A stretch of DNA of 43,082 bases, taken from NCBI GenBank assembly GCA_002938195.1, contig PTKX01000007.1, positions 1 through 43,082 on the forward strand, written 5' to 3'. Positions 1-43,082 of the stretch are shown piece by piece. The notes beneath the pieces are model-generated. The model did not search any database. It was not told the origin of the DNA and worked only from the letters and a program-made list of their open reading frames with translations. This DNA comes from Alphaproteobacteria bacterium MarineAlpha5_Bin7 (GTDB lineage: Bacteria > Pseudomonadota > Alphaproteobacteria > HIMB59 > GCA-002718135). Position 1 is the stretch's first letter; every line of letters starts with the position of its first letter. Made by a program: the position numbers and the translations under genes.

Positions 1-40
1 AACTATATTTAAGCATGTGCTATCAGCCTTTATCATAAAA

Positions 41-2566
41 ATGCTAAATATTGTAAACAAGTTATTTGGTTCTGGTAGTAAAAAAATAATAAAATCTTAC
101 TCTAAAACAATCAAAAAAATTAATGAATTTGAACCAAGTCTTGCAAATTTATCTAATGAAGAATTACAAGAAAAAACAACTAATTTTAAAAAATTACTGA
201 AAGAAGGCGCAGATATTAATCAAATTTTACCCGAAGCATTTGCAGTAGTGAGGGAAGCATCAAAAAGAACTATAGGATTGAGGCATTTTGACGTTCAATT
301 AATTGGGGGAATTGTTCTTCACAAAGGAATGATTGCTGAAATGAAAACAGGTGAAGGTAAAACTCTTGTTGCAACTCTTGCCGCGTATCTGAATTCTTTA
401 TTATCGGAACCTGTACATATTATCACTGTAAATGATTATTTAGCAGAAAGAGATTCGCAATGGATGGGAAAAATATATAACTTATTAGGATTAACGGTTG
501 GTTGCGTTAATTCAAAAACAGATCATGAAAATAGATTGAATGAATATAATTGTGATATTGTTTATGCTACAAATAATGAAATCGGATTCGATTATTTAAG
601 AGATAATTTAAAAAATGAGTATAAAAATTTATTTTTTAAAAATAATGGTTTTGCCATCGTTGATGAAGTGGACAGTATATTAATAGATGAAGCAAGAACC
701 CCTTTAATTATTTCAGGTCAATCTGAAAGTTCCATAGAAATATATCCAAAAATAAATTCAATTGTAAAATTTTTTAAAGAATCAGATTTTGAAATAAATG
801 AAGAAAGCAAATCTGTACTTTTAACAACATCTGGCATGGAAATAGCAGAAAACCTTTTAATAAAAGAAGGTTTAATGAAAAGTGGCACGTTGCAAGATTT
901 GGATAATATGTCTTTAAATCACAATATAATTCAAGCTCTTAAAGCTCAAAATATTTTTATAAAAGATAAAGATTACATTATTAAAAACAACAATATTGTA
1001 ATAATAGATGAACTAAGCGGCAGACCAATGGAGGGTAGACGTTTTGGAGATGGACTGCATCAAGCAATAGAGGCAAAAGAAAATTTACAAATACAAAAAG
1101 AAAATCAAACAATAGCTTCAATAACATATCAAAATTTTTTTAGAAATTATAAAAAGTTAAGTGGTATGACAGGTACTGCTACTACTGAAGCTCCAGAATT
1201 TGAAGGCATATATAGTTTACAAGTTGTAGCAATACCACCGAATTTACCGATTACTAGAAAAGATAATGATGATCAAATTTATATGACAAAAAAAGAAAAA
1301 CTTGATGCTATTTTGAATTTAGTAACTGTAAGGCATAAATTGAAACAACCTATATTAATTGGAACCACATCAGTTGAAAGCTCAGAAATATTATCAAGTT
1401 TACTAAATAAAAATAATATTTCTCACAATGTTTTAAATGCTAAAATGCATGAAAAAGAAGCTGAAATTATTTCTAAGGCAGGGGCGCCCGGCAATGTAAC
1501 AATATCAACAAATATGGCTGGTAGAGGAACTGATATTAAATTAGGGGGCAATGAAGAAAACAGTGAAAAACTAAAAGATATTGCCATTAAATGTGGGGGC
1601 TTATTGGTAATAGGTACTGAACGACATGAGAGTAGAAGAATAGATAATCAATTAAGAGGACGTTCAGGAAGACAAGGAGATGTAGGTGAAAGTATATTTT
1701 TTTTATCACTTGAAGATGATTTGATGAGAATTTTTGGATCAAAAACACTTGAAAATGTTTTATCTAAGTTAGGTATAAAAGAAGGTGAGGCCATTACCCA
1801 CAATCTTATTACGAAAGCTCTAGAAAGAGCTCAACAAAAAGTTGAGGCACATAATTATGATATGAGAAAGCAAATTCTTAAATTTGATGATATTTTAAAT
1901 GATCAAAGAAAAATTATCTATACGAATAGAATGGATATACTAGAAACTGATGATCAGTCTGAAATAATTGATGAAATGAAGATTGATTTAATTGAAGAAA
2001 TTGTTTCAGAATGCATTCCTGCTAAAAAATATAGCCATGAATGGAATGGGAACTTATTACAAAATAAAATCAATGAAATCTTTGGAATAAATTTAAACAT
2101 CAATGAATGGATCAATGAAGATGGAGTTGATGAGGAAGAAATTAAAAAAAGAATAATTGATCAAGTAGACAAAAAATATGAAGATAAAAAGAATCAATAT
2201 TCTAAGGATTTAATGAAATTTGCGGAAAAAAGAGTTATGTTATTTCAAATTGATAAAGATTGGAGAGATCATTTAGCTGCAATGGATGCTTTGCGCAGCA
2301 GCGTAAATTTAAGAGCTATGGGAGGTAAAGATCCTTTTTATGAATATAAAAAAGAATCATTTGATTATTTTGATCAAATGTTAAGTTTGCAAAATGAAAA
2401 AGTATTAAAAACAATTTATAACATTGAACTCATAGCTTCCAATGAAGATAAAAGTATAAGTAAAAAAGTACAACCATCGTCGCCTTTAATAACAAAAAAA
2501 ATTGGAAGAAATGAGCTTTGTCCTTGTGGTTCAGGCAAAAAGTATAAACTTTGTCATGGTTCTTAA
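41..2566 (+). CDS. secA: Protein translocase ATPase SecA
   Basis: SecA is the motor ATPase that pushes unfolded preproteins through the SecYEG channel. Visible signatures are the Walker A region MKTGEGKTLVATL (about residues 100-112), the DEAD-like VDEVDSILIDEARTPLIISGQ-type motif just after residue 200, a second helicase half with TNMAGRGTDIKLGG and QLRGRSGRQGD, and a C-terminal SEC-C zinc motif (CPCGSGKKYKLCHG; Cys-x-Cys-x8-Cys-His) that usually binds SecB. The track ORF begins at a GTG at base 17. I prefer the ATG at base 41 because the family starts with a short helix like MLNIVNKLFGS. That gives 841 aa, a normal length. No Shine-Dalgarno is visible. The stop overlaps the stop of accA on the other strand by 4 bases. 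Confidence 0.97.
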   Translation: MLNIVNKLFGSGSKKIIKSYSKTIKKINEFEPSLANLSNEELQEKTTNFKKLLKEGADINQILPEAFAVVREASKRTIGLRHFDVQLIGGIVLHKGMIAEMKTGEGKTLVATLAAYLNSLLSEPVHIITVNDYLAERDSQWMGKIYNLLGLTVGCVNSKTDHENRLNEYNCDIVYATNNEIGFDYLRDNLKNEYKNLFFKNNGFAIVDEVDSILIDEARTPLIISGQSESSIEIYPKINSIVKFFKESDFEINEESKSVLLTTSGMEIAENLLIKEGLMKSGTLQDLDNMSLNHNIIQALKAQNIFIKDKDYIIKNNNIVIIDELSGRPMEGRRFGDGLHQAIEAKENLQIQKENQTIASITYQNFFRNYKKLSGMTGTATTEAPEFEGIYSLQVVAIPPNLPITRKDNDDQIYMTKKEKLDAILNLVTVRHKLKQPILIGTTSVESSEILSSLLNKNNISHNVLNAKMHEKEAEIISKAGAPGNVTISTNMAGRGTDIKLGGNEENSEKLKDIAIKCGGLLVIGTERHESRRIDNQLRGRSGRQGDVGESIFFLSLEDDLMRIFGSKTLENVLSKLGIKEGEAITHNLITKALERAQQKVEAHNYDMRKQILKFDDILNDQRKIIYTNRMDILETDDQSEIIDEMKIDLIEEIVSECIPAKKYSHEWNGNLLQNKINEIFGINLNINEWINEDGVDEEEIKKRIIDQVDKKYEDKKNQYSKDLMKFAEKRVMLFQIDKDWRDHLAAMDALRSSVNLRAMGGKDPFYEYKKESFDYFDQMLSLQNEKVLKTIYNIELIASNEDKSISKKVQPSSPLITKKIGRNELCPCGSGKKYKLCHGS

Positions 2567-3501
2567 TTTGAAGTGATTTCTAAAAATTTTTCATTTCTCT
2601 CTAAAACTAATTGATCTATAGGAATTTTTAAAAGTTTATTAATTTCTTCAACGATTACTTTTTCAACTATATCAAATTGCTCTTTAACAAATCTATGTGC
2701 TCCTCCAGGAGTCTCCTCAATGATTTCGTCAATAACTTTTAACTTGAAACATTCTTCAGCTGTAAGTTTTAGTGCTTCTGCCGCATCCATTACCGCCTCA
2801 TTTTTTCTCCATAGAATCGATGCACAACCCTCTGGAGAAATAACAGAATATATGGCATTTTCTAACATTAGTACTTTGTCGGCTGTTGCCATTGCAATTG
2901 CTCCACCCGAACCTCCTTCTCCTATGATTATAGAAATAATTGGAGATTTAGTCTTTAAACATTGAGCTATAGATGAAGCTATTGATTCCGATTGACCTCT
3001 TTCTTCTGCCTCCTTACCGGGAAAAGCTCCAGCTGTATCAATAAATGTAACAACTGGTAAATTAAATTTTTCAGCTAATAATAATAATCTTTGAACTTTC
3101 CTATATCCTTCAGGTTTGGCCATGCCAAAATTATGTTTTATTCTTGATTCCATGGAATTACCTTTTTCATTCCCTATAACAATAACAGAAATTTCATTTA
3201 TTTTAGCAAAGCCGCCTACAATCGACTCATCTTCTGCATATTTTTTATCTCCTGCAAGTAAAATAAAATCATTAAATATATTTTTTATATAATCCAAAGA
3301 ATGGGGTCTACTTGAATGTCTAGCAACCTGAACTTTCTGCCAAGATGTAAGCGAACTATATATTTTTTTAAATAATTCTTTTTTTTCTCTTTGTAACTTT
3401 TCAATTAGTTCAATACCATTTGAGTTATTTTCTTTTTCTAAAAGTTGAATTTTTTTATCTATATCTTCTATTAATTTTTCAAAATCAAAATATTTTATCA
3501 T
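2563..3501 (-). CDS. accA: Acetyl-CoA carboxylase carboxyltransferase subunit alpha
   Basis: This is the alpha subunit of the carboxyltransferase of acetyl-CoA carboxylase; with AccD it moves carboxyl from biotin-BCCP to acetyl-CoA, giving malonyl-CoA for fatty acid synthesis in the cytoplasm. The 312-aa length is normal. Recognisable blocks are the N-terminal helical region, RHSSRPHSLDYI, FIDTAGAFPGKEAEERGQ, the oxyanion-forming GEGGSGGAIA and SPEGCASILWR. Its start overlaps the stop of the upstream 594-aa gene by one base (TAATG), so the two are probably translationally coupled. Its 3' end overlaps secA tail to tail. Confidence 0.97.
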   Translation of the reverse strand: MIKYFDFEKLIEDIDKKIQLLEKENNSNGIELIEKLQREKKELFKKIYSSLTSWQKVQVARHSSRPHSLDYIKNIFNDFILLAGDKKYAEDESIVGGFAKINEISVIVIGNEKGNSMESRIKHNFGMAKPEGYRKVQRLLLLAEKFNLPVVTFIDTAGAFPGKEAEERGQSESIASSIAQCLKTKSPIISIIIGEGGSGGAIAMATADKVLMLENAIYSVISPEGCASILWRKNEAVMDAAEALKLTAEECFKLKVIDEIIEETPGGAHRFVKEQFDIVEKVIVEEINKLLKIPIDQLVLERNEKFLEITSN

Positions 3502-5285
3502 TAAATAATTTTGCTTTCTTGTAATATTTCAACTATCAGATTATTAAAGATATCATTTGATATAGTATTTTTTATAGCATTTAAAATTACTTTTAAGTGT
3601 GCGGGATGAATGTCAATCCAACTTTTGTTTTGGATTGAAATATTGATATACAATAAAAGCTCGCCAATATTATTTAATTTAGAACTGAGGTAAATTTTAT
3701 CCAATAAATATCTTGAAGGCATAGATCTTTTATCTATAAAATTTTTATTTTCAAAAAATTTTACTTCATGTTCATCATCTATTACTGATAAAATTGTCAA
3801 AAGTATATCTTGCCTTAAACCATCTTTATACTCTTGATTAAAAAGATCACTTTGAATTAATATGTCAATAAATTGGGATTCATCTAAAGGATTGTTTAAA
3901 TTATAAAGTAATTTTACAGATTTAATTCTTTGATCTACTCCTTCTTGATTTGAAATATAGTTTTCAGTGAATAGCAACCACTTGTTTGCTTGTTCAAAAT
4001 TTTTGTTGTAAATATGAGCTTTCACAATCTCTAAGCCATATTCATATAATTCAGCTGAAGGTTCTATATTATCAATTAGATTTCTAGAAATATCATAAGC
4101 CAATAGATTTAATTGATTGTTTTCAGCATAGATCCAAAAATCAATTAAACTCTCTAATCTTGTGATAGGTAAAAGTTGAATATTGGCTTTTTGAAAGAGA
4201 TAAGCCATATTCATTTCTAAACTATCAAATGAAGAGTTAGAATTACTTAGCTCATCATAACTAAAATCAACAGTTTGATATAAAGCTGCTAAACTCTCTG
4301 AGCTAAACATTTGTTTTTTGTAAGCTGCATGAGCTGCCTTTAATCTTAAGGAAATGTTAGATGATTTGCTTAATATAATTGGTAAAGAAAGATTTGAAGT
4401 ATCATGATCTAAAAAAATTTCAGTTAGAGGAATGTCCCCCACCCTTATCATTGCACTATATAATGTCATTGAGTCAGAAAGATAATTGAAAGAAGTTATA
4501 TCAATTTCATTTTTATCAGAATTTTGTAATTTCCAATACAATTCTTGAAAATACGTATCTTTGTCATTAGCATCTAATAAAAGAGAGTTTAAAAAATTTG
4601 CTTCTTCAACCTCACCCTTGATATACGTACAAAATATATCTACTTTCAATAAAAAATTAGGATCTATTTTTGTAGTTTTTCTTTCAATTGTATTATTAAA
4701 ATCGCATGCTTCAATTAAATCATATTTTAAAAAAGAATAATTTAATTTAAATAAGTTATAAAAATCAATATTCTTTTTATTTTCAAATAAATTAATTAAT
4801 TTAAAAGATATTTCAGTTTGTTGAAGTTTAATCAAATTTTTAATTTTTAAATGATTAAAATCATCCTTAGTTATATTCTTAGGCTTTGAATCAGATTCTA
4901 AAAATTGAATTAGTAATTTATTCAGAACAATAGAATTTGATAAGTTTATTTTATCAAATAAAAAAAATAAATCTTCTTTGCTCGAATTCTCCCATGGAGT
5001 AGGTAAGGAATATATCTCATTATTTTTTTTAATTGATATTTCTTCAATATTTATATCTTCAGGTACGCTCTCTTCGTCATTAAGTAGTGATCCTTCTATT
5101 TGTATTTCTTCATTTGAAAAACTTTTATCTTCTTCAATTGTTCCATCTTCATTATTATTTTCTTGGGCAGCTTCAATTAAACCTTGGTCAATATTGTCAT
5201 TCTCATGCAATTCAATAATTGTAATATCTTCAGCCATTAGTTGAAAAGATAAAACAAAAAATATTAAGTAAAATAATGTTCTCAT
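3501..5285 (-). CDS. Exported alpha-helical protein of unknown function upstream of accA
   Basis: I cannot assign a function. The 594-aa product starts with a likely Sec signal peptide (MRTLFYLIFFVLSFQLMA, cleavage probably before ED), so it should be periplasmic or envelope-associated. Residues about 20-90 are acidic and low in complexity. The rest is leucine-rich and predicted all-helical, with spaced helix pairs resembling a TPR-like or solenoid repeat (inference, no repeat consensus proven). Two cysteines near the middle (EACDF and IFCTY), about 30 residues apart, could form a disulfide. It sits between a 42-aa membrane micro-ORF (ATGA overlap) and accA (TAATG overlap), so all three are likely one mRNA. 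Confidence is high that it is a real gene, low for any role. Confidence 0.85.
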   Translation of the reverse strand: MRTLFYLIFFVLSFQLMAEDITIIELHENDNIDQGLIEAAQENNNEDGTIEEDKSFSNEEIQIEGSLLNDEESVPEDINIEEISIKKNNEIYSLPTPWENSSKEDLFFLFDKINLSNSIVLNKLLIQFLESDSKPKNITKDDFNHLKIKNLIKLQQTEISFKLINLFENKKNIDFYNLFKLNYSFLKYDLIEACDFNNTIERKTTKIDPNFLLKVDIFCTYIKGEVEEANFLNSLLLDANDKDTYFQELYWKLQNSDKNEIDITSFNYLSDSMTLYSAMIRVGDIPLTEIFLDHDTSNLSLPIILSKSSNISLRLKAAHAAYKKQMFSSESLAALYQTVDFSYDELSNSNSSFDSLEMNMAYLFQKANIQLLPITRLESLIDFWIYAENNQLNLLAYDISRNLIDNIEPSAELYEYGLEIVKAHIYNKNFEQANKWLLFTENYISNQEGVDQRIKSVKLLYNLNNPLDESQFIDILIQSDLFNQEYKDGLRQDILLTILSVIDDEHEVKFFENKNFIDKRSMPSRYLLDKIYLSSKLNNIGELLLYINISIQNKSWIDIHPAHLKVILNAIKNTISNDIFNNLIVEILQESKII

Positions 5286-5410
5286 TGAATATCTAATTGA
5301 TAACTTTCAGAAAAAAGTCTGGAAGGGGAAGGAATATCAACTGAGAACAAACCTATTAATCCCAATACAACTAATATTGAAAGAATTATTAATAAATACC
5401 TTTTTTTCAT
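5282..5410 (-). CDS. 42-aa single-pass membrane micro-protein
   Basis: This ORF is too short for the supplied track; I read it by hand on the minus strand. It begins ATG AAA AAA AGG and encodes MKKRYLLIILSILVVLGLIG followed by FSVDIPSPSRLF and a short polar tail ending LDIQ. It has a basic N-terminus, one hydrophobic helix of about 18 residues and a proline-rich exit segment, the pattern of a small membrane-anchored or uncleaved exported peptide. Its TGA stop overlaps the ATG of the 594-aa exported protein in an ATGA arrangement, which argues for real translation and coupling. No function is recognised. Confidence 0.6.
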   Translation of the reverse strand: MKKRYLLIILSILVVLGLIGLFSVDIPSPSRLFSESYQLDIQ

Positions 5411-5509
5411 AATTTAATCTTAAATAAATGATATAAAAAACTTTAAATACAGATAAATATTATTTTTTTAAGTTATTTTTAGTAAATGAATTAAAATATT
5501 GTCAAAAAT

Positions 5510-6076
5510 ATGGAAAAGCTTAATTTTAGCAAAATATTGAAAGATTTTAGTAAAAAAAATATTGCTATTATGGGCCACATGGGCTCAGGGAAAAGTGTTA
5601 TAGGGAAGATTATAGCTAAAAAATTTAACTTTAAGCATTTAGACAGTGATAGGGAAATAGTTAAATTAGAAAAAAAAACAATCAATAATATATTTAATAA
5701 TCAAGGTGAAAAATATTTTAGAGGTATTGAAAAAAAAATTATCCTAAAAATGTTGAATAAAAATGATATTATCATTTCTTTAGGGGGTGGTTCAATATTA
5801 GATAAATCAATTAGAAAAGAATTAAAAAATAATTCAATAACTATATTCCTAGATGTAGAAATTTCAGAGTTAATAAAAAGATTAGAAAAATCAAATCATA
5901 GACCTCTGCTCAAAAACGTTAGCATTGAAAAGAAAATTAAAGAACTGGACATAGTAAGAAGAAAGTATTATTTACTTTCAGATATTGTTATAAAAAATGC
6001 AATTTCGCCACATGAAACATATAAGAATTTCATTTTAAAGTTCTTAAGCCTCAATGAAAAAAATATTAACAGTTGA
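5510..6076 (+). CDS. aroK: Shikimate kinase
   Basis: Shikimate kinase phosphorylates shikimate at the 3-position with ATP, the fifth step of chorismate synthesis. Residues 22-29 (GHMGSGKS) are the Walker A loop. DSDREI near residue 45 supplies the acidic shikimate-binding residues. SLGGGSIL is the conserved glycine motif near residue 93, and HRPLL and the RRKYYL segment match the LID and adenine regions. At 188 aa it is normal. It overlaps the start of aroB by 23 bases and heads an aroK-aroB-CorC unit transcribed away from the accA operon, with 99 bases of shared promoter region between them. Confidence 0.95.
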   Translation: MEKLNFSKILKDFSKKNIAIMGHMGSGKSVIGKIIAKKFNFKHLDSDREIVKLEKKTINNIFNNQGEKYFRGIEKKIILKMLNKNDIIISLGGGSILDKSIRKELKNNSITIFLDVEISELIKRLEKSNHRPLLKNVSIEKKIKELDIVRRKYYLLSDIVIKNAISPHETYKNFILKFLSLNEKNINS

Positions 6077-7124
6077 TAATAAATATATTAATTCAAAAAT
6101 AATTATTGAAAATAATTCAATAAAAAAATTTTTAAAATTAGAAGAAAAAAAAGATAATAAAATTTTTATTTTAATCGATAAAAAAGTTTTTAATACAAAT
6201 AATTTTTTTGTAAAAAAAAGAAAAAATATTTTTTGCTTACAAATAAACAGTAACGAAAAAATTAAATCTTTTAATTCATATAAAATAATAATTAACTATT
6301 TATTAAAGAATAATATTGATAGATCTTCAACATTAATAGCTATAGGTGGAGGAACTATAGGGGATCTTTCTGGTTTTATTGCAAGCACTATTCTAAGAGG
6401 TGTTAGATTTATTTCCATACCTACAACACTATTATCTCAAGTTGATAGCTCAATTGGAGGAAAGAATGGCATCAATGTATCTTATGGCAAAAATCTAGTA
6501 GGTACATTTTATCATCCTCATTTAGTTATAGTTGATCCAGCGATTTTAAAATCATTATCAATTAGACAAATGAGATCTGGGTATGCAGAAATATTAAAAT
6601 ATGCTTTAATAAATGATAAAAAATTTTATCTCTGGTTGAAAAAAAATTATTCTGCAATTTTGACAAAAAAGAGAAATTTTTTAATAAAATCAATTGAAAA
6701 AAGTATAAAAATTAAATTAAAATACATAGTTTCGGATGAAAAAGAAAAATTAATAAACTCTGCATCAAGAGCAATGTTAAATTTTGGACATACCTTTGGA
6801 CATGCTCTGGAAGCAATGAATCAATATAAAACTAATTTAACTCATGGAGAGGCTGTATCAATCGGAATGGTAACTTCAGCAAAAATATCCCATAAACTTA
6901 AAAAAATAAATAAATTAGAGTTTGATGACATAATAAATCATATTAAGAATGTTGGCCTTCCTTTTTCTAGTAAAAATTTAAAAAATCCGAAGATTTATAA
7001 TTTAATATCTTCAGACAAAAAAAATATGAATAACTCAATTAATTTAATATTATTAAAAAAAATTGGATCCGCATATTATAAAAGAGGATTAAACATTAAC
7101 AAATTGAAAAATTTAACCAAATAA
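6054..7124 (+). CDS. aroB: 3-dehydroquinate synthase
   Basis: AroB converts DAHP to 3-dehydroquinate, an NAD- and divalent-metal-dependent ring closure early in the shikimate pathway. The hallmark GGGTIGDLSGFIAS, the PTTLLSQVDSSIGGKNGIN block, and the metal-binding GYAEILKYALI, GHTFGHALE and THGEAVSIGM segments are all present in order. The length is 356 aa. The ATG at 6054 lies inside aroK, and no upstream Shine-Dalgarno is obvious. Pairing with aroK is the standard alphaproteobacterial arrangement. Nothing in the catalytic blocks looks degraded despite the very high lysine, asparagine and isoleucine content of the N-terminal 80 residues. Confidence 0.96.
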   Translation: MKKILTVDNKYINSKIIIENNSIKKFLKLEEKKDNKIFILIDKKVFNTNNFFVKKRKNIFCLQINSNEKIKSFNSYKIIINYLLKNNIDRSSTLIAIGGGTIGDLSGFIASTILRGVRFISIPTTLLSQVDSSIGGKNGINVSYGKNLVGTFYHPHLVIVDPAILKSLSIRQMRSGYAEILKYALINDKKFYLWLKKNYSAILTKKRNFLIKSIEKSIKIKLKYIVSDEKEKLINSASRAMLNFGHTFGHALEAMNQYKTNLTHGEAVSIGMVTSAKISHKLKKINKLEFDDIINHIKNVGLPFSSKNLKNPKIYNLISSDKKNMNNSINLILLKKIGSAYYKRGLNINKLKNLTK

Positions 7125-7132
7125 TTTTTAAT

Positions 7133-8389
7133 ATGACATTTTATAATCTTTTATTATTGTTTATAATAATTTTCCTTATATTATTATCTGGCTTCTTATC
7201 TGGCTCTGAAACCGCTATAACAGCTGCATCAAAGGCCAAAATTATTTCAAAAATAAAAAAAGGTAGCAAAAAAGCCACATATGTAAAAAAAATAATAGAT
7301 ATGAAAGATAGAGTGATTTCTTCATTACTTTTATCTAATAATCTTGTAAATATTTTAGCATCATCACTCGCTACCGCTTATTTTTATGATTTATTTGGAG
7401 TTACTGGAATTTTTTATGCTACATTATTAATGACTTTTTTATTAGTGCTGTTTGCAGAAGTATTGCCAAAAACCTATGCAATAAATAGACCTACAAGAAC
7501 TGCTATAATTATAGCTCCAATAATTTATTATTTGAATAAGATGCTTACTCCTTTTGTGTTTATAATTAATTCAATTGTGATTGTATTTATAAACAAGAAA
7601 AATTTCTCTAACGTCAAAATTGCTGATGAACAGTCTGAAGAAGAGCTACGCGGAGTAATTGACCTCTACAAAACATCAAATCCTGACTATGAGCATGAAA
7701 AGGAAATGTTACAAAGTATTCTTACTTTAAACGATACCACAGTAGAAGAAGTAATGACTCATAGAAAAAATATTGTTTCGATTGATATTGAAAGCAATAT
7801 ATCCAATATTATAGATTCCATAAATAACAGTAGTTTCACTAGAATTCCATTTTGGAAAAATAATCAAGAAAACATTATTGGTATTTTTGATAAGAGAACA
7901 ATTAATATTGATATAAATAAAAATTTAGAAGATAATAAAATTATCTTAGAAAATTTAAAAAAACCTTGGTTTATTCCTGAGACAACAAATTTACTAGATC
8001 AATTAGTATCTTTTAAAAAAAGAAAAGAACACTTATCTTTCATTATAGATGAATATGGGGAGCTTTTAGGGTTAATAACTCTTGAAGATATTATTGAGGA
8101 GATTGTAGGAGAGATAATTGATGAAATGGATGCTCCTCAAAGTGAATTTAAAATTAATAGTCAGGGTAAAATTATTGCAGATGGAAGTAGAAATATCAAA
8201 GATTTATATAGGGAATTTGATTTAGAATCACCTGAGACAGATGCTAGTACATTAGGAGGTTATGTTATGAATCTTGCGAAGAAGATACCTCTATATGGTG
8301 AAATAGTTAATGACAAAAATTTTAAATATAAAGTCTTATCTCATTCCAGAAAGCAAATACACAGACTAGAAATAACAAAAATTATTTAG
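7133..8389 (+). CDS. CorC/HlyC (CNNM-CBS) family membrane protein
   Basis: The 418-aa protein has the architecture of the CNNM/CorC family. An N-terminal CNNM (DUF21) membrane domain of roughly 3-4 helices (residues about 5-150, with GFLSGSETAITAAS near the start) is followed by a pair of CBS domains (about 190-315, including the EVMTHRKNIVSID and ISFIIDEYGELLGLITLEDIIEEIVGEI-type segments) and a C-terminal CorC_HlyC transporter-associated domain (about 335-418). Relatives are linked to magnesium or cobalt efflux or homeostasis, and old annotations call them hemolysins. It follows aroB by 8 bases. Its 3' end overlaps bolA on the other strand by 8 bases. Substrate is inferred only. Confidence 0.88.
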   Translation: MTFYNLLLLFIIIFLILLSGFLSGSETAITAASKAKIISKIKKGSKKATYVKKIIDMKDRVISSLLLSNNLVNILASSLATAYFYDLFGVTGIFYATLLMTFLLVLFAEVLPKTYAINRPTRTAIIIAPIIYYLNKMLTPFVFIINSIVIVFINKKNFSNVKIADEQSEEELRGVIDLYKTSNPDYEHEKEMLQSILTLNDTTVEEVMTHRKNIVSIDIESNISNIIDSINNSSFTRIPFWKNNQENIIGIFDKRTINIDINKNLEDNKIILENLKKPWFIPETTNLLDQLVSFKKRKEHLSFIIDEYGELLGLITLEDIIEEIVGEIIDEMDAPQSEFKINSQGKIIADGSRNIKDLYREFDLESPETDASTLGGYVMNLAKKIPLYGEIVNDKNFKYKVLSHSRKQIHRLEITKII

Positions 8390-8636
8390 ATATATTGATT
8401 TCTAATGCATGCAAACCTGAATCAAATTCTTTTTTTAAACACTTATTTATTTTTCTGTGTAAAAAAAGTTTAGAATAATTTTTATTTTTTATACTCAAGG
8501 TAATTTTAAAATGCGTTTCTTGGGTGCCATCAAATTGGCCGTGCCCTTTATGCAAATTAGATAAATCATCAACAATAATTGATGATTTAGGCATATTTTT
8601 TTTTAATATTTGTTCAATTCTTTTTTTACGATTCAT
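8382..8636 (-). CDS. BolA family protein
   Basis: This 84-aa product fits the BolA/IbaG fold: N-terminal helix, a variable loop, then LSIKNKNYSKLFLHRKINKCLKKEFDSGLHALEINIS, matching the family's F-x-G-x-x-x-v-x-R-Q-x-x-v-n-x-x-l and terminal I/HAL segments. BolA proteins usually bind an iron-sulfur cluster together with a monothiol glutaredoxin, but no glutaredoxin gene is in this window. The gene is divergent from the J-domain gene with only 23 bases between start codons. Whether it is bolA proper or the IbaG type cannot be settled by eye. Confidence 0.85.
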   Translation of the reverse strand: MNRKKRIEQILKKNMPKSSIIVDDLSNLHKGHGQFDGTQETHFKITLSIKNKNYSKLFLHRKINKCLKKEFDSGLHALEINISK

Positions 8637-8659
8637 CTTTTTTGATTTATATTGATTAA

Positions 8660-9256
8660 ATGTCTAAATTCAAAATAAATATTGTAAAAAATTCTCTTTC
8701 GTGGGAATCAAAAAGATCAGTATATATTTGTGATCATTTTGATTGCAAAGAAATAGGCAGATTTAGAGCTCCTAAATCAAGAATTAAAATTAATGAATAT
8801 TTTATGTTCTGCTTAAAACATGTTAAAGAATACAATAAATCATGGGATTTTTACAAAGGACTGAATGTTGATCAAATTGAATTATCTATGAGAAAAGATA
8901 CTGTTTGGGATAGACCTTCATGGCCGCTAAATGGCAATCCAAATTCTATCGTTGATCAAATCAAAGATTTTTTAAATAATGATTATAGTTTATTTGAAAA
9001 AGATAAAGATTTGCAGGGTTTTCTTAAAAATAAGCTAATAGATGAAAAACTGACTAAAGAGGAGAATAATAGCATTAATATTTTACAGTTAACTTTACCT
9101 ATTTCTATAGATGAAATTAAAAAAAAATATAAAAAATTAGTGAAAATTTTTCATCCTGATGTAAATGACAACAATAAAGAGGCAGAAAAAAAATTTAAAG
9201 AAATCAGTGAGGCTTATAAAATCTTGCTTAAAAAATTTCTTAACAAGAGTAAATAA
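8660..9256 (+). CDS. J-domain protein with N-terminal Cys/His motif
   Basis: A 198-aa J-domain co-chaperone of the type found next to cobS in many alphaproteobacteria. The N-terminal half has CDHFDC and, 30-odd residues later, CLKH, together a possible C-x4-C...C-x2-H metal site, plus a conserved RFRAPKSR stretch. The C-terminal about 65 residues form the J domain, with the diagnostic HPD in IFHPDVND and a typical [15 protein letters not shown] helix. It should stimulate DnaK ATPase activity (family knowledge). It is two bases upstream of the CobS-like gene, so probably part of a J-protein/AAA+/VWA unit; that functional link is inference. Confidence 0.9.
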
Positions 9257-9258
9257 AT

Positions 9259-10251
9259 ATGGATAATAAAAATAAAAATACAAACTTTATGGGATCTCCT
9301 GATATTAAAATAGACACTAAAAAGATATTTGGATTTGAGTGCCCTTTTGATGTTACAGGTTTTGATAAAAAAAATGAATATGTTCCAGATATTGACCATA
9401 ATTACAAATTTGATCCCGAAACTACAAAATCTATTTTAGCGGGATTTTCAAACAATAAGAGAGTTCTTGTAAGTGGTTTTCATGGCACAGGAAAATCTAC
9501 ACATATTGAACAAGTAGCTGCGAGATTAAATTGGCCTTGTATTAGAATTAACTTAGATAGCCATATAAGTAGAATTGATTTAATTGGTAAGGATGTAATA
9601 GTTTTAAAAGATGGAAAACAAATTACTGAGTTTCAAGATGGAATGTTACCCTGGTCATATCAAAATCCGGTTGCACTTGTATTTGATGAATATGATGCTG
9701 GAAGACCAGATGTAATGTTTGTAATACAAAGAATCTTGGAGGCTGAAGGTAAATTGACTTTAGTGGATCAAGCTCGAATAATATCTCCCCATAAATATTT
9801 TAGATTATTTGCTACAGCTAATACTATCGGGCTCGGAGATACTTCAGGTCTTTATCATGGTACTCAACAAATAAATCAAGGACAAATTGATAGATGGAAT
9901 ATTGTAACAACCTTAAACTACTTAGAAAATAATGAAGAAGTTGAAATTGTTTTAAGTAAAGTTAAAAAACTTAATAATAAAGAAGGTAAAGACATCATTC
10001 AGAGTATGGTCACAACAGCTGACTTGACTAGATCTGGTTTCGTAAATGGAGATATTTCAACAGTTATGAGCCCAAGAACAGTAATTACTTGGGCAGAAAA
10101 TTATCTTATTTTCAAAGATATTGAGTATTCTTTTAAACTATCTTTTCTAAATAGATGTGACGAGCTTGAAAGAAACGTTGTACACGAATATTATCAAAGA
10201 GCCTTTGGTATAGATATATCTGACGCTAAGGTTATAAATGTCAAAGAATGA
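9259..10251 (+). CDS. cobS: CobS-like AAA+ ATPase (MoxR/cobaltochelatase family)
   Basis: The 330-aa protein is a CobS-type AAA+ ATPase. Walker A is GFHGTGKST at residues 73-81 and Walker [13 protein letters not shown] near 140-151. [18 protein letters not shown] follows (sensor region) and [11 protein letters not shown] sits in the C-terminal helical part. CobS with CobT drives cobalt insertion by CobN in aerobic B12 synthesis, yet CobS/CobT pairs also occur in alphaproteobacteria without that pathway, and no cobN or cob gene is visible here. The gene overlaps cobT by 14 bases. The symbol reflects the family; a chelatase role is not shown. Confidence 0.9.
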
Positions 10252-12019
10252 AGAATTAATTGAAATATTTAAAAAATCGGTTTCATCAACTATTAAGTCT
10301 ATTGGAAAATCTAAAAATCTAGAAATAAACTTTGAGGATGAAAATTTTTTTATTGAAGATAATAAGATCAATTTAGCAAATCCAAAAATAGAAACTTTAA
10401 CTAAAAATCTAATTAATTTTAGAGCTGAAGCTGATGTAATAGCTTTAGAGATTAGGCTTCATGATTCACTATTACATAATAACTATATTACAGATAATGA
10501 GTATGCAAATGAAGTATTAAAAACTTTAGAACAGTCAAGAATACAAGCTAAAGGTTCTAAAATATTTAAAGGAGTAAGGCAAAATATTTGGAACAAACAT
10601 AAATTTGATATAAAAAATATTAATAAAACTGACGATAATAATTATTTATTAAATGCTTTCAAATATGTAAGTTATTCAGAATTAACAAATTCATCACTAC
10701 AAGGAGAATATAACAATTATAAAAATTTTCTAAAAAAAAAATTAGGAAAAAAATATAAATATTTTTTTGATAACTTAAAAAAAAATATCGATGATCAAAA
10801 AAATTTTGCAGATCAGATTGTTTCAGCATTAAAAGATTTAGGTATCATAGGTGAAAATAAGATATCCAATAATGAAAACAATCAACAAAATGATGAAGCT
10901 GTTAACGAAGAACAAAATAATAACTCAGAAAATGAAAACAATCAAAAAAATAATGAATCAGATATAGATTCTCCTTCAGAAAACGAGCAATTAAGCATTC
11001 CAGGAGATGAAGGCGATGAAATGGGAGATGATTCAAATGAGAATAATTTAGATTATATATCAAAAAAAATTATTAATAATGAAGAAAATAGTTATAAATG
11101 CTTTACCAATGAATTTGATGAAATTGTTAATGCAGAAAAATTATGTGAATCTCAAGAATTAGATCGATTAAGGTTGTCACTAGATCAGCAAGTATTTTCA
11201 TTTAAACCACTAATAGCTAAAATAGCAAATAGACTTCAAAGAAAATTATTAGCTCAACAAAATCGACAATGGGAATTCAATCAAGAAGAAGGATTTTTAG
11301 ATACTTCAAAACTTTCTAGAATTATTGCTAACCCTCAAAATAAGCTCTCTTTCAAAAAAGAAAAAAATATTGAATTTAAAGATACTATTGTAACATTGTT
11401 AATAGACAATTCTGGTTCAATGAGAGGAAGACCAATTACTGTGGCAGCTCTTTGTTCAGATATTCTTACAAGAACGTTGGAAAGATGTCTCATTAAAACT
11501 GAAATACTTGGTTTTACCACTAAAGCTTGGAAAGGAGGTAAATCAAGAGAAAAATGGATTAATAACAACAAACCATCTAATCCTGGAAGATTAAATGATT
11601 TGAGACATATAATATATAAATCAGGTGATACTGCTTGGAGACGTTCTAAAAAAAATCTTGGCTTACTTTTACGTGAAGGAATTTTAAAAGAAAATGTTGA
11701 TGGAGAGGCTTTAATTTGGGCGTTCAATAGGATTAAAAGAAGACATGAAAAAAGAAAAATATTAGTTGTAATTAGTGATGGAGCTCCTGTTGACGACTCA
11801 ACTCTGTCAGTCAACCAAGGAAATTATCTTGAAAATCATCTACGAGAAAGTATTTATAAAGTAGAAAGCTACACTGAGATAGATTTAGTAGCAATAGGAA
11901 TAGGTCATGACGTATCAAGATATTATAGAAATGCTGTTACAATAATGGATGTAGATCAATTAGGTGAAGTGCTTTTAAATCAATTATCAAATATTTTTAT
12001 ACCCAAAAAGACACATTAA
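10238..12019 (+). CDS. cobT: CobT-like VWA-domain protein
   Basis: A 593-aa partner of the upstream AAA+ ATPase. The N-terminal about 200 residues are helical and contain the conserved [15 protein letters not shown] block. Residues about 205-290 are an acidic Asn/Glu/Asp-rich linker. The C-terminal half is a von Willebrand A domain with the MIDAS motif DNSGSM, the threonine in SGDTAWRRS and the SDGAPVDDS aspartate. This matches CobT of the cobaltochelatase CobNST type and other MoxR-VWA systems. The start overlaps cobS, and a partial AAGG ribosome site lies 6 bases before the ATG. The stop overlaps tgt by 4 bases tail to tail. Confidence 0.9.
10871..10959 (+). repeat. Imperfect 29-bp direct repeat in the acidic linker of cobT
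   Basis: A unit beginning aatgaaaacaatcaa occurs at 10871 and again at 10931, exactly 60 bases apart and in frame. By eye the two 29-base copies differ at three positions, and the first 15 bases are identical. It encodes Asn/Glu-rich linker residues. It probably arose by local slippage or duplication in a low-complexity linker, and probably has no role as DNA. Confidence 0.5.
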
Positions 12020-13209
12020 TCTGAATACCATTCTGCTTCTGCTTTTACTAGATTGTCATTATCAATAGCAGTTCTTATAGTACTCATTAAATGATTCATA
12101 AAATATATATTATGAATAGATATAAGTTGAAAACCTAATAATTCATTACACTTAAATAAATGATGAATGTAAGATTTAGAATAATTATTACATGTTGAAC
12201 AAAAACATTTTTCAGCAAGAGGAGATAAGTCATCTTTAAAAATAGAATTTTTGATATTTAGTTTCCCTAATTTCGTTTTTATTAAAACAGCGCCATGTCT
12301 CGCTAATCTTGTAGGGCTAACGCAATCAAAGGTATCAATACCGCATTTTATTAATCTCCATATATCCTGCGGGTCGCCTATTCCTAGTAAATGAACAGGG
12401 GAATCTTCATTTAATCTATTGCTTGTGTAATTAACCACATCATACATTTCTTCTTTGGAAGAACCTAATGTGCCACCTATAGCTAAGCCAAAAAAATTAT
12501 TTTTTAAGTTGTAGTCTACACTTTCGTCTCTTAAATCCTTATATATACCTCCCTGAATAATTCCATAAAGTGCTTGTGGTCCTGCAGATCCATGTGCAGG
12601 CTTAAAGCATGACTTATGATTAAAACTATTAACTGAACGTTTCGACCATCTATGACTTCTTTGCATAGAAATTTCAGTATACTTTTTATCTACATGAAAA
12701 GGAGTGCATTCATCAAAAACTAAAATTAAGTCTGCCCCAATGTCTCTTTGAATCTCTATAGATTTTTCAGGTGTTAAAAGATGATTGGATCCATCTATAT
12801 ATGATCTAAATAAAGCTCCTTCTTCAACTATCTTAAGCAAAGACTTATTTTTATTCGAAGAATTCTTTCTTTTAATTTCATCTGCCACAGAACCATGACC
12901 AAGAGAAAAAATTTGAAAACCTCCACTATCTGTAAGTATGGGTTTTTTCCAGTTCATAAAATTATGTATACCTCCATGTTCTGCAATAATTTTACTGCCT
13001 GGCTGAAGCATTAAATGATATGTATTTGAAAGAATTATTTGGGTATCACATCGGTTAGCTTCTTCTACACTAATTGATTTTAGAGCTCCCTTGGTTGCAC
13101 AAAAAATAAAAGCAGGAGTTTTAATTTGACCATTAGGAGTTTCTATAATACCAGTTCTTGCCTTGAATTTTAAAGATTTGTTTAATATTTTCCAATTAAA
13201 ATTATTCAT
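12016..13209 (-). CDS. tgt: tRNA-guanine(34) transglycosylase
   Basis: Tgt exchanges the wobble guanine of GUN-anticodon tRNAs for a queuosine precursor. I see [11 protein letters not shown] with the active-site aspartate, [19 protein letters not shown], the nucleophile region [15 protein letters not shown], and the zinc site CFCSTC...H. The track ORF starts 17 codons earlier. I chose the ATG at 13209 (MNNFNWKIL) because it fits the family start and overlaps the upstream transporter by only 8 bases; this gives 397 aa. The base-recognition loop that reads LAVGE in preQ1-type enzymes reads TLGSS here (see findings). Coupling with a transporter suggests salvage of a precursor. Confidence 0.95.
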
Positions 13210-14017
13210 TATATTTTTTTGGTAAAAAGTATTTTGCCAAATATATGAATGGAGTATCAAAAATAGATATTATTATGCGCAAAACAAATGTGCCAAGTAT
13301 AAAAGTAAATAAAACTGTATTAAATTTTAATGGCTCAGGATTAAAAATAATCCAAGCAAAAATACTAAAAATTGAATTATCTATAAATGAGGAGATAATT
13401 GTAGAAAAATTATTTCTAAACCATAAATATCGTTTATTTGTATAGTGTGAAATTTTTTCATAAAACCAAACATCAAAAAATTGACTAAATAAATAAGCTA
13501 TCATACTTGAGCAGAAAAAAATAGGTAAAGGTAAAAAAATTCCAATCAAATTATCCTGTATACCCAGAGCCCAAACATAATCAACTCCTGCTGTAATTTC
13601 AGTTAGAGGCTTAAATCCAATAGTAAAAAGCATTAATATCGTCATAAATAAAAAACTAAAAAAACCTAATAAAATATTCTTTCTTGCACTATTAGAACTA
13701 TAGTATTCTGTTAATATATCAGTGCATAAAAAAGTTGAGGCAAATAAGATAGTTCCCAAAGCTACTGGATCAGTAAAAAAACTAAATTTTACAATTTTAA
13801 GAACTTGTATATTTGCAGCAATAATCGCTATTGAAGTATACACATATAAACCTGCTTCACCAAAAAATTTCAGAAATAAAAGAATAGTACTAAAACATAA
13901 AAAAAGTAAAAGTAACCAAGTTACCTCAATCGGTATTGAATTTAAAATATAAACAAATTCAATAAAATTAAGGGCAAAAAGTTGAAAGAATCCTTCAAAA
14001 ATAATAAAAGGATCCAC
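13202..14017 (-). CDS. Queuosine-precursor transporter, YhhQ/VUT family
   Basis: The 271-aa integral membrane protein has about six or seven hydrophobic segments and the family blocks ASTFLCTDILTEYY, SQFFDVWFYEKI and LWFRNNFSTIISSFIDNSIF, matching the DUF165/YhhQ (vitamin-uptake-transporter-like) family. E. coli YhhQ imports the queuosine precursor preQ0; others may carry preQ1 or queuine. Direct overlap with tgt strongly supports a queuosine-related job. It follows rpmB by four bases on the minus strand. The exact substrate is not determined by sequence. Confidence 0.9.
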   Translation of the reverse strand: MDPFIIFEGFFQLFALNFIEFVYILNSIPIEVTWLLLLFLCFSTILLFLKFFGEAGLYVYTSIAIIAANIQVLKIVKFSFFTDPVALGTILFASTFLCTDILTEYYSSNSARKNILLGFFSFLFMTILMLFTIGFKPLTEITAGVDYVWALGIQDNLIGIFLPLPIFFCSSMIAYLFSQFFDVWFYEKISHYTNKRYLWFRNNFSTIISSFIDNSIFSIFAWIIFNPEPLKFNTVLFTFILGTFVLRIIISIFDTPFIYLAKYFLPKKYNE

Positions 14018-14021
14018 TGTT

Positions 14022-14303
14022 TTAATTTGAAATAGACAAAATTTGTTTTTTTAATTTTATAGCTGTTGATGGTAATTTGGTATTAGATGTGTTTAATAAA
14101 TATCCATCTAAGCCACCTTTTTTTTCAACTGTTCTAAGAGCATTAGTGCAAACTTTTAATTGGATAGATTTTTTAAGTATTTCACTAAAAAATGTAATAT
14201 TGTGAATGTTAGGTAAGAATCGTCTTTTAGTTCTATTTTTAGCATGACTAACATTATTTCCATTAAGAAAAGTTTTACCAGTTAATTGACATTTCATAGA
14301 CAT
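14022..14303 (-). CDS. rpmB: 50S ribosomal protein L28
   Basis: L28 is a structural protein of the large ribosomal subunit. CQLTGKTFLNGNNVSHAKNR followed by TKRRFLPNIHNITFFSE is the unmistakable N-terminal half, and LRTVEKKGGLDGYLL the typical alphaproteobacterial C-terminal block. At 93 aa it is slightly long because of a lysine-rich tail. Two in-frame ATGs (residues 1 and 3) are possible starts and neither has a Shine-Dalgarno. A 50-base gap separates it from the HAD gene upstream; I see no clear hairpin there. Confidence 0.96.
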   Translation of the reverse strand: MSMKCQLTGKTFLNGNNVSHAKNRTKRRFLPNIHNITFFSEILKKSIQLKVCTNALRTVEKKGGLDGYLLNTSNTKLPSTAIKLKKQILSISN

Positions 14304-14353
14304 AATTTGAGGGATATCTAGTGATAAATTAGTATTTGGTCAAGCTTCTAATT

Positions 14354-15235
14354 TTATATTTTTAATTCTGAACATAAAAATGTAGGAAATATTCCCAAAT
14401 TTTTTATTTGATTTTTTTTAGACTCCCATACAGGTCTATTCTTAGTAAAACTTGATTTATGGATACCGGATGTAATTAAAAGGCTATCAATATTAAATGA
14501 ATATGCGCCTTGGATATCATGAAAAATAGAATCTCCTATCGCAAGTATTTTTTCCTTATTTATTTTATTAATTTTCTTTGTAGCTTCTTTATATATTTCT
14601 AGACTAGGTTTTCCTAAAATAAAAACCTCACCTCCCAAATCCTTATAAAGCTTTGCTATGGTTCCCATGCATATAGATAATTTATTAGATTTATTTTCTA
14701 TAGTTTCATAATCAGGGTTAGCACATACGAAGGGCATTTTTCTATTCTTTGCTTCGATTAATAATGGCAAATAATCAATAGTATTGAAAGAATTAATAGG
14801 AGTGCACCCTAAAATAAAATCAGCATCTTCAATTTTATTTACAAAATTATAACCATCTAATCCACTAACGAATTTTGCACCTTCTTTATTGCTATTGTCA
14901 TGTATATGAAAACAGTTTTTCTTTAATCTTTTAGTAATATTATAATTTTTTTTTTTTAAACTTTGCCATATCATCTCACCACTTGTCATCACTTCATCAA
15001 AACAAGCAGGATTAAAACCTAGTTTAGGGAGTCTTGTAACAGTTTCTTTTTTTCTTTTAGAAGAATTTGAAATAATAATAATTTTTTTGTTCATTTTAAA
15101 TAATTCATTTACAAATTTTTGAGCATTAGTGTAACCTTGTTTTCCATCATGCATAACCCCCCATTGGTCAAGAATGTAAAGATCATAAGAATCAATAATT
15201 TTAGAAAGTCCTGTAATGCTTTTACATTTTTTCAT
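14354..15235 (-). CDS. HAD-superfamily class IIA hydrolase (TIGR01459-like)
   Basis: A 293-aa HAD phosphatase of the NagD-like class IIA. Motif I is YILDQWGVMHDG, in which the catalytic aspartate is followed by QWGV as in the alphaproteobacterial TIGR01459 group. IIISNSSKRK is motif II, and the C-terminal GDSIFHDIQGA is the acidic motif III/IV region, with ILGKPSLEIY before it. The cap domain lies between. Substrate is unknown; the fold dephosphorylates small metabolites. It overlaps pyrD by four bases and shares its operon, but that does not prove a pyrimidine role. Confidence 0.87.
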   Translation of the reverse strand: MKKCKSITGLSKIIDSYDLYILDQWGVMHDGKQGYTNAQKFVNELFKMNKKIIIISNSSKRKKETVTRLPKLGFNPACFDEVMTSGEMIWQSLKKKNYNITKRLKKNCFHIHDNSNKEGAKFVSGLDGYNFVNKIEDADFILGCTPINSFNTIDYLPLLIEAKNRKMPFVCANPDYETIENKSNKLSICMGTIAKLYKDLGGEVFILGKPSLEIYKEATKKINKINKEKILAIGDSIFHDIQGAYSFNIDSLLITSGIHKSSFTKNRPVWESKKNQIKNLGIFPTFLCSELKI

Positions 15236-16287
15236 ACATCCTTACCTATTGCCTCTTTAATATTTTTGAAACCATCAGTTTTTAAGCAAAAAATTAATTC
15301 TCGCTTAATATGATTTATCAATTTTGGCCCCTTAAAAACTAAAGCTGTATACAATTGTACCAACGAAGCTCCTGATTTAATTTTTTGATAACAATCTTCT
15401 CCATTACTAATGCCCCCTACTCCTATAATCGGAATACTGCCATTTGTTAATGCGTATATTTTCTTTAGAACTCTTGTTGATTTTTTGAATAAAGGTTTTC
15501 CACTTAATCCTCCAGAAAGATTTTTTGCTTTTGACATTAAAGAGTTTGGTCGATCTATGGTCGTATTACTGATTATCAAGCCCTCAATCCCATTAGCAAG
15601 ACTTATCAATGCAATATCTCTTAATTGTTGATCATCCAAATCTGGTGAAATTTTTAATAATAATGGTTTGCTTTTTAACTCAGTATTTGTTTCTTTTCTA
15701 TTTTGAAGATTTTTAATTAATTTTTCTAAATTTTTTCTATTTTGAAGATCCCTTAATCCAGGGGTATTGGGTGAAGAAACATTGATTGTTGTATAATGAG
15801 CCAATTTTCCCAGATCTTCAAAACACAAACAATAATCATCTATAGCATTTTTGGTATTTAAATTTTTTCCTATGTTTATTCCCACAACACCATTCGATAA
15901 ATTATTTAAATTTAGCCTAGATAGTTTAGCTTTTACATATTCAACACCTCTATTATTGAAACCCAAATGATTGATAACCGCCTGCTCTTCAAATAATCTA
16001 AAAATTCTTGGCTTTTTGTTGCCAATTTGAGGTAAGGGGGTAACAGTACCTATTTCAACAAAACCAAATCCTAGACTTAATAGAGGAGATACAACTTCTG
16101 CATTTTTATCAAAACCTGCTGCTAAACCTATAGGATTATTAAAATCAAGTCCAAACAAATGTTGATGTAAAGAAACATGATCCTTTAAATTTTTAGTAAA
16201 AATATTTAATTTTAATAACTTTATTGTTAAGGAGTGAGATAATTCTGCTGGAAATAAACGGAGTATTTTGTATGAATTTTCAATCAT
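15232..16287 (-). CDS. pyrD: Dihydroorotate dehydrogenase (quinone), class 2
   Basis: PyrD oxidises dihydroorotate to orotate with FMN and passes electrons to ubiquinone at the inner membrane. The 351-aa length and an N-terminal helical extension before HLFGLDFNNPIGLAAGFDKNAEV indicate class 2. Other blocks are GTVTPLPQIGNKKPRIFRL, VNVSSPNTPGLR (with the class 2 catalytic serine), PLLLKISPDL, ISNTT and the phosphate-binding GVGGISNGEDCYQKIKSGASLVQLYT. It lies 14 bases after lysS and overlaps the HAD gene. Confidence 0.96.
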   Translation of the reverse strand: MIENSYKILRLFPAELSHSLTIKLLKLNIFTKNLKDHVSLHQHLFGLDFNNPIGLAAGFDKNAEVVSPLLSLGFGFVEIGTVTPLPQIGNKKPRIFRLFEEQAVINHLGFNNRGVEYVKAKLSRLNLNNLSNGVVGINIGKNLNTKNAIDDYCLCFEDLGKLAHYTTINVSSPNTPGLRDLQNRKNLEKLIKNLQNRKETNTELKSKPLLLKISPDLDDQQLRDIALISLANGIEGLIISNTTIDRPNSLMSKAKNLSGGLSGKPLFKKSTRVLKKIYALTNGSIPIIGVGGISNGEDCYQKIKSGASLVQLYTALVFKGPKLINHIKRELIFCLKTDGFKNIKEAIGKDV

Positions 16288-16301
16288 TGATCATAAATAA
16301 T

Positions 16302-17885
16302 TTATTCTCTTAAAATTTTCTCTATTAAATTACATGTTTTTTTTATTCCATACAATTTAATGAAAGAGCCTAATCTTGGACCTTGTTTTTGACCAAGTAA
16401 AACCTGATAAATTAATTTAAAATAATCTCTCAAATTAGAAAAATTATATTTTTTCCCAATCTCATAAATTAGAGTTTGAATTTCTTCTGAAGAAACATTT
16501 TGATTAATATTTTTTAATGTATTAAGTATATCTTCAAAAATTTTCTTATTTTCCGAGTCAATCTTTATATATTCTTTATTTGGAAGAACAAAATCAACAT
16601 AATAATTTATTGCAAATTGTATCAATTTATCTATTTCAAAATTCTTAGTAATATCTAGTGTATTGTCATATTCTTTTAGAAACCCCCAAATTACTTCTTT
16701 ATCTTGAGAATTACATACACTAACTAAATTAAGTAAAGAATTAAAATTAATTTCTGAAGTATATTTAGGAGGTTGGCCTTGGTGAATATGCCATACAGGA
16801 TTATCTAATTTATTTAAATTTTGTTCATGATAAGACTTTAAAAAAGAAAAGTATTCATCAACACTTTTTGGAATAGAATCAAAATATAATTTTTTGGCAG
16901 ATTTTGGTTTTTGAAACATAAAAAGTGATAAACTTTCTTGTGATGCATAACGTAACCATTGATCAACACTAATACCATTTCCTATTGATTTTGATATTTT
17001 TTCACCTTTTTCATCCAAAAACATTTCATAAATTAAATTAATAGGTGGTTCTTTTTTTAGAATTTTACAAATTTTTGAAGCCAAATCAACACTTTCTGTT
17101 AAATCCTTTCCGCACATCTCATAATTTACATCAAGAGCTATCCATCTCATTGCCCAATCAACTTTCCATTGTAATTTGCAATTCCCTTTCGTTACTTCTA
17201 ATTCTGTTTGTTTATTATTTGCAGGATCCACAAATATTATCGAATTAGATTTTGGTCGATATTCATCAATTTTCACTTGTAATACATGTCCATTTACAGG
17301 ACTTATTGGAAGAAAGGGGCTATAAGTTTTTTGTCTTTCAGCTCTAAGGGTAGGAAGAATAATTGATAAAATTTTATCATAATTTTGTAATATATTAATT
17401 AAAGTTTTATCAAAGTATCCAGATTTATACTTTTCAGTTGAACTAATAAATTCATATTTAAATCCAAATTGCTCTAAAAAGAATTTTAATTTTTCGTTAT
17501 TATGGTGTCCAAAACTTTCGTATTTTTCAAATGGATCAGGAATTGAAGTTAAAGGCTTTCCTATAAAACTTTTTAATAATTCCTGATTTGGTACATTTTC
17601 TGGAACTTTTCTCAATCCATCCATATCATCAGAAAAAGTGACTAATTTTGTTTGACAATCAACAATGTTTTCAAAGGCATTTTTTACCATTGTGGTTCTT
17701 ACTACTTCGGCAAAAGTACCTATGTGTGGTAATCCAGATGGACCATAGCCTGTTTCAAATAAAATAAAATTTTTATCTGGTTTTTTAAAATTTTTTATTC
17801 CTCCAAATCTTTCTATAATTCTTCCTGCCTCTAAAAAAGGCCAAGATTTTAAGGATTCATATATTTCTTTAGAAATAATTTTCAT
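16302..17885 (-). CDS. lysS: Lysyl-tRNA synthetase, class I
   Basis: This 527-aa enzyme charges tRNA-Lys with lysine. It is the class I form, typical of archaea and alphaproteobacteria, rather than the class II LysS of most bacteria. The HIGH-type motif is HIGT at residues 54-57 in GYGPSGLPHIGTFAE, and the KMSKS-type motif is KISKS in GEKISKSIGNG near residue 296. MDGLRKVPEN and GKDLTESVDLA are further family blocks. Its start overlaps the stop of a MarR-family gene by four bases, so it is almost certainly co-transcribed from the promoter-operator described at 18344. Confidence 0.95.
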   Translation of the reverse strand: MKIISKEIYESLKSWPFLEAGRIIERFGGIKNFKKPDKNFILFETGYGPSGLPHIGTFAEVVRTTMVKNAFENIVDCQTKLVTFSDDMDGLRKVPENVPNQELLKSFIGKPLTSIPDPFEKYESFGHHNNEKLKFFLEQFGFKYEFISSTEKYKSGYFDKTLINILQNYDKILSIILPTLRAERQKTYSPFLPISPVNGHVLQVKIDEYRPKSNSIIFVDPANNKQTELEVTKGNCKLQWKVDWAMRWIALDVNYEMCGKDLTESVDLASKICKILKKEPPINLIYEMFLDEKGEKISKSIGNGISVDQWLRYASQESLSLFMFQKPKSAKKLYFDSIPKSVDEYFSFLKSYHEQNLNKLDNPVWHIHQGQPPKYTSEINFNSLLNLVSVCNSQDKEVIWGFLKEYDNTLDITKNFEIDKLIQFAINYYVDFVLPNKEYIKIDSENKKIFEDILNTLKNINQNVSSEEIQTLIYEIGKKYNFSNLRDYFKLIYQVLLGQKQGPRLGSFIKLYGIKKTCNLIEKILRE

Positions 17886-18343
17886 AATATTTTATCAGCC
17901 TTTATCCTTAAACTTTTACCTAATAAAAGTTTTAATATATTCTTAAAGTAATTTGTTTCTTGTTGTAGTTTATCAAAAATTCTAGATTCTTCTTTTGTTA
18001 TAATTGGGTTGATTTCATCGTATAAATTATAGCCAAGAGATAGCATTTTAATTATTTTTTTTCTATTATCATCTTCAATGGTTCTAGTAATCAATTTTTT
18101 TTTTTCTAATAATTTAAAAGTAACGCTAGAAACAGAAATATCAATTCCTGAAAAAATTGAAATCTCTATTTGATATAATTTATTTTTATTTTTAGAAAGG
18201 CTTTGAATTGATTCTATTATAAGATATTCATTTAAAGTTAAATTATAATTCTTTAATATTTTTCTTAGCTGAGATTGCCAGTAATTAGAAACTTGCCAAA
18301 TTAATAAACCAATTTTTTTCTCTGATAGAGAAGTGTCTGCCAT
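17882..18343 (-). CDS. MarR-family transcriptional regulator
   Basis: A 153-aa winged-helix regulator. After an N-terminal dimerisation helix come LTLNEYLIIESI, a helix-turn-helix over GIDISVSSVTFKLLEKKKLITR, and the wing DDNRKKIIKML, the classic MarR D-x-R-x-K wing. The track ORF starts at 18391, but that version would translate straight through a 37-base palindrome. The ATG at 18343 (MADTSLSEKK) sits directly against the palindrome and matches family length. It overlaps lysS by four bases. Ligand unknown; self-repression is inferred from the adjacent operator. Because lysS follows, it probably also sets lysyl-tRNA synthetase levels. Confidence 0.9.
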   Translation of the reverse strand: MADTSLSEKKIGLLIWQVSNYWQSQLRKILKNYNLTLNEYLIIESIQSLSKNKNKLYQIEISIFSGIDISVSSVTFKLLEKKKLITRTIEDDNRKKIIKMLSLGYNLYDEINPIITKEESRIFDKLQQETNYFKNILKLLLGKSLRIKADKIL

Positions 18344-18380
18344 AATTATTTGTATACAAACAATTTGTATACAAATAATT
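18344..18380 (-). promoter_or_regulatory. Perfect 17-bp inverted repeat: likely MarR operator
   Basis: Two copies of the self-complementary 12-mer TTTGTATACAAA (18349-18360 and 18364-18375) are separated by three bases. The outer flanks also match, making a 37-base structure with 17-base arms (AATTATTTGTATACAAA) around a CAA centre. It abuts the MarR start codon. Spaced palindromes of this kind are typical dimer operators; the 15-base spacing puts the two sites about one and a half turns apart. I noticed no other copy of the 12-mer in the window. Confidence 0.8.
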
Positions 18381-18391
18381 AAAAAAGTCAA
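18364..18391 (-). promoter_or_regulatory. Candidate promoter for marR-lysS
   Basis: On the minus strand a TTGACT -35 box (18386-18391) is followed after 16 bases by TACAAA (18364-18369), a weak -10 match lying inside the first operator half. A start site here would give a leader of roughly 14 bases, mostly operator. A bound repressor would cover the -10 and start site. Confidence 0.5.
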
Positions 18392-18393
18392 TA

Positions 18394-18705
18394 TTATTCT
18401 GGAGCTAAAGTCATTTTAATTCCGTCTAATTTCTCCTCATATTCTATCTGGCAACTAAGTCTTGAATAATTATTTACACTAAAAGCTTGGTCTAACATTG
18501 ATTCTTCATCATCCTGCATAGATTTTAACAAACTGAATGAATCTTTATCTAAGTAAACATGGCATGTAGCGCATGCACAACATCCTCCACATGCTGCTTC
18601 TATATCTAATCCCGCATCTCTAATAATTTCCATTATTGTAAGGCCGCTCTGTGCATTCAATTTATGTTCTTTGCCTTCCCTATCAAGAACAATGATACTT
18701 CCCAT
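18394..18705 (-). CDS. [2Fe-2S] ferredoxin, adrenodoxin type
   Basis: A 103-aa vertebrate/adrenodoxin-type ferredoxin that carries single electrons. The cluster cysteines fit C39-x5-C45-x2-C48 with the fourth at C85 (RLSCQI); two extra cysteines (42 and 43) lie in the loop CGGCCACATC. Its start overlaps the stop of the ferredoxin reductase by one base, so they form a redox pair. In many bacteria this ferredoxin serves iron-sulfur assembly or heme/quinone hydroxylation. Its downstream end is followed by the marR promoter. Confidence 0.93.
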   Translation of the reverse strand: MGSIIVLDREGKEHKLNAQSGLTIMEIIRDAGLDIEAACGGCCACATCHVYLDKDSFSLLKSMQDDEESMLDQAFSVNNYSRLSCQIEYEEKLDGIKMTLAPE

Positions 18706-19718
18706 TAAACACCCAGTTTTTTTTGTAAATCTTTTGAAGATGTTGTGTACCTAAAAACATTTTTCTTATCAGGATAACAATAGCTAAAGCATTTTTGAGC
18801 CATAAGAGCTGCTTCGTGAAAACCTGATAATATGAGTTTTAATTTTCCAGGATATGTATTTATATCTCCTATTGCAAAAATAGATTTAATAGATGTTTCA
18901 AATTTTTCAGTATCTACCTCAATAAGGTTATTATTAATTTTTAAATTCCAATTTGCAATTGGACCTAATTCCATTTTTAAACCAAAAAAAGGTAATAGAT
19001 AATTTGTTTTAACAATTTCTTCTACTCCCCCATTATTGCAAACTATTTCCGATATTAATCCATTGGATCCATTTATAGAAGTAATTTGTCCTAATATAAA
19101 TTTTATTTTATTTTCTTTTTCAAGCTCTAACATTTTGGAAACTGATTCTGGAACTGCTCTAAATTCTTTTCTTCTGTGAATTAGAGTAACATCTGAAATG
19201 TTTGATAGCTCATTAGTCCAATCTAGAGCTGAGTCTCCCCCTCCTGCTATAATGATTTTTTTATTTTTAAAAAAATTCTTATTTTTTACTGAGTAAAAAA
19301 TACTTTTATTCTCATAATCTTCAATATCTTTAATGGGTAATTTTCTTGGCACAAAACTACCTGCTCCAGCAGCAATGACTATGCATTTAGCACTTATTTT
19401 TTCTCCTGAAGAAGTGCTTATAGTCCAGGTATTATCTTCGTTTTTTTTAATATTCTCTGCTTGCTCGCCTAGGTGGAAAATGGGCTCAAAAGGTTTGATT
19501 TGAGTCATAAGATCATCTGTTAATTCTTGACCAGATATCTTAACTCGAGAAGGAATATCATATATTGGTTTATCAGGATATAACTCAGCGCATTGTCCGC
19601 CAATTTTATCTAGGTTATCTATTAAATGACATTTGATGTTAAGGAGTCCTAATTCAAATACAGCAAATAAACCTACGGGACCAGCTCCTATTATAATAAC
19701 ATCAGTATTGTGATTCAT
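18705..19718 (-). CDS. Ferredoxin-NADP reductase, thioredoxin-reductase-like
   Basis: The 337-aa flavoprotein has an N-terminal FAD-binding IIGAGPVGLFAVFELG, an NAD(P)-binding IIAGGGDSALDWTNELS, and a C-terminal FAD block FAIGDINTYPGKLKLILSGFHEAA. It lacks the CxxC redox pair of true thioredoxin reductase, which identifies the TrxR-like ferredoxin/flavodoxin-NADP reductase group (YumC type). It should pass NADPH electrons to the ferredoxin encoded directly downstream. It is divergent from heme A synthase across an 81-base intergenic region. Confidence 0.93.
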   Translation of the reverse strand: MNHNTDVIIIGAGPVGLFAVFELGLLNIKCHLIDNLDKIGGQCAELYPDKPIYDIPSRVKISGQELTDDLMTQIKPFEPIFHLGEQAENIKKNEDNTWTISTSSGEKISAKCIVIAAGAGSFVPRKLPIKDIEDYENKSIFYSVKNKNFFKNKKIIIAGGGDSALDWTNELSNISDVTLIHRRKEFRAVPESVSKMLELEKENKIKFILGQITSINGSNGLISEIVCNNGGVEEIVKTNYLLPFFGLKMELGPIANWNLKINNNLIEVDTEKFETSIKSIFAIGDINTYPGKLKLILSGFHEAALMAQKCFSYCYPDKKNVFRYTTSSKDLQKKLGV

Positions 19719-19783
19719 TTAATTGTAATCCATTTAAAATTAAAATATTTTATTACTTACTTTTAATATAATTGCTACCTATA

Positions 19784-19789
19784 TATAAT
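19784..19789 (+). promoter_or_regulatory. Consensus -10 box 10 bases before the heme A synthase start
   Basis: TATAAT ends 10 bases before the ATG at 19800. The -35 at 17-base spacing (TTTTAA) is a poor match. If used, the start site would lie about four bases before the ATG, giving an almost leaderless mRNA. Such hexamers are common by chance in AT-rich DNA. Confidence 0.4.
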
Positions 19790-19799
19790 CAGACATCTT

Positions 19800-20831
19800 A
19801 TGAATTCTATAAAAGAAAAATCCTTAGGAATTTCGATATGGCTGTTTTCCCTTACAATAATGACTTTTTTAATAATTATTATTGGTGGATTAACCAGATT
19901 AACTGAATCCGGTCTCTCAATGGTAGACTGGAGACCTTTAATGGGCATCTTTCCTCCTTTCACTGAAGAATCATGGAAAATATTATTTCAAAACTATCAA
20001 AAAACTCCAGAATACCAAATCGTTAATAAAAATATGTCAATCAATGACTTTAAATTTATTTTCTGGTGGGAGTGGTTTCATCGTTTTTTTGCAAGGTGTA
20101 TTGGTATAGTGTTTATATTTCCTTTTATTTATTTTGCTTTTAAAAAAAAAATATCAGCTAGACTTTTTTTAACATTATTATTGGTTTTTATATTTGGAAT
20201 TTTTCAAGCTATTGTAGGTTGGTGGATGGTTAAAAGCGGGTTATCTGATAATCCTTATGTAAGCTCTTATCGATTAGCATTTCATTTAACCAATGCTTTA
20301 ATAATATTTTCAATATTATTTTGGGCTACATTAAATTCATATTTTTCAAAGATACCTAATGATCAACTTAATAATTCAATTTTTATTTTTTTTAATTTAG
20401 GTATATTTTTTTTATTTATAACTATAATTTCTGGAGCTTTTATGGCAGGCACTCATGCTGGAAACTCCTTTAATACATTTCCATTTATGAATGGCAAGTT
20501 AATACCTGAGGGATACTATATAAATGAATATAAGTTTCTAAATATTTTTGAAAACACTATCGCTATTAATTTTAATCACAGATGGTTAGCAAGTTTTACT
20601 TTTTTATATATTTTTATTATAAATTTATATTTATTTATAATCTCAAAAAATAACAATATAAAATTTGCGCTTATGCTAGTTATTATATTCATATCTGTAC
20701 AATTTTTACTAGGCATTTTAACACTAATTTATAATGTACCTATTTTACTAGCTAGTATGCACCAAACTAATTCTGTGATACTTTTAGCCTCAATGTTATA
20801 CTCTTATTTTTGCTTTAAATATAAAAATTAA
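19800..20831 (+). CDS. ctaA: Heme A synthase (COX15/CtaA)
   Basis: This 343-aa membrane enzyme oxidises heme O to heme A for cytochrome c oxidase. About eight transmembrane helices are visible. Conserved blocks are GGLTRLTESGLSMVDWRP, the heme-ligand FWWEWFHRFFAR, GWWMVKSGL, AFHLTNAL, the second-half FNHRWLASFTF and a final SMHQTNSVILLAS. These correspond to the alphaproteobacterial/mitochondrial Cox15 type, not the shorter Bacillus CtaA. It is head to head with a ferredoxin reductase and ferredoxin pair, which is of interest because mitochondrial Cox15 has been linked to ferredoxin. Confidence 0.95.
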   Translation: MNSIKEKSLGISIWLFSLTIMTFLIIIIGGLTRLTESGLSMVDWRPLMGIFPPFTEESWKILFQNYQKTPEYQIVNKNMSINDFKFIFWWEWFHRFFARCIGIVFIFPFIYFAFKKKISARLFLTLLLVFIFGIFQAIVGWWMVKSGLSDNPYVSSYRLAFHLTNALIIFSILFWATLNSYFSKIPNDQLNNSIFIFFNLGIFFLFITIISGAFMAGTHAGNSFNTFPFMNGKLIPEGYYINEYKFLNIFENTIAINFNHRWLASFTFLYIFIINLYLFIISKNNNIKFALMLVIIFISVQFLLGILTLIYNVPILLASMHQTNSVILLASMLYSYFCFKYKN

Positions 20832-20924
20832 AAGAATATTTAAAAAAAATAGTTGACTGATTAAATATTAATTATAGATGCTAATATCGTAAGAAAATAA
20901 TTATAAAATGATTTAGAATACTGT

Positions 20925-21611
20925 ATGTATATCAAAATAATAATTTTTATATCTACAATTATATTTTGCTTCAGCGTTTATTCATTTCCCATACCTAAGA
21001 ACAATGAAGTTGAATATGATATAATAAGAAAAAATAAAGTCATTGGAAGTCATAAAATTAAATTTGAAAATAATGAAGAAGGTTTAATTGTAGAAACAAA
21101 TATTAATATAATTGTAAAAGTTTTATTAATAACAGCTTACAAATTTTCTCACACTTCTGAAGAATTATGGATAGATGGAAATTTTATAAAGATTAATGCG
21201 CATACAGATTTTGAAGATGAGAGAGAATATTTTATTAAAGGTGAAGAAAAGAAAGAATTTTTCACTGCCTCTGGTATGGATGGTGAATTAGAAATAAAGA
21301 AAAATATTTTACCTTCAAATTTTTGGAATATCAAAATTTTAGAAGAAGAAGAATTATTTGATACCCAAAAAGGTATAGTAAGAAAAATCAATGTTAAAAA
21401 ATTAGGATTAGAAGAAATAGAAATTGGTGGTATGAATTATAATTGTAAAAAATTTACATTTAATGCATCAAATCATCCAAAGGATAAAGGTCCCTTTCCC
21501 GAATATACCTTGTGGTATTCAGAAAATGATGAATTAATGAAATTTAAATTTACTAATTGGAAAGATAATAAAGTTGTAACTCTTATCAGAAAGATAATAA
21601 CAGAAAATTGA
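20925..21611 (+). CDS. Exported DUF6134 family protein
   Basis: A 228-aa protein with a Sec signal peptide (MYIKIIIFISTIIFCFSVYS). The mature part is rich in beta strands and follows the DUF6134 pattern: VEYDIIRKNKVIGSHKIKF, VKVLLITAYKFSHTSEELW, LPSNFWN near the middle, and YTLWYSENDELMKFKF near the end, the last resembling lipoprotein-like barrel or LolA-like periplasmic folds. Function unknown. It sits 93 bases after heme A synthase and immediately before an SDR gene whose start overlaps its stop. Confidence 0.75.
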   Translation: MYIKIIIFISTIIFCFSVYSFPIPKNNEVEYDIIRKNKVIGSHKIKFENNEEGLIVETNINIIVKVLLITAYKFSHTSEELWIDGNFIKINAHTDFEDEREYFIKGEEKKEFFTASGMDGELEIKKNILPSNFWNIKILEEEELFDTQKGIVRKINVKKLGLEEIEIGGMNYNCKKFTFNASNHPKDKGPFPEYTLWYSENDELMKFKFTNWKDNKVVTLIRKIITEN

Positions 21612-22369
21612 AAACTATTTGGATCACAGGAGGGTCATCAGGTATAGGCTTTGCTTCAGCAAAAAAATTTCTTGATGAAAATTGGAGGGTAATAATAAGC
21701 TCTAAAAATAATGAAAGATTAGAAAAAGCTAAAAGTTTATTAATTAAAGAATCAAAAAATAAAGAAATATATGCAATTAAATGCGATATTATAAACAAAA
21801 AAGAAGTAGAAAATTCCATAAAAAAAATAATAAATGAAATTAGCAATATTGATATTGCCTTACTAAATGCAGCTGCTTATTCCCCAAACAAATCTCAAGA
21901 ATTTAATATAGAAAATTATGAATTACTAATTGATGTTAATTTAAAAGGCACACTATATTGTATAGATATATTGAAAGAATATATGACTAAAAATAATGGA
22001 GGTCACATTGCTTTGGTTTCTTCTCCCGTTGGTTATAGAGGATTACCTACTGCTGGTGCATATGGTTTGACTAAAGCGGGTTTAATAAATCTTGCTGAAA
22101 GTCTTTTTTTTGACTTTAAAAAATTAAAAATTAAGATCAGCGTCATTAATCCAGGATTTATTCAAACAAATTCTACTAATTTAAATGCTTTTCCAATGCC
22201 TTTCATTAAATCGGCTGAATTCGCTGCTAATAAAATTTATTTAGGTCTAGTTAAATCTTATAAATTTGAAATTATTTTTCCAAAATTTTTTTTGTTTATA
22301 TTAAAAATTGGAAGAATTTTACCATATAAATTGTATTTTTACTTAGTGAGTAAAATAACAAAGCTTTAG
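21608..22369 (+). CDS. Short-chain dehydrogenase/reductase
   Basis: A 253-aa classical SDR. The cofactor motif is TGGSSGIGFAS at the very N-terminus, LNAAAY corresponds to NNAG, the catalytic serine lies in ALVSSPVG, and AYGLTKAG supplies Tyr-x-x-x-Lys. The C-terminal about 50 residues are hydrophobic (FLFILKIGRILPYKLYFYLVS), suggesting membrane association. The only start that keeps the motif is a TTG at 21608, which overlaps the preceding TGA stop as TTGA; this implies coupled translation. Substrate unknown. Confidence 0.9.
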   Translation: MKTIWITGGSSGIGFASAKKFLDENWRVIISSKNNERLEKAKSLLIKESKNKEIYAIKCDIINKKEVENSIKKIINEISNIDIALLNAAAYSPNKSQEFNIENYELLIDVNLKGTLYCIDILKEYMTKNNGGHIALVSSPVGYRGLPTAGAYGLTKAGLINLAESLFFDFKKLKIKISVINPGFIQTNSTNLNAFPMPFIKSAEFAANKIYLGLVKSYKFEIIFPKFFLFILKIGRILPYKLYFYLVSKITKL

Positions 22370-23445
22370 CTTAATTCTCCTACATATATTCCAAGACCTT
22401 GAGCAACTTTAATTAAAGGATCATGTTTTTTAATAGTTTTAGATTTTCCTGCTATGGAATTTAAATCAACATCAGTAACTTCCCTATTTTGCCAAACAAC
22501 AACTCTGTTATATTTTTCTTTATGTATTAAGTCTACAGCGTAAACCCCAAAAGCGCTTGCTATCAATCTATCACGGTGAGTAGGCTGCGCCCCTCTTTGT
22601 AAATGACCTAGAACTGTTACTCTTGTTTCAGTATTTGTTATTTTATAAATCTCATCAGATAAATATGCTCCGATACCTCCCAGCCTAATTTCTCCATCAA
22701 TAAATTTAACGCTAGCTTTTGAACCATTTTCTTTTCTTACAGACTCCGCGACTACTATTAAAGCATGATTCCTTCCTTGTGATCTAATCTTCTCTATTTG
22801 TTTTGAAATTGATTTCAATGAATATGGTATTTCTGGTATTAGTATGATGTCTGCGCCTCCTGCAATACCTGAGTTAAGCGCTATATGACCCGCATCTCTA
22901 CCCATAACTTCCAGAATCATCGCTCTTCTATGACTTGCTGCAGTTGGTTGTAACATATCAAGAGCATTTGTAGCCACATCAACTGCTGTATCATAACCAA
23001 TTGAAAGTTCATTTTGCATAACATCATTATCTATAGTTTTAGGAATTCCTACAAAATTAATATTTCCTTTTTTTGTTAAAGATTGTAAAATTTTCATACT
23101 TCCATCGCCTCCAATACCTATAAGCGCATCCAATGAAAGTTCTTTGAATCCTTTTAAAACTTGATTTGATAAATTTGAACCTTTGTTATTTGTTGTTTTA
23201 AATGGATGGGATTTATTATTGCTTCCAAGAAATGTTCCACCCATTCTCATTAAGCTACCATCAAAATCTCTTGGAGTTAAATCTAGTACATCTAAAGGTT
23301 TGCTAATTAGGCCTAAAGTACCATCCTTTATACCTATTACTTTCCAGCCATATTTGTTAACAGCTCTAAATGTTGCCGCCCTAATTACTGCATTTAATCC
23401 TGCACAATCGCCGCCGCTTGTTAAAATTCCTATTTTTTTAGACAC
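22366..23445 (-). CDS. pfkA: 6-phosphofructokinase (group III-like)
   Basis: Phosphofructokinase commits fructose 6-phosphate to the Embden-Meyerhof pathway. TSGGDCAGLNAVIRA, GIGGDGSMKI and PKTIDNDV mark the family; the 359-aa length and SIGYDTAVDVATNALD region fit the longer PFK group. The donor signature is mixed: GGDG fits ATP users, whereas the lysine of PKTIDND is typical of pyrophosphate users and of some actinobacterial ATP enzymes. The start is GTG at 23445; a nearby ATG is out of frame. The stop overlaps the SDR stop by four bases. Confidence 0.92.
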   Translation of the reverse strand: MSKKIGILTSGGDCAGLNAVIRAATFRAVNKYGWKVIGIKDGTLGLISKPLDVLDLTPRDFDGSLMRMGGTFLGSNNKSHPFKTTNNKGSNLSNQVLKGFKELSLDALIGIGGDGSMKILQSLTKKGNINFVGIPKTIDNDVMQNELSIGYDTAVDVATNALDMLQPTAASHRRAMILEVMGRDAGHIALNSGIAGGADIILIPEIPYSLKSISKQIEKIRSQGRNHALIVVAESVRKENGSKASVKFIDGEIRLGGIGAYLSDEIYKITNTETRVTVLGHLQRGAQPTHRDRLIASAFGVYAVDLIHKEKYNRVVVWQNREVTDVDLNSIAGKSKTIKKHDPLIKVAQGLGIYVGELS

Positions 23446-23453
23446 ATCTAACT

Positions 23454-23459
23454 ACTATA
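23454..23459 (-). promoter_or_regulatory. Possible -10 box upstream of pfkA
   Basis: On the minus strand TATAGT ends eight bases before the GTG start of pfkA. No convincing -35 is present. It is listed because several genes here share a -10-like hexamer at this distance, as in leaderless transcription. Confidence 0.25.
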
Positions 23460-23515
23460 CTAAAAATTTAAAATAAAAAAGAATATAATCTTTAAGCATA
23501 TAGACTAAGTATATT

Positions 23516-23716
23516 ATGAATGAAAAAAGTAAACTTATAAAGGAACTTGATAACTTGGAATTAGAACATAGAAGTTTAGATAAATTACTTATAAGAATTA
23601 GAGAAGAAAAAACAATAGATTTACTTCAAATACAAAAATTGAAAAAAAGAAAATTAATTCTTAAGGATAAAATAAATTATTTAAGAAATAAAATAGAACC
23701 AGATATTATTGCATAA
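23516..23716 (+). CDS. DUF465 (YdcH-like) small coiled-coil protein
   Basis: This 66-aa protein matches DUF465/YdcH: an N-terminal helix with LELEHRSLDKLL, then LQIQKLKKRKLILKDKINYL and a PDIIA end. It should form a charged helical hairpin or coiled coil. The family is widespread in Proteobacteria and its role is poorly defined. It is divergent from pfkA with 70 bases between starts. Its 3' end overlaps COQ9 by 11 bases. Confidence 0.88.
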   Translation: MNEKSKLIKELDNLELEHRSLDKLLIRIREEKTIDLLQIQKLKKRKLILKDKINYLRNKIEPDIIA

Positions 23717-24353
23717 TAGCAAAAATTTTTTTTAAATTTTTAAATCCTTGAGGCAATTGTGTGGAGATATCTTTTATTTTACTTTTAACCTTAGGTATCT
23801 TTGAAACTCTTTTTAATTGTAAATCTAAAAAATTTGTTGTTGATTTAATGTCATTATTACTTATCCAATGAAAAATTACCGAACTATAAATTGCTGCTAA
23901 TATAGCTCGTTTAGAATAATAATTAAAATCTGTAGAGTGATCTCCTGCAATAAACCATATTTCATCTACTGTTTTATACAATGAATATGAAGAGATATTG
24001 AAATATTTAGGTAATAAAAGAGTAAAATAGGTTTTTTTTATAATTTCTTTTTCAAGCTTATATAATTTTATTTTTAATAAAATTAATTCTCTTACTTTAA
24101 TATGAGTGCGCATATTTCCCAAATTTAATTTTTTTGCTTTTAAAAGAAAACTTTTATTCATTTCTTCTAAATAAAACTTAAGCAAAGAAATGTATCCACT
24201 AGGAAATAAAGAATTCAAAGTAGATATTTTATATTTATTATTGCTAGATATCAAAGTAAATAAATTATCGTTCCAACCATGGGTGGAAATATATTTTTTT
24301 GATTCTTTTAAAATATTTTTTTTTATTAAATTTTCCTTATTATTTTTCTTCAT
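23706..24353 (-). CDS. COQ9 family protein (ubiquinone biosynthesis)
   Basis: A 215-aa protein of the COQ9 family, which in mitochondria binds lipids and supports the hydroxylase Coq7 during ubiquinone synthesis. The N-terminal part resembles a TetR-like helical domain (HGWNDNLFTLIS), and the diagnostic segment is DEIWFIAGDHSTDFNYYSKRAILAAIYSS, as in alphaproteobacterial and human COQ9. Its start overlaps the 3' end of def by 14 bases on the same strand. A charge-rich Lys/Asn start makes the exact first codon uncertain. Confidence 0.88.
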   Translation of the reverse strand: MKKNNKENLIKKNILKESKKYISTHGWNDNLFTLISSNNKYKISTLNSLFPSGYISLLKFYLEEMNKSFLLKAKKLNLGNMRTHIKVRELILLKIKLYKLEKEIIKKTYFTLLLPKYFNISSYSLYKTVDEIWFIAGDHSTDFNYYSKRAILAAIYSSVIFHWISNNDIKSTTNFLDLQLKRVSKIPKVKSKIKDISTQLPQGFKNLKKIFAIMQ

Positions 24354-24888
24354 ACTTCTTTTTCCAGTATTCTTCTATTTCTTCAGCATACCCAAAAGCT
24401 TTATTATCAGCAAGACGACTTATGTATAATATTCCCATTAAATGATCATATTCATGCTGGATTATTCTAGCTTGTAAGCCTTCAGCCTGCTTTTTTATTA
24501 CATTTCCCTTAACATCTAAACCTTCGTATTCTATTTTGTTAAATCTTTTAACAAGACCTAACATGCCTGGTATAGAGAGACAGCCTTCCCATTCATTGTT
24601 AGTTTCTTCTGTAATATTCTTTATTTTAGGATTAATTAAAGCAGTTACCTTTACTGTTGTTGTCTCATCATTTTCAATACTTTCATTTTCTTCAAAGGTG
24701 CGAAAAACTATTATTTGTTTACTTAAATGAACTTGTGGTGCGGCTAATCCTATACCCTTTGCATCAAGCATAGTTTGAGCCATATCATCTATAATCTGTT
24801 TAACAAAAGGCTGGTGTATATTTTTAACCGCTGTGGCCTGTTCAAGCAAAACGGGATGGCCTAATTTAGCTATCTTTAAAATTGACAT
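24340..24888 (-). CDS. def: Peptide deformylase
   Basis: Def removes the formyl group from nascent N-formylmethionine proteins using Fe2+ or a similar metal. All three motifs are visible: GIGLAAPQ (I), EGCLSIPG with the metal cysteine (II), and QHEYDHLMG (III, HE-x-x-x-H). The 182-aa length is typical, with a Lys/Glu tail overlapping the next gene. It is divergent from rpsU, 119 bases apart. No formyltransferase gene (fmt), its common partner, is adjacent here. Confidence 0.96.
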   Translation of the reverse strand: MSILKIAKLGHPVLLEQATAVKNIHQPFVKQIIDDMAQTMLDAKGIGLAAPQVHLSKQIIVFRTFEENESIENDETTTVKVTALINPKIKNITEETNNEWEGCLSIPGMLGLVKRFNKIEYEGLDVKGNVIKKQAEGLQARIIQHEYDHLMGILYISRLADNKAFGYAEEIEEYWKKKYEEK

Positions 24889-24996
24889 AATTAATCACAA
24901 AATAAGTAATATTTATATAAAATAAAGATAGTTTTCTAATATAAATTTGAACATTTGCAATATTATTAAGTTTGTGCTAATTCCTGCCAACTTAAA

Positions 24997-25002
24997 AAGG
25001 AG
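24997..25002 (+). promoter_or_regulatory. Strong Shine-Dalgarno of rpsU
   Basis: AAGGAG lies five bases before the TTG start of rpsU. It decides the unusual start and is one of the few clear ribosome sites I found in the window. Confidence 0.8.
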
Positions 25003-25007
25003 TAATT

Positions 25008-25205
25008 TTGACTATAATAGTAAATGTAAAAGACAATAATGTGGAACAAGCTTTAAGAAGTTTAAAGAAAAAAATGCAGCGAGAGGGGCTTTATAAAGAA
25101 ATGAAATTAAGAAAACATTATGAAAAACCTTGTCTAAAAAGAGCGAGAGAGAAAGAGGAATCAATAAGAAGAGTTAGAAAGCTTAATAGACGAAACAACG
25201 ATTAA
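25008..25205 (+). CDS. rpsU: 30S ribosomal protein S21
   Basis: S21 is a small basic protein of the 30S subunit near the anti-Shine-Dalgarno end of 16S rRNA. The 65-aa product reads [28 protein letters not shown] and [20 protein letters not shown], exactly the alphaproteobacterial form. It starts with TTG, supported by AAGGAG five bases upstream and by the absence of a suitable ATG. The strong Shine-Dalgarno with a weak start codon may allow tight translational control (inference). It ends two bases from the pntB stop on the other strand. Confidence 0.95.
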
Positions 25206-25207
25206 TT

Positions 25208-26599
25208 TTAATTTAAAGATTTCACAATATTTTCACACATTTTCTTAGCATCTCCAAAAAGCATTGTTGTATTATCTCTATAAAATAATTCATTTTCAAC
25301 TCCGGAATAACCAGTTGCCATAGAACGTTTGATAAAAAGCACGGTCTGAGATTTTTCTACATCCAAAATTGGCATTCCATAAATAGGAGATGTTTCATCA
25401 GTTTTGGCAGCTGGATTAGTTACATCATTCGCCCCAATAACAAACGAAACTTCAGTCATAGGAAAATCAGGATTTATTTCTTCTAACTCTAAAACTTCTT
25501 CATAAGGAACATTAGCTTCAGCCAATAAAACATTCATATGTCCAGGCATTCTTCCTGCAACCGGATGGATTGCATATCTTACTATTATGCCTTCTTTTTT
25601 TAAAATATCTGACATTTCTTTTAACGCATGTTGCGCTTGAGCAACAGCCATACCATAACCGGGCACAATGATTACTGAGTCAGCATTTTTTAAAATATAT
25701 GCAGCATCCTCAGCATTACCTTTTTTTATAATTTTATCTTCACTATTTTGTGATGAGGAAATATCTTTTTCCCCCCCAAAACCTCCTAAAACAACATTAA
25801 TAATAGAACGATTCATTCCCTTGCTCATAATATAACTAAGTATAGCTCCAGAAGCTCCAACTAAAGCTCCAGTAATTATTAATAGGTTATTACTTAATGT
25901 GAATCCAATGCCGCACGCTGCCCAACCTGAATAAGAATTTAGCATAGAAACTACAACAGGCATGTCTGCACCTCCAATTGGTATCACCACTAAAATTCCA
26001 AGTATAATTGAAATAATAACTATGGACCAAAAAATAGAAGGAGACTGATCTAGAACAAATATTATTATTAAAAAAACAATAAATAAAAAAATTATTGCAT
26101 TAATTGTATGTTGAAATCTATAAACTATTGGTTTTCCAGATATAGTGCCCTGTAATTTACCAAAAGCTAAAACCGAACCAGAAAAAGTAATTGCGCCAAT
26201 AAATGTACCTATGCTCATCTCAATAAGACTACTTTCATTGATTGACCCTATGACGCCAATATCGAAAGAAGCAGGATCATAGAAAGCTGCAGCAGCAACA
26301 AAAACTGCCGCTAAACCTACAAGGCTATGGAATGCTGCCACTAGCTGAGGTAATGCAGTCATTTCAATACGTAAAGCAATTGTTGTCCCTATTACCCCTC
26401 CCACAAGGATTGCTGCACCAATTTCTGCATAACTCAAAACTGATTTAAACATTAAAGTGGTTATAATTGCTATGATCATTCCTATAATTCCAAATATATT
26501 CCCTTTTCTAGAAGATTCTGGATGAGATAGGCCTCTTAAGGCAAAAATAAATAATAAAGCAGAAATTAAATACATAAATGCAACTAAATTATTGGACAT
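25208..26599 (-). CDS. pntB: NAD(P) transhydrogenase subunit beta
   Basis: PntB forms the membrane domain and NADP(H)-binding domain III of proton-translocating transhydrogenase, which makes NADPH at the expense of the proton gradient. Residues 1-280 contain about eight to nine hydrophobic helices. The C-terminal part has the VIIVPGYGMAVAQAQHAL nucleotide fold, AIHPVAGRMPGHMNVLLAEA, and NDVTNPAA. At 463 aa it is normal. It immediately follows pntA2, completing the three-gene form used by alphaproteobacteria. Confidence 0.97.
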   Translation of the reverse strand: MSNNLVAFMYLISALLFIFALRGLSHPESSRKGNIFGIIGMIIAIITTLMFKSVLSYAEIGAAILVGGVIGTTIALRIEMTALPQLVAAFHSLVGLAAVFVAAAAFYDPASFDIGVIGSINESSLIEMSIGTFIGAITFSGSVLAFGKLQGTISGKPIVYRFQHTINAIIFLFIVFLIIIFVLDQSPSIFWSIVIISIILGILVVIPIGGADMPVVVSMLNSYSGWAACGIGFTLSNNLLIITGALVGASGAILSYIMSKGMNRSIINVVLGGFGGEKDISSSQNSEDKIIKKGNAEDAAYILKNADSVIIVPGYGMAVAQAQHALKEMSDILKKEGIIVRYAIHPVAGRMPGHMNVLLAEANVPYEEVLELEEINPDFPMTEVSFVIGANDVTNPAAKTDETSPIYGMPILDVEKSQTVLFIKRSMATGYSGVENELFYRDNTTMLFGDAKKMCENIVKSLN

Positions 26600-26914
26600 T
26601 TAAGAATCCTTTTTATTTTTATTTTTTTTCTTAAACATAGAAAGCATTCTGTACGTCACAATAAATCCTCCAAAAATATTCACTGAAGCTAAAACTACAG
26701 CAACTAAACCAAATATTTTGGATGTTTCAAACCCATATGGCCCCGCAGCTAAAATCGCACCCACAATAATAACGCTAGATATTGCATTAGTTACACCCAT
26801 TAAAGGACTATGTAGCGCTGGTGTCACTGACCAAACAACATAATAACCTATAATGCATGCAAGAAAAAATACTGTGAGCCCAACAACAAAAATTTCAGGA
26901 CTATGCGCTTCCAT
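26600..26914 (-). CDS. pntA2: NAD(P) transhydrogenase subunit alpha part 2
   Basis: The small membrane part of the alpha subunit, about three helices, with YYVVWSVTPALHSPLMGVTNAISS as the family hallmark. The track gives a 116-aa version starting at 26950 inside pntA1. I prefer the internal ATG at 26914 (MEAHSPEIF), one base after the pntA1 stop, giving 104 aa without a 35-base overlap; the longer start cannot be excluded. It lies between pntA1 and pntB. Confidence 0.9.
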   Translation of the reverse strand: MEAHSPEIFVVGLTVFFLACIIGYYVVWSVTPALHSPLMGVTNAISSVIIVGAILAAGPYGFETSKIFGLVAVVLASVNIFGGFIVTYRMLSMFKKKNKNKKDS

Positions 26915-26915
26915 T

Positions 26916-28037
26916 TTAAACAAACTGCTCCAGTCTAATTTTACCTTCAAATGATAGTGTAACAGCTGATACTATTTCGTCTTCCCAATTAAAATTTATT
27001 TTTTTTCGATCTTTATCAATCAATAAATTCAAAAAATTATATATATTTTTAGAGTAAAGAGCTGAAGCATCTTTTGCAACTCTCCCTGCGACATTAGAAT
27101 AACCTAAAATCTTTACATCATTATGAATAACTATTTCATTTAATTTACTTAGAGGGCAATTGCCTCCTGATTCAACAGCCAAATCTATTACAACTGATCC
27201 AGGCGCCATAGAATTAACCATTTTCTCTGTAATTAATGTAGGAGCTTTTTTTCCTGGAATTAATGCTGTGCAAATAATTATATCTTGTTTTGCTACTGTT
27301 TCTGATATTAGTGTTTCTTGTTTTTTTTTATATTCATCACTCATTTCTTTAGCGTAACCGCCTTCAGTTTCTGCGCTTTGAGATTCTTCATCTTCAACCA
27401 TAATAAATTTACCACCTAAGCTTTCTACTTGTTCTTTGGTAGCTAGGCGTACATCAGTAGCTGAAACTACAGCGCCTAATCTTTTAGCAGTTGCGATCGC
27501 TTGAAGACCAGCAACTCCAACTCCTAATATCATAACTTTAGCAGGATTTACTCTTCCCGCAGCTGTCATCATCATTGGGAAAGCCTTTCCAAATTGTTCT
27601 GCAGCATCAATGACGCTTCTATATCCAGCTAGGTTAGCTTGTGAAGATAGTACATCCATGCTCTGTGCTCTACTAATTCTAGGAATTAACTCCATACAAC
27701 ATGCTGAAATTTTTTTTTTATTTAATGTGTCAAAATATTTTTTATTTTCATATGGATTTAGAATGCCAATTAAAACACCTCTTTCTTTTATTTTTTCTAA
27801 ATCTTTCGTTTCTGGAATTTTTACGCACAAGCAAATATCGGCCTGCAAACAACTTTTTCTGTTAACTATTTTAGCTCCGAAATCAATATACTGTTGATCA
27901 GTATACCCAGAATTAATACCAGCTCCTTTTTCTATTAAAACTTCAAGTCCAAGTCGTTGAAATAATTTTAATGAGTCAGGAGTTAAGGCTACGCGTTTTT
28001 CATTATCTGTAAATTCTTTAAGGGCAGAGATGAGCAT
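26916..28037 (-). CDS. pntA1: NAD(P) transhydrogenase subunit alpha part 1
   Basis: The soluble NAD(H)-binding domain I of transhydrogenase, related to alanine dehydrogenase. The 373-aa product starts KEFTDNEKRVALTPDS and contains the proton-path-linked LIGILNPYEN, SRAQSMDVLSSQANLAGYRSV, the Rossmann VMILGVGVAGLQAIATAKRLGA, and PGKKAPTLIT. Its ATG lies 11 bases after a TATAAT on the minus strand that overlaps the end of the ABC1 gene. It begins the pnt operon. Confidence 0.96.
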   Translation of the reverse strand: MLISALKEFTDNEKRVALTPDSLKLFQRLGLEVLIEKGAGINSGYTDQQYIDFGAKIVNRKSCLQADICLCVKIPETKDLEKIKERGVLIGILNPYENKKYFDTLNKKKISACCMELIPRISRAQSMDVLSSQANLAGYRSVIDAAEQFGKAFPMMMTAAGRVNPAKVMILGVGVAGLQAIATAKRLGAVVSATDVRLATKEQVESLGGKFIMVEDEESQSAETEGGYAKEMSDEYKKKQETLISETVAKQDIIICTALIPGKKAPTLITEKMVNSMAPGSVVIDLAVESGGNCPLSKLNEIVIHNDVKILGYSNVAGRVAKDASALYSKNIYNFLNLLIDKDRKKINFNWEDEIVSAVTLSFEGKIRLEQFV

Positions 28038-28048
28038 AATTGCTTATA

Positions 28049-28054
28049 ATTATA
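28049..28054 (-). promoter_or_regulatory. Consensus -10 box before pntA1
   Basis: On the minus strand TATAAT ends 11 bases before the pntA1 ATG, overlapping the last codons of the ABC1 gene. No good -35 was found. It would give a leader of only about four or five bases. Confidence 0.35.
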
Positions 28055-29384
28055 GCCTAGCTAATTTTAAAGCTTTTTGTTGTCGTTCCATGAGTTTTTT
28101 TTGATTAAAATTTTCAATTAAATTATGAAAAATTTTATACCAATTTACTTCAGCTCTTAAATGCATAAAAACTGAACCTAAACCTACGGCTGCTCTATCC
28201 ATAAACACAAATTCTTTTGGAGGTTTAATTCCTCCTAATTTTTTAAGTTCTCTATGAACTTCTGAAGCGACTTGGGCTCCATAAACTCCACTATCACTTT
28301 CTTGTATTTTTTGAACTTTATCATGCATTAAAGGGGAGTAAAGAAAGTTTGCCCATTTGTTTAAGACAGATAGTTTAGCTTTAGTAATATCTTTAAAACC
28401 CCACTGTTCATAAGCGAAAACTGCTTTGGCATTATCGTTCTTTTGCAAAGCAAAATATAAATCAATAACACCTTGAATAAATTTACCATCAAAAATTCTC
28501 ATACAGCCAAAGTCATACAAATTAATACTATGATCATTTTGAATAGAATAGTTGCCTAAATGCGGATCTCCGTGAATAACACCATATTCATAAAAAGGTT
28601 TATACCACGCATAAAACATATTTTTAGCCAAGACATTTCGAACTTCTTTTTTTGCATTTTTATAATTTAAAATAGGATCCCCTTCTAACCAACTCATTGT
28701 CAATAATCTCTTTGAAGACAATTTATTATAGGTATCTGGGACATGCACAAAATTGGTTTTATTAAATATATTTCTAAATACAGTCATCAACTTTATTTCT
28801 CTTTCGTAATCTAGCTCTTCTTTCAAACGTTCTGTAATTTCTTTGTAAACTTCTCCAGTTTTAATAGCCTTATTATAACTCTGATAAATAGAAAATATCA
28901 TTTTTAATTGTGATAGATCTGCGCTCACTGCTGAAGCCATATCTGGATATTGTAATTTGCAAGCTACTATTTGGTTGTCTTGTAAAATAGCTTTATGTAC
29001 TTGTCCCAAAGAAGCTGCTCTTGTAGCTTTTTTATCAAATAATATAAAATTTTTTTGCCAATTAGGAGATAATTCTGTTGCCATTCTTCTTTTAACGAAA
29101 AGCCAACCCATAGGGGGTGCATTTGATTGAAGATGCATAAGTTCCTTTGAATACTCATCTGGTAAAAGGTCTGGTATAGTAGCTGATAATTGTGCTACTT
29201 TCATTAATGGACCTTTAATGCCTCCTAATGCTGATCTAATTTCAGCTGCATGTTTATCTTTGTCTAGTTTAACTCCTAAATATTTTTGTCCTGCTAATTG
29301 AGTCGCAAGTTTGCCTACAACACCACCAACTTGAGCATATCTTTTGAGTTGTTTGGATAACGACTTAGATTCTTTATCAACCAT
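28050..29384 (-). CDS. ABC1/AarF (UbiB-like) atypical kinase
   Basis: A 444-aa member of the ABC1/ADCK atypical kinase family, whose UbiB/Coq8 members support ubiquinone synthesis. Present are the nucleotide-binding region ACKLQYPDM, VIHGDPHLGNYSI (catalytic loop) and YDFGCMR (metal loop). The family's KxGQ reads KVAQ here and the alanine-rich loop reads RAASLGQVHKA, so the regulatory elements are altered. The sequence looks like a distinct alphaproteobacterial subgroup of soluble ABC1 proteins; there are no C-terminal membrane helices as in UbiB. It lies between pntA1 and pepF. Confidence 0.88.
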   Translation of the reverse strand: MVDKESKSLSKQLKRYAQVGGVVGKLATQLAGQKYLGVKLDKDKHAAEIRSALGGIKGPLMKVAQLSATIPDLLPDEYSKELMHLQSNAPPMGWLFVKRRMATELSPNWQKNFILFDKKATRAASLGQVHKAILQDNQIVACKLQYPDMASAVSADLSQLKMIFSIYQSYNKAIKTGEVYKEITERLKEELDYEREIKLMTVFRNIFNKTNFVHVPDTYNKLSSKRLLTMSWLEGDPILNYKNAKKEVRNVLAKNMFYAWYKPFYEYGVIHGDPHLGNYSIQNDHSINLYDFGCMRIFDGKFIQGVIDLYFALQKNDNAKAVFAYEQWGFKDITKAKLSVLNKWANFLYSPLMHDKVQKIQESDSGVYGAQVASEVHRELKKLGGIKPPKEFVFMDRAAVGLGSVFMHLRAEVNWYKIFHNLIENFNQKKLMERQQKALKLARL

Positions 29385-29389
29385 ATAAA

Positions 29390-31192
29390 TTATTGAAGTT
29401 CTTCCAATTGATCAATTAACTCTTCAATTAAATTTAAACCTTTATTCCAAAAATTTTTTTTAGATGGATCTAGTTTAAAAGGTTTAAGTAATTCATTATA
29501 TTTTTTTGAACCCCCACTTTCAAGAAGTGTAATATATTTTTCTTGAAAATTATCAAAACCATTTTCATAGATTTTATAAAGGGAATTTACTAAACAATCT
29601 CCAAAAGCATAGGCATAAACATAGAAAGGTGAGTGAATAAAATGAGGTATATAGCTCCAATAATATTTGTATTCTTCTTCAAATTTTATAGATGGTCCTA
29701 AACTTCTTTTTTGAACATCAATCCAGATTTCGCATACTTGTTGAACACTTAATTCAGTTTTTTTTCTCTTATCATGAATATTTTTTTCAAATTCATAAAA
29801 AGCAATTTGTCTTACAACAGTATTTAACATATCTTCAACCTTATTAGCTAATAATGCTTTTTTTTCTTTTTTAGTTTTTACTTGTTTTAATATATTTTTA
29901 AAAGTTAGCATCTCTCCGAAAACACTTGCTGTTTCAGCTAAAGTCAGAGGTGTTGAAGTATTAAAATGACTTTGTTTTCTTCCTGCAAGGTATTGATGTA
30001 CTCCATGGCCCAATTCATGTGCTAAAGTTGCTACATCTCTAGCTTTTCCTTGGTAATTCACCAATATAAATGGGTGAGCACTTGCTACAGTAGAAGCTGC
30101 AAAAGCTCCCGGTGATTTCCCTTCTAAAACTGGAGAATGTATCCATGATTCATCAAAAAATTTTTTTACTATTTCTCCTATATTAGAATTAAATTCGAAA
30201 TAAGCATTTAAAATTATTTCTTTTGCATCTTTCCATAAGTATTCTCTATTATTTTGAAAAGGCAAGGGAGCATTTCTATCCCAGTACATTAATTGTTTTT
30301 TTCCAAACCACTTTGCTTTTAAACTATAATATCGATGGGATAGTCTAGGATATGAGCTAATAACAGAGCTCACCAAAGAATCCACAACTTCATCTTCAAC
30401 AACATTTGATAAATTTCTGGAACTAACTGGTCTAGGTAACTTTCTCCAACTATCATTTATTGATTTATCCTTAGCGAGAGTATTAGTTATAGTTGTAAAA
30501 ATTTTTATATTTCTACCTAATACTTCCCCTACAGATTTAGCTGCAATTTTTCTAACTTGTCCTTTTTTGTCTGAAAACAAATTAAATATTTCAGCGCTAG
30601 TTAATTTTTTATTTTTATATGGAAAATTCAAAGAAGCAATAGTATCATCAAATAGTCTAACCCATGCGCTATATGAAGTAATGCTTTTTTCTTGCAATAA
30701 TTTTTCAGTTTTTAAATCTAGCTGATAAGTCTTAAAAGACCTTTTATTAATAATCCAATTTTTATAATTTTGAAGAGATTTATTTTTTAATAATTTTTTT
30801 ATATTTTTTTCACTAATTTGGTTCAGCTCTAAAGTAAAAAAAATAATTGATGATGAATAACTGGTAATTTTTTCTTTTATTTGTTGATAGAAAATATTAT
30901 TTTTTTCATGTTTTATATTTTCAGATACAAGCAAATGAGCATATGAAATTATCTTATCCATTAATAAATCTATTTTTTCCAACTCATTAATAGCATTATA
31001 AAGTTTTACTGCGCTAAGTTTTGATACGTTTTTAAAATATTTACTTTCAAAAGATTGGGATTTTTTTCTTAAATAAATTAAATCTTTTTGAATTTCTTTA
31101 CTGTTTGGTGACTTATAAAGATCTTTCAAATTCCATACTGGAAGATTTTCATAATTTTTTGAATGATACAATTGCTTATTTTTTTGATTCAT
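29390..31192 (-). CDS. pepF: M3-family oligoendopeptidase F
   Basis: A 600-aa cytoplasmic zinc metallopeptidase that cleaves short peptides. The catalytic HExxH is HELGH in VATLAHELGHGVHQYLAG around residue 395, with the downstream glutamate in LAETASVFGEM. The GxSPGAFAASTVASAHPFILVNYQ region and the final SYIPHFIHSPFYVYAYAFGD match the PepF/M3B group. Long Lys/Asn-rich helices fill the N-terminal half. It precedes the ABC1 gene by five bases on the minus strand and is divergent from the acyl-CoA synthetase gene. Confidence 0.94.
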   Translation of the reverse strand: MNQKNKQLYHSKNYENLPVWNLKDLYKSPNSKEIQKDLIYLRKKSQSFESKYFKNVSKLSAVKLYNAINELEKIDLLMDKIISYAHLLVSENIKHEKNNIFYQQIKEKITSYSSSIIFFTLELNQISEKNIKKLLKNKSLQNYKNWIINKRSFKTYQLDLKTEKLLQEKSITSYSAWVRLFDDTIASLNFPYKNKKLTSAEIFNLFSDKKGQVRKIAAKSVGEVLGRNIKIFTTITNTLAKDKSINDSWRKLPRPVSSRNLSNVVEDEVVDSLVSSVISSYPRLSHRYYSLKAKWFGKKQLMYWDRNAPLPFQNNREYLWKDAKEIILNAYFEFNSNIGEIVKKFFDESWIHSPVLEGKSPGAFAASTVASAHPFILVNYQGKARDVATLAHELGHGVHQYLAGRKQSHFNTSTPLTLAETASVFGEMLTFKNILKQVKTKKEKKALLANKVEDMLNTVVRQIAFYEFEKNIHDKRKKTELSVQQVCEIWIDVQKRSLGPSIKFEEEYKYYWSYIPHFIHSPFYVYAYAFGDCLVNSLYKIYENGFDNFQEKYITLLESGGSKKYNELLKPFKLDPSKKNFWNKGLNLIEELIDQLEELQ

Positions 31193-31221
31193 TGTAAGTT
31201 AATCTGATATAGTTTTATAAT
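31192..31221 (+). promoter_or_regulatory. Promoter of the acyl-CoA synthetase gene
   Basis: TTGTAA (31192-31197) and TATAAT (31216-31221), 18 bases apart, form the best-looking sigma-70-type promoter in the window. The -35 overlaps the pepF start codon on the other strand. It gives a leader of about 22 bases carrying a Shine-Dalgarno. Confidence 0.5.
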
Positions 31222-31233
31222 CCAGGCTTTGTA

Positions 31234-31240
31234 GGGAGGA
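31234..31240 (+). promoter_or_regulatory. Shine-Dalgarno GGGAGGA of the acyl-CoA synthetase gene
   Basis: GGGAGGA ends nine bases before the ATG at 31250. It fixes the start codon; most genes here lack such a site. Confidence 0.7.
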
Positions 31241-31249
31241 CAAGCTTAT

Positions 31250-33040
31250 ATGTATGCTAATTTAGACAATTTTAATAGTATTGTTAGCCTATTTAATCAT
31301 CAGGTGTCAGAATTAAAAAATAAGCCATATTTATGGAGTAAAATTCAAGGAAAATATTCATCCCTTTCTTGGGAAGAAACTAAAAGTCAAGTTGAGGCTA
31401 TTTCTTCTAGCCTATTAGATTTAGGCGTTTTACAGGGTGATAGAGTCGCCATTATATCTGAGAACAGGCCAGAGTGGCAAATTGCAGATATTGCAATTAT
31501 GAGCATAGGAGCAATAACGGTGCCTGCATACACAACTAGTACCCAAAAAGATTATGAATATATTCTTAATCATTGTGAAGCAAGATGTCTGATTGTTTCA
31601 ACGGAAACATTGGCGAAAAAAGCAATACCTGCAGCAGCTAACTCTTCTAAATGTAAAAATATTATTATGATAGAAGAACTAAAAGAAATGGAAAATAATA
31701 ACGTTTCAATAGCTAGCTGGAAAAATTTATTAAAGGAAAACGAAAATAATAATATCAATCTTATAGAAAATGCTAAAAATATAAAAAGAAAAGATACAGC
31801 TTGTATTATTTACACCTCTGGAACTGGAGGGAATCCAAAAGGAGTTATGTTAAGTCACGGATCTATGATGCATAATTGTTCAGGTGCTCAAGAACTTCTA
31901 TATAATGAAATTTCAAACATAAAAAATATTCGCTTTTTATCATGGTTACCATTATCTCATTCATATGAACATACTCTACAATATTATAAAATGAGCGTAG
32001 GAGGAGAAATATATTATGCAGAGGGTATAGATAAGCTTTTACTGAATATGTCTGAAGCAAAACCGCATATTATGACTGCTGTTCCTAGATTTTATGATTC
32101 CCTATACACAAGGATTTCTCAAGGTTTAAAAAGTCAAAGCAAAATAAGTCAATTTTTGTTTAACAAAACAATAGAACTAGGAAAGAAAAAATATTTAAAT
32201 GGGGAGCTAAGTGTTACAGAAAATTTTTTTAATAATTTACTTTCAAAAATAGTTAGAAAAAAAGTAAAAAAAAGATTTGGTGGAAATTTATTAGCTCTAG
32301 TATCAGGTGGAGCCGCATTAAATTTTGAAATTGGATTATATCTATCAGCTCTTGGATTACCTTTATTACAGGGATACGGACAAACTGAAACAGGTCCAGT
32401 CATAAGTGCAAATATACCAGAAAAAATTAAGTTGGATACTGTAGGGCCTCCCCTTAAAAATACAAAAGTAAAAATTGCTGAAGATGGAGAAATACTTGTA
32501 AATGGCGAAAATATGATGAATGGATATTGGAATGATCCGGAATCAACCAACAAAGCGATAAAAAATGGTTGGGTACATACAGGGGATATTGGCGAATTAG
32601 ATAGTGATAATTATCTTAAAATTACCGATCGAAAAAAAGATATCATTGTTAACGCTGGCGGAGATAATATTTCACCTACTAGAATTGAAGAAAAAATCAA
32701 TATTCAACCAGAAATAGCACAATCTATGCTGTATGGTGATTTTAAAAACTATCTTGTTGCTATAATTGTTCCAGATAAAGAATTTATTAAAAAATGGTCT
32801 GAAGAAAATAATAAAAACTTTGATATAAAAGAAATAATAAATGATGAAGATTTCATTAAAATAATAAAGAACTCAGTAGATAAAGTTAATCAAAATGTTT
32901 CTGTAATTGAAAATGTAAGAAAATTTTTATTAATTGATGAAGAGTTTACTGTAGAAAATGATATGATGACACCAACTTTGAAGGTGAGGAGATTTAAGGT
33001 AAAAGAAAAGTATAAAGAAAAACTAGAAAATCTTTATTAA
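31250..33040 (+). CDS. Long-chain acyl-CoA synthetase (AMP-forming)
   Basis: The 596-aa enzyme activates a fatty acid with ATP to acyl-AMP and then to acyl-CoA. The P-loop is YTSGTGGNPKGVMLSH (normal glycine-rich signature), LSWLPLSHSYEH follows, and GYGQTETGPV is the adenine-binding motif. GWVHTGDIGELD, DRKKDIIVNAGGDNISP and the terminal Lys-rich domain complete the fold. It resembles FAA1-type long-chain synthetases (COG1022). Exact chain length is not predicted. Promoter and ribosome site are listed separately. Confidence 0.94.
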   Translation: MYANLDNFNSIVSLFNHQVSELKNKPYLWSKIQGKYSSLSWEETKSQVEAISSSLLDLGVLQGDRVAIISENRPEWQIADIAIMSIGAITVPAYTTSTQKDYEYILNHCEARCLIVSTETLAKKAIPAAANSSKCKNIIMIEELKEMENNNVSIASWKNLLKENENNNINLIENAKNIKRKDTACIIYTSGTGGNPKGVMLSHGSMMHNCSGAQELLYNEISNIKNIRFLSWLPLSHSYEHTLQYYKMSVGGEIYYAEGIDKLLLNMSEAKPHIMTAVPRFYDSLYTRISQGLKSQSKISQFLFNKTIELGKKKYLNGELSVTENFFNNLLSKIVRKKVKKRFGGNLLALVSGGAALNFEIGLYLSALGLPLLQGYGQTETGPVISANIPEKIKLDTVGPPLKNTKVKIAEDGEILVNGENMMNGYWNDPESTNKAIKNGWVHTGDIGELDSDNYLKITDRKKDIIVNAGGDNISPTRIEEKINIQPEIAQSMLYGDFKNYLVAIIVPDKEFIKKWSEENNKNFDIKEIINDEDFIKIIKNSVDKVNQNVSVIENVRKFLLIDEEFTVENDMMTPTLKVRRFKVKEKYKEKLENLY

Positions 33041-33327
33041 TTTTTTTTACTATTCCATTTTTCAATTTGTTCTTTTGTAGCTTTAGTTTGAAATTTATTT
33101 TTCCATTCCTGATAAGACATCCCGTAAATTAGCTCTCTAGCTTGATCATAATCAACTTTGAAACCTTTTTTTTCAGCAGCAGTAACATACCACTTGGAGA
33201 GACAATTTCTGCAAAATCCTGATAAATTCATCAAATCTATATTTTGTACATCATTTCTTTCTTGTAGATGCTTGATTAAGCGCTCTAGTACATCAGCATA
33301 TATTTCTATTTTTTGTTTTTTTTCCAT
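33037..33327 (-). CDS. DUF1244 family protein
   Basis: A 96-aa protein with the highly conserved block HLQERNDVQNIDLMNLSGFC followed by RNCLSKWY, and then ARELIYGMSYQEWK. These define DUF1244, a small helical family of Proteobacteria with no firmly known function. Two cysteines three residues apart (CRNC) could bind metal or be redox active, which is inference. It overlaps the acyl-CoA synthetase stop by four bases and is divergent from pyruvate kinase. Confidence 0.9.
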   Translation of the reverse strand: MEKKQKIEIYADVLERLIKHLQERNDVQNIDLMNLSGFCRNCLSKWYVTAAEKKGFKVDYDQARELIYGMSYQEWKNKFQTKATKEQIEKWNSKKN

Positions 33328-33403
33328 TTTCTTACTTAATTATATTAATAAATTATCTAAATTACTTACAATCTTATTTATTTTGAATTATATATAAAAT
33401 TTA

Positions 33404-34843
33404 ATGAAACGTAATAGAAAAGCTAAAATATTAGCTACACTAGGGCCAAAATCATCCTCATTAGACGTAATTGAAAAATTATTTTTAGAAGGTAGTGATA
33501 TATTTAGATTGAATTTTTCTCATAGTTCAATTGAAGATCACCGTAAAAATTGTGAAATTATAAGAAGTTTAGAAAAGAAATATAACCATCCAATTTGTAT
33601 TTTAGCTGACTTACAAGGTCCAAAATTACGTGTGGGCGATTTTATAAATCAAAAAGCGCTTTTAAAAAAAGGTCAAAAATTTATTTTTGATCTAAACAAT
33701 AAACCTGGGGATAGTTCTAGAGTAAATTTACCTCACAAAGAAATTTATCCAAGCTTATCTTCTAATACAATAATATTGATAGATGATGGTAAAATTAAAA
33801 TGCAAATATTGGAACAATCAGATGATAAATTAATTGCGGAGGTTTTAAATGATGGTCAAATTTCAAACAATAAAGGAATTAATATACCTGATGCTATTCT
33901 GCCAATTTCATCTTTAACACCTAAAGATGAAAGTGATCTTAACAAAGCTCTAGAAATGGGTGTCGATTGGATTGCTCAATCTTTTGTTCAAACAGTAGAT
34001 GATGTTAAAAATTTAAAAAAAATTATTGATTCTAAAACTTCAATTATGGCAAAAATTGAAAAACCTTCTGCAGTTAAAAATATTGAAGAGATTTTGGATG
34101 AGGCTGATGGTATTATGATTGCCAGAGGAGATCTAGGAGTCGAATTACCTCCTGAAAATGTTCCATCAATACAAAAAAAGATTATTAATAGATGTAGAAT
34201 TAAAGGAAAGCCAGTAGTTGTAGCAACACAAATGTTGGAAAGTATGATTAATAATGCTACTCCAACAAGAGCAGAGGCTTCAGACGTTGCTAATGCTATA
34301 TATGATGGATCTGATGCGGTAATGTTATCAGCAGAATCTGCTATAGGTAATTTCCCAGTAGAAACAGTAACAATAATGAATAAAATTATAGAAAGTGTTG
34401 AAAATGATAATGAAAATTATAATTTATCCTTCGAAAAACAAATAGATAGTCCAATAAAAGTTAATACTACCGATGCAATCACAAGTGCAGCCTTTACAAT
34501 ATCACAAAATTCTGGTTCTAAAGCAATAATTACTTTCTCGGTAAGTGGAAAAACTACTTCAAGAATGTCAAAAGAAAGAGCTCCAGTACAAATCATTGGA
34601 ATATCTCCCCATATTGAGACCGCTAGAAAAATTCAAATAATGTGGGGCGTACATTCCTGTCATGCTAAAGATGCGCATGATACAAAAGAAATGGTTAGTA
34701 TTGCATGCACTGTAGCTAAAGAAAAAAATATAGCTAAGCCAGGAGACTCAGTTGTTATAACCGCTGGAGTTCCTTTTGGTAATGCTGGATCAACAAATTT
34801 ACTAAGAATAGCTAAAATTATAGCTGATAAAGATCTTAGCTAA
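33404..34843 (+). CDS. pyk: Pyruvate kinase
   Basis: Pyruvate kinase makes pyruvate and ATP from phosphoenolpyruvate. The 479-aa product has KILATLGPKSS, FRLNFSHSSIEDH, ILADLQGPKLRVG, the substrate-binding IMAKIEKPSAVKNIEEI, MIARGDLGVELP, the signature ATQMLESMI and PTRAEASDVANAIYDGSDAVMLSAE. The C-terminal regulatory domain is complete. A TATAAA lies five bases before the ATG. It overlaps the aminotransferase stop by eight bases. With pfkA it supports lower and upper glycolysis in this organism. Confidence 0.97.
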   Translation: MKRNRKAKILATLGPKSSSLDVIEKLFLEGSDIFRLNFSHSSIEDHRKNCEIIRSLEKKYNHPICILADLQGPKLRVGDFINQKALLKKGQKFIFDLNNKPGDSSRVNLPHKEIYPSLSSNTIILIDDGKIKMQILEQSDDKLIAEVLNDGQISNNKGINIPDAILPISSLTPKDESDLNKALEMGVDWIAQSFVQTVDDVKNLKKIIDSKTSIMAKIEKPSAVKNIEEILDEADGIMIARGDLGVELPPENVPSIQKKIINRCRIKGKPVVVATQMLESMINNATPTRAEASDVANAIYDGSDAVMLSAESAIGNFPVETVTIMNKIIESVENDNENYNLSFEKQIDSPIKVNTTDAITSAAFTISQNSGSKAIITFSVSGKTTSRMSKERAPVQIIGISPHIETARKIQIMWGVHSCHAKDAHDTKEMVSIACTVAKEKNIAKPGDSVVITAGVPFGNAGSTNLLRIAKIIADKDLS

Positions 34844-36038
34844 GTTTTTTACAAGCTCTTTCTATACGATTACACGCTTCAATGAGTATTTTTTCATTTG
34901 TGGCATATGATAACCTAAAATAAGGAGATAAACCAAAAGCCTCTCCATGAACACCTGCGACTCCTTCGCTTTCAAGTAGATACTTCATTAACTCTTCATC
35001 ATTTTTAATTACGTTATTCTGAGGAGTTTTTTTACCTATCAAACCACTGCAATTAGGATACACATAAAAAGCACCAGCTGGTACATTACAAGAAAGACCT
35101 TCTATTTTATTGATTTTATCAACAACTAAGTCACGTCTTTTGATAAATTCGATATTATGTTTTTCTATAAAGTCTTGTTTTCCATTTAGTGCTTCAACTG
35201 AAGCAGCCATTGTAATGGAGGAAGTTGAAGTTGTGCTTTGAGATTGAATCTTATTCATTCCTGAAATAATCTCCTTTGGTCCTCCACAGTAGCCTAGTCT
35301 CCAACCGGTCATACAATATGCTTTTGAAACTCCATTCAATGTTAAAACTCTTTCTTTTAATTGTGGTTCTACAGAAGCAATGGTATTAAATTTATTTCCA
35401 TCATAAATAATTTTTTCATAGATATCATCGGTGAGAATTAAAACATTAGGATGCTTAAGCAATACTTCACTTAAAGATTTTAATTCATCGTAACTATATA
35501 AAGCACCAGTAGGATTGCTTGGACTATTTAACATTAACCATTTAGTTTTATTAGTTATATATTTTTCAAGCTGATCAGCAGTAATTTTAAAATTTTGAGA
35601 TACATCACATTCAACAAAAACTGGTTTTCCTTCTGCTAACATAACAATATCGGGGTAGCTAACCCAATAAGGAGTTGGAATAATAACTTCATCTTTAGGA
35701 TTTAGCGTAGCCATTAAAGCGTTATAAATAATATGTTTACCACCCACGCCCACCATAATTTCTTCAGGCGAATATTTTAAATTATTCTCTCTTTCAAATT
35801 TATCTATTATAGCTTTTTGTAAATCTGGAGTGCCCTTTCCAGGAACATAACGGGTCTTACCTGCATCCATTGCGCTTTTTGCAGCATTTATAATATTTAC
35901 TGGTGTATCGAAATCAGGTTCACCAGCTGCCAGAACCAAAACATCTTTTCCTTGTGCGCGTAATGCATTAGCTTTGACATTAATTGCCACGGTCATTGAC
36001 GGTTTAATTCTTTGTAATCGATCAGCTTGCAAATTCAT
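34836..36038 (-). CDS. aspC: Aspartate aminotransferase, class I/II (alphaproteobacterial AspC type)
   Basis: A 400-aa PLP-dependent aminotransferase of the Igamma-like group typical of alphaproteobacteria, which transfers the amino group of aspartate and, in some members, prephenate. AAGEPDFDTP, NSPSNPTGALYS, and the PLP lysine in LNGVSKAYCMTGWRLGYCGG are conserved; FRLSYATNEK supplies the substrate arginine. It follows the TSUP gene by three bases. The aspartate versus prephenate preference cannot be read from sequence alone. Confidence 0.92.
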   Translation of the reverse strand: MNLQADRLQRIKPSMTVAINVKANALRAQGKDVLVLAAGEPDFDTPVNIINAAKSAMDAGKTRYVPGKGTPDLQKAIIDKFERENNLKYSPEEIMVGVGGKHIIYNALMATLNPKDEVIIPTPYWVSYPDIVMLAEGKPVFVECDVSQNFKITADQLEKYITNKTKWLMLNSPSNPTGALYSYDELKSLSEVLLKHPNVLILTDDIYEKIIYDGNKFNTIASVEPQLKERVLTLNGVSKAYCMTGWRLGYCGGPKEIISGMNKIQSQSTTSTSSITMAASVEALNGKQDFIEKHNIEFIKRRDLVVDKINKIEGLSCNVPAGAFYVYPNCSGLIGKKTPQNNVIKNDEELMKYLLESEGVAGVHGEAFGLSPYFRLSYATNEKILIEACNRIERACKKLS

Positions 36039-36041
36039 AAA

Positions 36042-36863
36042 TTAATAAATTAAATTTTCAATTATAAGACTTATACATGTGCAAATTAAAAAAACAGCAA
36101 ATATTTTTTTAAGAGTAGAAGTTTTTGTTTTTGATGAAATTTTTGCACCAATATTAGCGGTAAAAACACTAGTGAATGATACTAAGAAAACTATAATTAA
36201 ATTTACATATCCTATAGAATAAGGAGGTAAACCATCTATTTCCCTACCAGTGATTGAATAAATTATAGCTGCGGGCAATGCAATAAAAAAACCTAATACC
36301 GCTGATGAGCCTACTGCTTTATGAATACTTTTTGAAAATGAATTTAAGGTTGGAACACTAAAGCTACCTCCTCCAATACCCATCAATGATGATAGAAATC
36401 CAATAATTCCACTTATCAAAGAATTAATCAAAAAATTTTTTGGTAAATCTTCTCTTATAGAAATATAATTTTTTTGAAAAAACATACTAATAGAAATAAA
36501 GAACAACAATATAACAAAGATTAAAAATAATAATTCACCTTCAATTTTACTTGCTAAAAATGATCCAATCAGTGATCCAATAATGATACCTAATACCCAC
36601 TTATTAATTACCTTATAATCTATATTTCCAAGTTTATAATGAGATATTATAGATGACATAGAAGTAAAGACGATGACTCCCAATGAAGAGGCAACTGAAA
36701 TATGCATTATTAGTGAGGAAGAATATCCAAGATAAAGCAAAACAAAATATGATACAGGAACAATAATGATGCCTCCGCCTACTCCAAGTAATCCTGCTAT
36801 CAAGCCAGATAAAAGTCCTGTTAATAAAAAAGTTGTAGATAATAATATAAATGTAAAATCCAT
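36042..36863 (-). CDS. TSUP family (TauE/SafE) membrane permease
   Basis: The 273-aa protein has about seven to eight membrane helices in two related halves: AGLLGVGGGIIIVPVSYF near the N-terminus and SLMGIGGGSFSVPTLN in the second half are the repeated TSUP glycine motifs. Relatives export sulfite, sulfoacetate or other organosulfur anions. No sulfur gene lies next to it, so the substrate is open. A TATTAT lies 10 bases before the start on the minus strand. Confidence 0.9.
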   Translation of the reverse strand: MDFTFILLSTTFLLTGLLSGLIAGLLGVGGGIIIVPVSYFVLLYLGYSSSLIMHISVASSLGVIVFTSMSSIISHYKLGNIDYKVINKWVLGIIIGSLIGSFLASKIEGELLFLIFVILLFFISISMFFQKNYISIREDLPKNFLINSLISGIIGFLSSLMGIGGGSFSVPTLNSFSKSIHKAVGSSAVLGFFIALPAAIIYSITGREIDGLPPYSIGYVNLIIVFLVSFTSVFTANIGAKISSKTKTSTLKKIFAVFLICTCISLIIENLIY

Positions 36864-36873
36864 TTTTTTTGAT

Positions 36874-36879
36874 ATAATA
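36874..36879 (-). promoter_or_regulatory. Possible -10 box of the TSUP gene
   Basis: On the minus strand TATTAT ends 10 bases before the TSUP ATG, again at the leaderless-like distance. A TATAAT overlaps it on the plus strand at 36873-36878. No clear -35 is seen. Confidence 0.3.
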
Positions 36880-36920
36880 ATGTAGTAAACATCAATAAGA
36901 AAATTAAAAGATAATTATAT

Positions 36921-38042
36921 ATGAAAACTATACATTGGTTAGGGGTAGGTTTGTCTTCAATTCCTGGAATTAGAAGGCTAGCAAGTAAAGATTATAATTT
37001 AACAGTGTGGAATAGAACTCTTTCTAAAGCTGAAAATAGTATTAATCACGTAAAATCTCCAAATGTTAAAGCCAAAAGCTTTGATTTATCTGATTTAGAA
37101 AAATCTATTAAAGAGAATGACATTATCATATCACAACTATCAACAAATATGCATTTTGAAATTGCTAAATTATGTTTAAAAAAAAAATGTAACTTTGTAA
37201 CTTCTAGCTATATATCTCCAGAAATTAGAGAATTAGATAAAAAAGTTAAAGAATTAGGCTTAGTTTTTCTAAATGAAATAGGATTAGATCCTGGGATAGA
37301 TCATTTTTTTTCTCACTTACTAGTCCAAAATTTAAAAAGTAAAAATTTAAATAACATTTCAGTAAGTTACAAATCCTATTGCGGAGGGTTTCCTGCAGTA
37401 CCAAATGATTTTAAATACAAATTTAGCTGGGCACCAGTAGGGGTAATTAAGGCACTTAACAATAATGCAAAATTTATATCAAATTCAAAATTAAATATAG
37501 TTACACCTTATAAAAATATTGAAAGTTTTAAAGTTAATCATGAAACATATGAGGCTTATCCAAATAGAGACTCAACTCCATATATTAAAGAATATAAATT
37601 TGATCCTAAATGGGAAGTCAAAGAATTTGTTAGAGGAACTTTACGTTTAAACGGATGGAAGAAAGCTTGGTCAGAAATATTTAATATGCTTGATAAAAAA
37701 TCTTCTGATTTAGAGGATAGAATAGCAAAAAAAAGTGAAGAATTATGGATTAATAATCAATATTTAAAAAATGAAGAGGACAGAGTTGTATTGTATGTAA
37801 ACCTTCAAGCAACTCAAGATGGAGAAGAAGTATTTACTCAATCTTTTTTTCTTGATGAAAAAGGATCTGGAGAAAATACTGCTATGGGAAAATTAGTTTC
37901 TATTACCTTAAGTGCTGCTATAGATTTAATGCTTCAAAATAAATTACAACCAGGAATTCAGGCAGCTACTTCAGATAAAAACATGATTGATTATTTTTTT
38001 AAAATATTATCTGATTATTCAATTAAAATTAATAAACAGTAA
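36921..38042 (+). CDS. Saccharopine dehydrogenase, glutamate-forming type (LYS9-like)
   Basis: A 373-aa oxidoreductase of the saccharopine dehydrogenase fold, which cleaves saccharopine to glutamate and aminoadipate semialdehyde (or the reverse). The N-terminal Rossmann part reads IHWLGVGLSSIPGIRRLA; NEIGLDPGIDHFFSHLL is the diagnostic block, followed by SYCGGFPAVPNDFKYKFSWAPVGV. It lies 22 bases before the LYS1-like gene, and together they resemble the split halves of the lysine-ketoglutarate reductase/saccharopine dehydrogenase enzyme. Degradation of lysine is the more likely direction in a proteobacterium. Confidence 0.87.
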   Translation: MKTIHWLGVGLSSIPGIRRLASKDYNLTVWNRTLSKAENSINHVKSPNVKAKSFDLSDLEKSIKENDIIISQLSTNMHFEIAKLCLKKKCNFVTSSYISPEIRELDKKVKELGLVFLNEIGLDPGIDHFFSHLLVQNLKSKNLNNISVSYKSYCGGFPAVPNDFKYKFSWAPVGVIKALNNNAKFISNSKLNIVTPYKNIESFKVNHETYEAYPNRDSTPYIKEYKFDPKWEVKEFVRGTLRLNGWKKAWSEIFNMLDKKSSDLEDRIAKKSEELWINNQYLKNEEDRVVLYVNLQATQDGEEVFTQSFFLDEKGSGENTAMGKLVSITLSAAIDLMLQNKLQPGIQAATSDKNMIDYFFKILSDYSIKINKQ

Positions 38043-38064
38043 TTTGTAATCCTTGACAATCCGT

Positions 38065-39294
38065 ATGAAAAAAATTGCTATTATTAGAGAATCAAGAACT
38101 GATGACAGTAGAACACCTTTAGCTCCTATACATGTTAAAGTGCTATCAAATGAATTTCCTGAAATAAGTATTGTTGTTCAACCTTCTAAACACAGATGTT
38201 TTTCGGATCAAGAATATGAAAATCATGGAGCAATCTTAAGTGAAAATTTAGAAGCGTGTGATTTAATTTTAGGTGTAAAAGAAATAGAACCTGAATTATT
38301 AATTTCAAATAAAAAATATATGTTTTTTTCTCATACAAGTAAAATTCAACCAGATCATTCTGCTGTTGCTCAAGGAACCCCTGGCATGGACAAAAAAAAA
38401 TTAATTAAAGAGATATTGAAGAAAAGAATTACATTAATTGATTATGAAAATATACGAGATAACCTTAGTCGTCGCTATCTTGGTTTTGGCCGTTTTGCAG
38501 GTATTGTGGGCTGTTACAATTCACTGAATTTATATTTACAATCTTTAGGTCAAAAATCAATGCCTCGAGCATATGAGGCAAATACATATGAAAACTTAAA
38601 AAATAATGTTTCTAAAAGAGATTTTGGAAATGCTAGAATAATTGTAACTGGTGATGGAAGAGTAGCTAAAGGTTCATTAGAATTTTTAAAATTTACAAAT
38701 ATTAAAAAGATATTACCAAGTGAATATTTGCAAAATAATAATTCATCTGCTGTTTTTTGCAATCTTCCCACCTCTTCATATGTTGCTCGTAAAGACAAAA
38801 ATGTTTTTGGTTTACAACATTTTATTAATAATCCTGAAATGTATATTTCGATACTTAATCAATATATATCTAGTGCAAGTATGCTTATCAGTGCGCATTA
38901 TTGGGATCCTAAATCACCTAGATTATTTGAAAAAAAAGATATTGAAAAATTTAATAATTTGAAAGTTATAGGTGATATTACTTGTGATATAAATGGATCA
39001 ATACCTACTACTTCAAGATCGTCAACAATTCATGCTCCACACTATTATCTTGATCGAAAAACTTTAAAAGAAATTACAAACAAGAATGAAGCTCTTGCTG
39101 TCATGGCAGTTGATAATTTACCTTCTGAACTTCCTAGAGAGTCTAGTAAAGAATTTGGTGATGGCATTATCAGGGAAGTGCTTCCATATATACTAGGAAA
39201 GGATGATGGTAGAATAAAAAGAGCCACAATTATTAAAAATGGTGAGTTTTTACCTTTTTACAATTATTTAATGGATTATATAATTTCTGCATGA
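38065..39294 (+). CDS. Saccharopine dehydrogenase, lysine-forming type / lysine-ketoglutarate reductase (LYS1-like)
   Basis: This 409-aa protein starts MKKIAIIRESRTDDSRTPLAP, the AlaDh/PNT-type N-terminus shared with LYS1 and the reductase half of AASS. FFSHTSKIQPDH, LIDYENIRD, GFGRFAGIVGCYNSL and the later GDITCDINGSIPTTSRSS are family blocks. It should condense lysine and 2-oxoglutarate into saccharopine. The track ORF starts at a TTG at 38053; the ATG at 38065 is better. It overlaps uvrB by four bases. Confidence 0.87.
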   Translation: MKKIAIIRESRTDDSRTPLAPIHVKVLSNEFPEISIVVQPSKHRCFSDQEYENHGAILSENLEACDLILGVKEIEPELLISNKKYMFFSHTSKIQPDHSAVAQGTPGMDKKKLIKEILKKRITLIDYENIRDNLSRRYLGFGRFAGIVGCYNSLNLYLQSLGQKSMPRAYEANTYENLKNNVSKRDFGNARIIVTGDGRVAKGSLEFLKFTNIKKILPSEYLQNNNSSAVFCNLPTSSYVARKDKNVFGLQHFINNPEMYISILNQYISSASMLISAHYWDPKSPRLFEKKDIEKFNNLKVIGDITCDINGSIPTTSRSSTIHAPHYYLDRKTLKEITNKNEALAVMAVDNLPSELPRESSKEFGDGIIREVLPYILGKDDGRIKRATIIKNGEFLPFYNYLMDYIISA

Positions 39295-41348
39295 ATAAAG
39301 TAGAGTATCTTTCAAATAAGATTTTAATTCCATCAAATAGTCAACCTTTTAAAATAATTAGTGATTTTAAGGAAAGTGGAGATCAACCCGAGGCTATTAG
39401 TTCACTAGTAAAAAATATTAAAAAAGGTGAAAGGGAGCAAGTTCTTTTGGGAGTAACTGGTTCAGGTAAAACTTTTACTATGGCTAAAGTAATAGAAGAA
39501 TTGCAACGTCCATCTCTGATAATGGCTCCAAATAAAACCTTGGCAGCACAATTGTATGGGGAGATGAAAAGTTTATTTCCAAATAATAAAGTTGAGTATT
39601 TTGTTAGCTACTATGATTACTATACTCCTGAAGCTTATGTTCCTAGATCTGATACATACATTGAAAAAGAATCTTCTATCAATGAACAGATTGATCGTCT
39701 TCGTCATTCTGCCACAAGATCTTTAGTTGAAAGAAGAGATACAATAATTGTTGCTTCTGTTTCATGTATTTATGGCATAGGTTCAGTAGATGCTTATTCT
39801 TCAATGTCTTTCACTATATCTAAAAATCAAAAAATCAGTCGCGAACATATAATAAGAAAGCTTGTAGACCTTTTGTATAAAAGAAGAGATATGGATTTTA
39901 AAAGAGGAAGTTTCAGAGCTAAAGGTGATATTTTAGAAATTTTTCCTTCACATTATGAAGATCGTTCTTGGAAAATTTCTATGTTTGGAGATGAAATAGA
40001 ATCAATAGTAGAAATAGATCCATTAACTGCTGAAAAAATTAATATTTTAGACAACATTCGTATTTTTGCTAATTCTCATTATGTTACACCAAAGCCAACA
40101 ATAAAAAAAGCTTTGGGCCAAATAAAAGAAGATTTAAAAAAACAATTAAAAGTATTTGAATTTGAAAAAAAACTTTTAGAAAAACAAAGATTAGATGAAA
40201 GAACAAATTTTGATTTAGAAATGATAGAAACAACAGGAAGTTGTAGCGGAATTGAAAACTATTCTCGATACCTCTCTGGAAGGAAGCCAGGTGAACCTCC
40301 TCCAACTTTGTATGAATATATTCCCGAAGATGCTTTGCTTTTTGTTGATGAAAGTCACTTAACATGTAGTCAAATAGCAGGGATGTATAAGGGGGATTTT
40401 TCAAGAAAATCAACTCTTTCAAAATATGGATTTCGTTTACCTAGTTGCTTAGATAACAGACCTTTAAAAAGAGAAGAATGGGATGCTATGCGACCTCAAA
40501 CTATATTTGTTAGTGCTACACCAAGTGAATATGAATTAAGTAAAACAGAAGGAATATTTGTCGAACAAGTTATTAGACCCACAGGTTTAGTAGATCCTCC
40601 AATACAAATTCATCCAACAGAACATCAAATTGATCATTTAATAGATGAATGCAGAAGTGTTATTGAAAATAAACATAGAGTCATGATTACTACTTTAACA
40701 AAAAAAATGGCAGAAGATTTAACTGAGTATATGCATGAAGAGGGATTCAAAGTGCGTTATCTACATTCTGATATAGATACTTTAGAAAGAATAGCTATTA
40801 TTCGAGATTTGCGTTTAGGAGTTTTTAATATTTTAATAGGCATTAATCTTTTAAGAGAAGGGCTTGATATTCCTGAATGTGCTTTAGTAGCTATCTTGGA
40901 TGCTGATAAAGAAGGTTATTTAAGATCTAAAACAAGTTTAATTCAAACTATTGGAAGAGCTGCAAGAAATGTTGATAGTAGAGTAATAATGTATGCAGAT
41001 AATAATACTAAAAGCATGCAAGAAGCCATTGAAGAAACACGAAGAAGGAGAGAAAAACAATTAAAATATAATAAAGACAATAAAATTACTCCTTTAAGTA
41101 TTAAAAAAAATATTGATCAAATATTAGATAATATTGCCGAACAAGATCATGTTACAATCGAAGTTGAAAATGTAAAAGAATTAGTAGGAAAAGATTTGGA
41201 TAATTATATTAATAAGCTGGATAAAGAAATGAAAGATTTGGCTGCAAAGCTTGAATTTGAAGAAGCTGCTAAAATACGAGATGAGATAAATCGATTAAAA
41301 GCGAAACAGGTTGGCTTGCCCAAAAAGATATTAGGTCTAAAAAATTGA
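39291..41348 (+). CDS. uvrB: Excinuclease ABC subunit B
   Basis: UvrB is the damage-verifying helicase-like subunit of nucleotide excision repair. The 685-aa length is standard. Walker A is GVTGSGKTFTMAKV, the beta-hairpin region SYYDYYTPEAYVPRSDTYIE is intact, VDESHLTC is the DEAD-like box, and QTIGRAARN is helicase motif VI. The C-terminal UVR (UvrC-binding) coiled coil LEFEEAAKIRDEINRLK is complete. The start overlaps the LYS1-like gene and the stop overlaps the next gene. Confidence 0.97.
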   Translation: MNKVEYLSNKILIPSNSQPFKIISDFKESGDQPEAISSLVKNIKKGEREQVLLGVTGSGKTFTMAKVIEELQRPSLIMAPNKTLAAQLYGEMKSLFPNNKVEYFVSYYDYYTPEAYVPRSDTYIEKESSINEQIDRLRHSATRSLVERRDTIIVASVSCIYGIGSVDAYSSMSFTISKNQKISREHIIRKLVDLLYKRRDMDFKRGSFRAKGDILEIFPSHYEDRSWKISMFGDEIESIVEIDPLTAEKINILDNIRIFANSHYVTPKPTIKKALGQIKEDLKKQLKVFEFEKKLLEKQRLDERTNFDLEMIETTGSCSGIENYSRYLSGRKPGEPPPTLYEYIPEDALLFVDESHLTCSQIAGMYKGDFSRKSTLSKYGFRLPSCLDNRPLKREEWDAMRPQTIFVSATPSEYELSKTEGIFVEQVIRPTGLVDPPIQIHPTEHQIDHLIDECRSVIENKHRVMITTLTKKMAEDLTEYMHEEGFKVRYLHSDIDTLERIAIIRDLRLGVFNILIGINLLREGLDIPECALVAILDADKEGYLRSKTSLIQTIGRAARNVDSRVIMYADNNTKSMQEAIEETRRRREKQLKYNKDNKITPLSIKKNIDQILDNIAEQDHVTIEVENVKELVGKDLDNYINKLDKEMKDLAAKLEFEEAAKIRDEINRLKAKQVGLPKKILGLKN

Positions 41349-42355
41349 ATAATTCTATAATATTTGAAGAAAAATCAGAATGTGGTTTAATCTATTTAAA
41401 TAAGCCAAAGGCCTTAAACGCCTTAGATTTAGAAATGACTGACTTATTTTATAAAAAACTAAATGACTGGAAAAATAATATTAAGATTAAAAGAATTTTA
41501 ATTCAAGGAAATGGTAGGGCTTTTTGTGCAGGTGGCGATGTTAAGTCTTTATTTTTATCATCAGGAGTGTCTAATTTAAAAAAAGAATTTTTATTTAAAG
41601 AATATAAATTAAATTATTTAATTGATCAGTTCAATAAACCTTACTTGAGCATCTGGGACGGTATTGTTATGGGAGGAGGAGTTGGTCTTTCAATCTATGG
41701 AAATGTAAGAATAGCGACAGAAAATTCTAAATTTGCAATGCCTGAAACTGCTATTGGTTTTTTCCCAGATGTTGGTAGTAGTTATTTTTTATCTAGAATT
41801 AAAAATAATTTTGGTCTCTATCTAAGCTTAACAGGGAAAGTTATTTCATTTACAGAAATGTTATATTTAGAGCTCGCTACACATTTTTGTAAAAGTTCTA
41901 ATATTGAAAAACTTCAAAGCAACTACATTCATGATGGTTTAGTTTATCCAATCGATAAAATAAATAATGATAATTCTGAATTAATCAATAATAAGAATTT
42001 TATTGAAGAAACTTTTCATGGAGATATTTTTAATATATTTGAAAAATTAAAAAAATCTAATTTAGAATTTGCTAAAATAACCTACCAAAATTTATTGAAA
42101 AGGTGTCCTATGAGTCTTGCTGCAACTGCAGAATTATTTAAAAAAGCAAAAAATTTAACACTAAAAGAATGTTTAGAAATGGAATTTCAATTAAGTCAAA
42201 AAATTGTATATAGAGATGATTTTAATAATGGAGTGGAGTCTGTTTTAGTTATGAAAAATAATAATCCATTATGGAAACCCATTTCTATTGAAGAAATAAC
42301 TTACGAACAGATAAATAGTTTATTTGAAATTCATACTGATAAATTAAATTTATAA
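41345..42355 (+). CDS. Enoyl-CoA hydratase/isomerase family, 3-hydroxyisobutyryl-CoA hydrolase-like
   Basis: The 336-aa protein follows the HIBCH/ECH_2 pattern rather than a simple 260-aa hydratase. CAGGDVKSL, WDGIVMGGGVGLSIYGNVRIATENSKFAM-type oxyanion region, and PETAIGFFPDVGSSYFLSR, with the catalytic Glu and Asp, are present. RCPMSLAATAELFKKA and the ECLEMEFQLSQ segment are the usual C-terminal helices. It would act in valine degradation, releasing 3-hydroxyisobutyrate. The start is TTG at 41345, overlapping the uvrB stop as TTGA. A related hydratase function remains possible. Confidence 0.88.
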   Translation: MNNSIIFEEKSECGLIYLNKPKALNALDLEMTDLFYKKLNDWKNNIKIKRILIQGNGRAFCAGGDVKSLFLSSGVSNLKKEFLFKEYKLNYLIDQFNKPYLSIWDGIVMGGGVGLSIYGNVRIATENSKFAMPETAIGFFPDVGSSYFLSRIKNNFGLYLSLTGKVISFTEMLYLELATHFCKSSNIEKLQSNYIHDGLVYPIDKINNDNSELINNKNFIEETFHGDIFNIFEKLKKSNLEFAKITYQNLLKRCPMSLAATAELFKKAKNLTLKECLEMEFQLSQKIVYRDDFNNGVESVLVMKNNNPLWKPISIEEITYEQINSLFEIHTDKLNL

Positions 42356-42412
42356 AAAAAATGAAGAAGAAATTTGCTTTGGAAAATTAAGTAGTGTAAA
42401 TTAAATAGCAAT

Positions 42413-43082
42413 ATGTCAAATAATATACCTGGTGGAGCAAAAGTCGTTGTAATCGGTGGCGGTGTTGCTGGATGCTCTGTGGCTTATCATCTCGCTAAAT
42501 ATGGTTGGAATGATGTAGTGTTGCTTGAAAGAGATCAATTAACTTCAGGCACAACATGGCATGCAGCTGGACTAATAGGTCAATTAGGAGCTTCGGCGAC
42601 GCTCACAAAAATTCGCAACCACTCACTAAATTTATATAAAGAGCTTGAAAATGAAACAGGTTTATCAACAGGTTTAAAACAAAATGGATCTTTAACAGTA
42701 GCAACAACTCAAGGAAGGCTAGAAGAACTTAAAAGACAAGTAACTACCGCTCAACTTTATAATGTTGATGCTTCTGAAGTGTCAGTTGAAAAAATAAAAG
42801 AAATCTATCCTTTAATAAACACTGAAGATTTGGTTGGAGGAGTTTACATTCCAAAAGATGGGCAGGCAGATCCTGTAGGAGTAACAAATGTTTTAGCTAA
42901 AGCAGCAAAAAATCATGGTGCTAAAATTATAGAAAAATGTATTGTAAAAAAAATTCTTGTTAAAAATAATAAAATTGAAGGTGTTGAAACAGATAAAGGA
43001 AAAATTGATTGTGAATATGTAGTTCTTGCATCAGGTATGTGGTCTAGACAAATTGCTGCCGATATCAATGTAAGCATTCCTT
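42413..43082 (+). CDS. FAD-dependent oxidoreductase, dimethylglycine/sarcosine dehydrogenase-like (partial)
   Basis: This ORF is absent from the track because it runs off the window end; 223 residues are visible. It starts MSNNIPGGAKVVVIGGGVAG, a DAO-type FAD-binding Rossmann motif, followed by LERDQLTSGTTWHAAGLIGQ. In dimethylglycine dehydrogenase the histidine in the same WHAAG position binds FAD covalently. The GTTWHAAGL form is typical of the group that also carries C-terminal GcvT (folate-binding) domains, which cannot be seen here. It likely oxidises a methylated glycine. It begins 57 bases after the HIBCH-like gene. Confidence 0.9.
   Translation, partial: MSNNIPGGAKVVVIGGGVAGCSVAYHLAKYGWNDVVLLERDQLTSGTTWHAAGLIGQLGASATLTKIRNHSLNLYKELENETGLSTGLKQNGSLTVATTQGRLEELKRQVTTAQLYNVDASEVSVEKIKEIYPLINTEDLVGGVYIPKDGQADPVGVTNVLAKAAKNHGAKIIEKCIVKKILVKNNKIEGVETDKGKIDCEYVVLASGMWSRQIAADINVSIP

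Follow-up and report, generated by a model that had tools for sequence, protein, structure and literature searches.

A twin palindromic site at the marR-lysS promoter of SAR11-type bacteria as a putative autoregulatory operator

Described regulators of related kinds

The autorepressing proteins MarR, MexR, MepR and SlyA control efflux or stress and virulence genes. Like the regulator considered here, they combine a MarR winged-helix fold with a palindromic operator over the promoter of their own operon, but the gene predicted to be co-transcribed in the present case encodes a lysyl-tRNA synthetase, and pyrD follows it. In Escherichia coli, lysU is a second, class II copy of the lysyl-tRNA synthetase gene. 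Its transcription is repressed by the DNA-binding protein Lrp, and until a 2015 study, lysU was the sole aminoacyl-tRNA synthetase gene of E. coli with a recognised regulator, Lrp (PMC5320599). The likeness lies in a DNA-binding protein acting over a lysyl-tRNA synthetase gene, as we infer for the locus described below, although Lrp acts globally and comes from a different family, whereas here a dedicated MarR protein from the same operon would act on the gene for a class I enzyme. Operators of the QacR type (TetR family) consist of overlapping or adjacent dyads and take up two dimers, one on either side of the DNA (PMC6018408). The fold of QacR differs, and occupancy by two dimers is suggested in our case by a 15-bp spacing alone.

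SAR11 bacteria are described as carrying few transcriptional regulators, supposedly kept for responses to major stressors (PMC13198564). We found no relevant paper linking SAR11, MarR and lysS, and a literature search by 10-mer gave, among the matches listed, papers unrelated by title. The parts of the locus are of known kinds, and what appears unusual is their combination: a dedicated MarR protein that seems to share an operon with the sole full-length lysS of a streamlined genome, an arrangement kept across a whole family.

The twin site and its operon

The window, by which we mean the entire 43,082-nt stretch of DNA analysed, contains a 37-bp inverted repeat, AATTATTTGTATACAAA-CAA-TTTGTATACAAATAATT (18344-18380), with 17-base perfect arms and a 3-base centre. 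Inside it are two copies of the 12-mer TTTGTATACAAA, spaced 15 bp centre to centre with 3 bp between them, just as a preliminary description of this DNA had reported. The promoter-proximal copy (18364..18375) is the first predicted operator half and the start-codon-proximal copy (18349..18360) the second, and the marR ATG, at 18343 on the minus strand, abuts the palindrome arm with a gap of zero. Under a first-order Markov model, chance would supply 0.018 copies of the 12-mer in the window and 0.5 in the genome, and about 2e-7 tandem pairs at 15 bp per genome. A search of the organism's own genome, which had been proposed as a check, returned three exact copies, namely the two upstream of marR and one within the mutM reading frame, with the tandem occurring once only. 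Matches with up to two mismatches numbered 40, against 43 for a reversed control pattern. A genome-wide regulon of the 12-mer was rejected on these grounds, as near-matches do not exceed the reversed control and the lone third copy sits in the mutM frame.

A scan of public genomes yielded 80 further loci of SAR11 type, from records titled Pelagibacteraceae, Pelagibacterales, or mostly uncultured Alphaproteobacteria/Proteobacteria, giving 81 loci with the window included. Just upstream of the twin site, on the minus strand, is a -35 element, TTGACT (18386..18391), which in relatives is of the TTGACA/TTTACA type. The candidate -10, either TATACA (18371-18366) or TACAAA (18369-18364), falls inside the promoter-proximal 12-mer, leaving a spacer of 16 nt between TTGACT and TACAAA in the window. 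When the -35 of each relative is taken as the best match searched for, a TTGACA-like hexamer stands 14-15 nt before TATACA, equivalent to 16-17 nt before TACAAA, in 81/81 loci. The earlier placement of the -35 just upstream and of the best -10 within the first half-site is confirmed, and the dyads together with the promoter-like arrangement, present in every locus, point to the operator architecture over a promoter that had been proposed. The candidate -10 is weak, matching four of six consensus positions, and a generic promoter scan did not list the twin-site promoter because its -10 rule demands a T at position 6.

The gene that begins at the palindrome, marR (17882..18343, minus strand), encodes a MarR-fold winged-helix regulator of 153 aa, and its stop overlaps by 4 bases the ATG of lysS (16302..17885, minus strand), a class I lysyl-tRNA synthetase gene (NF001968, 788.4 bits against a cut-off of 648; PF01921). 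Among the 80 loci with both genes inside the fetched stretch, marR and lysS overlap or lie no more than 7 nt apart in 79, which upholds the view that the site is coupled to a marR-lysS operon, and full-length lysS occurs once per genome in the genomes listed. Two further genes on the same strand are probable operon members: pyrD, for a quinone-dependent dihydroorotate dehydrogenase (15232..16287, minus strand; NF003645, 459 bits against a cut-off of 366), and a gene for an HAD-IIA hydrolase (14354..15235, minus strand; TIGR01459), which overlaps or abuts pyrD. Their inclusion, raised earlier as a possibility, is likely given the short spacings in relatives, which run from -26 to +24 nt for lysS to pyrD and from -4 to +2 nt for pyrD to HAD. 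Upstream lie a 2Fe-2S ferredoxin gene, fdx (18394..18705, minus strand), with its stop codon 50 bp ahead of the marR ATG, and, on the same strand, fnr, a gene for a thioredoxin-reductase-like flavoprotein. No terminator was found between fdx and marR. Elsewhere in the window, short minus-strand ORFs at 21149-21846 overlap plus-strand genes and are probably not genes.

An AlphaFold2 model of the regulator (pLDDT 81) has a helix at residues 4-31, a winged helix-turn-helix and a helix at 102-140, and this model and Foldseek agree on a MarR winged-helix fold flanked by helices at both termini. The best Foldseek matches were MarR, MepR, NadR and SarZ structures (about E 1e-6), and profile matches were to SlyA/MepR at about 1e-10. 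Against PF01047, the window protein on its own reaches 18.8 bits, under the gathering score of 24.6, and all 14 aligned family members match this profile at E<=0.01 (best 1.7e-8). Cysteine is absent from the window protein, and a thiol switch is thus unlikely for it. The family also commonly carries another MarR-like protein, about 163 aa long and only distantly related to the first (E about 1e-4 to 1e-3); it is found at G000:C9:20284-20556, and in the relative G006 it adjoins a response regulator gene.

With a palindromic operator-like site at the gene's own promoter in 81/81 loci, the twin 12-mer is in our judgement quite likely the autoregulatory operator of the adjacent MarR protein, which would repress marR-lysS-pyrD-HAD until a ligand intervenes. 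Two MarR dimers, one per 12-bp dyad, may bind there; the dyads are about 1.4 helical turns apart, or some 154 degrees round the helix, which would set the dimers near opposite faces. Once bound, they would cover the -10 and the likely start of the marR-lysS-pyrD-HAD promoter, so that marR would be repressed and lysS with it, and a ligand would then loosen the repressor. The twin-site promoter would be the main source of lysS mRNA. The MarR protein might alternatively be an activator or a dual regulator rather than a plain repressor, but the overlap of the site with the -10 and start favours repression over activation. The position of lysS behind this regulator and twin site, which 80 related genomes keep at identical spacing, suggests that a signal tunes this essential protein-synthesis gene, normally regarded as housekeeping.

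Conservation and phylogenetic distribution

The two 12-mers are exactly 15 bp apart in 81/81 loci, with 0-3 mismatches over their 24 positions, and the second lies -1 to 5 nt from the marR ATG. The 17-base arms of the window are not shared by these relatives, in which the 12-mers and their 15-bp spacing alone are conserved. The earlier proposal of a 37-bp palindrome as operator is thus kept as to an operator-like site and revised as to its extent: the long arms are specific to the window genome, and the conserved unit is two 12-bp dyads. The MarR proteins of the related loci are 44-67% identical to that of the window, and therefore the conservation of the site is not a matter of mere recency.

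Of 40 relatives, 23 have the marR protein; these all belong to the family of the window and none to the sister family, and a marR profile run over 150 genomes of the order gave the same split, with no sister-family match. In seven sister-family loci there is neither marR nor tandem, and lysS overlaps or abuts fdx, behind a divergent ctaA; three of these loci, followed further, have pyrD, HAD and rpmB after lysS. As the sister family has the fdx-lysS-pyrD-HAD block, marR with its promoter and operator sits inside an otherwise shared gene order. The joint conservation of palindrome and marR-lysS pair, which the preliminary description had named as a check, takes this form: the twin 12-mers and marR are kept in all 80 related loci, nearly all with lysS directly behind marR, and both marR and the site are absent from the seven sister-family loci read. 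If a dedicated repressor, as we take it to be, is kept with lysS throughout a family, it seems that even SAR11 cells benefit from regulating how much of a core translation enzyme is supplied.

Beyond the family, a search of 190 genomes of the class recovered a MarR relative at E 2.5e-27 in another order, whose gene is immediately preceded by two copies of TTTGTATATAAA at a 15-bp spacing. The window MarR protein, searched against that alphaproteobacterial order, found relatives in nine genomes at 21-26% identity. In six of the nine, two GTATAC-like dyads, some of them diverged, could be read by eye 15 bp apart upstream of marR, and several of these tandems lie within larger inverted repeats. 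In these same six, marR follows groEL, and lysS is unseen or lies beyond an opposite-strand gene. The tandem pattern itself matched in five of the 190 class genomes, three times beside this MarR lineage: two matches are in the window's family, one is in the groEL-linked order, and two elsewhere look like chance (a control pattern matched once). For more distant MarR relatives in other families, several of which adjoin an SRPBCC gene, the stretch fetched contained no lysS, and no tandem of this type was seen upstream. Since the same tandem precedes the other-order relatives, the operator seems to be a property of the MarR lineage and the lysS link a property of the SAR11 family. On present sequence comparisons, the twin site most probably began as the operator through which this MarR lineage regulates itself, with lysS being wired to it in SAR11.

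The same comparison lends something to an alternative that we nonetheless consider unlikely, in which the operator serves the regulator alone, lysS-pyrD-HAD owe their expression mainly to fnr-fdx readthrough or to an internal marR promoter, and lysS is a neighbour by accident. The other order has the same MarR lineage and tandem with no operon with lysS, and the stretch ahead of marR, in which no terminator was found, could let fnr-fdx transcripts feed lysS. Towards its 3' end, marR also shows some synonymous conservation in several clades, with TTC at codon 133 and TTG at codons 139 and 141. An internal promoter might look like this, but the signal is missing from the window's own clade. The overlap or near-contact of marR and lysS in 79/80 loci speaks against incidental adjacency, as do the loci in which the upstream genes have changed. 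Three loci are without both fnr and fdx and three more without fdx, and all six keep the operator-marR-lysS unit. In those without both genes, marR is the first gene and points away from a divergent ctaA, at a distance of 116-123 bp in two cases, so lysS there must depend on the twin-site promoter or on one inside marR. An autoregulatory operator that also governs lysS therefore remains our preferred reading.

The 3' signal at codons 133, 139 and 141 belongs to a run near TTCAnnAATTC...TTGTTATTGGGTAAAAAAATTAG that precedes the lysS start within marR in several clades (in part of L043, L045, L047 and L049-L060) and is possibly an internal promoter.

Frozen first codons and other readings of the site

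Two features fall outside the earlier description of this DNA: the insertion of marR within the shared fdx-lysS-pyrD-HAD block, given above, and a set of frozen codons at the start of marR. The first bases of the gene, ATGGCAGACACTTCTCTnnnnGAGAA (18318..18343, minus strand), are synonymously constrained according to both codon counts and a synonymous test, and within codons 2-8 (GGCAGACACTTCTCTnnnnGAG), codons 2-6 and 8 hardly vary at synonymous positions across the 81 loci. Codons were counted over 21 representatives sharing less than 85% identity. GAC encodes Asp3 in 19/21 (background 12%), Glu8 is GAG in 20/20 (background 17%) and Ser5 is TCT in 21/21, while Leu6 is always CTN and never TTA or TTG, the codons of 66% of leucines. 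When five neighbouring genes are compared with marR, no conserved column is as constrained as its Glu8 and Asp3; columns in that comparison carry an offset of 16, owing to an open frame that begins earlier. Within the stretch GGCAGACACTTCTCTnnnnGAGAA there is also an inverted repeat, TTCTC-N5-GAGAA (18332-18318, minus strand), whose arms are pairable in 80/81 loci, in two of them through a G-U pair. The fixed place of the element relative to the ATG is uninformative because indels in a reading frame are disfavoured anyway.

The frozen codons are likely a second cis element, to judge from these codon patterns; a protein might bind it as DNA, or it could serve as a target in RNA or as a signal in translation. 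No further copy occurs elsewhere in the organism's own genome, and a regulon of the element was rejected for that reason; nor is the element visible in the MarR relatives of the other order. We also considered and dropped a tRNA-like mimicry of the TTCTC-N5-GAGAA hairpin directed at a synthetase, as its loop is variable. A broader model, which we offer as a tentative and rather doubtful one, would have the SAR11 family place lysyl-tRNA synthetase and pyrimidine synthesis under a MarR repressor that is dedicated to them and senses a ligand, and would add a previously undescribed cis element in the first nine codons, the two layers jointly setting LysRS supply. If true, MarR control of lysS with a second layer would stand out in a lineage believed to have lost the majority of its transcription factors.

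The frozen synonymous sites also count towards a reading in which the palindromes act as RNA: translation of marR and lysS would be controlled by a hairpin or attenuator in the leader, possibly with help from the frozen codons. RNA folding does pair the second 12-mer with the start region, and the TTCTC/GAGAA helix forms. Yet compensatory changes were seen at 0/22 predicted pairs, the covariation term was unfavourable (+0.47), and the folds were little more stable than shuffled sequences (z +0.08 to -1.65). At one proposed pair the C is kept though its partner is A in 9/81 loci, and Rfam gave two chance-level matches only. The first 12-mer, moreover, holds the candidate -10 and would thus be untranscribed from the twin-site promoter. 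Leader hairpins, for all that folds exist, were rejected for lack of compensatory change, and we regard control at the RNA level as very improbable next to a DNA operator.

Slightly less probable again is that some other regulator, with targets throughout the genome, uses the site and that marR is merely one member of its regulon: TTGTATACAA-like palindromes are a common type for other regulator families, but the tandem is single in the genome, the third 12-mer lies in the mutM frame, near-matches stand at 40 against 43 for the control, and the site tracks marR, even into another order.
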